From assembly GCA_902764345.1 (NCBI GenBank), contig CACWVT010000009.1, positions 1 to 46,302 on the forward strand: a stretch of 46,302 bases of DNA, given 5' to 3'. A model generated the notes under the pieces. The model was not told where the DNA came from. It saw only the letters and a list, made by a program, of their open reading frames with translations, and did no database searches. This document shows positions 1 to 46,302 of the stretch, piece after piece. The position numbers and the translations under genes were made by a program. This stretch comes from an uncultured Ruminobacter sp. GTDB taxonomy: Bacteria; Pseudomonadota; Gammaproteobacteria; Enterobacterales; Succinivibrionaceae. Every line of letters starts with the position of its first letter. The stretch's first letter is position 1.

Positions 1-24
1 CAGTAGAGTCTGAAGAATAAATAG

Positions 25-56
25 AAATCCCCAACTCTAACTTAAGTTGGGGATTT
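25..56. terminator. Bidirectional hairpin terminator
   Basis: A 12-bp perfect stem (25-36 pairing with 45-56, core CCCCAACT/AGTTGGGG) encloses an 8-nt loop. On the minus strand the stem is followed by a T-rich tail, so it can end the transcript of the minus-strand gene that stops at 129. On the plus strand the tail is a short T run. Confidence 0.65.
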
Positions 57-128
57 TGACTTAACCCATAGTTACAGAAATTTGTTCAAAATATGGGTAG
101 GAGTTCTGCCGTATCGGAAAAGCGTTTT

Positions 129-551
129 TTATTTCTTGCAGGCGTTTGCTTCAGTAGGTAATGCAAGATCACCTTCCTGCTGAGCCTGACCGAGAAATTC
201 ATGATACTTTCTGAGCAGACCGTCATCGCTGAAGGTCGCTTCATAAATCTTTCTGCTGACGCGCATCATGTAAGGTTTCTGATCACGTGAATAAACCTGG
301 GCAAGACACTGCTGAGCATTCATGAACTGCTTATTGGTTTCAATTACCTGATCCCTGTCTTCGGTATCGGTGCCGAGAATTGTATCAAGACTTTCGGCAT
401 ACTGAGTCAGTGCTTTCTTCTGTAAAGAATCAAGATTGCCGTCGTTGATCAGGGCTTCCACGTTTGCGTCCAGAGCCAGTGCTGATGCAGAAACGGTCAT
501 TCCCGCAGCCATAATCATTGAGCCGAGAACTGATTTACTGAAAAAGTTCAT
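129..551 (-). CDS. Small exported protein of unknown function
   Basis: A 140-residue protein that I do not recognise. The ATG at 551 is chosen over the longer frame opening at 602 because GAGGA sits 5 nt upstream and because it gives a proper signal peptide: MNFFSKSVLGSMIMAAG followed by an Ala/Ser-rich stretch with probable cleavage near ASALA-LD (residues 18-27). The mature part is about 115 residues, soluble, mostly helical by composition, with two cysteines (in QQCLAQ and ANACKK) that could form one disulfide in the periplasm. The longer frame would put a charged, non-signal stretch in front of the hydrophobic segment. It stands alone on the minus strand, followed by the hairpin at 25-56. 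Periplasmic location is inferred; there is no evidence for function. Confidence 0.6.
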   Translation of the reverse strand: MNFFSKSVLGSMIMAAGMTVSASALALDANVEALINDGNLDSLQKKALTQYAESLDTILGTDTEDRDQVIETNKQFMNAQQCLAQVYSRDQKPYMMRVSRKIYEATFSDDGLLRKYHEFLGQAQQEGDLALPTEANACKK

Positions 552-689
552 AATATTCCTCGCTATAAAATCTACGATATCAACCGTCATCGGTTTGGTC
601 ATTAATTATTCCAGTATTCCGATAATTTTACCGTGAACGATGCTAAAAAACTAAAAACACGCTCACAATGACGGCTGATTTCATGAGTG

Positions 690-1160
690 TTACTGCTTGC
701 TTAAGTAAGCGGCGAGGTTATCGATTACCTTGTTGAATACGGACTTGATGGCATCACATTCTTCATCGCCTTCGTAAACAGGGGTTCCTGGGCCAATTTC
801 GCCGTTTTCGTTCTGATATGAAACCTCAACGTGGGTGAAGCTCATTTCAATTTCGAGTTCGCCGAGAACAATGTTACATCTGAAGGTAATGTATCTGGTA
901 CCTTCGGCAGGATCGTAGTCAGGATCCTTCATTCTCTTTACAAATGAGAATACACCGCCGCCGTCCTTGCTTTCATGAATGATGGCTTCCGGACGCACAC
1001 CAACCCTGAGCCAATGACGAGTACGGGCATAAACCTGAACAAAAACGTCTCCTTTAGGTGAGCGGCGACTCAAATCGACTTCATATTCGTTTGAAGTATT
1101 ATCTTCACTTGCGAAGTCCTGACCGACGACTTCATTATCGTATAATTCTTCGTTGCTCAT
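690..1160 (-). CDS. Acidic cytoplasmic protein of unknown function, downstream of glnS
   Basis: A 156-residue acidic protein without signal peptide or membrane segment. The ATG at 1160 has AGAGGA upstream. The N-terminal 30 residues are Asp/Glu/Asn-rich and probably disordered. The rest alternates hydrophobic and polar residues (for example FVQVYARTRHWLRVGV, YITFRCNIVLGELEIEMSFTHVEVSY), suggesting a beta-rich fold, and ends in a helix. It lies 34 nt downstream of the glnS stop on the same strand with its own ribosome binding site, so it is likely cotranscribed with glnS. I cannot place it in a family. A role linked to glutaminyl-tRNA synthesis is not supported by anything but position. Confidence 0.6.
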   Translation of the reverse strand: MSNEELYDNEVVGQDFASEDNTSNEYEVDLSRRSPKGDVFVQVYARTRHWLRVGVRPEAIIHESKDGGGVFSFVKRMKDPDYDPAEGTRYITFRCNIVLGELEIEMSFTHVEVSYQNENGEIGPGTPVYEGDEECDAIKSVFNKVIDNLAAYLSKQ

Positions 1161-1194
1161 AAAATCCTCTTAAAATTAAAAATCAAATGGTTGG

Positions 1195-2862
1195 TTACGC
1201 AGCAGCCTTCTGAGAATCTTCCTTCAGTGCTACGGTAAGGTTAAATACTTTCTTTTCCGGGGTAGTGTATTTGCTGTCGGCACAGAAGTAACCGGTTCTT
1301 TCGAACTGGAAGGCTTCGGAAACGGCAGCTTCCTGCAGTGCAGGTTCAATCCAGGCGTTTTCGATGATTCTGAGTGAATTTTCATTGATTGTTGACAGGA
1401 AATCATCGGCAGATCCCGGATTAGGTACCTTGAACAGACGTTCATAGAGTCTGATTTCTGCGGTTTTGCCTTCGGTGGCGCTAACCCAGTGGATAACTCC
1501 CTTTGGCTTGTGTCCTTCAACGTCCTGTCCCAGTGATTCAGGAATATAGGTACAGTGTACGCAGGTTACGTTGCCGTTTTCATCTTCCTCGCAGCTTTCA
1601 GCCTTTATGATGTAGCCGTAACGGAGGCGGACTTCCTTTTCGAGTGAGAGACGCTTGAACTTCTTGTTGCCTTCCTTTCTGAAATCATCGGCTTCAATGT
1701 AGAGTTCTCTGGTGAAAGGAACCTTTCTTGAACCGAGCTCCGGCTTTAACGGATGGTTCTGAGCATCAAGCTGTTCGACCTGTCCTTCCGGATAATTGTC
1801 AATAACGAGTTTGAGCGGATTCAGAACTGCCATGCGACGCTGAGCGTGTTCGTTGAGGTCTTCTCTGATGCATGATTCAAGTGCGGAAAACTCAACTGTG
1901 TTATCCTGTTTTGTAACACCGATGCGACGGCAGAATTCTCTGATTGAAGCAGGGGTGTAGCCTCTTCTGCGCAGACCTGAAATTGTGGTCATGCGCGGAT
2001 CATCCCATCCGTCCACAATCTGTTCCTTAACAAGGAGGTTAAGCTTTCTCTTTGAGGTGATTGCGTATTCAAGATTCAGACGGCTGAATTCGTACTGATG
2101 CGGATGATGTTCAATGCTGATGTGGTCAAGTACCCAGTCGTACAGACGTCTGTTATCCTGGAATTCCAGGGTGCAGATGGAATGCGTGATTCCTTCAATG
2201 GCGTCTGAAATGCAGTGTGTAAAGTCATACATAGGGTAGATGCACCATTTGTCACCGGTCTGATGATGAGATGCGAACTTGATGCGGTAGATTACAGGAT
2301 CTCTCATGCAGATGAATGATGACGCCATGTCTATTTTGGCACGCAGACAGGCTTTTCCTTCCTCGAATTCACCATTTTTCATTTTTTCGAAGAGAGCCAG
2401 GTTTTCCTCCACTGTTCTGTCTCTGTACGGACTGTTCCTGCCAGGAGCGGTGAGGGTGCCTCTGTATTCCCTTATTTCATCCGGAGAGAGTTCGTCAACA
2501 TAGGCGAGTCCCTTTCTGATGAGTTCCAGAGCATAACCATATAACTGGTCGAAGTAGTTTGAAGAGTATCTTGGTTCACCGTTCCATGAGAAACCGAGCC
2601 AGCGTACGTCGTTTTCGATTGATTCAACGTATTCCACTTCTTCCTTTGCCGGGTTTGTGTCGTCGAAACGGAGATTGCACAGACCGTTATAGTCGCGTGC
2701 GATACCGAAATTCAGGCAGATTGACTTTGCGTGTCCGATGTGTAAATAGCCGTTTGGTTCCGGCGGGAATCTGGTAACAATGGTGTCGTATTTCTTTGCT
2801 GCCAGATCCTCATCTATAATCTGGGTAATAAAGTTAGAAGTATGGATTGCCTCTTCTGTCAT
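1195..2862 (-). CDS. glnS: Glutaminyl-tRNA synthetase
   Basis: Class I aminoacyl-tRNA synthetase that charges tRNA-Gln with glutamine using ATP in the cytoplasm. At 555 residues it matches the E. coli enzyme (554). The Rossmann catalytic core carries [12 protein letters not shown] (HIGH at residues 41-44) and the KMSKS-equivalent ITSKRKL (about 268-274). GlnRS of enterics reads VMSKRKL there, so Met is replaced by Thr, leaving the SKR core intact. The C-terminal two thirds follow the GlnRS beta-barrel anticodon-binding layout. The ATG at 2862 is preceded by AGAGG. Direct GlnRS, as opposed to GatCAB amidation, is typical of gammaproteobacteria. It is transcribed away from maoP across an 823-nt intergenic region. 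Confidence 0.97.
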
Positions 2863-3410
2863 ACTTGGCCTCTAGGGTAATACCTTATTTTGGTTTGTTA
2901 CTTAACATCAGTAAATTTCTATACGTTCCGCCCGTGTCTTTAATTCGTGGAGGAACACAGCTTATGTCCCTGATACACCTGCTGCGGAATCGTGTTTAAA
3001 TCCTTTTTATTTTTTAGAAATTTCAGCACGTACCTGATTGGTCCTTTGTCGGTGTTCCCTGAACGGCAGGTTCAGGCAAACACGGTTAACGCTAAACTGC
3101 TAAAAAATAACCGTTTGTCACGGAGTGGTCCGCATGTTTGCGGCACTGCCTGAAAAAAGGCGGAGTGACGTGATGCAAACCGATTAAAAGCTAATTATAT
3201 GATACATGAAAGCCTATAAGCAAAAAATCTTTTATCTTTTGTTTTATACGCACGGGGCTCGGTCACGGAGCAGGGGTTTTCGGATGTTTTTTTAATAAAG
3301 GAAACGGCTCATCGGCTGATGCTGCGGCATATGGTTAAATCAGGAATGAGTACTCCGCCGAAGATGCGAAAATTCTCTTTCCCGTAATCGTTCTAAATAT
3401 CAATGTTTAA

Positions 3411-3439
3411 TTGAAACTGAGCTGAATAGATACTATAAT
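3411..3439 (+). promoter_or_regulatory. Sigma70 promoter, probable maoP or sRNA promoter
   Basis: TTGAAA (3411-3416), a 17-nt spacer, then consensus TATAAT (3434-3439). The start point would be near 3446, leaving a leader of about 240 nt before the maoP ATG. Confidence 0.65.
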
Positions 3440-3602
3440 TACGCCGTGTTTTTTAAAACGTCACGGGCCGGTTCAGCCTGATTTACGCCTGCGGAATCAG
3501 TACAATGCCGAAAATGCGGAACATGACGCACGGTGAACGGGGTTTTCGTACTGTGCACGAAGTCCGTAACCGCACCGTAAAGTTTTATTAAATCTATTTT
3601 TT

Positions 3603-3617
3603 GGGGTAAAATACCCC
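3603..3617. promoter_or_regulatory. 15-bp palindrome upstream of maoP
   Basis: GGGGTA-AAA-TACCCC, a perfect 6-bp inverted repeat with a 3-nt centre, 69 nt before the maoP start. It has the geometry of a protein-binding site rather than a terminator because no T run follows. The binding protein is unknown. Confidence 0.4.
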
Positions 3618-3685
3618 GAGTAAGTTCCTGTTATTGTTTTACGGATAACATGAAAACCTTAGTAAGATAGATAGAGAGTAATACT

Positions 3686-4012
3686 ATGAGTTTTGAATCA
3701 GATAAGTCTTTTAACGATTTCGTTCATTTTCCACGCGGAATCCGTCGCAGCGGTCTTTTCTCAATCAAGGAATCAGACCTCCTCGAAGAATGCGGTGATG
3801 CCATGATGGAACTTTATCAGGGTATCCGTGAACCTAAGGATGATGCTGAAAAGACTTTTGTTGAACAGATTAAGGGTGATGCGGTTGCTACTGATTTAAA
3901 TGCCAAGGTATTTAAGAAGTATCTTTTTGAAATCAGCCCTAAGAAGTCTCATAACCTTACCACCAGCACTGATGATGACGGTTACGATTCTTCAGAAGAA
4001 TCAATTGATTAA
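3686..4012 (+). CDS. maoP: MaoP (YifE/DUF413) macrodomain organiser
   Basis: A 108-residue protein matching the DUF413/YifE family: the FVHFPRGIRRSGLFSIKES segment (residues 12-30), then LLEECGDAMMELYQGIREP and the C-terminal KYLFEISPKK motif correspond to E. coli MaoP in order and spacing. The tail is Asp/Ser/Glu-rich, as in E. coli. In E. coli MaoP works with a nearby cis site to confine the Ori macrodomain of the chromosome. The family is limited to enteric-like gammaproteobacteria. The ATG at 3686 follows a GAGAG stretch. In E. coli the divergent neighbour is hdfR; here it is glnS. The family call is firm; the macrodomain role is by homology. Confidence 0.88.
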   Translation: MSFESDKSFNDFVHFPRGIRRSGLFSIKESDLLEECGDAMMELYQGIREPKDDAEKTFVEQIKGDAVATDLNAKVFKKYLFEISPKKSHNLTTSTDDDGYDSSEESID

Positions 4013-4153
4013 TTATTAAATTTTTATATTTGCGTTGGCAATCCGGTATATGACAGATTTTATCCCGCAGGACTCCGCCGAAGTGAGCGGATGCGGTGAG
4101 TGTCTGGTACCGGTTTGTTTTTTTTCTGATACTGACATATAGAGAAACTGTAA

Positions 4154-5482
4154 ATGCATCGTAATTCTGATGAAAAACTTGTCCAGGCGTTCAGACACTG
4201 TGGCCCTTACCTGAAGCATCATCGCGGTTCCACTTTTGTAATAATGATTCCCGGTTCCACCGTTGCAAGTTCGCACCTTGAGGACATTATCAGTGACATT
4301 GCTCTGCTGCAGAGCCTTGACATCAAGCTGGTTCTCGTTTTCGGAGCCAGGGAACAGATTGACGCAGCTCTCGATAAGAATCAGATAAAGGCCAGATTCT
4401 ACAAGCGTATCCGCATTGCCGATGACGAAACATTTGAAGTCATCAAAAGAGTCTGCGGCCAGATGCAGATAGATCTCACCTCCAAGCTGTCAATGGGGCT
4501 TATCAACACCCCGATGCAGGGAAGCCGTCTCAACGTTATCAGCGGTAATTTCGTTACCAGCAGGCCTATAGGCGTGGTTGACGGTATTGACTACATGCAC
4601 AGCGGTATCATCCGTCGCATTGATGCTGAAAACATCCTTCGTGAAATCAACAATCATTCTATCGTGCTGATTTCTCCTGTAGGTTACTCCGTTACCGGCG
4701 AATGCTTCAGCGTTAACAGTGAAGAGGTGGCAGCTCAGGTGGCCGTGGCAATCAAGGCCAATAAGCTGATAACCTACTGTTCAAATGATGAGCTTCTGGT
4801 GAATGACAAGGGTGAGGTTATTGCCGAAATGTTCCCGGACGAGGCTCAGAAATATCTTGAAAGAATTGACGCTGATGTTCACAACAGTACCTACAGATAC
4901 CTTAAGGCTTCCATTTCCTGCTGCAACGGCGGTGTGGAAAGATGTCATCTGGTGTCACATGAACAGGATGGCGCCGTAATTCAGGAACTCTTTACCAGAG
5001 ACGGTATCGGTACACAGATTGTAAAGCAGAGTGCCGAACAGGTCAGTCAGGCGACGATCAATGATATTCCTTCGCTCATGGATCTCATCAGACCTCTTGA
5101 ACAGGAAGGCATACTTGTTCACAGACCTCGTGAACAGCTGGAAATGGAAATTGAAAACTATGTTGTCATCAAGCGTGACGGCATGGTTATAGCCTCAGCA
5201 GCTCTCTACAGCTATGAGGAAAAGATGGGAGAACTTGCCTGCGTGGCAATTCATCCTGACTACAGAGGCTCCTCAAGAGGTGACATTCTCATCAATAAGA
5301 TCGAAGAATTGGCCCGCAGTAAGGGACTTAAGCAGCTGTTTGTTCTTACAACAAAGTCTGCGCATTTCTTCCTCGAAAAGGGCTTTGTTCCGGGAACAAT
5401 AGAGGATTTGCCGGCCAAGAAGAGGGAACATTACAACTATCAGCGTATGTCAAAGATTCTGTTCAGACAGATTAAGTACTAA
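4154..5482 (+). CDS. argA: N-acetylglutamate synthase
   Basis: First step of arginine biosynthesis: acetyl-CoA + glutamate to N-acetylglutamate. At 442 residues it matches E. coli ArgA (443) along its length. An N-terminal amino-acid-kinase-like domain (about 1-290; FRHCGPYLKHHRGSTFVIM at the start, then LSMGLINTPMQGS, NVISGNF, SGIIRRID) normally carries arginine feedback regulation. It is followed by a GNAT acetyltransferase domain (about 295-442; RPLEQEGILVHR, ACVAIHPDYRGSSRGD acetyl-CoA loop, LFVLTTKSAHFF). No ARG-box-like pair was found upstream by eye, so ArgR control is uncertain. A strong intrinsic terminator follows. Confidence 0.97.
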   Translation: MHRNSDEKLVQAFRHCGPYLKHHRGSTFVIMIPGSTVASSHLEDIISDIALLQSLDIKLVLVFGAREQIDAALDKNQIKARFYKRIRIADDETFEVIKRVCGQMQIDLTSKLSMGLINTPMQGSRLNVISGNFVTSRPIGVVDGIDYMHSGIIRRIDAENILREINNHSIVLISPVGYSVTGECFSVNSEEVAAQVAVAIKANKLITYCSNDELLVNDKGEVIAEMFPDEAQKYLERIDADVHNSTYRYLKASISCCNGGVERCHLVSHEQDGAVIQELFTRDGIGTQIVKQSAEQVSQATINDIPSLMDLIRPLEQEGILVHRPREQLEMEIENYVVIKRDGMVIASAALYSYEEKMGELACVAIHPDYRGSSRGDILINKIEELARSKGLKQLFVLTTKSAHFFLEKGFVPGTIEDLPAKKREHYNYQRMSKILFRQIKY

Positions 5483-5515
5483 CTGCTGTATGGCGGATGA
5501 ATGAAATCCGTACGG

Positions 5516-5549
5516 GCGGTGTTTTCCGAAACACCGCTCTCTTTTTTTT
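5516..5549 (+). terminator. Intrinsic terminator after argA
   Basis: Perfect 9-bp stem GCGGTGTTT / AAACACCGC with a TCCG tetraloop, followed by a pyrimidine stretch ending in eight T residues. Confidence 0.9.
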
Positions 5550-5613
5550 GTGGTTAATACGTCCTTTTCTGGGAAAATATGCCTGTAATCTCAAGGAAAA
5601 ACATGAAAACGTG

Positions 5614-5641
5614 TTGTACCATTGATCATCACGGGTATAAA
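5614..5641 (+). promoter_or_regulatory. Candidate sigma70 promoter for the DHH gene
   Basis: TTGTAC (5614-5619), 16-nt spacer, TATAAA (5636-5641), 27 nt before the ATG at 5668. Fair match, consistent with an independent transcript after the argA terminator. Confidence 0.4.
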
Positions 5642-5667
5642 TATTTATTACAGAGTACTACTCCGCA

Positions 5668-7278
5668 ATGGCTATCATAAAAACCATAGATTCCCTTACA
5701 GGTTTTCTTTCCAGAAGGAAGATTACCATTCAGTGTCATAATTATCCTGATGCCGATACTATCGGCTCGGGATTTGCGTTATGGCAGTACTTTTCCGATC
5801 ACGGCATTGATGTCCGTCTCGTATACGGAGGTTCGCACAAGATTGCCAAAAGCAACCTGAGGATGTTTGTGGACAAGCTGCACATTCCCATTGAACACGT
5901 GGAGGACGGATACAGAACAGATGGTCTGCTGATTACCGTTGACTGTCAGTATCTGAGCTCCAACATAATTCATATTGAGGCCGATGAGGTTCTGATGATA
6001 GATCACCACAGACAGGGTGAAAACATTGACAGAATCAGGGAACTAGACATAGAGTGTCATTCATGCATCAAGGAACATTACGGAAGCTGTGCATCGGTCG
6101 TTTATCAGCTTTTTCAGAAATCACGTTACAGCATGAGTCTTGAGGTTTCAACGGCTCTTTACTATGGTCTGTACATGGATACCAATGAATTTTCTGAGGT
6201 AAGACATCCTGCGGATCGCGAGGCTCGTGACGAACTGGTATTTGACGACAGGATTTTCATGCTTCTCAAAAATTCAAATCTGAGTGCTGAGGAACTGAAA
6301 CAGGCCGGGGCTTCACTGCAGAATTTTGATTCCAAGGGGCAGCTGGCCGTTATAGAGTCTGTTCAGTGTGATCCAAACGTTCTGGGAATGATTGCCGATA
6401 TGATGATTCGCGTGGAAAACATCAATACGGCCATAGTCTTTAACAGATTGAACCGTGATGACTACAATCCTGAACAGTCAGACATCTACAAATTCTCCGT
6501 GAGAACCTGTGTGGGGGAAATCAGGGCCAATGAACTTGCAGAACTGATTGCGGCTCCAATGGTCGATTCCGTACGCATTGGAGGGGGAGGCGGTCACCGT
6601 CTGAAGGCCGGAGGCATGGTTAACGTGGGACTTTTTGAAAAGTATCTGCGTGAGCAGGGATCCTCCGAGACCTTCAATGAGTATCTTTACCGTGTTTTTG
6701 AGGAGTATTCATCCATTGCCAGAATCATTTATTCAGACAGTTATGACTTTGATGATCTGGTGCGTTATGCCGAAAAATATGAGGAAACTCAGTATGTCAT
6801 GGGATATGTCTGCAGTACTGAGATAGCTGAGGAGGGCAGACCTTTACTCATTAGAGGAACTGCCGGTGACGTGCGTGAAAAGGTCAGTCCGGAGCTGTAT
6901 ATCATGGTCAGCTGCCGCGGAGAAGTGGTGACGGTCTCAAGGAGCGAATTTCTGCAGCGTTACCGTGACTGCGAAGGCCCGCTTAACATGGTGGATTTTT
7001 CCGAGTATGATGAGCCCCGTATCGTAATAGACCAGAGCGGCAGAAAGTTTTACCTTAAAAACAGGCTTCACTGCTGCACATTCAGAAAGCCTCAGTATGT
7101 GTGGGTAGTACCCATTGAAAAGCTTGGAATTCCTGTAAAGCTCGTTGATTCAAAGTGGGCAAGTTCTGACTTCAGATTCGGTAACATTACTGATTATCTT
7201 GTCATAAACGAGAAACAGCACAGTGAAATCAGCATTGTTGATTCCGTGAGATTCAGTGCCATCTACAAGAAGGTATAG
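5668..7278 (+). CDS. DHH/DHHA1 phosphoesterase, NrnA-like, with long C-terminal extension
   Basis: A 536-residue member of the DHH phosphoesterase superfamily. Metal-binding motifs are in order: HNYPDADTIGSG (residues 24-35), VDCQ near 91-94, the family DHH triad (D112-H113-H114) and the DHHA1 glycine motif GGGGGH (about 305-310). Such proteins are Mn2+-dependent nano-RNases, pAp phosphatases or cyclic-dinucleotide hydrolases in the cytoplasm. NrnA-type enzymes end near 310-340 residues; this one continues for about 200 residues after the DHHA1 motif with no motif I recognise. Gammaproteobacteria usually degrade nano-RNA with Orn, so the role here could differ. The exact substrate cannot be read from the sequence. 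The gene is bounded by its own promoter and a convergent terminator shared with asnS. Confidence 0.8.
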   Translation: MAIIKTIDSLTGFLSRRKITIQCHNYPDADTIGSGFALWQYFSDHGIDVRLVYGGSHKIAKSNLRMFVDKLHIPIEHVEDGYRTDGLLITVDCQYLSSNIIHIEADEVLMIDHHRQGENIDRIRELDIECHSCIKEHYGSCASVVYQLFQKSRYSMSLEVSTALYYGLYMDTNEFSEVRHPADREARDELVFDDRIFMLLKNSNLSAEELKQAGASLQNFDSKGQLAVIESVQCDPNVLGMIADMMIRVENINTAIVFNRLNRDDYNPEQSDIYKFSVRTCVGEIRANELAELIAAPMVDSVRIGGGGGHRLKAGGMVNVGLFEKYLREQGSSETFNEYLYRVFEEYSSIARIIYSDSYDFDDLVRYAEKYEETQYVMGYVCSTEIAEEGRPLLIRGTAGDVREKVSPELYIMVSCRGEVVTVSRSEFLQRYRDCEGPLNMVDFSEYDEPRIVIDQSGRKFYLKNRLHCCTFRKPQYVWVVPIEKLGIPVKLVDSKWASSDFRFGNITDYLVINEKQHSEISIVDSVRFSAIYKKV

Positions 7279-7347
7279 CATAGCTGATGACTCTTCGGTC
7301 CGGAATCCGTGTCGTGAAGTGATTCATCTCATCCTGCCATTAAACAG

Positions 7348-7385
7348 AAAACCTGTTCATATCCAAAAGATGTGAACAGGTTTTT
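7348..7385. terminator. Convergent (bidirectional) terminator
   Basis: 12-bp stem AAAACCTGTTCA (7348-7359) pairing with TGAACAGGTTTT (7373-7384), 13-nt loop, T run on the plus strand and the mirrored T run on the minus strand. It lies between the converging DHH gene and asnS. Confidence 0.85.
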
Positions 7386-7417
7386 ACATTATGTGTTACA
7401 CCTGGTAACAGCCGCTG

Positions 7418-8818
7418 TTAGAAGTCGGCATTGTTAACTGTTCTTGGGAACGGAATTACGTCACGTACGTTACCCATACCGGTTACGTATACTACAAGAC
7501 GTTCAAAGCCGAGACCGAAACCTGAGTGGGTTACGCTACCGTAACGACGGAGGTCTCTGTACCACCAGTAGTTCTTAGGATCAAGGTTCAGTTCTGCAAG
7601 TCTTCTGTCAAGAACCTCAATTCTTTCCTCTCTCTGAGAACCACCGATGATTTCACCGATTCCCGGAGCCAGAACGTCCATTGCGGCAACGGTCTTGCCG
7701 TCATCATTAAGTCTCATGTAGAAGGCCTTGATGTCCTTTGGATAGTTCTTCACAACCACAGGAGCCTTGAAGTGTTCTTCAGCGAGGTAACGTTCGTGTT
7801 CTGACTGAAGGTCAACACCCCATTCAACAGGGTACTCAAACTTCTTGCCGCAGTTCTTCAGAATTTCAATGGCATCGGTGTAGTCAACCTGAGCAAAGTC
7901 AGAAGATACGAACTTTTCAAGTCTGGTGATGGCATCCTTGTCTACACGTTCAGCAAAGAATTCCATGTCATCGCGTCTTTCGGTGAGAACGGCATTGAAT
8001 ACGTACTTGAGCATTCTTTCAGCCAGAGCGGCATTGTCGTTGAGGTCATAGAACGCAACTTCCGGTTCAACCATCCAGAATTCAGCGAGGTGACGGGTGG
8101 TATTTGAGTTTTCTGCTCTGAAGGTAGGTCCGAAGGTGTATACCTTTGACATTGAAGAGGCGATGGTTTCAGCATTTAACTGACCTGAAACGGTGAGGAA
8201 TGATTCCTTGCCGAAGAAGTCCTGTGAATAATCAACCTTACCGTCAGCGGTCTTTGGAGGATTGTTCATGTCGAGGGTGGTCACGCGGAACATTTCGCCT
8301 GCACCTTCACAGTCAGAGGCTGTGATTAACGGAGTGGAAATCCAGATGAATCCTTCTTCGTTAAAGAATCTGTGGATGGCCTGAGCCAGACAGTTTCTTA
8401 CGCGCATTACAGCACCCATGATGTTGGTTCTGGTTCTTAAGTGGGCATTTTCGCGAAGGAATTCAACGGTGTGTCTCTTGGCACTCATTGGGTAGGTGTC
8501 AGGATCTTCAACAAGACCGCATACTTCAACAGCGGTAGCCTGAATTTCAAACTGCTGTCCCTTACCCTGTGATTCTACGATTTTGCCGTCAGCGATTACG
8601 GAACAGCCGGTGGTAAGATGTAAAATACCGTCTTCATAGTTGCTTAAAGTATTTGGAACAACAACCTGAACAGGATTAAAGCAGGATCCGTCATGTACAG
8701 CTAAAAATGAAAAACCTGCCTTTGAGTCGCGTCTGGTTCTGATCCAACCGCGTACGCGAACTTCGGTACCAACTTCATATGAACCTTTTAAAATGCTGTC
8801 AACTGAAGCAATAATCAT
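7418..8818 (-). CDS. asnS: Asparaginyl-tRNA synthetase
   Basis: Class II synthetase charging tRNA-Asn. From the ATG at 8818 the product is 466 residues, exactly the E. coli length. A GTG 15 nt further upstream (8833) is in frame but would place the GAGAGG Shine-Dalgarno inside the coding region, so 8818 is preferred. Visible landmarks: the OB-fold anticodon domain ([25 protein letters not shown]), then the catalytic core with motif 2 [21 protein letters not shown] and motif 3 [15 protein letters not shown] near the C-terminus. Ends RDVIPFPRT as expected for the family. Single gene with its own promoter at 8896-8924. Confidence 0.97.
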
Positions 8819-8895
8819 TATAAAACCTCTCACGAACCGGCAATTAAAAACGGCCGGTAGTTAAGTATCAATTAATTAAACAAAAAATCTCTCTG

Positions 8896-8924
8896 ATCTT
8901 ATTCTTAAATGCCCAAAAAGGCAA
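8896..8924 (-). promoter_or_regulatory. asnS promoter
   Basis: On the minus strand TTGCCT (8919-8924), 17-nt spacer, TAAGAT (8896-8901). The leader to the asnS ATG is about 70 nt and includes a CCGGC/GCCGG inverted repeat near 8836-8861 next to the ribosome binding site. Confidence 0.5.
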
Positions 8925-9148
8925 CCAAAAATACACATTACTTATCGATGTATTCAGCGTTTTGAATGCGGAAAAAGACGAAGAAAAATCCGTAAATTTT
9001 CCGATACGGTGTTCACTGGTACAAAAGGACCGGAATCATTCCGTAAAAAGTCGTTTCCGCATGTAACCGGCTTATTTTTTAGGCTGAGAGACTGTATGCA
9101 TGACACTCTGTCAGATGACATGACTGCATGTCACTTTCCGTTGCAGTG
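8925..9148. other. Intergenic region with two adjacent short palindromes
   Basis: Together with the asnS leader this forms a 330-nt gap. Apart from the asnS promoter it contains two perfect inverted repeats side by side: TGACA-CTC-TGTCA (9101-9113) and TGACATG-ACTG-CATGTCA (9116-9133). They lie just beyond the stop of the minus-strand membrane-protein gene, with a T run on the plus strand at 9153-9160. They may be terminator hairpins or paired protein-binding sites. Confidence 0.4.
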
Positions 9149-9706
9149 TTACTTTTTTTTCATCAGGTTCGAGGTGTCGAGTCCTGCGGCATTAAACCTG
9201 AGATCCACATAAAATGCATTACGGGTACGACAGGCAGACGGACGGTAGAGCAGAGGAAGTGCGTTGATTTCCAGATCCCTTATTATTCCCAGAACTGGTG
9301 CGTTGATTTCCTCGGTAAACTGAATACTTTCGTTTTCTCCCTCCGGCGTAAATTCCATTTCAATGAACGTGTGTCCGTTGCTTTCGTGCTCCGTAATTTT
9401 TTTTATTCTGGCTGCGGTGCAGTCCCAGCGTAGGAATCGGCTGTATTCTCTGGCATATGCAAAATAGCATTTGCCTGCCATGAATAACAGAATCGCCGCC
9501 ATGACCTCAAGAAGAACGAAGTAACTCTGCACAAAGGCAATATATGGTTTCAGAATGAGAAGAATGACGCATACGGCTCCGAAGACGGCATACATCCAGG
9601 CGAATTTTACGGTTCCTCTGTCGGCTTCAGGTCTGCTGTATGACGACAGATCCAGATTTATGGGGCTTTCCGGATTCGGGGTGTAGGTAATCATTTTGTT
9701 TTCCAC
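9149..9706 (-). CDS. Two-TM membrane protein of unknown function
   Basis: A 185-residue protein. The GTG at 9706 is taken as the start because AGGAG is 5-6 nt upstream; the first ATG (9694) is too far from that site. The layout is a polar N-terminus of about 33 residues, two hydrophobic segments (about 34-54, FAWMYAVFGAVCVILLILKP; and 58-83, including FVLLEVMAAILLFMAGKCYFAYA), then a soluble domain of about 100 residues on the cytoplasmic side (inferred) containing FIEMEFTPEGENESIQFTEE. The pattern of a TM hairpin followed by a beta-rich tail resembles DUF3592-like proteins, but I could not confirm the family. It may be cotranscribed after the lipoprotein gene upstream (122-nt gap). Confidence 0.6.
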   Translation of the reverse strand: MENKMITYTPNPESPINLDLSSYSRPEADRGTVKFAWMYAVFGAVCVILLILKPYIAFVQSYFVLLEVMAAILLFMAGKCYFAYAREYSRFLRWDCTAARIKKITEHESNGHTFIEMEFTPEGENESIQFTEEINAPVLGIIRDLEINALPLLYRPSACRTRNAFYVDLRFNAAGLDTSNLMKKK

Positions 9707-9828
9707 GCTGACTCCTTTAACTGTAATTATTATTGCGGTTGCATAACATGGAACTGTAAGAACACGTGGCGGACAGTGACCGGAAAACGGAGAACTGTCC
9801 GCAGGAAACGGATTCTGTTAAGATGAAA

Positions 9829-10284
9829 TTAATGGAGGATTCCTTCACCTCTGGTGGTCACCGGAATGGCTTCCTTTTCATCGTATACCACGGTACCTTC
9901 GATCTTATAGGTTCTGTCCAGCATGGTATTGAGTAGTGTTGATGAAGCGGCCGGGTTGTGAATAACATCCGGTTCAAATACTGTTTTGTAGCATTTTTCG
10001 GAGTTTTCACTTATGCTTTTGTCATAGTTTATTTCCTTTATGTCAATTTCCAGATCGTTGACAAAAAGAATGAGAATCAGCTTGCTGACATCCACGTCTT
10101 CATGGAGATGGTTAACCAGACAGAAGTTGACGTTTACGGACGGAGCTGTTCTGTTGCTGATGTCTGCAGTAACCTCATGATATTCCAGGTACGGCAGTCC
10201 GCTTTGGTATTCGGCAATGCTGCTGCACGCCGTAAGCATGGCGGTTGCAGTGAGGGGAATCAAATTCTTATAAAGGCTTATCAT
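9829..10284 (-). CDS. Small lipoprotein of unknown function
   Basis: 151 residues. The N-terminus MISLYKNLIPLTATAMLTACSS is a signal peptide with a lipobox (LTAC, modified Cys at residue 20), so a lipid-anchored envelope protein is expected. Ser follows the Cys, which by the Lol rule favours the outer membrane. The mature domain has alternating hydrophobic strands (VNVNFCLVNHLHEDVDVSKLILILFVNDLEIDIKEI), resembling a small immunoglobulin-like fold of the FxLYD/LEA type. That likeness is only an impression. The start ATG at 10284 has a weak upstream GGAA. Function unknown. Confidence 0.6.
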   Translation of the reverse strand: MISLYKNLIPLTATAMLTACSSIAEYQSGLPYLEYHEVTADISNRTAPSVNVNFCLVNHLHEDVDVSKLILILFVNDLEIDIKEINYDKSISENSEKCYKTVFEPDVIHNPAASSTLLNTMLDRTYKIEGTVVYDEKEAIPVTTRGEGILH

Positions 10285-10459
10285 TTTTGACTTATTCCAG
10301 TAAACTTAGTGTTGGCACATTATACCGCTTTCGGGCGAGAAAACCCACGGTTTTAATATGGAGTATGGTGGCCTTTTTTCCGTTTGTCACGGAGATGCCT
10401 CGGATGCATCTCCCGGCGGACGTAACTTGGTATTGATCGGCAGTCCGGAGGACTGCAAA

Positions 10460-10981
10460 ATGGAGAATTATATGGAAGAGATGGTGCCGGTTGTTGACGA
10501 AAACAACAGAATAGTTCAGGTGGTGCCCCGTTCGGTAATGCGCAGAAATGAAATGCCGCACAGGGCCTCATATATAGTTCTTGGAGACGGTGAGGGCCGT
10601 TTCTACATTGAAAGGAGAACAATGATTAAGGATTACTGTCCGGGGATGCTTGATGCCTGCGTCGGAGGAGTGGTTCAGGATGGTGAGGATGACATTGCCC
10701 TGAGTGCGGAAAGAGAACTACAGGAGGAGCTTGGAGTCAGAACCGAGCTTAAAAGTCTCGGCTGGAAAAAGCTCCAGCACAAGCCGGAGACATTTACCTG
10801 GGCCGGAGTTTTCTATGGAGAATATCGCGGCAGTATCGTAATGCAGCAGAGTGAGGTTGATGACGTGCTGATGCTTACCGCCGAAGAGGTGTATGCAAGG
10901 GCCGGGGAATTTACCCCGGATTCTCTTATAGCATTCAGATTTGTTCAGGAGAAGCTGAAAAGCGGCAGCCTCAACGGCTGA
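10460..10981 (+). CDS. yfcD: Nudix hydrolase, YfcD-type
   Basis: 173 residues from the ATG at 10460, which has GGAGG 8 nt upstream; the frame remains open further upstream but without homology or a ribosome site. The sequence follows E. coli YfcD: EMVPVVDENNRIVQ at the start, then MPHRASYIVL, IERRTMIKDYCPGMLDACVGG, the Nudix box GGVVQDGEDD...AERELQEELG (about 71-95), and C-terminal EFTPDSLIAF. YfcD proteins are putative Nudix hydrolases related to isopentenyl diphosphate isomerase folds; the substrate is not established. It stands alone between divergent and convergent neighbours. Confidence 0.85.
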   Translation: MENYMEEMVPVVDENNRIVQVVPRSVMRRNEMPHRASYIVLGDGEGRFYIERRTMIKDYCPGMLDACVGGVVQDGEDDIALSAERELQEELGVRTELKSLGWKKLQHKPETFTWAGVFYGEYRGSIVMQQSEVDDVLMLTAEEVYARAGEFTPDSLIAFRFVQEKLKSGSLNG

Positions 10982-11005
10982 CGGTTTTCATGAAGACGGC
11001 GACCG

Positions 11006-11959
11006 TTACAACCATTTTTTGCGTCTGAAGAACAGGTATGTTATGGTTGCCGACAGAATCATCATGGCTATTGATATCGGATAGCCGTACTGCCAGTCGA
11101 GTTCAGGCATAAACTTAAAGTTCATGCCGTATACGCTTGCAATCCATGTCGGAGGCATGAACACTACAGCAGCCACCGAGAAGATCTTGATAATCTTGTT
11201 CTGCTTGTGATTGGTGTATGACATTGCCGTCTGCAGCTGGAAATTAATCTTGTCAAACATGAATTGCGTATGCGGCAGCAGGGATTCAATGTCCTGCAGA
11301 ATGTTGTCGATGGTTTCAAACTGCTGTGGTGACAGTCTGCCTGTAATTGATTTGCGCAGGAAGCGCAGTGCCTTTCTGGTATCGAACAGCGCACTACGGA
11401 TCTGGGAGATTGTTTCTTCCTGGAAGGTCAGTTCCTGCAACAGATCCTGTATCGTTTCATCATCATCTGACAGAACCTGAGAGGCTGTTTCCTCCAGGGT
11501 TTCATAGGAATCCTCAATGTAGTCTGAGAGGGATTCAACCTTGATGTCCTGCAGTTCCAGAAAAATATCAATGTTGTCATTGATTTCCACGCGATCGTGC
11601 TTCAGGTAGTGACGCAGCAGTCTGATGATGCTTACGTCCTCTTCACGGAAGGTGATGAGCATGCTGCCGTGAATTGTGAAAAGCACGTTGGAGCTCTCGG
11701 TTTCCCTTCCCTTTCTCTGAGGGAACAGTGAAGTGATGTGCACGCCGTCGGTGTCGATGTAGAAACGGGATGATGATTCGATTTCGTCGATGTCATCCTC
11801 TTCAGGAACTTCTTCCTTGAAGAGATGCTGCATCCACTCGCGTTCTTCGTCGTTAGGATTCTTGATGTCAATCCAGATGGTGTTTTCAGGTATCGGTTTA
11901 AGAGGTTCCAGATCCTTATAGGTCAGGGTCTGGTTATTCAGTATGTATGTTCTGATCAT
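11006..11959 (-). CDS. corA: CorA magnesium/cobalt transporter
   Basis: 317 residues (E. coli CorA 316). A long acidic, helical cytoplasmic domain is followed by two C-terminal transmembrane helices (about 258-279 and 291-311), with the selectivity motif YGMNF at 277-281 and the family ending YLFFRRKKWL. CorA forms a homopentameric inner-membrane channel for Mg2+ and Co2+. The ATG at 11959 has GGAGG upstream. A promoter with TTGCAT/TAAAAT lies at 11990-12018. No Mg2+-sensing leader of notable length is present, since the 5' leader is only about 25 nt. Confidence 0.96.
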   Translation of the reverse strand: MIRTYILNNQTLTYKDLEPLKPIPENTIWIDIKNPNDEEREWMQHLFKEEVPEEDDIDEIESSSRFYIDTDGVHITSLFPQRKGRETESSNVLFTIHGSMLITFREEDVSIIRLLRHYLKHDRVEINDNIDIFLELQDIKVESLSDYIEDSYETLEETASQVLSDDDETIQDLLQELTFQEETISQIRSALFDTRKALRFLRKSITGRLSPQQFETIDNILQDIESLLPHTQFMFDKINFQLQTAMSYTNHKQNKIIKIFSVAAVVFMPPTWIASVYGMNFKFMPELDWQYGYPISIAMMILSATITYLFFRRKKWL

Positions 11960-11989
11960 CTCTGTCCTCCTGCCTGTTTTAACTGTCGT

Positions 11990-12018
11990 ATTTTAACAAA
12001 AGGGGCTCTGTTATGCAA
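11990..12018 (-). promoter_or_regulatory. Candidate corA promoter
   Basis: Minus strand TTGCAT (12013-12018), 17-nt spacer, TAAAAT (11990-11995). The -35 is weak (3 of 6). Confidence 0.4.
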
Positions 12019-12108
12019 ACGGCAAAGGTTTGTAAGGTGTCGCATGAGAGGAATGAGTAGTCTGTTTTTACTACTGGGTCACACACTGACCGGGAATACT
12101 GGAGGCAT

Positions 12109-12133
12109 AAAAAAACCGGCTTTGGCCGGTTTT
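12109..12133 (-). terminator. Intrinsic terminator after purB
   Basis: On the minus strand the 9-bp stem AAAACCGGC/GCCGGTTTT (12112-12120 with 12125-12133) is followed by a 7-T tract (12109-12115), 38 nt beyond the purB stop. Confidence 0.9.
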
Positions 12134-12170
12134 CATTGCTCATGCGATTTCTGTAATCAGAATCGGATAA

Positions 12171-13550
<1,380 letters not shown>

Positions 13551-13588
13551 TTATAGCTCCAGTTTATTAAAAAATGTATAGGAATCTG

Positions 13589-14221
13589 TTAAATTTGTTT
13601 CAGACGGGTGTTGGCACATTCAACCAGTCTGGCTCTTTTAAAAATAAAGCTGCGGCGTCTGCCTCCGGCGTTGCGCCAGAGAATTACCGCCTTTATGGCA
13701 GCAAGTATCAGTGCTCTGATTTTATGCTGAATGTGCAGCTGCTGCAGCATGTTCTTTTTGCCATAAATATTAAATTTCAGTAATCCTGTGTCGGAAATTT
13801 CCGATTTGTATATGTTTGAAAGATTGGCTATGAGATCGGGATCCAGCACGGATAAATGTCTGGACCTTGCTTCTGCGGTGTTGTCTCTGAGTCTCCTGGC
13901 AAGTCTTTCTGCGGCGGTTGCGGATTTTGTGACCTTTCTTTCCAGACGGACGAAAAGAATCACATACTTTGCAAGCTGCAAATATCTTTGTTCACCGGTG
14001 TTTCCGCTGAAACACTGAACGAGTGAAAAATACCCTTTTTTGAGATATTTCGGAGGATAGAGCTGTTCGAGATCATTCGTGGAGTCTGTGGCCAGCGATT
14101 TGATGAGAATTGCTGCTGCATCTTCGTCCCATGTTCCGCAGTTAGCCAGATCCTGAATCAGGGCTCCGGCCTGACATATGGCTGCAAATGCCTGTGTCTG
14201 TGCGTAAATGTCGTTAGCCAT
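13589..14221 (-). CDS. hflD: HflD-like protein
   Basis: 210 residues, all-helical. Matches E. coli HflD (213) in layout: FAAICQAGALIQDLA near the N-terminus, RYLQLAKYVILFVRLERK in the centre, and the C-terminal KIRALILAAIKAVILWRNAGGRRRSFIFKRARLVE block. HflD is a peripheral inner-membrane protein that in E. coli binds phage lambda CII and influences lysogeny; its cellular role is unsettled. Position between mnmA and purB is the conserved enteric context. AAGGAG precedes the ATG at 14221, 9 nt after the mnmA stop. Confidence 0.9.
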   Translation of the reverse strand: MANDIYAQTQAFAAICQAGALIQDLANCGTWDEDAAAILIKSLATDSTNDLEQLYPPKYLKKGYFSLVQCFSGNTGEQRYLQLAKYVILFVRLERKVTKSATAAERLARRLRDNTAEARSRHLSVLDPDLIANLSNIYKSEISDTGLLKFNIYGKKNMLQQLHIQHKIRALILAAIKAVILWRNAGGRRRSFIFKRARLVECANTRLKQI

Positions 14222-14230
14222 AAGGTCTCC

Positions 14231-15322
14231 TTAAACGTTCTGCAGACGCTGTTCAATAATACCGCCGCCGAGACATTCATCACCGTTGTATAAAACGGCG
14301 CTCTGGCCCGGAGTTACGGCAGCAACGTCATGGTCAAAGATCACTTTGATTCTGTCATCGTCAATCTGTTCGGCATAGCATGGTATGTCAGGCTGACGGT
14401 ATCTGGTTTTAACGGTGTACCTGCCTGCCTTGAGTGGTTCCCTGTCGGTGAAGCAGAGGCTTGTCGCAATAAGTGCTCTGGACATCAGGCGCGGATGATT
14501 GTGCCCCTGTGCAACTATAAGCTGATTGTTTTCCAGATCCTTGTCGACAACGTACCATGGTTCGTCAGTGCTGTCCTTTCTGCCTCCGATTCTGAGGCCC
14601 TTGCGTTGCCCGAGAGTATGGTACATGAGTCCGTCATGTCTGCCGATGACCTCTCCGTCAACGGTAACTATGTCTCCCCCCTTTGCAGGAAGAAAACGAC
14701 TCAGAAATTCGTTAAATCTCTTTTCGCCGATAAAGCATATACCTGTGGAGTCCTTCTTTGCGGCGGTAACCAGACCGAGCTTTGCGGCAATTTCGCGAAC
14801 CTTCGGTTTAAGGATGTCGCCCACCGGAAACAGTGATTTGCCGATCTGCTCATGGCTCAGGGTGTAGAGAAAATAGCTCTGATCCTTGTTCGGATCCGTT
14901 CCTCTGAGGAGCTTTGGTTTTTCGTCAAACGTGCGCTGAACATAGTGACCTGTTGCTATGTAGTCAGCCTCCAGATCCTCCATGGCATAATCAAGGAAAG
15001 CCTTGAATTTGATTTCCTTGTTGCAGAGGATGTCTGGATTCGGGGTTCTTCCGGCGCTGTATTCGGACAGAAAGTTTTCAAAAACGCGATCCCAGTATTC
15101 TGCCGCAAAGTTGATGGTTTTGAGTTCTATGCCTATTTTTTCACATACGGCTCTTGCGTCCGCAAGATCTGCTGCGGCAGAGCAGTAAGTATCGGTATCG
15201 TCCTCTTCCCAATTTTTCATGAAAAGTCCGACAACATCGTAACCCTGTTCCTTAAGCAGATATGCAGAAACGGATGAATCGACACCGCCTGACATACCCA
15301 CAACTACTTTTTTTGTTGACAT
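14231..15322 (-). CDS. mnmA: tRNA-specific 2-thiouridylase MnmA
   Basis: Installs the 2-thio group of (mnm5)s2U34 in tRNA-Lys, -Glu and -Gln with sulfur relayed from IscS/TusE. 363 residues (E. coli 368). The ATP-binding PP-loop is GMSGGVDSS (9-17). The catalytic cysteines are C99 (NPDILCN) and C196 (TGICFIG). Other landmarks are TGHYVQR and [13 protein letters not shown]. The C-terminal beta-barrel is complete. A strong internal promoter (15375-15403) lies between nudJ and mnmA, so mnmA-hflD-purB can be transcribed separately from nudJ. Confidence 0.97.
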
Positions 15323-15374
15323 TTGTGATCAAAATACCAGAATTGTTATGAAATATTTAGAAATACGTCTGACA

Positions 15375-15403
15375 ATTATAAGACAATGTAGGTTTTATTT
15401 CAA
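15375..15403 (-). promoter_or_regulatory. mnmA promoter
   Basis: Minus strand TTGAAA (15398-15403), 17-nt spacer, consensus TATAAT (15375-15380), immediately after the nudJ stop. Confidence 0.7.
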
Positions 15404-15407
15404 TTTG

Positions 15408-15908
15408 TTAGGGCTTTATTGTCTTCAGAATGTCAAGAGGGTATCTCTTTCCCGCAAAATAGTCGTCAAAACAGTGCTTGACTAGTCTGGTACGGTACTG
15501 AGGTTTGAGTTTTTCTATTTCTTCCCTGTCATACCAGGCTACGGACTGAATGTCATGATCCGGGTCTCTGGCCGTCAGTTCTTCCGGAAGACTGTCATTT
15601 ACGGTGTAAAAGCAGTATCTCTGAATTGTTTCGTTATCCTTAACGTATGTGTAGATGCCGCAGAGTCCCTGCGGTTCAAGACTGAGCCCGGTTTCTTCGA
15701 GCATTTCCCTTTTTACCGCTTCAATGAGATCTTCCCTGTTTTCAAGATGACCTGCAGGTTGTCCGAAAACCGGATAAGGGGCTTCATCATATTCGGAAAC
15801 CAGAGCATATTTACCGCGGCATTCAATGATAGCCGCTACTGTCACGTACGGACGAAAGCGTTCAGCCATTTGTTTTTTCTCGCTTGTTGTGGATTGGGTT
15901 TTGTTCAT
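15408..15908 (-). CDS. nudJ: Nudix hydrolase NudJ
   Basis: 166 residues (E. coli NudJ about 153). FRPYVTVAAIIE opens the Nudix fold. The Nudix box is GHLENREDLIEAVKREMLEETG (about 63-84) with the full ExxEE metal site. The ending GKRYPLDILKTI matches the family ending GQRYPLEMIG. NudJ hydrolyses HMP-PP and nucleoside tri/diphosphates in E. coli. Its place upstream of mnmA-hflD-purB is the conserved context. Two starts are possible: ATG 15908, or ATG 15869 (MAERFRPYVTV), which gives a protein closer to E. coli length. Neither has a strong Shine-Dalgarno. A second nudJ-like gene precedes it. Confidence 0.9.
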   Translation of the reverse strand: MNKTQSTTSEKKQMAERFRPYVTVAAIIECRGKYALVSEYDEAPYPVFGQPAGHLENREDLIEAVKREMLEETGLSLEPQGLCGIYTYVKDNETIQRYCFYTVNDSLPEELTARDPDHDIQSVAWYDREEIEKLKPQYRTRLVKHCFDDYFAGKRYPLDILKTIKP

Positions 15909-15919
15909 GTCACCGGGAG

Positions 15920-15959
15920 CATAAACATTAAACCGCCTGATGGCGGTCTAATGTTTATG
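15920..15959. repeat. Large hairpin directly upstream of nudJ
   Basis: Near-perfect 40-nt inverted repeat: CATAAACATTA (15920-15930) with TAATGTTTATG (15949-15959), and nested ACCGCC-TGAT-GGCGGT (15932-15947), with only one A/C mismatch between the two stems. It ends 11 nt before the ATG at 15908, so in RNA it would sit next to the ribosome site. It could be a translation-control hairpin, a weak terminator of the upstream nudJ-like gene, or a remnant repeat. Confidence 0.7.
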
Positions 15960-16035
15960 TCCGTAAAGACACCAGTATTTTATCAATAATGTGATCAATA
16001 GTCACTTTTGATTAAGAGGTAAAGATAAAAATGTT

Positions 16036-16536
16036 TCAGGAATTTTCACCGACGAGGCTCCGTACGGAACCGGAAAGCCTGCTGTAGCTCGTGATGAGTT
16101 CCAACGGGTAATGACGACCGCCCCTGAAATCCCTAATGGCATCAAACACCAGTTCGGAACGCATGCTGTCCTTAATCCTTTGGCATTCTTCGAACGTCAG
16201 CCAGTGGTGAGCCACAATGTCTCCGTCGGGATCGTTTATTTTTAGTTCGGGGATGCTCTCCAGTCTGAGACTGAAGACGGTTCTCAGCATGGTGTAGTTA
16301 TCCTGTACCAGATTGTAGATCCCCACGATTCCGTCCAGGTGCTCGGTTCTGATTCCGGTTTCCTCAAAGAGCTCGCGTCGTGCTCCCTGAACCAGATTTT
16401 CCCAATGTTCCAGATGTCCGGAAGGCGTATTGAATACCGGAAGTCCGTTACCAAGGCGTTCCTCGACTATGAGGTATTTGTCTCCGACCGTAACAATAAC
16501 GGCAACGACGGAAACAGGTTTAAATTTATAGGACAT
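16036..16536 (-). CDS. Second NudJ-like Nudix hydrolase (tandem paralogue)
   Basis: 166 residues, the same length as the adjacent nudJ and the same architecture: FKPVSVVAVIVTVGDKYLIVEE, Nudix box GHLEHWENLVQGARRELFEETG with an intact REXXEE core, LVQDNYTMLRTVFSLRLE, and DPDGDIVAHHWLTFEE. It ends RGGRHYPLELIT, again the NudJ ending. The two are clearly diverged rather than a recent copy, so this is an old tandem duplication or a second family member gained nearby. The ending is extended by about 15 residues (SRLSGSVRSLVGENS). The substrate is likely a phosphorylated small molecule but is not predictable. It probably leads the cluster. Confidence 0.82.
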   Translation of the reverse strand: MSYKFKPVSVVAVIVTVGDKYLIVEERLGNGLPVFNTPSGHLEHWENLVQGARRELFEETGIRTEHLDGIVGIYNLVQDNYTMLRTVFSLRLESIPELKINDPDGDIVAHHWLTFEECQRIKDSMRSELVFDAIRDFRGGRHYPLELITSYSRLSGSVRSLVGENS

Positions 16537-16895
16537 GATTAAAAATACTCACTGTTTCGATTCTCTGAAAATTCTATCACAAGGGATGGCGGAAGCATAA
16601 CTCCCGACTTCCGCAATTGAAAAAATTATTCCCGCCGAAGGAAAATCCTGATTTTTGTGCCGTGCCGGAAAATGCCGTGGCGATAAGTTATTTCAGGCCA
16701 TTTATAAAAAGTCCATGGAAAAGTCGTGTAAATCATTACCGGTATAAAAGCTTCTGAATCGTAAGATTAAGGTTGTGTTATATTATTCCCCTAATAATCA
16801 TGTGGGAAAATTTTCTGAGTTGTTTCTTCAAATCTGCTTCAAACAGAAGTTGACGGCCGGATAATGTGTATGTGGTAAAAGGAAGAAAAATTGCA

Positions 16896-18617
16896 ATGAA
16901 TTACAGGACATTCATAAATGAAGTTGATCGAAGGTTATCAGTCGGAGATGCTGATTCTTTGAGATTGTTTATACATGAAATGGCTCGTAAGGTGTCTGAA
17001 ATCGACAGAAGTAACTTTCTCTCAGGACTGGATGTTTTCTGTTGCGTTCATTCTAAGAAATTTACAACTGATAAAAAAGAATCCGATAAAAAAGCAGATA
17101 CAGGTTTTGAGCAACATGTGGATTCGCTTAGTAATTCGCTGTTTGAAATTCAGAACGGTAACAGAAAACTTATGTGTAAATGTAACGAGGAATGGGATGA
17201 CTGGTATGATTGTGAAGATGAACAGTTTGATTTTTCCGATCCTGACGATATTCTGAATGACATAACCGAGGCCGTCGGAGTGCTGCATCAATGTGTAGAT
17301 CTTTCAAAATATGAAAAAGGGGCTGAGCTTGCCGGAAATCTGTCTAAAACCAAAGTTTACGTTTTGGGAGAGTTCTATCGAGATACAATGGATCTTCAGG
17401 ATCTCATATCTTACAATCTGGTTAATATTGATCTGAAAAAGACGATAGTTGAATCCTTATATCTTACATGTATGGGAACTGGGGAAGAGACCAGGGCCGA
17501 AGCAATGCTGACGGTTATGGACTGTTTTGATTACTATTCAGTTACACTTGATGAAATTCTGCAAATAGGAACTGATGAAATAAATTTGGATTCTCTGCTG
17601 CCTTTATGGATTAAGGCTTTGGCGTTAAGACCTTCCCAAAAGACTGACAGACTGCTTATCGAAGCGCAGAATATGCTGACTGATGGGAATGCGACCATGG
17701 AGGTTGCCGAACGTTACGCTAAAAGTCATCCGGTTCTTTATCAAAATATACTGCTCAGAGGCAGGGAAAACGCTTCATCAGAAGAAATGCTGCGTATAGG
17801 TTTTCAGGGAATGCAGAACATCCCGGTTGACCATGCATGCAGAAGTGAAGTTGCACTTCTGACGGCAGAGTGTGCTTTGACTTTAAAGAATCGACAGGTC
17901 GCCGAAGACTGCTGGTTGGAAGCCTTTCGTTCAACTCCTTCTGTCGTAAACTTTCTTCGTATTCGTGTGTATTCTCTACATTGGGATAAATATGCCGACA
18001 GGATCAGAAATATCTATACCTCATATTACAATGGTGAAAACAGGTCTTTGTGGGAGAGTAATATTCTGCCGGTAATAATGTTTTTTGATGAACGTTTCGA
18101 CGAAATGATTCAACGCTTTATGTCATTTGAAGTTGGAACGGGCAGTTGTATTTTTCCGATGGAAGATGGGGTTGCATTTTTGCTGATGCTGATGAATTCA
18201 CAAAAGACAGACCTGAAAGAAATGTCTGAGATGGCTAATTATTTAATTAAAGCTTGTTCATTTGACGGCGAGGCTATTTGTAAGGGAACGGATTTGGATC
18301 GAAGTCTTTCACAAAGGTCACTTTTCTTGGATTGTTTTGAGAGATGGAAATCAGGTGTTACTCTAACTGAAAGTACCTGTGAATTGTGGTTGAAAAGAAT
18401 AGAACAATGGCTGGAACGCAAGGTTCTTGACGTTATGGAGAATAATCTGAGAAATCTTTATGACACCTGTGCTGCCTTTATAGCTGCATACGGGGATGTT
18501 CTTGAATCAAGAATAAAAATTGGGGAAAAGGATAGATTCATGCATCAGTACAAAATAAAGTATTCAAGAAGACGGGCTTTTCATGAACGGCTGAAGAGTT
18601 ATGGAATGCAGAACTAA
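16896..18617 (+). CDS. Uncharacterised 573-residue helical repeat-like protein
   Basis: I do not recognise this protein. The ATG at 16896 is preferred (AAAGGAAG 10 nt upstream) over a GTG at 16866. There is no signal peptide or TM segment. It has Cys-rich and acidic stretches in the N-terminal third (VFCCVHSKKF; MCKCNEEWDDWYDCEDEQFD), followed by about 400 residues of helical repeats of TPR/HEAT type (for example LLTAECALTLKNRQVAEDCWLEAFRSTP, a good TPR-like pair), and a basic C-terminus (KYSRRRAFHERLK). It is richer in AT and in rarer codons than the flanking housekeeping genes. It sits between nudJ and icd, where enterics have rluE, suggesting an inserted accessory gene. Function unknown. 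Confidence 0.75.
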   Translation: MNYRTFINEVDRRLSVGDADSLRLFIHEMARKVSEIDRSNFLSGLDVFCCVHSKKFTTDKKESDKKADTGFEQHVDSLSNSLFEIQNGNRKLMCKCNEEWDDWYDCEDEQFDFSDPDDILNDITEAVGVLHQCVDLSKYEKGAELAGNLSKTKVYVLGEFYRDTMDLQDLISYNLVNIDLKKTIVESLYLTCMGTGEETRAEAMLTVMDCFDYYSVTLDEILQIGTDEINLDSLLPLWIKALALRPSQKTDRLLIEAQNMLTDGNATMEVAERYAKSHPVLYQNILLRGRENASSEEMLRIGFQGMQNIPVDHACRSEVALLTAECALTLKNRQVAEDCWLEAFRSTPSVVNFLRIRVYSLHWDKYADRIRNIYTSYYNGENRSLWESNILPVIMFFDERFDEMIQRFMSFEVGTGSCIFPMEDGVAFLLMLMNSQKTDLKEMSEMANYLIKACSFDGEAICKGTDLDRSLSQRSLFLDCFERWKSGVTLTESTCELWLKRIEQWLERKVLDVMENNLRNLYDTCAAFIAAYGDVLESRIKIGEKDRFMHQYKIKYSRRRAFHERLKSYGMQN

Positions 18618-18966
18618 TTGCAGAATGGATGTAGAAATTCCATAAACTTGCAGAACGGTTATTGTAGGATACATATTTTGATAAAGGCGGTCACAAGTAG
18701 GTTACAGACCGGGGAGCAATTAACAATTAAGTTAATAAGACCTGCCCTCATTTACTGTGATGGAATAAATTGCCGTTTCCTTGGGACAATGAGTGCAAAG
18801 AATGTTTGATAAATGAAATAACCATCTTTATAATTACTCCCGTACATTATTTTATTTTAATTTTGTCAGAACTGATATTTGAATGCTTTGGCTGTCAATG
18901 CTGTTGTAAATGCGGCTTTTTCATTTATTGGAACTGGTTTTTAATGTTATTCATGGGGATTCTTAT
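18618..18966 (+). other. AT-rich leader region of icd
   Basis: 349 nt without a supported gene. It contains the icd promoter (18806-18834) and the 126-nt icd leader; the rest is AT-rich and featureless. No terminator hairpin follows the upstream 573-residue gene. Confidence 0.6.
18806..18834 (+). promoter_or_regulatory. icd promoter
   Basis: TTGATA (18806-18811), 17-nt spacer, perfect TATAAT (18829-18834). The predicted start is near 18841. Confidence 0.8.
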
Positions 18967-20214
18967 ATGACTTCTAAGGTTGTTGTACCTGCCGGTGCCA
19001 AGATTACGGTTCAGGGTAACGGATTAAATGTTCCTAACAATCCAATCATTCCTTTTATCGAAGGTGACGGTATCGGCAGTGATATCACTCCTGCAATGAT
19101 TAAGGTTGTTGATGCTGCTGTTGAAAAGGCATACAACGGTTCCAAGAAGATTTCCTGGATGGAAATCTATGCCGGTGAAAAGGCTACTAAGGTTTACGGT
19201 CAGGATGTATGGCTTCCTGATGAAACCCTTGATCTTCTGAAGGAATACGTTGTTTCCATCAAGGGCCCTTTAACAACTCCTATCGGTGGCGGTATCCGTT
19301 CATTAAACGTTGCTTTACGTCAGCAGCTCGATTTATACATCTGTCTGCGTCCAGTACGTTACTTTGAAGGTGTCCCAAGCCCAGTTAAGCAGCCTGAACT
19401 CGTAGACATGGTTATTTTCCGTGAAAACAGTGAAGACATTTACGCAGGTGTTGAATGGAAGGCCGGTACTCCTGAAGCCGATAAGGTTATCAGCTTCCTG
19501 AAGAATGAAATGGGTGTTACCAAGATTCGTTTCGATAAGGACTGCGGTATCGGTGTTAAGCCTGTATCAAAGGAAGGTACTCAGAGACTGGTTAAGGCTG
19601 CAATAGAATATGCAATCGCCAACAACCGCAAGTCAGTAACTCTTGTTCACAAGGGTAACATCATGAAGTTCACTGAAGGTGCTTTCAAGCAGTGGGGCTA
19701 TGAAGTTGCCAAGGAACAGTACAACGGCGAACTTATCGGCGAAGGTCCATGGATGAAGATCAAGAATCCTAAGACCGGTGAAGACATCGTAATCAAGGAT
19801 TGCATTGCTGACGCATTCCTGCAGCAGATTCTGTTACGTCCTGCAGAATATGACGTAATCGCAACCCTGAACCTCAATGGTGATTACATGTCAGACGCTC
19901 TTGCCGCTCAGGTTGGCGGTATCGGTATCGCTCCTGGTGCAAACATCGGCAGTACCTGCGCGATGTTTGAAGCTACCCACGGAACCGCTCCTAAGTATAC
20001 CGGTCTTGATAAGGTAAATCCTGGTTCAATCATTCTTTCAGCTGAAATGATGCTTCGTCACATGGGCTGGAATGAGGCTGCTGATCTCGTTATCAAGGGT
20101 ATGGAAGGTGCCATCAAGGGTAAGCGTGTAACCTACGATTTCGCACGTCTCATGGAAGGCGCTACCGAAATCAAGTGTTCAGAATTCGCTGATGAAATCA
20201 TCGGTAAGATGTAA
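18967..20214 (+). CDS. icd: NADP-dependent isocitrate dehydrogenase
   Basis: Oxidative decarboxylation of isocitrate to 2-oxoglutarate in the TCA cycle. The ATG at 18967 (GGGGA 7 nt upstream) gives 415 residues against 416 in E. coli; the upstream in-frame extension is non-homologous. Active-site block [13 protein letters not shown] contains the serine that AceK phosphorylates in E. coli (S113). Other landmarks are [47 protein letters not shown], and the NADP-specificity segment [17 protein letters not shown] with the Lys-Tyr pair typical of NADP enzymes. Codon use is strongly biased, as expected for a highly expressed gene. A strong terminator follows. Confidence 0.98.
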
Positions 20215-20238
20215 TACATTTTCCGATATCTGAAACGG

Positions 20239-20268
20239 AACCGCAGGTTTTTGAACCTGCGGTTTTTT
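20239..20268 (+). terminator. Intrinsic terminator after icd
   Basis: 11-bp stem AACCGCAGGTT/AACCTGCGGTT with a TTTG loop and a 6-T tract. Confidence 0.93.
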
Positions 20269-20403
20269 ATTTTCCGAGGATGGCTGTCTGCTGTCTTAAG
20301 CAGGAAACAGGTGGCGTAAAACTGAAAGCAAAGACCATGGAAAAAACGTAAAGCGGGCATCATGAAAACAGAGACGGCAGCCGAATGGCTGCCGTCTGTC
20401 AAT

Positions 20404-20797
20404 TGGTGGAGATGGCGGGATTTGAACCCGCGTCCCAAAAGGCTAGATCTCAACGTCTACATGTTTAGTCGAATCTTTTAATCTCGTAAGCCTGACGCGG
20501 ACCGACACGCTACAGACTCACCAGACTGAATGGATTTAAGGCTACTCCTTCAGTCGAGGATTCACCCGATACAATATTGGGATCCGGAGATTCTGAACCT
20601 ATTGTCAAATCCAGGCTCCGGGTAGTCCAAAAGTTTTTTAGGCTCTGACTACAGGTTTTGCTTGTCGCTGGTTATTAAGCAGCTAAAGCGTAAGATTCAT
20701 CGTTTGCGATTATCTTTTTGTGGGTTTTTTAAGAGGCCACCCACGCCTCTACATGCTGTTTTGACTTCACTCTTCCAGTCGAATCCTAATCATCCCC
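20404..20797 (-). ncRNA. ssrA: tmRNA (transfer-messenger RNA)
   Basis: 394 nt that rescues stalled ribosomes with SmpB. The 5' end GGGGATG (20791-20797) pairs over 7 bp with CATCTCC before the encoded ACCA at 20404-20407. The T-arm is visible as GGCGGGATTTGAACCCGCGTCCC in the plus-strand reading (20414-20436). The tag reading frame on the minus strand runs from 20707 to 20675 and encodes ANDESYALAA followed by TAA, against ANDENYALAA in E. coli. The 3' CCA is encoded. It lies 148 nt downstream of smpB, the common arrangement, with its own promoter at 20868-20895. Confidence 0.97.
20675..20707 (-). other. tmRNA proteolysis-tag reading frame
   Basis: Resume codon GCA, then AAC GAT GAA TCT TAC GCT TTA GCT GCT TAA: ANDESYALAA. 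The Leu-Ala-Ala end is the ClpXP degron. Confidence 0.95.
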
Positions 20798-20867
20798 TTT
20801 AAAGCTGTATTTAAAAACACCGTTCAGGAGGCTGAAAACAAAGGCCGTCTGAACTGACCTGAGTTTA

Positions 20868-20895
20868 ATTATAACCGTTTTACGCGGATATTCAA
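20868..20895 (-). promoter_or_regulatory. ssrA promoter
   Basis: Minus strand TTGAAT (20890-20895), 16-nt spacer, perfect TATAAT (20868-20873). The start would be about 60-65 nt ahead of the mature tmRNA 5' end, implying a leader removed by RNase P. The leader holds a GTTCAG/CTGAAC hairpin. Confidence 0.7.
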
Positions 20896-20944
20896 GAAAT
20901 AGAATGATTTTTCCGGAATATTTCATAAAACGATAGTTCAGAGT

Positions 20945-21430
20945 TTATCTTATCGATTTTTTCATCACTCTGGCCTGATCACGTTTCCATTCGCGTTCCT
21001 TGATTGAATCGCGTTTGTCGTGAGTCTGTTTACCTCGGGCGAGGGAAATTTCCAGTTTTACCAGTGATTTTTTCCAGTAGAGCTTCAGTGGAACAATGGT
21101 GTATCCTGCTCTTTCAACGGATCCTATGAGTTTATCAATTTCACGTCTGTTAAGAAGAAGCTTTCTTGTTCTGGTAGGATCGCAGATTACGTGAGTGCAG
21201 GCCTGATCAAGCGGAGTGATGTTTGCACCTATAAGGTATATTTCACCTTTTTTGATGGTTACGTAACCGTCAACGATGCTGGCTCTGCCGGCACGGAGTG
21301 CCTTTACCTCCCACCCCTGCAGGCTGATGCCCGCTTCGAAGTGCTGTTCCAGAAAATAATCGTGGCTGGCTCTTTTGTTTACGGCAATAACGGTTGATTT
21401 TATTGCCTGTTTGTTATTGTTACCGCTCAT
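20945..21430 (-). CDS. smpB: SsrA-binding protein SmpB
   Basis: 161 residues (E. coli 160). The tmRNA partner that brings it to stalled ribosomes. Landmarks: [34 protein letters not shown] (about 18-51), the beta-barrel, [16 protein letters not shown] and the basic C-terminal tail ([13 protein letters not shown]), which reads the empty A site. The ATG at 21430 is the only start that preserves the family N-terminus; its ribosome site is weak. It is encoded just upstream of ssrA. Confidence 0.97.
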
Positions 21431-21874
21431 TGCGTGTGTCCATTTTAAAAAGATAAAAATGTCGAAATATGTATTGTTCCGCCGTATTCCGTACGGTTTA
21501 CGGACCTTGTCCGCAAGTCAGAACGTAAGATGGAATCTTAAACAATTTTGTGGCGGAAAATCAAGTGTTTTCGGGGTTTTCGGATTTGGCGTGAGCACCA
21601 TATCCCCAAAGTCCGACATTGTTGAATAAATGACGCTCCGTCAAATACTTAAGTTTGACAAAGAAACAGAAAAAATATTGTATAATTGCCGAACGGTAAC
21701 GGGGTATAAGCGTGATTTTTCTGAAAAGCTCCCGTTACGGAAAATTTATAATAATGCCTGGAGACATTGACGGAAATTCGTGCACCGGAGCAGGGTACGA
21801 ATCCGTACGGAAGATGTTTTCCGTTTCGAAGCGTTTGTTTCGGCCGGTCTCCCCCGTATGTATGGAGTCATAAA
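21431..21874 (+). promoter_or_regulatory. smpB/exchanger intergenic region with long structured leader
   Basis: 444 nt. A plus-strand -10 TATAAT lies at 21681-21686 with TTGACA at 21655-21660, an overlong 20-nt spacer. The resulting leader of about 180 nt carries an 8-bp inverted repeat GTAACGGG/CCCGTTAC (21696-21703 with 21731-21738) and a possible long-range pairing GGAGAC (21760-21765) with GTCTCC (21847-21852), just before the ribosome site. This looks like a cis-regulatory leader, but it matches no riboswitch consensus that I can name with confidence. Confidence 0.45.
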
Positions 21875-22924
21875 ATGGTTGTTGCACTGCTGTGTGTGGT
21901 TATAGGTTTTTCTGTTCTGATATACAGTGCCCAGAAGTTCGTTGACGGAGCTTCAGGACTTGCACTGTGTCTCGGAGTTCCGGAAATTCTCATCGGCATT
22001 CTGATTATCGGTTTCGGCACCTCTGCCCCGGAAATGCTGGTGTCCGTTTTTTCGGCTCTTGACGGCAGTCCTTCACTTGCTCTCGGTAATTCCTGGGGTT
22101 CAAACATCTGCAACATTTCACTGATTCTCGGCGTTACTGCACTGCTGACTCCCGTAATCGTAAAAAGAAATCTGCAGAAAAAGGAATATCCCTTACTGCT
22201 TCTTACCGTAATAATCCCGCTGGTATTTGCTGCTGACGGCATCATATCAAGAACTGAGTCGGCATTTCTTCTGGTTTTCATTTCACTGTTTGTTGCCTAT
22301 ACGGTTTTTGAGGGACTGAGAGCCAGAAAACAGTCCAAGGCAGTAAAGAACGGTACGGACTCCCAATCCGCTGATGAAGAACTGCAGATTGAGGAATGTT
22401 CCGAGGAGGCCAGAAGCCTGGGCCCGGTTAGGTCTGCCGTTTATACCGTTGCCGGTCTGATTTTCATGGTGCTGAGCTCTAAAATTATTGTTTACGGTGC
22501 CGTTGACATTGCCAAGCTTCTTGAAATCAGCGAGGTGATTATCGGTCTTACCGTGGTGGCCATCGGTACCTCACTTCCTGAACTTACTGCTTCCATCATT
22601 GCCGCCAGAAAGGGCAGTAATGAACTTGCCGTCGGTAACATCATCGGTTCAAACATTTTCAACAACACGGCGGTACTGGGGCTTGCTGGCGTAATAATGC
22701 CTTACAGCGTGGACAAAATTGTTTTATACAGGGACGGCGGATTCTGTCTGCTGCTGACCCTGTCACTGATTATTTTCTCATTAAGTCTGAAATCGGATAA
22801 GGCGAAACTAGGACGCAGGATAGGTGCATTCTGGCTGACGGCCTACGTACTCTATACGGCACTGCTTATTTACATGTCGCTTAACGGAAACAGACTTCCT
22901 GAATTTCTGTCATTTCTGAACTGA
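21875..22924 (+). CDS. Ca2+/Na+ antiporter, CaCA family (YrbG-like)
   Basis: 349 residues from the ATG at 21875 (GGAG upstream); a TTG-opened extension to 21767 is rejected. It shows the two inverted alpha-repeats of cation/Ca2+ exchangers: IGFGTSAPEMLVS plus GNSWGSNICNISLILG in the first half, and VAIGTSLPELTASI plus GNIIGSNIFNNTAVLG in the second. The acidic residues within the GTSxPE motifs form the ion site. About ten hydrophobic helices are split by a charged cytoplasmic loop (about residues 148-192, KQSKAVKNGTDSQSADEELQ). Inner-membrane location; E. coli YrbG is the nearest enteric relative (325 residues). Direction and ion remain inferred. Confidence 0.9.
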   Translation: MVVALLCVVIGFSVLIYSAQKFVDGASGLALCLGVPEILIGILIIGFGTSAPEMLVSVFSALDGSPSLALGNSWGSNICNISLILGVTALLTPVIVKRNLQKKEYPLLLLTVIIPLVFAADGIISRTESAFLLVFISLFVAYTVFEGLRARKQSKAVKNGTDSQSADEELQIEECSEEARSLGPVRSAVYTVAGLIFMVLSSKIIVYGAVDIAKLLEISEVIIGLTVVAIGTSLPELTASIIAARKGSNELAVGNIIGSNIFNNTAVLGLAGVIMPYSVDKIVLYRDGGFCLLLTLSLIIFSLSLKSDKAKLGRRIGAFWLTAYVLYTALLIYMSLNGNRLPEFLSFLN

Positions 22925-22985
22925 TCGCGGATGGCCTGAATACGAGTGTGTGCGACACTGCTGATTAACGTTTGAGAGGATTTCT

Positions 22986-25400
22986 ATGACGGCGGGAACG
23001 GAAGAACGAATTACCGATAATGACTTTAAGGATTTTGAAAAATATCATTGCCGTGATATCCGTACCTATCCGAAGTTCCGGAAAAATCATGTACCGGCTC
23101 CTTTTCTGCCGATGAGCAGAAAGGAGATGGATCGTCTGGGGTGGGACAGCTGTGACATCATTATTGTTACCGGAGATGCCTATATCGATCATCCGAGCTT
23201 TTGTACTTCCATTGTTGGCAGATATCTGGAGTCCTTCGGCTTCAGGGTCGGAGTGATTTCCCAGCCTGACTGGCATTCCAAGGATGCCTTCACGGTTCTC
23301 GGCAGACCGAATCTGTTTTTCGGGGTTAATGCCGGCAACATGGATTCCATGATAAATCATTATACCGCAGACAGAAAGATCCGCACCGATGATGCCTATA
23401 CCCCGGGCAATGTGGCCGGAAAGAGACCTGACAGGGCCGTGACAGTCTATACCCAGAGAATAAGGGAAGCCTTCAAGGACATTCCCGTTGTGATTGGCGG
23501 TATTGAGGCTTCTCTGCGCAGACTGGCTCACTATGATTACTGGTCTGACACCGTTAAGAATTCGGTGCTTCCGGATTCAAAAGCAGATATTCTGGTATTC
23601 GGCAACGGGGAACGTCCTCTTGCCGAAATTGCCATGCGTCTTACGTCCGGTGAGTCCGTAAAGGACATAAAGGATGTCCGCGGTACCGCCGTTATGGTAA
23701 AAAAGGCTCTTCCCGGTTGGGTCGGAATTGATTCCACGGCCGTGGATACTCCGGGATACATCGAGCCGGAGCCAAATCCATACTGCGTGATGTGTGATAC
23801 GGGCGGTACGAAAGCTTTAGATCCCTCTGACAGGGCAGAAAATGCCGGTCCGTCTGGTGACATTGACGGTTCTGAATCCGGAGCCGTCATAAAGATTTCC
23901 AATGGGCAGGATGAGGCAGTAAAGAAGGTTTCACTTGATAAAAAGCTTCATGAAAATGAATATATCCTGCTACCGTCCGCACAGACGGTAAAGCAGGATA
24001 AGAAGCTTTATGCACATGTCCGCAGAATTTTCATAAGGGAATGCAATCCGGAATGTGCCAGAGCCTTGGTACAGCAGCACGGTGAGCGCTTTGTCTGGGT
24101 TAATCCACCAACTTTTCCCCTTAGCTCGGCTGAATTGGACTACGTCTATGCACTGCCGTTCAGAAGACAGCCTCATCCGTCATATAAGGGGATGGAAATT
24201 CCTGCTTTCGAGATGATAAAAAACTCCGTATCAATCATGAGGGGATGTTTCGGCGGATGCAGCTTCTGTTCGATTGTGGCCCATGAGGGAAAGAGAATAC
24301 AGAGCCGTTCGGAAGAATCCATACTGAACGAGTTGCGGGAAATAAGTGAAAAGACTCCTGGATTCACCGGCGTCATTTCCGACCTCGGAGGGCCCTCTGC
24401 CAATATGTACGGTCTCGGATGCACCGATGCCAGAATGCGCAGTCTCTGCCGTAAGCCGTCGTGTCTGTATCCAACGCCATGCCGCTTCCTTAACAAGGAT
24501 CACAGCAGGCTGATTCAGCTTTACAGGGATGCCAGAGCACTGCCTTTCATTAAGAAGATTCTCATCGCTTCCGGGGTCAGAATAGATTTGGCTCTTTTTG
24601 ACGTTAACTACATAAAGGAACTGGTAACCCATCATGTGGGCGGCTATCTCAAGATTGCTCCCGAGCACATGGCTCCGGAAGTGCTTGAGCTTATGCTTAA
24701 GCCGGATGAGAAGGTTTATTATGATTTTAAGAAGCTTTTTGACATGTACTGTAATGAGGCAGGAAAGAAGCAGTACATAATTCCTTACTTCATGTCATCT
24801 CATCCCGGGTCAACTCTTTCTTCAATGATTCATCTGGCGGTGTGGCTTAAACGAAATGATTTTAAGGTGGATCAGGTTCAGAATTTCTATCCTACACCGA
24901 TGTCCGGAGCCTCTGCCATGTACTACACCGGTTTTAACCCGTACAGACCGATAACGGGAAGTACCGAGCCTGATGTATTTGTGGCAAAGGGAGATGTGGC
25001 AAGACGCAGACAGAAGGCCATTCTGCGGTACCACGATCCTCTTAATTTTGAAACCGTGCGCGAGGCTCTCATTGAGCTTAACATGCCTGAATTCATAGGC
25101 AGGGGGCCAAATGCCCTTGTTCCGCCGTTCGATCCGCTGTCCGAAGGCCGACAGAGGACTTCAGCAAGAACCGGTGGTAAAAAAGTCGGTGGTGCACGTG
25201 ACGGCGGTCAGACTTCATCCTGTCAGAAAAGAACACACGGCGACAGACCGAAAAACGCTGACTTTAGCGAAAGAAAAGGGGAGTCAGGCAGGCATGGCGG
25301 TAACGGTTCGGGACACAGAACCGGCGGATCTGGTTCTTCATTTAACGGCAGACCTGCAGGTCGGGGTGGAAAAGGCAGACCTCATGGTAAAAACCGTTAA
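22986..25400 (+). CDS. ygiQ: YgiQ-family radical SAM protein
   Basis: 804 residues. The N-terminal domain (about 1-300) has the family blocks [17 protein letters not shown] and [21 protein letters not shown]. The radical SAM core binds a 4Fe-4S cluster through CFGGCSFCS (about 419-427; CxxxCxxC), followed by [24 protein letters not shown] and [14 protein letters not shown]. The tail (about 710-804) is Gly/Arg/Lys-rich and probably disordered or RNA-interacting. E. coli YgiQ is about 739 residues; the excess comes from this tail and a hydrophilic linker near 275-320. The reaction is unknown for the family. The ATG at 22986 has GAGAGGA upstream. Confidence 0.92.
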
Positions 25401-25507
25401 TTAAACGTAGAGCTCATGTTATATAGTATAATATCCGGCATGTGCCGGCGTGTGCCTCTGGGATAAAATCTGCAGGAGCATTGGATTAACCTGACAGGAA
25501 GAATTCA

Positions 25508-25789
25508 TTGAGATATTCTGACAACCGTATCATTAAAACAGGAGACCTTGTATGTCTCCGAGGCAGACAGCTTGGAGTTATAGGGTGTGTAATTGATAAT
25601 GATGATTACACGGATGAATTCCCTAAAAGCGATTATGCCTATCTTGAACACGGTATCATGCTGAGACTTTCCAACGGAAACGTACTCTATCTTGAGGAGT
25701 ACACCGAGGAACTGGTGCTGATTTCACGGGGCGTGGATGAGAAAAATCCGGCCTTCCCGTGGTCTGATGACGTGGATGGTCGGGAGTAA
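25508..25789 (+). CDS. Small acidic protein of unknown function
   Basis: 93 residues starting at a TTG (25508) with a good AGGAA 7 nt upstream. The N-terminal half, TGDLVCLRGRQLGVIGCVIDNDDYTDEFPKSDYAYLEHGIMLRLSNG, resembles a small SH3/KOW-like beta barrel by its turn pattern. No TM or signal segment. It lies between ygiQ and a lipoprotein gene on the same strand and could be part of a loose transcription unit. No family recognised. Confidence 0.55.
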   Translation: MRYSDNRIIKTGDLVCLRGRQLGVIGCVIDNDDYTDEFPKSDYAYLEHGIMLRLSNGNVLYLEEYTEELVLISRGVDEKNPAFPWSDDVDGRE

Positions 25790-25872
25790 TGCCGCCGGTT
25801 AATGACCGTAGAAAATATCATTCAGTGACAATTACAATCGGAAAATATTAAAAATTTAAAGGAATCAAGGTA

Positions 25873-26523
25873 ATGAAGCTTAAATACCTGCTTGCCGGAC
25901 TCTGTGTGGCTTTGTGCTGTGTCAACGTGACGGGATGTAAGAAGAACAAGGAAAAAATTTCCGAATATGACGTTACGCTTGAAGGAGTGGATAAGGACGG
26001 AAATAAGATTCGTGATGACATTGAAGAACGCATGCAGAAGGAAATGAAATCTGATGTCAACGAATTTGAATACAAGGTTCTGCTACAGAATGCAAAGGCC
26101 TTCAACGAAATTCTTACACTTAATCCGGAGAGTCGTCCGGAGGTTCTTCTGGCAAGAGATCATGTGGATCAGGCAATTAACTGCGGTATTCAGATTTACG
26201 GTGACGGTCTTAACTTTGATCATTACACAATCCTGCTGACCAAGCTGCGTCAGTGGTATTTCAATACGGAAGAGCGCCGTAACAGACGAGAGGAGTTTAT
26301 TGTAAGATCCCGGGAATATCATTACAGTTCCACGACTGCTGTTGACGAATATACCTGTGACTTTGATGTTCCTGACACACTTATGGCTGCCATAGAGGAA
26401 CGCATGGAAATCAGACGTCAAAAGAATGCTGAGGAAATGAAGGAAAAGAATGAGGCGGCCGGGGTAGCGAAGGAGATTCAGTCAATTGCAGAGGAAGGAA
26501 CTAATCCTCCGCAGCTTCCGTAA
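25873..26523 (+). CDS. Lipoprotein with a calcium-loop-like motif
   Basis: 216 residues. The signal peptide MKLKYLLAGLCVALCCVNVTGC ends in a lipobox (VTGC, Cys22); Lys-Lys follow. Residues about 38-52 read EGVDKDGNKIRDDIEE, similar to the Asp-rich loops of thrombospondin type-3/EF-hand proteins (DxDxNxxxDDIE), so Ca2+ binding is possible. The remainder is helical and highly charged, ending in a Glu/Lys-rich coil (about 175-205). Not recognised as a named family. The ATG at 25873 has an AAGG just upstream. Probably a periplasm-facing envelope protein. Confidence 0.65.
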   Translation: MKLKYLLAGLCVALCCVNVTGCKKNKEKISEYDVTLEGVDKDGNKIRDDIEERMQKEMKSDVNEFEYKVLLQNAKAFNEILTLNPESRPEVLLARDHVDQAINCGIQIYGDGLNFDHYTILLTKLRQWYFNTEERRNRREEFIVRSREYHYSSTTAVDEYTCDFDVPDTLMAAIEERMEIRRQKNAEEMKEKNEAAGVAKEIQSIAEEGTNPPQLP

Positions 26524-26603
26524 TGACGGAGTCTCTTCAGGTTCCAGTACGGTTAATGATGTCGTACGGATAACAACTTCAGAGTTAACCTCCGTCCGGT
26601 TCA

Positions 26604-26633
26604 TTGATATGGCAACGGCTGTTTTGTTAAAAT
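26604..26633 (+). promoter_or_regulatory. Candidate aroA promoter
   Basis: TTGATA (26604-26609), 18-nt spacer, TAAAAT (26628-26633), about 150 nt before the aroA ATG. Confidence 0.45.
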
Positions 26634-26788
26634 TCAGTGAGTTTTGCCAGAATGAGCAGATGGGAAGCGGGGTATCCGTGATTGAAAACGGAGTGAACCG
26701 GCAGAGAGACGATTATCCGAATTAAAAAGCACAATAATGTTCTTAAGCAGATTTTTTTCAAAAAAAAACAGAATTGAAAGTAGAAGAC

Positions 26789-28063
26789 ATGGAATCAATA
26801 AAATTAAATAAAAAAGACAGAGCGTGCGGTTTGGTTAACCTCCCGGGCTCAAAAAGTTTATCAAACAGAGCCCTGTTGCTGTCATCTCTTGCTCATGGCA
26901 AGACCAGAATCACCAATCTCCTGGACAGTGATGATACCAGACACATGCTCAATGCGCTGAGTCTGCTTGGTGTTGAATATGAATTAAGCGAAGACAGAAC
27001 CCAATGCACTGTTTACGGTCTCGGAAGTACCTTCCATACATCAAAGCCGCTTGAGCTTTTTCTCGGTAACGCCGGTACCGCTATGAGACCGATAACCGCT
27101 GTTCTGTGCAATTCTTCAGGTGAATATGTTCTTACCGGTGAGCCCCGCATGGAGGAGCGTCCTATAGCCCATCTTATAGATGCCCTGCGTCAGCTGGGTG
27201 CTGACGTTACCTATCTGAAGAAGGAAGGCTACCCTCCTCTCAGAATTAACGGCAGTCAGCTTAAGGGCGGGGTTGCCGAGATAGACGGATCCGTGTCAAG
27301 TCAGTTCATTTCTGCATTCCTGATGGCGGCTCCTTTAATGAACGGTGACGTGCTGCTGAAAATTAAGGGTGAACTCGTATCAAAGCCTTACATTGACATT
27401 ACAGTAGGCATGATGAAGTCTTTTGGCGTAACTGTTGAGAACCGTGACTATAAGGAGTTTTTCATCAGAAGCGGTCAGAATTACGTAAGTCCCGGGGATT
27501 TTCTGGTGGAAGGCGATGCCTCAGCCGCTTCATATTTTCTTGCTGCCGGAGCCATTGCCGGCAAGGTTAGGGTTACCGGAGTCGGACTTCATTCCGTGCA
27601 GGGTGATGTTAAATTCGTGAAGGTTCTTTGTGCAATGGGAGCCAAGGTGGCTATGGGCGATGATTTCATTGAATGTGAAAAGGCTCCGCTTCACGGAGTG
27701 GACATGGACATGAACAGCATTCCGGATGCCGCCATGACTGCCGTGCCGCTCGCTCTTTTTGCCAATGGAAAAACGGTTATACGTAATGTTGCCAACTGGC
27801 GTGTTAAGGAAACCGATCGTCTGAGAGCCATGGCAAACGAGTTGAAGAAACTCGGTATCGAATGTGTGGAAGGAGAAGACTATCTGGAAATCAATCCTGG
27901 CAGGCTTAACAGAAATGTCGCCATTGATACGTATAACGATCACCGTATGGCAATGTGCTTCTCTCTGGTTTCCTTTGCCACGGACGTGGTTATCAATGAT
28001 CCGAAGTGTTGTGCCAAAACCTTCCCTGATTATTTTGAGAAGTTTCTCGGTATAGTTGAATAG
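26789..28063 (+). CDS. aroA: 3-phosphoshikimate 1-carboxyvinyltransferase (EPSP synthase)
   Basis: Shikimate pathway: shikimate-3-phosphate + PEP to EPSP + phosphate. The ATG at 26789 opens MESIKL, which aligns with E. coli MESLTL, and gives 424 residues (E. coli 427); a TTG five codons upstream is rejected. Class I landmarks: [14 protein letters not shown] (17-30, catalytic Lys22), [65 protein letters not shown] and [10 protein letters not shown]. No serC upstream, unlike enterics. The next gene starts 14 nt after the stop and may be cotranscribed. Confidence 0.96.
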
Positions 28064-28077
28064 ACAGGAGTCTGTTT

Positions 28078-28683
28078 ATGATGAAAGTGGTATGGAATAC
28101 TGCAGTTAAATCGCTGTTATGCATCCTTGTAATGTCCGCATCGCACGCTGCAGATGCAGATGTCATTACCATCGACGGAAAGGATTATGCGTATGCTGCG
28201 GGGTTTGAGGTTGATGAGAATAAAGAGTCTGACGGAGCCGGAAGGAATGTTATAGGCAGATTTACTGGACACATGGTGTACGGGAATCAGATTCCGGGAT
28301 ACAGTCTCAGACCGACACTTGCATACCTTCAGGAAGGAAATGAGCTTTCACCTGAAAAGGAAGGTATCCTGCTGACCACCACTTTTGTTCTCAGATGCGT
28401 TGATTTCAACAGGGAATGTGTCGGAGATGAGCTGAAGACTATTGCTGACGTTAACAATGTCAATGATACATACAAGCTGCGTACTCTCGAGGTAAAGAAT
28501 CTGGAAAACTGGCAGAAGGTTTACGATTACTACCTTGAACACCGTGACGAATTTGCAAAGTTCTATCCCGTCCTTGACAGAGGTAAGGCACTTCACAACA
28601 GGGACATCGGTCTGTTTGGCGGTAATAATGCCCGGACACTGTTTACGGGACCTGCAGCTGATGGCAAACAGAGCGGCAGATAA
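28078..28683 (+). CDS. Exported protein of unknown function
   Basis: 201 residues. The signal peptide MMKVVWNTAVKSLLCILVMSASHA is cleaved before ADADV (SPI-type, AxA-like). The mature protein of about 177 residues contains two cysteines (LRCVDFNRECVGD), which could form a small disulfide loop. No TM or repeats. A GGAGT ribosome site precedes the ATG; there are only 14 nt from the aroA stop. Probably periplasmic. Not recognised. Confidence 0.65.
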   Translation: MMKVVWNTAVKSLLCILVMSASHAADADVITIDGKDYAYAAGFEVDENKESDGAGRNVIGRFTGHMVYGNQIPGYSLRPTLAYLQEGNELSPEKEGILLTTTFVLRCVDFNRECVGDELKTIADVNNVNDTYKLRTLEVKNLENWQKVYDYYLEHRDEFAKFYPVLDRGKALHNRDIGLFGGNNARTLFTGPAADGKQSGR

Positions 28684-28730
28684 AACGTCGGCAAATCCGG
28701 TTGACGGTTTTTTTCCGTCATGAAACGTAC

Positions 28731-28766
28731 AAAAAAACGGGGAAGACATCGAAGTCTTCCCCGTTT
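28731..28766 (-). terminator. Intrinsic terminator after galU
   Basis: 13-bp perfect stem AAACGGGGAAGAC/GTCTTCCCCGTTT with a 6-nt loop. On the minus strand it is followed by seven T residues. It may also serve the convergent plus-strand transcript weakly. Confidence 0.92.
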
Positions 28767-28811
28767 GAACATTATCTCTGAATTTTCAGAATGGCCACGG
28801 AGTGGTTTCTG

Positions 28812-29723
28812 TTAAAGCTGTGGTACGACTTCCTTTCTCAGGTAATCCTTGAACTCTTCACCGAGTTTTTCATTCTTCATGGCATATTCCACAAAGGCTT
28901 TGATGTATCCGATTTTAGAACCGCAGTCAAGGCTTCGGCCCTTAAGAACGTATGCATCAATGGATTTCTGTTTAAGAAGAAGTCTCAGAGTGTCCGTCAG
29001 CTGTATTTCTCCGCCTGCGCCTACAGGTGTTTCCTGGAACAGATCCCAAATGTCGGCTGAAAGAATGTAGCGACCGACAATTGCGAGATTGCTCGGAGCC
29101 TTTTCCCTTTCTGGTTTTTCAATAAAGCCGGTAATGGATATTTTCTGACCAGGTTCTATATTGGCACTCTTAATCTCGTCGGGAATGTTGATTATGCCGT
29201 AGGAAGACACAGCTTCCGGAGCCACAGGTTCTACCATTATCTGGCTGGTTCCGGTTTCCTCAAAACGGTTAATCATTTCCTTGAGGTTATCTTTTCTGAG
29301 ATCTGAGGCGTATTCATCTATAAGAACGTCAGGAAGAATGACGGCAAAAGGTTCTTTGTTTACCAGTGCCGTTGCACACTTGATTGCGTGAGCCAGTCCC
29401 TTTGCCTCGCCCTGACGAACATGCATGATGGTTACGTCCTTGGGACATATGGACTGAATCTCATCAAGAAGCTGACGCTTTACACGCTTTTCGAGAGTGG
29501 CTTCAAGTTCAAAACTGTGGTCAAAATGGTTCTCAATTGCGTTTTTGGAAGAGTGGGTTACCAGAATAATGTCCTTTATCCCGGCAGAGGCCGCTTCGTT
29601 TACGACATACTGAATCAGAGGCTTGTCCACAACCGGCAGCATTTCCTTCGGAATTGCCTTGGTGGCGGGAAGCATTCTTGTTCCCAGTCCTGCTACTGGA
29701 ATAACTGCCTTGGTAATTTTCAT
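28812..29723 (-). CDS. galU: UTP-glucose-1-phosphate uridylyltransferase
   Basis: Makes UDP-glucose for LPS, capsule and osmoprotectant synthesis. 303 residues (E. coli 302). The nucleotide-binding start [25 protein letters not shown] (8-32), [48 protein letters not shown] and [12 protein letters not shown] all match the GalU/GalF family. The ATG (29721-29723) overlaps the yciI stop as TAATG, indicating translational coupling. Confidence 0.96.
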
Positions 29724-30046
29724 TAGAAAGAAGCTCCGTTCATCTTTGCGGTAATCTTAAAAGGCTTAACAATGCCGGTACCTTTCTGGTAAACGCCCTG
29801 ATGCCAGTACGGATCATCTTCAGCCCAGGCCTTAGCCTCTTCGAGGGAACCGAATTTTGCGATGATTGCGGAACCGGAGAAGCCTGCTTCGCTAGGCTCT
29901 TCAGAGTCAACATTAGGGTTCGGACCAGCGAGAAGCAGACGGTCTTCGGCAATGAGTTCCTTAAGTCTTGCAATGTGGGCAGGGCGGGCCTTGCTTCTTA
30001 CTTCGTTTGAATTTGGAATGTCTTCAGCATAAATTAAATACCACAT
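29723..30046 (-). CDS. yciI: YciI family protein
   Basis: 107 residues, ferredoxin-like alpha/beta fold (YCII). [60 protein letters not shown] and GVYQK align with E. coli YciI (98 residues), including the conserved His-Asp style putative active site (AHIARL, AEDDPY). The biochemical role of the family is unsettled. In E. coli yciI also lies near yciB, and here they are divergent neighbours. AAGGATG precedes the ATG at 30046. Confidence 0.92.
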
Positions 30047-30386
30047 GATTTCATCCTTACGGTTAGCGGTTGAACTTTAATGATTTTATCTGCTCATATT
30101 ATAATGAAATGGCGGATTGTTATGAAACAATTTTTACTGTGAGTTACGAGCCTGGTACAGAATCGGGCGACAGTGCCAAGCATAAAAAACGGTGTGGCGT
30201 ACGGGAGTTGAAATCATCAGCTGACGGAACGGGAACTCCGGAATATGGTTTTATGCTGAATTTGTCAATTAAATATATAAAAATATCGGTTTAAAAGGTG
30301 AAAGTTATGCATGTTAATCATATTTGTTTATTCAAAATTATTTAAATATGATAAAATGGAACAACTTTCGCAAGGACAGTTAAAAC
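30047..30386. other. Divergent yciI/yciB intergenic region
   Basis: 340 nt without a supported gene. It contains the yciI-galU promoter (30098-30126) and an AT-rich stretch upstream of yciB with TAAAAT at 30352-30357 as a possible -10 lacking a clear -35. Nothing else was recognised. Confidence 0.5.
30098..30126 (-). promoter_or_regulatory. yciI-galU promoter
   Basis: Minus strand TTCATA (30121-30126), 17-nt spacer, perfect TATAAT (30098-30103), about 50 nt before the yciI ATG. Confidence 0.6.
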
Positions 30387-31073
30387 ATGAAACTTCTATT
30401 AAATCTTCTTCCTGCAATCTGCTTCTTCGCCACCTATAAATTTTCTGATCATAATCTAATATATGCCACCATAGCCGTGGTTATATCGTCAGTTATCACT
30501 CTCGGCGGAAGCTGGATTCTTCAGGGAAAGATTACCAGAATCCAGATTGTGGTGATTCTGACGCTTCTGGTTTTTGCCATACCGACAATCATGGTTAAGG
30601 ATCCGTCTTTCATTAAATGGAAGGTTTCCGTTGTTAACTGCGTGATTGCCTCCGGTCTTCTTATCTGTCAGTTCGGTTTCGGTAAGGATATTGTGGAGGC
30701 TCTTACCGGATATAAGACTCCAATTCCAGTAGCAGTGCTTAAAAAGGCCACTGTCGCACTGGCCGTGTATTTTATTGCCTGTGCCTTTCTCAACTACGTG
30801 ATTGCCTTCCGTCTTCCTGATTTCATGAACGTCAGCAGCGATGAGGCCGAGAATATATGGGTTAACTACAAAACATACGGTAACGGAATTCTCAATGCGG
30901 TGTTCATGTTTGCAACCTTTGCATGGGTCTACGGCAAGCTTACCGCAGAACAGAAAGAGGCACTCGAAAAGCTGGTCGTTGACGTAAAGGATCAGCATGT
31001 GGGCAAGGGTGCCGACAAGGCGGAAGTACCGGTTGCGGCAGGCGTAAAAGAAGAATCTGACGTGAGGAAATAG
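30387..31073 (+). CDS. yciB: Inner-membrane protein YciB (septation protein A family)
   Basis: 228 residues with about five to six transmembrane helices. The family blocks LLPAICFFATYK, FIKWKVSVVNC and IWVNYKTYGNGILNAVF are clear. E. coli YciB is 179 residues; this protein has an additional hydrophilic C-terminal tail of about 35 residues (KLVVDVKDQHVGKGADKAE...). YciB has been linked to cell-envelope and septum synthesis and interacts with division proteins in enterics. AAGGA lies upstream of the ATG at 30387. A terminator follows. Confidence 0.92.
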   Translation: MKLLLNLLPAICFFATYKFSDHNLIYATIAVVISSVITLGGSWILQGKITRIQIVVILTLLVFAIPTIMVKDPSFIKWKVSVVNCVIASGLLICQFGFGKDIVEALTGYKTPIPVAVLKKATVALAVYFIACAFLNYVIAFRLPDFMNVSSDEAENIWVNYKTYGNGILNAVFMFATFAWVYGKLTAEQKEALEKLVVDVKDQHVGKGADKAEVPVAAGVKEESDVRK

Positions 31074-31104
31074 GTCTTTACCGCAGTTCGAATGATATGA
31101 AACG

Positions 31105-31139
31105 GGCGGGCCGGACATGATTGTCCAGCCCGCCTTTTT
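31105..31139 (+). terminator. Intrinsic terminator after yciB
   Basis: GGCGGGC (31105-31111) pairs with GCCCGCC (31128-31134), extended by GGAC/GTCC past one mismatch, and is followed by five T residues. Confidence 0.88.
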
Positions 31140-31200
31140 ATTGATGATGGCGTTCGGTTCCGCAATCCCTCAGGGGGAAACGTCAGATGCTCCGCCGGTT

Positions 31201-31917
31201 TCAGTTTCCGGAACGGTTACATGACAGGGTGATGAAACCTGCGGTGTCTCCGAGTCTGAAGCGCTGATAGTAAACGGTGAACTCATCAATTACGGACAGC
31301 GGCAGATCGTTTCTGTTTACCGCGGCCGCGGTAATCGTTCCGTGTTCATCATCGCCTTCCACCGTCATTATCTCCACTTCCTTAAAGTCAACAAAACGTT
31401 TTATGAGCGGATATACGGCTTTGTACAGACTTTCCTTGGCAGAAAATATGAGTCTCAGCGAATCACCGGTAAAGAACGAAGTGCCGATGAAACGGTTGAG
31501 TTCGTCGAGAGTACTGATGTTGTCAGCAACCTGCATGGCGTCATTGTCAGTCATGCTGACGCACAGATCAAGACCTATGCTGTGCGTATCTCCGGACTTT
31601 GGGGACACGACGGCACAGGCTATGCCGCCGTCGTGACTTATTGAACCGATGAAGCCTTTCGGCCATGCGGGGGATTTGTCTTCATTTACCCTGACCGGTT
31701 CGGAATTTCCGAAAGCCTTCAGGCGGCTGTGGCTAGCCATCCTTCCGGCAATGAATTCTGCCTTTCTTTTGGAAACGGCATTGTGAAAATTGGCCGGAAA
31801 AATGGAGCCGTACTGCTCCGAAAGCTCTTCGGAAAGAGTGTCGGTATCAAACTCCAGTACTTCAATGACGTGAGAGTTGATGACTATTTCGGCTTTGGAT
31901 TTGATAAATTCGTTCAT
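31201..31917 (-). CDS. 4'-phosphopantetheinyl transferase (EntD/Sfp superfamily)
   Basis: Transfers the phosphopantetheine arm of CoA to carrier-protein serines. 238 residues. The EntD-type blocks are visible: KRKAEFIAGRMASHSRL (about 50-66), WPKGFIGSISHDGGIACAVV (85-104), the metal-binding IGLDLC (about 113-118; usually GIDIE/GVDIE) and FSAKESLYKAVYP (about 158-170; usual WxxKEAxxK), with the Glu and Lys in place. GGAG upstream of the ATG at 31917. Such enzymes usually serve siderophore NRPS or secondary-metabolite systems, yet no carrier-protein gene lies in the window. The neighbouring receptor and transporters point to a metallophore; this link is inferred. Confidence 0.88.
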   Translation of the reverse strand: MNEFIKSKAEIVINSHVIEVLEFDTDTLSEELSEQYGSIFPANFHNAVSKRKAEFIAGRMASHSRLKAFGNSEPVRVNEDKSPAWPKGFIGSISHDGGIACAVVSPKSGDTHSIGLDLCVSMTDNDAMQVADNISTLDELNRFIGTSFFTGDSLRLIFSAKESLYKAVYPLIKRFVDFKEVEIMTVEGDDEHGTITAAAVNRNDLPLSVIDEFTVYYQRFRLGDTAGFITLSCNRSGN

Positions 31918-31996
31918 TGTCTGCTCCGTTGCGTATAATCCGGCTTGTTTGGGCTGTAATAGATGTGATAGAAGGCGGTTAAAATGCTTGTTAAAC

Positions 31997-32845
31997 TCAT
32001 TTTCGCTCTAGAAGTTTTTTAATCCGATATATGAAATTCGGTTCACGGTATAAGTCATACGGAAATACATCGACCAATAAATCGAGATCCAAATTTATGT
32101 TGGTGTTTCGAACATCACCTGGAAAAGTGTTTTCCGTAATTATTTCACCAGGGTGTAATGGCAGTGGTTCCGTATCCTTTCTGCCGATACTTTCAAAATA
32201 ATCATTGAATTTAAAGTGCTCTTTACCTTCTAGTTTACTGTTTGATGTCGTGCAGTATTTTGACGGCACTCCGTATGCGTCAGAAACAATCAGTCCGTGA
32301 AGGGATGTTGATAAAATTCGTTCACAGGATAAGATGTCATCGATAAACTTAAATTTATCTTCAGGCTTTCTTAATATGTCGATATATTTCACTGAAGGAT
32401 GGATCTTTAATAACTCACGGTGTCTCCAATGTAAAATGATTCCGAGTTTGTGGGTTTTCGGTATCTGTGGACTGTAAATTCTCGGCAACAGAAGAACGGG
32501 ATCTCCGTAGACAGAAGGAACTTTATATCCCTTATCGATTAAAGCCTTGCGGGTAAGTGGCCCCCTGACTGCACAGAATCTGACTTTGGGGTTATATATA
32601 ATGTCTGAGGGATCCATTGTACCAGATCCCCACACAACGCCTCCGGAACTTAAGGTTTCCTGGTTCAGAATGGAGCCTACGGCCAAAAGTTTATCTGGAC
32701 GGTCTGTCTTAACATGTTCGGCTTCGGCACCGGAAACATACTCCACTATATCTTTGGAAAACATGTCTCCGAAATTCATTTTTCCGTCAATGATTTGATT
32801 CCAATAGTATAGATGAATAATTTTTTTTAATGAATTTTTTCCCAA
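31997..32845 (-). CDS. Polysaccharide pyruvyl transferase-like protein
   Basis: 282 residues from the TTG at 32845, which follows AAGGAG by 6 nt; an in-frame TTG at 32863 overlaps that ribosome site and is less likely. Family landmarks: MNFGDMFSKDIV near the N-terminus, LLAVGSIL, VVWGSGTM, FCAVRGPLTRKALIDKG, YGDPVLLLP and STSLHGLIVSDAYGVPS. ExoV/CsaB-type enzymes transfer pyruvyl ketals from PEP to sugars of capsule, LPS or wall polymers. The gene is noticeably more AT-rich than its neighbours (long A/T runs around 32000-32900), suggesting transfer. There is no glycosyltransferase cluster beside it, so the acceptor is unknown. Confidence 0.82.
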   Translation of the reverse strand: MGKNSLKKIIHLYYWNQIIDGKMNFGDMFSKDIVEYVSGAEAEHVKTDRPDKLLAVGSILNQETLSSGGVVWGSGTMDPSDIIYNPKVRFCAVRGPLTRKALIDKGYKVPSVYGDPVLLLPRIYSPQIPKTHKLGIILHWRHRELLKIHPSVKYIDILRKPEDKFKFIDDILSCERILSTSLHGLIVSDAYGVPSKYCTTSNSKLEGKEHFKFNDYFESIGRKDTEPLPLHPGEIITENTFPGDVRNTNINLDLDLLVDVFPYDLYREPNFIYRIKKLLERK

Positions 32846-32955
32846 TTTTAACTCCTTCCCCAAGTGTCCAGTTCATCAGATTAATATTAATTTAAATAAC
32901 GGAACGTTGTAAAGCTCATGAAGATGATGAGCTAAGCTTTTTTTTCCCGATGTAA

Positions 32956-34389
32956 TTATGTGTAAGACATGAGCATATTATGTTTTGACGGCATGACCAT
33001 AGATACTTCCTTTTCCAATATCGTTTTTAAAGCATCGGTCACATTATCAAGAATATCATCGCCGCCAATTAACGGATAATATGTAATAAAAAGTACATTA
33101 TCGATGGATAAAGAAAGAGTTGGCGCAATCTTGTTGTTAAGTTTTGCTCCGAACAGATCCAGAGGTTCGTAATTCAGGGCTCCGGTTGTTTTTATGAATG
33201 TGGCTCCCTTAAGACTGTTCGGATGTCTGATGAATTTGCGGTGCAGAATAAGTGATACGGTGAATGATACAGGGTCATCCTTTTTGCCTGCCATGTGTTT
33301 TCTGAGGGCAAACTCCAGAAACTTGTACATGGACACGTCAACTTTGTTGTTTCTGAAGCTTTCCACCTGTTTCAGAATGTCGGCTGCAATGTCAGCGAGC
33401 GGGAGACTGCCGTCTGCCACGACGGGAACGTATGCACAGTAGTTGCCGATGAACTGCTGTCTCTGTTTGGCCGACAGAATGTCAGACATCATTCTGAAAG
33501 ATATTTTTTTCTTTTCCGGATGATTGTGAACAGTGCTGTTTACGTAGTAAAAAGCTTTTACAAGCAGTGCCGTGATGATGCTGTTGGCATTTACGTTTTT
33601 GTTGCCGGCGTAATGGTTGATAATCGGATTTAAATCAAAATAGTGCATCTGAGGCTCGTGTTTTTCAGTTCTGAATTTTTCCCACTCAGCCTCGATTACC
33701 GGATACCTGACAGAAAATTCACCGTCATCGTTTAATTTTGTTCCCACAAGTCTGAAAATGTTTTTTATCTGTTGCCATCTGCTCAGTTTGATAAGCGGAT
33801 TTTCAGATCTGAAGGAATAGATTTCATCGCTTGACGGAGTAGAGGTCTGTCTTACACGATTAAGAACCTTTTCCATTGACTGAAGATTGTTTTCAAGGAG
33901 GGCATTGTAATACTCGGTAATCTGGTTTAACAGAAATTCACAGCTTCTGCCGTCACAGTAGGCGTGATTCAGTGTCTGTACGATGCAGAATTCTCCTGTA
34001 ACTGAGTCGTTGTCTTCCTTCTCATGTTCATCTGCTTCCTTTGTTTCATTTTCGTCTGTCACAAATACGGTGAAAAAGAGAGGGAAGAAATTGTATTCGC
34101 GGCTCAGATTAAAAATGTCCCGGGAAAATTCCTTAAGTCCTTCGTCCATGTTTTTACATCGAATGAGTTTTACCGGAGGTACGTTTCTGCTTTTTTCCTT
34201 CCATGCTCCTTCCCCGTTATCAAGTGGAATCAGTTCGTATCTGAATTTGTCCGCTTCGGAAAGGACCTTACTGACACTTATTGAAAAAAGACGCAGGTTC
34301 AGACTGCCTGTAAAGTGGCAGGCGATGGAGTTGGCTATGTTGCAGTGAGACAGACAGTTTTCGAGATATATGGTACCTGGTATGGACAT
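32956..34389 (-). CDS. Stand-alone condensation-fold acyltransferase
   Basis: 477 residues from the ATG at 34389 (AGGAG 9 nt upstream); a longer frame to 34539 has no ribosome site and a low-quality N-terminus. The motif NHAYCDGRS (about 141-149) fits the second-His-xxx-Asp-Gly part of the HHxxxDG active site of NRPS condensation, PapA and alcohol-acetyltransferase domains, with the first His replaced by Asn. Flanking features fit this fold: an early LSHCNIANSIACHFTG strand region, FRYELIPLD, and a late IGNYCAYVPVV segment. A Glu/Asp-rich loop (about 111-130) precedes the motif. No carrier or adenylation domain is attached. It is divergent from the TonB receptor, so it may acylate a metallophore or lipid. 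Confidence 0.7.
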   Translation of the reverse strand: MSIPGTIYLENCLSHCNIANSIACHFTGSLNLRLFSISVSKVLSEADKFRYELIPLDNGEGAWKEKSRNVPPVKLIRCKNMDEGLKEFSRDIFNLSREYNFFPLFFTVFVTDENETKEADEHEKEDNDSVTGEFCIVQTLNHAYCDGRSCEFLLNQITEYYNALLENNLQSMEKVLNRVRQTSTPSSDEIYSFRSENPLIKLSRWQQIKNIFRLVGTKLNDDGEFSVRYPVIEAEWEKFRTEKHEPQMHYFDLNPIINHYAGNKNVNANSIITALLVKAFYYVNSTVHNHPEKKKISFRMMSDILSAKQRQQFIGNYCAYVPVVADGSLPLADIAADILKQVESFRNNKVDVSMYKFLEFALRKHMAGKKDDPVSFTVSLILHRKFIRHPNSLKGATFIKTTGALNYEPLDLFGAKLNNKIAPTLSLSIDNVLFITYYPLIGGDDILDNVTDALKTILEKEVSMVMPSKHNMLMSYT

Positions 34390-34869
34390 CTGATTATTCT
34401 CCTGTTTTGTATAAGTTATGCAGGTTAATATTGCTGGGGATATGGGTATTCGTGCAGAGCTTCTTTTTGCTGCACTGCAGGCTCGGAACCTGCCAATACT
34501 TTTGGAAGGCGGACGTCGCCGGACTGAATCTGAAAACAAAACGGGGAAAACATAATGAGTGTCAGAGCATTGACCTGAGTATTATGCCCCTTATTCTGAA
34601 AAAACAAATGAGAATTATTGTCAGCTCCGTTCAGTAATTTTCTTAATGGACGGTATTCAGGTGTTCTTTCTGATAATTTTTGTTAGTTATGTCTAATAAG
34701 TGTTAACAAAGGCTAACATACATGATATCTTTGTCGGGCTTTTGGCAGGTATGTCCATAACCTGCGGATGAAAACATTAAATACTTATAACTAAAAATAC
34801 TTGATATTTATGAAGGAGCGGACCGTGCTTGCGGGGAAATAGGCATTGTCCGTGATGGAGAAGAATACT
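34390..34869 (+). promoter_or_regulatory. Divergent control region acyltransferase / TonB receptor
   Basis: 480 nt. The -10 candidate GATAAT (34672-34677) has only a weak upstream -35. It is followed immediately by a 42-nt repeat-rich element (34677-34718) shared with the exbB promoter. Further down are a GCAGGT/ACCTGC hairpin (34745-34765), a directly repeated AAATACTT (around 34780-34802), and an AAGGAG-GTG start (34813-34827) that closes at an in-frame TAG (34840) before the receptor ATG. Confidence 0.55.
34677..34718. promoter_or_regulatory. Shared 42-nt operator-like element, copy A
   Basis: Begins TTTTTGTTAG and ends CTAACA, with TTA/TAA cores about 10-11 bp apart. 32 of 42 positions match copy B at 41963-42004 without gaps. 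It overlaps or follows the predicted -10 of the TonB-receptor promoter, which fits a repressor site. Confidence 0.65.
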
Positions 34870-37140
34870 ATGTATGGAAACAGAAAGACCTGTAGGTTCA
34901 TGATGACGCTTCTGGCGTCATCGATTATGACGGCCGTTAATGCGTACGCTGCCGAAGAAGAATACGATTTTGAACTGGATACCATAAGCGTTACGGCAAA
35001 CAAGTACAGTCAGGATCTTGTGAGCCTGAGCGGTCAGGCCGAGGTCGCCGACGATAAGACTCTTGAGGAACACGAAGTAAGGGGAGTAACTGATTTAACA
35101 AAAATCAGTTCAGCACTGACACCTGCCGTCGGTTTTGGCAGTCGTCAGCTTACCAAGTATACCGTAAGAGGCATTAATTCAGGCAATATCTATAATTCCG
35201 GCGTTACTGTTTATGTTGACGGCGTGGCACAGCCTTTCTCTCAGATGAATCAGCAGTTTAATGATGTAAGTACCGTGGAAATTCTCAAGGGACCTCAGGG
35301 ATCTGTATACGGTTCTGGGGCTCAGCTCGGCATCATCAACATTACCTCGAAGAATCCGATGTTAGACGGAAACTATGCTGACGTGGAATCAGACTACTCA
35401 AAGCTGTACTGGAAGAACAGGGTGGCAGCCGGCGGTGCCCTTTACGAGGATAAGATTTATGGTAAGTTCGGTGTGTCCAATCAGAAAGATTACGGATGGA
35501 TTAAGGACATTGACGGTTCGAACTACAATACCGGAGAGTCATATGTCGTTAACGGCGCTCTTTATTTCAGCGGCGGTGAAAATTCACCGCTGAACGTTAC
35601 GGTTGGCGGTTCATATACTAAGGATAGAGGGCATCAGAGTAACGTGGCTCTCACTGAAAGCGAGTATCGCAATGAAAGGATAAGTGGTCACGGTATTATA
35701 CGTAATCCGGATTTTACCCGTTCATATCTTGCCGGAGCAATGTCTGCCGATCCCGGCGTGATTGAATACTTCGGATCCCAAGAGGCGGCTTATGAAGCTC
35801 TGTATAATTCAGGTGAAATCAGAGACATCATCAATCCTAAAGAAGAGAGAACTGCGTATACAGCATATGTGAAGCTGGATTATTACCGAGACAACGGAGA
35901 TTCAGTCAACAGCATCACCAGTCTTAACAGTTCAGATTCATGTGAACTCTACATGATGGGACAGGGAAGCTGCGGTAATAATGAAATCAAGACACGTCAG
36001 TTCACTCAGGAAATCCGTTACGTCTCCGAACTGGGACACGCCGGTGATGTTTATGATTCAGGTAAGGCTGTCATAGGTGTCAATGTTACAAATTCCACCA
36101 CTGATAACTACGTTCTTGCACAGGTTGACATTTCTGATAATGAAATGTATCAGGCTCTGACCGGAGCCACAGTGTTTCCGATTGGGCAGGTTGACGTAAG
36201 AGTTGATGACCTCAGCTTCTCGGCATTTACCGATTATGCCTATAACTTCGGAGTAGGTGCCTCCTCCATTTTTGACATTGACCTGGGACTTCGTTATGAA
36301 CATGCGAGATCCAAGGCAAATGGTAACTACATGTTCGGATATGATTTTGACCATCTGCAGAATGATTACGACATGCTCGATTACAAGGCGGCATTCGGCT
36401 ATACATTCGTAACCGGACACAGAGCGTATGTTCTTGCATCAAGCGGTTCAAAGGCTGGCGGCTTCAGTAAATTCCCTACATCTGCTCTTGACGAGCAGGG
36501 CTATGATCCTGAAAAGACCTACAATTATGAAGCTGGTTATCACATGTCTCTCGACAATGGTTTTGACGCCAATGCCGCATTGTTCTTCATGGATGTTCAT
36601 AACCGTCAGGCCTATACGGTTGTTGAAAACTCCTATATGACTCCGTTAAGAAACATCGGCAGAATGCATTCAAAGGGTGCTGAACTGACACTGGGCTACA
36701 GAGCTGAACGTGTGAGCACCGGAGTTTCAATGACCTATGCGGATTCCAGAAACGAAACATCGGGTTATACCAAACATCCTGGCAATGCTCCGAAGTTTGT
36801 GGCAGCAGGCTTAATTGACGTAACGGCTCTTAAGTTTGCGGATTTTGTGGCTCATGTCGGCGGTAACATGCGTTATCAGTCGAAGACTTATTTCGGCGAA
36901 GGTTATACTTCCGTTTATGAAAACAGCGGGCTGATTCAGGAATCTCAGGGCGGTTATACCGTGTTTGATCTCTATGCAAGCGCCGAGATTATGAAGAATC
37001 TCGAAATCAAGGCTTATGTGGAAAACGTGGCTGATAAGAAGTATGCCGCATCTATTGATAACGGCAGTAACTACGGAGTACGTTTCTACTCAATGGCTGC
37101 TCCTCGTAACGTTGGTGTTAAGCTCAAGTATAGTTTCTAA
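34870..37140 (+). CDS. TonB-dependent outer-membrane receptor
   Basis: 756 residues from the ATG at 34870 (GGAGAAG 9 nt upstream). An ATG at 34855 is the alternative. Signal peptide MYGNRKTCRFMMTLLASSIM...NAYA-AEEE; TonB box DTISVTA (37-43). The plug domain (about 50-165) includes VRGINSGNIYNSGVTVYVDGV and VEILKGPQGSVYGSGAQLGIINI. A 22-strand barrel follows, ending in the outer-membrane signal VGVKLKYSF. A cysteine pair (SCELYMMGQGSCG) lies in an extracellular loop. Substrate is probably a ferric or other metal chelate, given the ABC pair and PPTase around it; sequence alone does not say which. Codon use is well adapted, indicating high expression. A terminator follows. Confidence 0.94.
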   Translation: MYGNRKTCRFMMTLLASSIMTAVNAYAAEEEYDFELDTISVTANKYSQDLVSLSGQAEVADDKTLEEHEVRGVTDLTKISSALTPAVGFGSRQLTKYTVRGINSGNIYNSGVTVYVDGVAQPFSQMNQQFNDVSTVEILKGPQGSVYGSGAQLGIINITSKNPMLDGNYADVESDYSKLYWKNRVAAGGALYEDKIYGKFGVSNQKDYGWIKDIDGSNYNTGESYVVNGALYFSGGENSPLNVTVGGSYTKDRGHQSNVALTESEYRNERISGHGIIRNPDFTRSYLAGAMSADPGVIEYFGSQEAAYEALYNSGEIRDIINPKEERTAYTAYVKLDYYRDNGDSVNSITSLNSSDSCELYMMGQGSCGNNEIKTRQFTQEIRYVSELGHAGDVYDSGKAVIGVNVTNSTTDNYVLAQVDISDNEMYQALTGATVFPIGQVDVRVDDLSFSAFTDYAYNFGVGASSIFDIDLGLRYEHARSKANGNYMFGYDFDHLQNDYDMLDYKAAFGYTFVTGHRAYVLASSGSKAGGFSKFPTSALDEQGYDPEKTYNYEAGYHMSLDNGFDANAALFFMDVHNRQAYTVVENSYMTPLRNIGRMHSKGAELTLGYRAERVSTGVSMTYADSRNETSGYTKHPGNAPKFVAAGLIDVTALKFADFVAHVGGNMRYQSKTYFGEGYTSVYENSGLIQESQGGYTVFDLYASAEIMKNLEIKAYVENVADKKYAASIDNGSNYGVRFYSMAAPRNVGVKLKYSF

Positions 37141-37153
37141 CGTTACAGCTTTT

Positions 37154-37191
37154 GCCCGTTACCGTACCTCTCGATGTAACGGGCTTTTTTT
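37154..37191 (+). terminator. Intrinsic terminator between receptor and ABC genes
   Basis: GCCCGTTAC (37154-37162) pairs with GTAACGGGC (37176-37184), followed by seven T residues. The ABC genes only 50 nt downstream show no clear promoter of their own, so this probably reduces rather than blocks transcription. Confidence 0.9.
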
Positions 37192-37242
37192 ATTGTCAGA
37201 TTCCGTCATGTGGTCGGAATCATTTCAGGGAAGGTAGTCAGA

Positions 37243-39075
37243 TTGAAATCATCAGGTAAAAAGGGAATTTCAAGATTACTGGAAATAAGTGGTGAAAAGA
37301 AGAGGATTCTCATAGTTTCCGTGTTTCTTGCCGCCGTATCAACAATCATTCAGATAATTCCTTACATAGCTTCATATAAAATAATCTGCCTGTATATCCA
37401 TTCATTTCAGAATTCGGTACCGGTGGACACCGATGCGGTTTTTTCGTGGGGACTTACTGCCGTGGTCAGCGTGTTTGTTTCCATGCTTTTTAACGGCGGC
37501 AGCTTTGTTCTCAGCCATTTCGCTGCTTTCAGAATCATATTTAATCTGCGACTGCGTCTCGCAAGGCATCTTGCCACGCTTCCTCTGGGGTACTTTACCA
37601 GGGTAAGTACGGGAGAGATTCACAAAAGCATTCATGATAATGTGGATCTGATTGAACTTTTCATATCTCATAAGATTCCGGATCTGGTGATGACGCTGTC
37701 GGGAGCCGTGGTGGTATTCGGACTTTACGTTTATGCAGACTGGCGTTTGGGACTCATCTGCATTCTTGTTTATGTCATTTCTCTTCTGATTCAGTTCCGT
37801 ATCTACGGTGATGACGGAGTAAGGGAGGAAATCAGGGGGTATTTCAGGGCATTGGAAGACATTAATGCCACATCAATGGAATTCGCCCGCGGCATTCCTG
37901 TGCTGAAAATGTTCAGTATGAGTGCCCGTTCGTTTGCTTCCCTAAAGAAGAGCGTCATGGCCTACAGGAACTTTGCCCTTAGATTTGCGAGACGGGGAAG
38001 CACTGATTTTATAATCTTTACCATTCTTGTAAATTTCTTCATTTTCTTTATTTATCCGGTGGTGATTTTTATCAATTCGTCAAATCCGGATGACCCGGGA
38101 ATCGTGCTTACGGCACTTTTCTTTACCGTGCTTTCAAATGCGATTCTGCCGTCGCTGATGAACATAATGAACATATCCAACGTAATAATGACCATTAACG
38201 AAGGCGTTGAACGCATAGATGCGATTTTTGCGGCAAAGCCGCTTCCCGTGCCGGCAATTCCGGAAAAACCGCAGAATTATACGGTTGAGTTTGATAACGT
38301 GTTCTTTTCGTACCATGATGATTTCACGGACAATGTTCCGGGGGAAAAGAATACGGAAAGGCATCACTCCGTCGTGAACGGTGTCAGCTTCAGGGTGGAG
38401 CAGGGGAAGAGTCTTGCCGTTATAGGTCGTAGCGGTTCGGGAAAAAGCAGCATCCTGTCTCTTATTGCAAGATTCTATGATGCAGATTCCGGAAGCGTGA
38501 GAATAGGAGGTACGGACGTCAGAAACATGTCCGAAAGCTGCCTGATGGACAGCCTAAGCATTGTGTTGCAGAAGACCTTCATGTTTGAGGGAACCATAAG
38601 GGAGAACATCGTGGCCGGCAAAAGCGGAGCTACCGACGAGGAGGTTCTTAACGCCGCACGTCTGGCTCGGTGTGATGACATTATTGCCAAATACGGTATG
38701 GATTATTATCTCGGGGGAGGCGGCAATACCCTTTCCGGAGGCGAGAAACAGCGCATAAACATAGCACGGGCGATACTTAAGAATGCACCGATTCTTCTTC
38801 TTGATGAGGTAAGTTCGGCTCTTGATGCCGAAAATGAACTGCTTCTTAATCAGGCCCTCACCGAGCTGAAGAAGAACAAAACCATAATCATGGTGGCACA
38901 CAAGCTCAACAGTGTAATTGATGCCGACGAGATCATCATGATTGACGACGGCAGAATACTGGCACGAGGAACTCATGAAAGTCTGCTTCGTGATTCCGAG
39001 GCTTACCGTAATTTATGGGATATGTACGTATCGGCTGATAAATGGCGGTTTAATGCCGGGGAGAGAGAACAATGA
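37243..39075 (+). CDS. ABC half-transporter, YbtP/IrtA-like (TMD-NBD fusion)
   Basis: 610 residues from a TTG at 37243 with GGGAAGG upstream; an in-frame GTG at 37210 lacks a ribosome site. Six-helix type IV (exporter-fold) membrane domain (about 20-330). The NBD has Walker A GRSGSGKSS (about 397-405), signature LSGGEKQRINIARAI, Walker B ILLLDEVSSALD and switch His in MVAHKLNSV. The layout, the 4-nt overlap with a second half-transporter, and the location after a TonB receptor match the YbtP-YbtQ and IrtA-IrtB siderophore importers, which are exporter-shaped but import. No SIP or ferric-reductase domain is fused. An export function cannot be ruled out. Confidence 0.88.
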   Translation: MKSSGKKGISRLLEISGEKKRILIVSVFLAAVSTIIQIIPYIASYKIICLYIHSFQNSVPVDTDAVFSWGLTAVVSVFVSMLFNGGSFVLSHFAAFRIIFNLRLRLARHLATLPLGYFTRVSTGEIHKSIHDNVDLIELFISHKIPDLVMTLSGAVVVFGLYVYADWRLGLICILVYVISLLIQFRIYGDDGVREEIRGYFRALEDINATSMEFARGIPVLKMFSMSARSFASLKKSVMAYRNFALRFARRGSTDFIIFTILVNFFIFFIYPVVIFINSSNPDDPGIVLTALFFTVLSNAILPSLMNIMNISNVIMTINEGVERIDAIFAAKPLPVPAIPEKPQNYTVEFDNVFFSYHDDFTDNVPGEKNTERHHSVVNGVSFRVEQGKSLAVIGRSGSGKSSILSLIARFYDADSGSVRIGGTDVRNMSESCLMDSLSIVLQKTFMFEGTIRENIVAGKSGATDEEVLNAARLARCDDIIAKYGMDYYLGGGGNTLSGGEKQRINIARAILKNAPILLLDEVSSALDAENELLLNQALTELKKNKTIIMVAHKLNSVIDADEIIMIDDGRILARGTHESLLRDSEAYRNLWDMYVSADKWRFNAGEREQ

Positions 39076-40793
39076 TTCAGTCCATAAGGAATTTAACCGG
39101 AAACAGAACCGGTAAGTTTTTCAGATCGGTACTGGCCACCTGCCTGTGTGATCTGGCAAATTTCGGAGGAATAATTTTCATTGTATGGCTGCTGTATCTG
39201 CTGCTGAATCCGTATCTTGGCGGAGAGCGGGCACAGACACTTCACCTTGTACTTATCTGCTGCGGATGCGTTGTGTACATGGTGGTGTGCTTCTATGCTT
39301 CAATTCCGGCATATAACGCCAATTTTGTGTCAACCTACAATAATTCCACTCGCGGAAGACTTAAGCTTGCCGAGCACATCAGAAAGCTTTCACTGGGATT
39401 TCTTTCAAATCTCAATCCGGCCAGGGTAAGTCACAGCATGATGAAGGATTTCTCCAATCTGGAGAATGCTAATTCTCACATTATCCCGCAGCTTTTCTCC
39501 TCCCTGATTATTACGGTGACGGTTTTTATCGGACTGCTGTTTTACAATGCACCTCTTGCCATAAGCTTCTTCTGCTGCATTCCCGTGGCTTTGGCCATAC
39601 TGTGCATTGTGCGTGTTATGGGAGTGAGACTCAGTAAAAATCAGATGGCAGCTTCCGTTGAGGCATCATCAAGACTGACTGAATACATTACCGGCATAAC
39701 AACAATCAAAACCAATAACATGAGCGGATCAAGATTTGAACGGCTCGAGCAGAGTCTCACCAGGCTGCGCAGTGAAAGCATCAGACTTGAGGTTACACTG
39801 ATGCCGTTTGCCCTTACGACGATGTCATGCGTGGGGGCCGGTATTGGCATTATGGTTATGTTTGGGCAGTATAAGCTCATTCATCAGGAAATATCGGTAA
39901 TGGAATTCCTGATGCTGATGATTGTTGCTTCAAGGAGCATTGCACCGTTCATTGCCTTCAGCCTTAATTTCCTGATGCTGCAGTACTTCTCTGAATCCGG
40001 CAGAAACATCGGTAGGCTGATGAGTGAGCGTCCGCTTCCGGGAACGGCTGCGGAACTTCCTGACGGCAATGATCTTGTGCTGAGAAACGTCAGCTTTTCC
40101 TATGAACCTGGAAAAAAGATTCTTGATGACGTAAATCTTGAAATAAAGAACGGAAGCGTTGTTGCGGTTGTAGGACCGAGCGGTAGCGGCAAGTCAACTC
40201 TCGTAAAGCTCCTGGCAAGATTTTATGACCCGGATTCGGGGAGCGTTCTGATGGGAAACATTGTAGAAGGCAGACTTACAGACATCTCAACCATTGATCC
40301 TGAAACGCTTATGCACAGGTATGCCATGGTATTTCAGGAGTCTTACCTGTTCAGGGGAACCGTTACGGATAATGTAGTTCTGGGGAAAAAGGATGCTTCA
40401 GCTGATGATGTCAGAACCGTGCTGAAAAAGGCCATGGTTGATTTTGCGGGGCCGGATGACACTGTGGCTGAGGAAGGTCGTAATTTCAGTGGCGGTGAGA
40501 GACAGAGAATCTGTATTGCCCGCTGCATGCTGAAAGATGCACCAATTGTCTTTCTTGACGAAATCACCTCAAGTCTTGACGTCTACAACGAATTTGCGGT
40601 GCAGAAGGCGGTGGATGAACTCACCAGGGGGAAAACCGTCGTAATGATAGCCCACAGACTGAAAAACATCATGCACAGTGACATGATTGTTGTAATGGAT
40701 AAAGGCAGAATTGTCGATCGCGGAACTCATGATGAGCTGATATCCAGAGACGGTCTTTACCGCAAGCTGTGGCATCAGGGAGGTAATGACTGA
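39072..40793 (+). CDS. ABC half-transporter, YbtQ/IrtB-like (TMD-NBD fusion)
   Basis: 573 residues. The ATG (39072) overlaps the preceding stop (ATGA), so the two are translationally coupled and likely heterodimerise. TMD about 15-310; the NBD has Walker A GPSGSGKST (about 367-375), signature FSGGERQRICIARCM, Walker B IVFLDEITSSLD and IAHRL. All catalytic residues of both ABC subunits are present, so neither ATP site looks degenerate. Together they would move the chelate delivered by the TonB receptor across the inner membrane, by analogy with yersiniabactin and mycobactin systems. A direction of transport is inferred. Confidence 0.88.
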   Translation: MIQSIRNLTGNRTGKFFRSVLATCLCDLANFGGIIFIVWLLYLLLNPYLGGERAQTLHLVLICCGCVVYMVVCFYASIPAYNANFVSTYNNSTRGRLKLAEHIRKLSLGFLSNLNPARVSHSMMKDFSNLENANSHIIPQLFSSLIITVTVFIGLLFYNAPLAISFFCCIPVALAILCIVRVMGVRLSKNQMAASVEASSRLTEYITGITTIKTNNMSGSRFERLEQSLTRLRSESIRLEVTLMPFALTTMSCVGAGIGIMVMFGQYKLIHQEISVMEFLMLMIVASRSIAPFIAFSLNFLMLQYFSESGRNIGRLMSERPLPGTAAELPDGNDLVLRNVSFSYEPGKKILDDVNLEIKNGSVVAVVGPSGSGKSTLVKLLARFYDPDSGSVLMGNIVEGRLTDISTIDPETLMHRYAMVFQESYLFRGTVTDNVVLGKKDASADDVRTVLKKAMVDFAGPDDTVAEEGRNFSGGERQRICIARCMLKDAPIVFLDEITSSLDVYNEFAVQKAVDELTRGKTVVMIAHRLKNIMHSDMIVVMDKGRIVDRGTHDELISRDGLYRKLWHQGGND

Positions 40794-41222
40794 CGGGTGC
40801 CGGACGGTGCTGCAGAAGCCGAATCCGTATTCCGGTGCGGTTTGCTGCCTGCATGTTATTTTCGTTACGGCAGGCACGCTTCCATGACGGTTCAGTTCCG
40901 GACACGTTTGTAAAAAGTGTCCGGGACTGTCGCAGTCTTTCGGTTTAGGAACGCCTAAAGTCCACCTTACATGCGGAGTACGGATACAGGCTCCGTACTC
41001 CGCAACATTTTAAAAGTCCCCGAACCCACCCTCATCCTGTCGTCGGTAACCGGTAGTAAACATACATAATACTCTTTATAGATGTTACATTACTGGGCAT
41101 ACAACGTAAGTGGAGACCTCTAATCTCCTGCATGCGCCCTGCATTGCAATTACTATTGATTTATGCGATTCATTCTCAGTCGCAAGAGATGCCACCCGCC
41201 CGTCAGGATTACCTTCATTGAT
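40794..41222. other. Unexplained intergenic block with hairpins
   Basis: 429 nt. It contains two strong hairpins: CCGGACAC/GTGTCCGG (40898-40924) and an 11-bp GCGGAGTACGG/CCGTACTCCGC (40973-41003); the latter has a weak T-rich tail and may end the ABC operon. From 41221 down to about 41095 the minus strand stays open in frame with the DIP1984 gene for roughly 41 codons past its stop, with codon use unlike the neighbours. This could be a degenerate mobile-element end or an unknown conserved element; I cannot identify it. Confidence 0.4.
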
Positions 41223-41675
41223 TTAAATTAATTCGGTCAGCCAGTTCAGTTCCTGAATTTTTTCATCAGTTTCCCTGAATTTTTTTGACCACGAATCAAG
41301 CTCTTTCTGCAGTTCGGCAACATTTACGGTACTGCATACTTTTATTTCGGTTTTCGAATATCTTGATACCTTATCGCTGGAAGCGTCCAGAAAATCCCTC
41401 ATTATACCGATTCGTTCCTTAAGAATGTCACGTCGCGCAATCAGATCCGTGACCGTCAGGTCACCTGATTTGGTCGCATTATTGGTTTTGTTAATTCTCG
41501 CCACGAGTTCCTCCAGACGGATGAGACAGCCGTCCAGCTCCTTAAGAAGCTCTTCCGGGTTTTCCGCAGGCTGTTCTCCTTCCTGAACCTTTGCGTTATT
41601 GTTGAGTCTGTGTCTGAGACTTATGATTCTTCTCTGCAAATCGGCTCTTTCTGACAGTGCAGTTGCAAGCTTCAT
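41223..41675 (-). CDS. DIP1984/septicolysin-like family protein
   Basis: 150 residues, two helical hairpins with a coiled-coil pattern. MKLATALSERADLQRRIISLRHRL, NPEELLKELDGCLIRLEELVARINKTN, LTVTDLIARRDILKERI and the ending EKIQELNWLTELI are typical of the DIP1984 family. Its function is unknown; the 'septicolysin' label in databases is not evidence of lysis. GGAGG sits upstream of the ATG at 41675. It interrupts, on the opposite strand, the receptor-ABC and exbBD-tonB halves of the transport locus, and has a perfect palindrome (41746-41762) in its upstream region. Confidence 0.82.
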   Translation of the reverse strand: MKLATALSERADLQRRIISLRHRLNNNAKVQEGEQPAENPEELLKELDGCLIRLEELVARINKTNNATKSGDLTVTDLIARRDILKERIGIMRDFLDASSDKVSRYSKTEIKVCSTVNVAELQKELDSWSKKFRETDEKIQELNWLTELI

Positions 41676-41745
41676 CTTTGATGTCCTCCGGAATGGTCCT
41701 GTTTAAATTCTGAATTCTCACCGGAATATTATGCAATGGATGACG

Positions 41746-41762
41746 TGTCTATGATATAGACA
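41746..41762. promoter_or_regulatory. Perfect 17-bp palindrome upstream of the DIP1984 gene
   Basis: TGTCTAT-GAT-ATAGACA: 7-bp arms with a 3-nt centre, 71 nt upstream of the DIP1984 ATG. Operator-like geometry for a dimeric helix-turn-helix regulator; the regulator is unknown. Confidence 0.55.
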
Positions 41763-41962
41763 TGCTTAACAAATCGGAAAGTTGCCGATTTTCGGCTCAT
41801 TATATGACCGGCGGGTACTGATTGTGCGTACAGGAACCATCCTGTTGTGGTCATGATCCGTACGGCGGCTGCGGCATTCGTAAAGTGTAAACCTTATATC
41901 TGATAAATTTTATCACAATAAAAAAATCTGATTTATCTCCCGTTTTTTTTGTATACAATGGC

Positions 41963-42004
41963 TTTTTGTTAGTTTTGGGTAACATACGTTAATAATTGCT
42001 AACA
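41963..42004. promoter_or_regulatory. Shared 42-nt operator-like element, copy B
   Basis: Begins TTTTTGTTAG and ends CTAACA, the same outer blocks and 26-nt inner spacing as copy A (34677-34718), with internal GTTAA conserved. It lies 4-6 nt after the candidate exbB -10. Confidence 0.65.
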
Positions 42005-42119
42005 AAACTGTGGTTCCGTGCAAGGCAGTCTGTCGGTGACTGTGACAACAGTTATTCTCTCTGACGGAAATTACGGATGTCTCTTTATTGGTTTTTAAAT
42101 TTCAGAAACAGGTGGAAAG

Positions 42120-42542
42120 ATGGATAACATAAAGGATCTTGTTGATATCTCCATATTCGTCATATTGGGTTTTATGGGGTTTCTTGCCCTTTGGTTTTCA
42201 ATTGAAAGATTTATTTTTCTGAGCCGTTTTAAGCCGCAGAACTACGCTGACGGATCTCAGATGGAGACGGCACTTACCAAAAACATGACCACGATATTCA
42301 TTATCTATTCAAATGCGCCTTATGTGGGGCTTCTCGGTACCGTGCTCGGTATTATGATTACCTTCTATGACATGGGGCAGTCCGGAGGCCTGAACGCAAA
42401 AGACATAATGGTGGGCATGTCCCTTGCTCTCAAAGCTACTGCTTTAGGTCTGGTTGTGGCCATTCCTGCCCTGATTGCCTATAACGGTCTTAACAGAAAA
42501 ATAAGCGTTATCGCCGCTTCCGCTGCCGGAGGAAAGCGTTAA
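42120..42542 (+). CDS. exbB: ExbB proton-channel subunit of the TonB motor
   Basis: 140 residues with three transmembrane helices (about 8-28, 62-84, 101-124). The MotA/TolQ/ExbB signature is clear: [21 protein letters not shown] (about 64-84) and [21 protein letters not shown] (101-121). It lacks the long N-terminus of E. coli ExbB (244) and matches the short ExbB type seen in Haemophilus. With ExbD it conducts protons to energise TonB in the inner membrane. AGGTGGAAAG precedes the ATG; the stop overlaps the exbD ATG (TAATG). Confidence 0.93.
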
Positions 42543-42937
42543 TGAAACTTATTCCTTCAAGAGCTCCGCTGAACATAGTTCCGTTCATTGATATTATGCT
42601 GGTGCTGCTGTGTATGGTGCTGAGCGTTTCCACCTTCATTGCCCAGGGAGAGATAAAGGTTAATCTTCCTGAAGCCTCAACTCAGGATAAACTGACTGAT
42701 GTTGAATCGGAATTGATACTTCTGGAAATCGGGGAAAACAATGAGATTTATTTCGACGGAAAAAAGGCTGATTCCGAGTCCGTTGCGGAAAAGCTGACAT
42801 CTTTGGATCCGGACGTGCATTTGGAACTTCGTATAGATGAAAAAGCCGATTTTGGACTTTTTATAGTAGTGCTTGATAAGTTAAGAGAGCTTAATCATGG
42901 AAATTTCAGCATTGCCACCAAGAAAACAAAGTTATAA
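42542..42937 (+). CDS. exbD: ExbD subunit of the TonB motor
   Basis: 131 residues: a short cytoplasmic N-terminus, one TM helix (about 12-33) with the essential Asp in NIVPFIDIMLVLLCM (D17), and a periplasmic domain with DVHLELRIDEKADFGLFIVVLDKL. It overlaps exbB by 1 nt and tonB by 41 nt. Confidence 0.93.
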   Translation: MKLIPSRAPLNIVPFIDIMLVLLCMVLSVSTFIAQGEIKVNLPEASTQDKLTDVESELILLEIGENNEIYFDGKKADSESVAEKLTSLDPDVHLELRIDEKADFGLFIVVLDKLRELNHGNFSIATKKTKL

Positions 42938-43682
42938 CCGGGTTTCCTTCATTCTGGCTCTGAGCATCTATTGTCCGTTGGTGTATGGCTGCATTATGTG
43001 GGCGGGGCACGTCAGTTCTCAGTTTTCTTTTAAATCTGATGAAGAAATCGTGAAAATCATGCTGAAGGTTCTGCCTCCGCCACCGGAACCGGTTCCCGTC
43101 ATGGAGGTGCCGCCGGTTCCTGAGCCTGCAGAACCACAGGTTCTGCAAAAACCTGAGGCTCCCATTGTTCAGCAGAAGCCGGAAGAGAAACCAAAACCTA
43201 AACCAAAACAAAAACAAAAACAAAAACCGAAACAGATGGTGAAGAAACCAAAGCCCGTAAAGAAGACCCCTGAACCGAAGTCCTCTCCTGAGGTCATAAC
43301 GGATCGGCAGCAGGTAAACCCGGCAGCGGCTCCGGCCGTTCCCGTTTCCGGAAAATCTGTTCCGGCCGCATCTTCCGGGCCCGTTACCATGGTTTACGGC
43401 AAAACGCAAAATGCGCTTATGAGCCGGATTGTCCAAAGCCTGCTGAAGCATCGTTACTATCCTCAGCAGGCAAGACGCCGCGGGATACAGGGTGTGGTGC
43501 TGGTTGCTTTCGTAATCAGGAAGGACGGTACCGTTGACAGCATTGCGGTCGTAAAGAGTTCAACGGGAGCGGAGCTTCTGAAACAAGCCGCCGTAACCAC
43601 GGTAAAGAATGCCTCAAGGGATTTCCCAAACACCGGAAAGGACATAAAGGTGGTGGTTCCCATTGAGTTTAAATTAAGTTAA
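42897..43682 (+). CDS. tonB: TonB energy transducer
   Basis: 261 residues. The N-terminal TM anchor is at about 15-38 (RVSFILALSIYCPLVYGCIMWAG). A Pro-rich spanning region (about 58-135) has PPPPEP, PVPEPAEP, then a Lys-Pro/Lys-Gln run. The C-terminal TonB domain (about 172-261) has SLLKHRYYPQQARRRGIQGVVLVAFVIRKDGTVD and ends VVVPIEFKLS. It links ExbB/ExbD to the TonB box of outer-membrane receptors. The start overlaps the last 41 nt of exbD; no alternative start keeps the TM anchor. Probably dedicated to the receptor at 34870-37140. Confidence 0.92.
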   Translation: MEISALPPRKQSYNRVSFILALSIYCPLVYGCIMWAGHVSSQFSFKSDEEIVKIMLKVLPPPPEPVPVMEVPPVPEPAEPQVLQKPEAPIVQQKPEEKPKPKPKQKQKQKPKQMVKKPKPVKKTPEPKSSPEVITDRQQVNPAAAPAVPVSGKSVPAASSGPVTMVYGKTQNALMSRIVQSLLKHRYYPQQARRRGIQGVVLVAFVIRKDGTVDSIAVVKSSTGAELLKQAAVTTVKNASRDFPNTGKDIKVVVPIEFKLS

Positions 43683-43718
43683 TTCAATTCATTATTTTTA
43701 AAGGATGTATTACATACA

Positions 43719-46049
43719 ATGTGGATTGTTGACAAAATCCTGAAGTACAGAATTCTGAGTATTCTGTTTGCCGTCATTCTGACCTGTGTCACGGGACAGT
43801 TCATCGGTGAATTAAAACAGGATAATTCATATGAAAGTTTCTTTGCAGAAGACGATCCTGCCTATACGGAACTGCAGGAATATTATGAAACCTTCGGTAA
43901 TGACGATTTTGTGTTTCTTCTGGTGGACAGTCACGGAAAGAAGGATGCCTCATTTTTAAAGAGACTTGATGCACTTGTTCACAGACTTGACAGGGAAGTG
44001 AACTTTGTTGACAGGGTAACCTGGATAGGTAACGCTGAATCGGTGACTTCGGAAAACGGCTCCGATACAGTGAGCATAGCCACTCTGTTTGACGGATTTG
44101 ACGGTTCCGAGGAGGAAATCGGCAGGGTGATTGACCGTGCTGCCAATGACAGAGCGTATGCGGACAGGTTTGTAAGTGCTGACGGTACGGTTTTCGGCAT
44201 AGTCATTAACTTTATTAACTACCCTGATGACAGCAGGGGGAACGTTAATGAATTCCGTAATCAGGCTCCGCCGGCCATATATAAGATTCTTAATGATTTT
44301 AAGGATTTGGACGTCAGGGTGGTAGGCAGTCCCGTCATCAGTTATTTCAACGACAGGGACATACAGGAGGAAGGCCAGATCTGGGTGATTTCAGGTCTTA
44401 TCGGCATGCTGATAATGCTGATAATCACCACAAGAAGCATTATTGGTACCGTGGTGCCGCTGCTTACCGTATTTCTGTCCATCGTGCTCACCATGGGACT
44501 TTATCAGATATTCGGATTTACCCTGAACATGCTTGCCATGATGATTCCGATTTTAATTCTCTGCGTGGGCATAGGTGACTCGGTTCATCTGATAGCCGAA
44601 TTCAGAAGTCTTTACGTAAACGGCGTGAGTAAGACTGACGCCTTAAGAAAAACGCTTAAGCTGACGACATTGCCCATGTGTCTGACCACTCTTACCACCT
44701 CACTCGGTTTTGCGTCATTTATTTTTACGGATCTTCTTCCTCTGCGGGAACTGGGGCTTCAGGCGGCCATAGGTGCAGTGATTGCTTTGGTGATGACGTT
44801 CATTTTTGCGCTTCCTGTTCTGAGTTTCAGCAGGGTAAAGCCGCTGAAGGCCTTTGTCGTAGCGGGATCCGGGGCAAAGGAAAGACACTTTGACGTGTTT
44901 GACCATATGGTAAACTTCTTTAACGGCCTGGTGTTGAAATACCCTAAAGCCATAATTCTGGGGACTGTCGTTGCCGTAGGCATCGCCGCCTGGGGCATGA
45001 CCGGACTGAAGATCGAGACAGCCTTCATTCAGGATTTACCAAAGGATGATCCGCTCCGTCAGGATTTTGACTTCGTGGATTCACGCATGGGCGGATCCAT
45101 GTCCATGGAAATTCTGGTGGAGACCGGAAAGGAAAACGGAGTAAAGGATCTTAATTTCATAAACGGACTGGACAGACTGCAGGGTTTTCTTGAATCCCAT
45201 CCTCTGGTGCTTCAGACATCGAGTTTTGTGGATCAGCTGAAGCAGATGAACAGGGCGGTTCATGAGAATAATGACGAATTCTATGCCGTACCGAAAAAGA
45301 AGGAAAGCGTCAGCGAACTTCTGCTCCTTTATGAATCAGGTGGCGGTAAGGAATTTGACAGACTGGTGAGCTTTGCTTATGACACGGCACACGTGCAGGT
45401 AAGAACGGTTTCCCTGAGTACAGCTGACGTGAGAAAGCTGGAAAATGATGTATATGAATTCGTCAGAACAAATGTTCCGTGGTTAAATATTAAATTTACA
45501 GGGGCTTCATGTCTGCTTACGAACTTGGCTGACTACCTTTCCGAAAGTGAACTGTACAGTTTCATCTATGCTTTCGTGACAATCCTTATCGTGATGACAA
45601 TTGTCTTCAGATCGTTAAAGATCGGCCTTTTGGCAATGATTCCGAACGTTGTTCCAGTCGTACTGACATTGGGACTCGTAAGCTTTGCCGGAGCCAGGGT
45701 AAACATGGTGCTGGTTATTCTGGCACCGATAATTCTCGGGGTATGCATTGATGACACCATTCATTTCATCACCCGTTACCGTTATTTCTTCAGGGAATGC
45801 GGAGATTACGGAATTGCCTTCAAGCGTACATCCCTGAGTGTCGGCAGGGTGCTTATTTTCACCACCATGATTTCAGGCGTTTGTCTCTTAAGCTTTATGA
45901 ACAGTAAGTTTGCGGGACCGTTCACTTTTGCCTGGAGTTCAGTGACTGCCTTTATCATCGCATTAGTCTGCGATTTGGCGGTTACTCCGGCCCTCATTAT
46001 GACATTTAAGCCGTTCGGACCGGAAAGAACCGGAGGCAGAACCGCATAA
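43719..46049 (+). CDS. RND-superfamily (MMPL-type) transporter
   Basis: 776 residues in two related halves. Each half has one TM helix, a large periplasmic domain and five more helices: TM1 about 10-28, periplasmic about 35-215, TM2-6 about 222-375; TM7 about 405-427, periplasmic about 430-600, TM8-12 about 607-765. ILCVGIGDSVHLIAEF and, in the second half, ILGVCIDDTIHFITRYRY are the internal repeat motifs with the acidic residues of proton relay. It belongs to the 'predicted exporters of the RND superfamily' group rather than the AcrB group; no membrane-fusion partner is present. It follows tonB by 36 nt, so it is likely part of the exbBD-tonB operon. Substrate unknown; lipid-linked or metallophore export is a guess. 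Confidence 0.88.
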   Translation: MWIVDKILKYRILSILFAVILTCVTGQFIGELKQDNSYESFFAEDDPAYTELQEYYETFGNDDFVFLLVDSHGKKDASFLKRLDALVHRLDREVNFVDRVTWIGNAESVTSENGSDTVSIATLFDGFDGSEEEIGRVIDRAANDRAYADRFVSADGTVFGIVINFINYPDDSRGNVNEFRNQAPPAIYKILNDFKDLDVRVVGSPVISYFNDRDIQEEGQIWVISGLIGMLIMLIITTRSIIGTVVPLLTVFLSIVLTMGLYQIFGFTLNMLAMMIPILILCVGIGDSVHLIAEFRSLYVNGVSKTDALRKTLKLTTLPMCLTTLTTSLGFASFIFTDLLPLRELGLQAAIGAVIALVMTFIFALPVLSFSRVKPLKAFVVAGSGAKERHFDVFDHMVNFFNGLVLKYPKAIILGTVVAVGIAAWGMTGLKIETAFIQDLPKDDPLRQDFDFVDSRMGGSMSMEILVETGKENGVKDLNFINGLDRLQGFLESHPLVLQTSSFVDQLKQMNRAVHENNDEFYAVPKKKESVSELLLLYESGGGKEFDRLVSFAYDTAHVQVRTVSLSTADVRKLENDVYEFVRTNVPWLNIKFTGASCLLTNLADYLSESELYSFIYAFVTILIVMTIVFRSLKIGLLAMIPNVVPVVLTLGLVSFAGARVNMVLVILAPIILGVCIDDTIHFITRYRYFFRECGDYGIAFKRTSLSVGRVLIFTTMISGVCLLSFMNSKFAGPFTFAWSSVTAFIIALVCDLAVTPALIMTFKPFGPERTGGRTA

Positions 46050-46103
46050 TCCCGTTCTTGACGGGAGGTTTGAACCAGATTCAAAAATGGCTTCAGAATT
46101 GAT

Positions 46104-46150
46104 AACGGAGTCCGGTGCGACATGACGCAGGCCGGACTCCGTTTTATTTT
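46104..46150 (+). terminator. Intrinsic terminator after the RND gene
   Basis: 12-bp stem AACGGAGTCCGG (46104-46115) pairs with CCGGACTCCGTT (46132-46143), 16-nt loop, followed by a T-rich tail. Confidence 0.9.
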
Positions 46151-46228
46151 CAGGGATGATAAAACGGAAAACTGTTTTGATTTAATGCATAAAGGCAATA
46201 ATCACCCTAAAAGTTGGATAATCAGTAC

Positions 46229-46302
46229 TCAAAATTTCATGCCTAGATAATTGATCAGGAGCCGGTCTCTTTCAGTTATCTCTGTTGACCATCTCCTGGA
46301 AC
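46229..46302 (-). CDS. Possible 3' end of a minus-strand gene at the window edge
   Basis: An open minus-strand frame enters from beyond 46302 and stops with TGA at 46229-46231, ending RDRLLINYLGMKF. It is followed by a sharply different AT-rich stretch containing CTAAAAGTTGGATAATCAG (46206-46224), which resembles an insertion-sequence end by context only. It is too short to assign: possibly the C-terminus of a transposase, possibly chance. Confidence 0.25.
   Translation of the reverse strand, partial: SRRWSTEITERDRLLINYLGMKF

What the first reader, a model, noticed from the sequence alone, without database searches (positions are those of the whole stretch)
34677..42004. Same 42-nt operator-like element in front of the TonB receptor and in front of exbB
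Seen directly: 34677-34718 and 41963-42004 align without gaps at 32 of 42 positions, with identical outer blocks TTTTTGTTAG and CTAACA and a conserved internal GTTAA. TTA/TAA cores recur at about positions 7, 18, 28 and 38, close to one DNA turn, so one protein face could contact all four. Both copies lie at or just after the predicted -10, as expected for repression. It does not read like a classical Fur box (GATAATGATAATCATTATC). It ties two operons 7 kb apart into one regulon.
Basis: partly seen in the sequence, partly recalled or inferred. Interest (0 to 1): 0.75.

Follow-up and report, generated by a model that had tools for sequence, protein, structure and literature searches.

The report
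Iron-repressor operator in a rumen bacterium
The repeated DNA element is very probably the landing site of a DtxR-type iron-sensing repressor that switches the bacterium's iron-scavenging genes together, in a rumen genus where no intact copy of the usual iron regulator Fur was found.

Summary
In detail: 32 of 42 positions match (best of 1000 shuffles 28). The real unit is 38 bp: two 18-bp palindromes, TGTTAG-N6-CTAACA, starting 20 bp apart.

The window belongs to Ruminobacter (Succinivibrionaceae). In this genome the tandem also precedes a siderophore-type NRPS gene and a LolA-like gene, and three palindromes precede feoB. It occurs in 17 of 56 family genomes (reversed control 0 of 56).

Best reading: operator of a DtxR-family iron repressor. 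TTAG-N6-CTAA is the half-site pair of one DtxR dimer.

Unexpected: the Ruminobacter DtxR is two units fused in one chain; the four Ruminobacter genomes show no full-length Fur, only a half-Fur without the metal domain, whose gene is near dtxR in 39 of 48 family genomes that have it; Fur-like boxes lie 57 and 51 nt upstream of the two elements. Binding, metal and repression are untested; manganese is not excluded.

The parts
34681..34718 (+). Operator 1: two palindromes (34681-34698, 34701-34718) before the TonB receptor gene
41967..42004 (+). Operator 2: two palindromes (41967-41984, 41987-42004) before exbB
34609..34623 (+). Fur-like box TGAGAATTATTGTCA, 57 nt upstream of operator 1
   Evidence: 2 mismatches to a recalled Fur consensus
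41901..41915 (+). Fur-like box TGATAAATTTTATCA, 51 nt upstream of operator 2
   Evidence: 2 mismatches
34723..34731 (+). Probable extended -10, TGATATCTT
   Evidence: consensus match; TGnTATCTT invariant in 4 of 4 genomes
34846..37140 (+). TonB-dependent receptor gene, probably for a siderophore; the exact start codon is not settled
   Evidence: Pfam plug and barrel; TIGR01783 below its cut-off
37210..39075 (+). ABC transporter gene with fused membrane and ATPase domains
39072..40793 (+). ABC transporter gene with fused membrane and ATPase domains
42120..42542 (+). exbB (MotA/TolQ/ExbB family)
42542..42937 (+). Small ORF in exbD position; not scanned against any library
   Evidence: position only
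42897..43682 (+). tonB (TIGR01352 over its cut-off)
43719..46049 (+). RND/MMPL-type transporter gene, in synteny in the 3 other Ruminobacter genomes

Best explanation
The element is an operator for a DtxR-family (IdeR/MntR-like) metal-dependent repressor, most likely iron-sensing. Each 18-bp palindrome TGTTAG-N6-CTAACA takes one DtxR dimer or its fused equivalent; the 20-bp step, about two helical turns, puts two of them on one face, probably cooperatively. With ample Fe(II) the metal-loaded repressor covers the promoter and silences the TonB receptor operon, exbB-tonB, siderophore synthesis and feoB together; when iron falls it leaves. In Ruminobacter the regulator is one protein with two DtxR units (272 aa, own contig C28). 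Shown: the motif, its gene bias, its conservation, its link with dtxR genes, the fused gene. Inferred: binding, metal, repression, cooperativity.
For: Tandem in 17 of 56 family genomes, reversed control 0 of 56. feoB within 1 kb downstream in 47 of 113, DtxR-family gene within 1.5 kb in 18 of 113, either in 56; random positions in the same loci: means 7.2 (largest 15) and 4.3 (largest 9). Gap of exactly 4 nt in 15 of 24 placements when 0-28 was allowed (rows partly related; reversed control hit 2 of 56 genomes). DtxR family in 54 of 56 genomes. In G013 and G016 the tandem precedes a half-Fur-dtxR gene pair. Own DtxR matches MntR and DtxR chains in the PDB; both halves keep Cys, Glu, His of the DtxR primary metal site and an SR(P/A)SVSRA helix. 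Geometry: DtxR consensus TTAGGTTAGCCTAACCTAA (passages of PMC7762939) contains TTAG-N6-CTAA twice; E. coli mntH upstream DNA has ATAGC-N4-GCTAT.
Against: No binding data. 57 of 113 stretches have neither feoB nor dtxR near, and 39 of 56 family genomes lack the tandem at 3 mismatches though nearly all have a DtxR. The own dtxR gene itself has no tandem hit nearby. PMC7762939 (passage) says DtxR/IdeR examples without the SH3 domain are not Fe(II)-responsive in vivo, and this protein shows no such domain. NCBIfam's best match is MntR (153.8 bits, cut-off 153, summed over two stretches), and PgMntR, also with Cys in the site, answers to manganese (passages of PMC4805248).
Confidence: 0.85

Rival explanations
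1. Same operator and DtxR-family regulator, but the signal is manganese (an MntR) rather than iron.
For: NCBIfam MntR model is the best match; the TAGC-N4-GCTA core resembles the E. coli mntH upstream palindrome; in P. gingivalis a FeoB-type protein carries manganese under PgMntR (passages); enolase and PPDK genes follow the motif in other species.
Against: TonB receptor, exbB, NRPS and DHB-ligase-like genes point to ferric siderophores; the metal site has Cys as in DtxR, not Glu as in MntR; E. coli MntR is only 33% identical to the own C-half.
Confidence: 0.12
2. A Fur-family protein, here the half-Fur, binds the element.
For: A half-Fur gene lies just downstream of the tandem in G013 and G016 and after a single palindrome in the own genome.
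Against: The element does not match the Fur box at 2 mismatches, separate boxes at 34609 and 41901 do; in the 113-stretch set a DtxR-family gene, not a Fur gene, was the one tested and found enriched (Fur genes were not searched there).
Confidence: 0.04
3. A CRP/FNR- or MarR-type regulator binds the palindromes.
For: Palindrome size and spacing are of that order (recalled); a CRP-family gene adjoins one tandem in G033.
Against: One adjacency only, against 18 of 113 for DtxR. CRP and MarR genes were not searched for across the set.
Confidence: 0.03
4. Chance similarity or remnants of a repeat.
For: Loose single palindromes are not enriched.
Against: 0 of 1000 shuffles reach 32 of 42; gene bias; core kept while flanks diverge.
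Confidence: 0.01

Closest known systems
DtxR/IdeR operators of high-GC Gram-positive bacteria
   Same: TTAG-N6-CTAA half-site pairs; control of siderophore, ferrous iron and related genes (PMC7762939 passages)
   Different: There two dimers interdigitate 5 bp apart on a 19-bp box; here two separate palindromes lie 20 bp apart. The Ruminobacter regulator lacks a recognisable SH3 domain and is a fusion of two units.
E. coli MntR operator before mntH
   Same: TAGC-N4-GCTA core seen in the mntH upstream DNA (that it is the MntR site is recalled); same protein family
   Different: A instead of T before the core; a single palindrome; manganese genes rather than siderophore genes
Fur regulon of gammaproteobacteria
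   Same: Similar gene set: TonB receptor, exbB, catechol synthesis, feoB
   Different: Different operator; no full-length Fur found in 4 of 4 Ruminobacter genomes

Membership tests
DtxR-family operator | Palindrome with TTAG-N6-CTAA half-sites | tested here: met
   consensus
DtxR-family operator | Found with metal-uptake genes and dtxR genes | tested here: met
   47 and 18 of 113; own sites
DtxR-family operator | Bound by a DtxR-family protein in a metal-dependent way | not testable with these tools
   needs EMSA or footprint
IdeR/DtxR 19-bp iron box proper | Two TTAG-N6-CTAA pairs interdigitated 5 bp apart | tested here: not met
   pairs are 20 bp apart in 15 of 24 placements, none 5 bp apart could be seen because only gaps of 0-28 nt were allowed; the two window copies are 20 bp apart
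DtxR-family protein (own, L204:3512-4330) | PF01325 and PF02742 domains | tested here: met
   two of each; PDB matches
DtxR-family protein (own, L204:3512-4330) | Primary metal-site ligands | tested here: met
   Cys, Glu, His kept in both halves; Met10 column is Asn; ancillary ligands partly lost (ligand roles recalled)
Iron-type DtxR with SH3 domain | C-terminal SH3/FeoA-like domain | tested here: not met
   no such Pfam domain among the 25 of 30 matches shown, and no length left for one
Fur box | TGATAAT-N-ATTATCA at up to 2 mismatches | tested here: not met
   not at the elements; separate boxes at 34609 and 41901

The most novel reading that the evidence does not exclude
Ruminobacter and relatives run iron control with a split switch: a single-chain double DtxR senses Fe(II) and binds the tandem operator, while the half-Fur, a Fur DNA-binding domain that has lost its metal domain and in most of the family is encoded just upstream of dtxR, binds the Fur-like box upstream of siderophore promoters and takes its iron signal from DtxR. 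DtxR would thus have replaced Fur as iron sensor in a gammaproteobacterial lineage while Fur's DNA reader was kept.
Probability: 0.25. Interest if true: 0.85.

Novelty: new variant of a known kind. Interest (0 to 1): 0.62.

Why it matters
Iron control in gammaproteobacteria is usually taken to mean Fur. Here a genus shows no intact Fur, uses a DtxR-type operator shared with gut Bacillota, Spirochaetota and Melainabacteria, and has the regulator as a fused pair. The motif allows iron regulons to be predicted in many uncultured gut bacteria, and the conserved half-Fur-dtxR gene pair is a directly testable case of handover between the two main families of iron repressors.

Tried and rejected
Loose single-palindrome scans gave no enrichment (24 vs 21.6 expected in the window; 59 vs 86 for the reversed control in the genome) and were dropped as evidence. 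The weak tandem C26:20405 (3 mismatches) and overlapping palindromes before an amylase-like gene on C53 were not assigned. Own sites C11:2861 (before a porin gene) and C8:11489 (before the half-Fur gene) are single palindromes only. A CRP-family gene beside one tandem and a half-Fur beside two were considered as binders and set aside. That the tandem exists because the repressor is fused was rejected: genomes with single-unit DtxR (such as G005, G006, G032) have the same tandem. Fur-like boxes were sought within 150 nt upstream of 24 sites: at up to 2 mismatches they are at 3 of 7 own sites, 2 of 2 G024 sites and 1 of 3 R. amylophilus sites (there 105 nt away), and at none of the other 12. Of six own-genome loci with one-mismatch Fur-like boxes, two boxes are intergenic (before an ABC-3 metal transporter operon, and before a small ORF followed by a chorismate-binding enzyme gene), and in four the boxes fall inside ORFs. 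In the window 3 Fur-like boxes stand against 0.33 expected, 1 of 100 shuffles reaching 3; the third, at 25594, is unrelated to the elements.

Literature: ten searches listed no paper on this tandem motif, on a fused DtxR or on iron control in Ruminobacter. Only open-licence papers are held; four listings were cut (15 of 115, 15 of 346, 8 of 5,514, 8 of 110); RegPrecise could not be consulted. This is weak evidence of absence. Seen as passages only: PMC545781, PMC4805248, PMC7762939; all other papers as listings only.
Full report
OBSERVATION. The unit is two 18-bp palindromes, best written TGTTAG-N6-CTAACA, starting 20 bp apart: 34681 and 34701, 41967 and 41987. Single palindromes at up to two mismatches are no commoner than chance, so only near-exact or tandem copies count.

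SURROUNDINGS. Element 1 precedes a TonB-dependent receptor gene (34846-37140) followed by two ABC transporter genes; element 2 precedes exbB, a small ORF in exbD position (not scanned), tonB and an RND-type transporter gene. A phosphopantetheinyl transferase gene resembling entD (below that model's cut-off) lies on the other strand at 31201-31917.

GENOME. The window is a whole contig of a 2.49-Mb genome. It belongs to Ruminobacter, Succinivibrionaceae: genomes of its genus include G023, whose contig C55 has the 147,988-bp length of an R. amylophilus DSM 1361 contig, and G024, whose contig C23 has the 104,444-bp length of a Ruminobacter MAG contig. The tandem search at up to 3 mismatches gave five places: two in the window, C38:21555, C38:12768 and a weak one on C26; the reversed control gave 1 forward and 0 reverse. 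C38:21555, with both palindromes exact, precedes an NRPS-type gene with carrier and condensation domains; C38:12768 precedes a LolA-like gene. A gene resembling DHB-AMP ligase (546 bits, cut-off 724) is on the same contig. Three palindromes on C46 precede a small ORF in feoA position (not scanned) and feoB. Single palindromes precede a porin gene on C11 and the half-Fur gene on C8.

CONSERVATION. Across 56 Succinivibrionaceae genomes, 17 have the tandem at up to 3 mismatches and 39 do not; the reversed control has none. In the receptor promoter of four Ruminobacter genomes the element holds the longest runs of invariant columns, 11, 9 and 8, and TGnTATCTT just after it is also invariant. At exbB it is intact in own and G024, half kept in R. 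amylophilus, and not seen within about 300 nt upstream in G025. With gaps of 0-28 nt allowed between palindromes, 15 of 24 placements have exactly 4 nt; the rows are partly related, and the reversed control hit 2 of 56 genomes.

WIDER DISTRIBUTION. Titles name Bacillota, Spirochaetota, Gastranaerophilales, Fibrobacter, Actinomycetota, a few archaea and others. Of the 113, feoB starts within 1 kb downstream in 47 and a DtxR-family gene within 1.5 kb in 18, either in 56; random positions in the same loci gave means 7.2 (largest 15) and 4.3 (largest 9). Of the 57 others I scanned one neighbouring gene in ten: three transporter components, an enolase, a PPDK, a DUF1559 protein and four without family.

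REGULATOR. PF02742 is found in 54 of 56 family genomes. In Ruminobacter (4 genomes), G021, G027, G028 and G055 it occurs twice in one open frame; the proteins read are 266-317 aa. The own protein, L204:3512-4330, has 272 aa, PF01325 and PF02742 twice each and PDB matches to MntR and DtxR. Both halves keep Cys, Glu and His of the DtxR primary metal site and an SR(P/A)SVSRA helix; the Met10 column reads Asn; ancillary ligands are partly lost (ligand roles recalled). In a 65-row tree the eight N-halves form one group (92/81) and six of eight C-halves another (95/75); the C-halves of G021 and G055 fall apart, and long branches are flagged. One old duplication is likely, not proved. Among the 40 best BLAST rows the own C-half is 40-47% identical to single-unit Succinivibrionaceae DtxRs and 42-45% to four from Bacillota and Spirochaetota; E. 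coli MntR is 33% identical to it.

GEOMETRY. The DtxR consensus TTAGGTTAGCCTAACCTAA (passage of PMC7762939) holds TTAG-N6-CTAA twice, 5 bp apart. Here the same pair occurs twice, 20 bp apart. E. coli mntH upstream DNA has ATAGC-N4-GCTAT. So one palindrome reads as one dimer site of this family and the tandem as two dimers on one face. It is not the 19-bp IdeR box.

MECHANISM. Most likely Fe(II)-loaded DtxR sits on the tandem and blocks RNA polymerase. Placement varies: at the receptor the -35 region and spacer seem covered; at the NRPS gene TTGACA-N16-TATTTT, seen in own and R. amylophilus, ends just before the tandem (read by eye); at exbB no consensus promoter was found. Any of these would block initiation. 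Against iron: PMC7762939 states that family members without the SH3 domain are not Fe(II)-responsive in vivo (passage), NCBIfam ranks MntR first, and PgMntR with a similar site answers to manganese (passages of PMC4805248). The siderophore-type genes under the operator weigh for iron. Binding, metal and direction of control remain inference.

HALF-FUR. PF01475 shows no full-length Fur in 4 of 4 Ruminobacter genomes; the single match covers profile positions 2-64 or 2-65 of 121. Such half-Furs keep the Fur DNA-binding domain and have an unrelated C-terminal part. By my reading of that table 48 of 56 genomes have one; in 39 of the 48 it is within 2 kb of dtxR, and in the 29 distinct genomes whose loci I read it is upstream on the same strand. 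All 8 genomes with fused DtxR are among the 9 where the two genes are apart. Fur-like boxes at up to 2 mismatches lie within 150 nt upstream of 3 of 7 own sites (receptor, exbB, NRPS), 2 of 2 G024 sites, 1 of 3 R. amylophilus sites and 0 of 12 others. They number 50 in the genome against 6 for the reversed pattern, a control that does not keep dinucleotides. A half-Fur/DtxR partnership is plausible but unproved.

NOVELTY. A DtxR-family metal operator is a known kind. In ten searches of an open-licence library I saw no report of the tandem form across gut phyla, of its use for a siderophore/TonB regulon in gammaproteobacteria without intact Fur, or of the fused repressor.

Noticed in passing
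L045:4298-4765 (own, C8:11797-12264); L056:4652-5098; L060:4793-5239 and others: Half-Fur: Fur DNA-binding domain without the metal/dimerisation domain, with a conserved C-terminal part of unknown kind; its gene is within 2 kb of dtxR in 39 of 48 Succinivibrionaceae genomes that have it.
   Followed up: partly
L218:15091-16017 (G023, on the receptor contig) and L211:2967-3902 (G025): A second double-DtxR-like protein that has lost the Cys-Glu-His metal ligands; not found in G000 or G024. Possibly a metal-blind partner or antagonist.
   Followed up: no
L052:5699-5734 (G026); L163:4963 (Treponema); L099:1453: The tandem lies just before enolase genes in two phyla and before a PPDK gene in another genome, hinting that glycolytic enzymes join the regulon in some lineages.
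   Followed up: no
L048:5093-5128, L050:5754-5789, L151:2571: In Anaerobiospirillum-group genomes the tandem lies between two P-type metal ATPase genes.
   Followed up: partly
window 32956-34539; relative L057:3927-5399: A 527-aa ORF without Pfam or NCBIfam match, on the strand opposite to the TonB receptor gene and conserved beside it in G025 (61% identical).
   Followed up: no
L076:1535-1590 (Succinivibrio; G032 contig C15:25535-25590): Three palindromes in a row at 20-bp steps.
   Followed up: no
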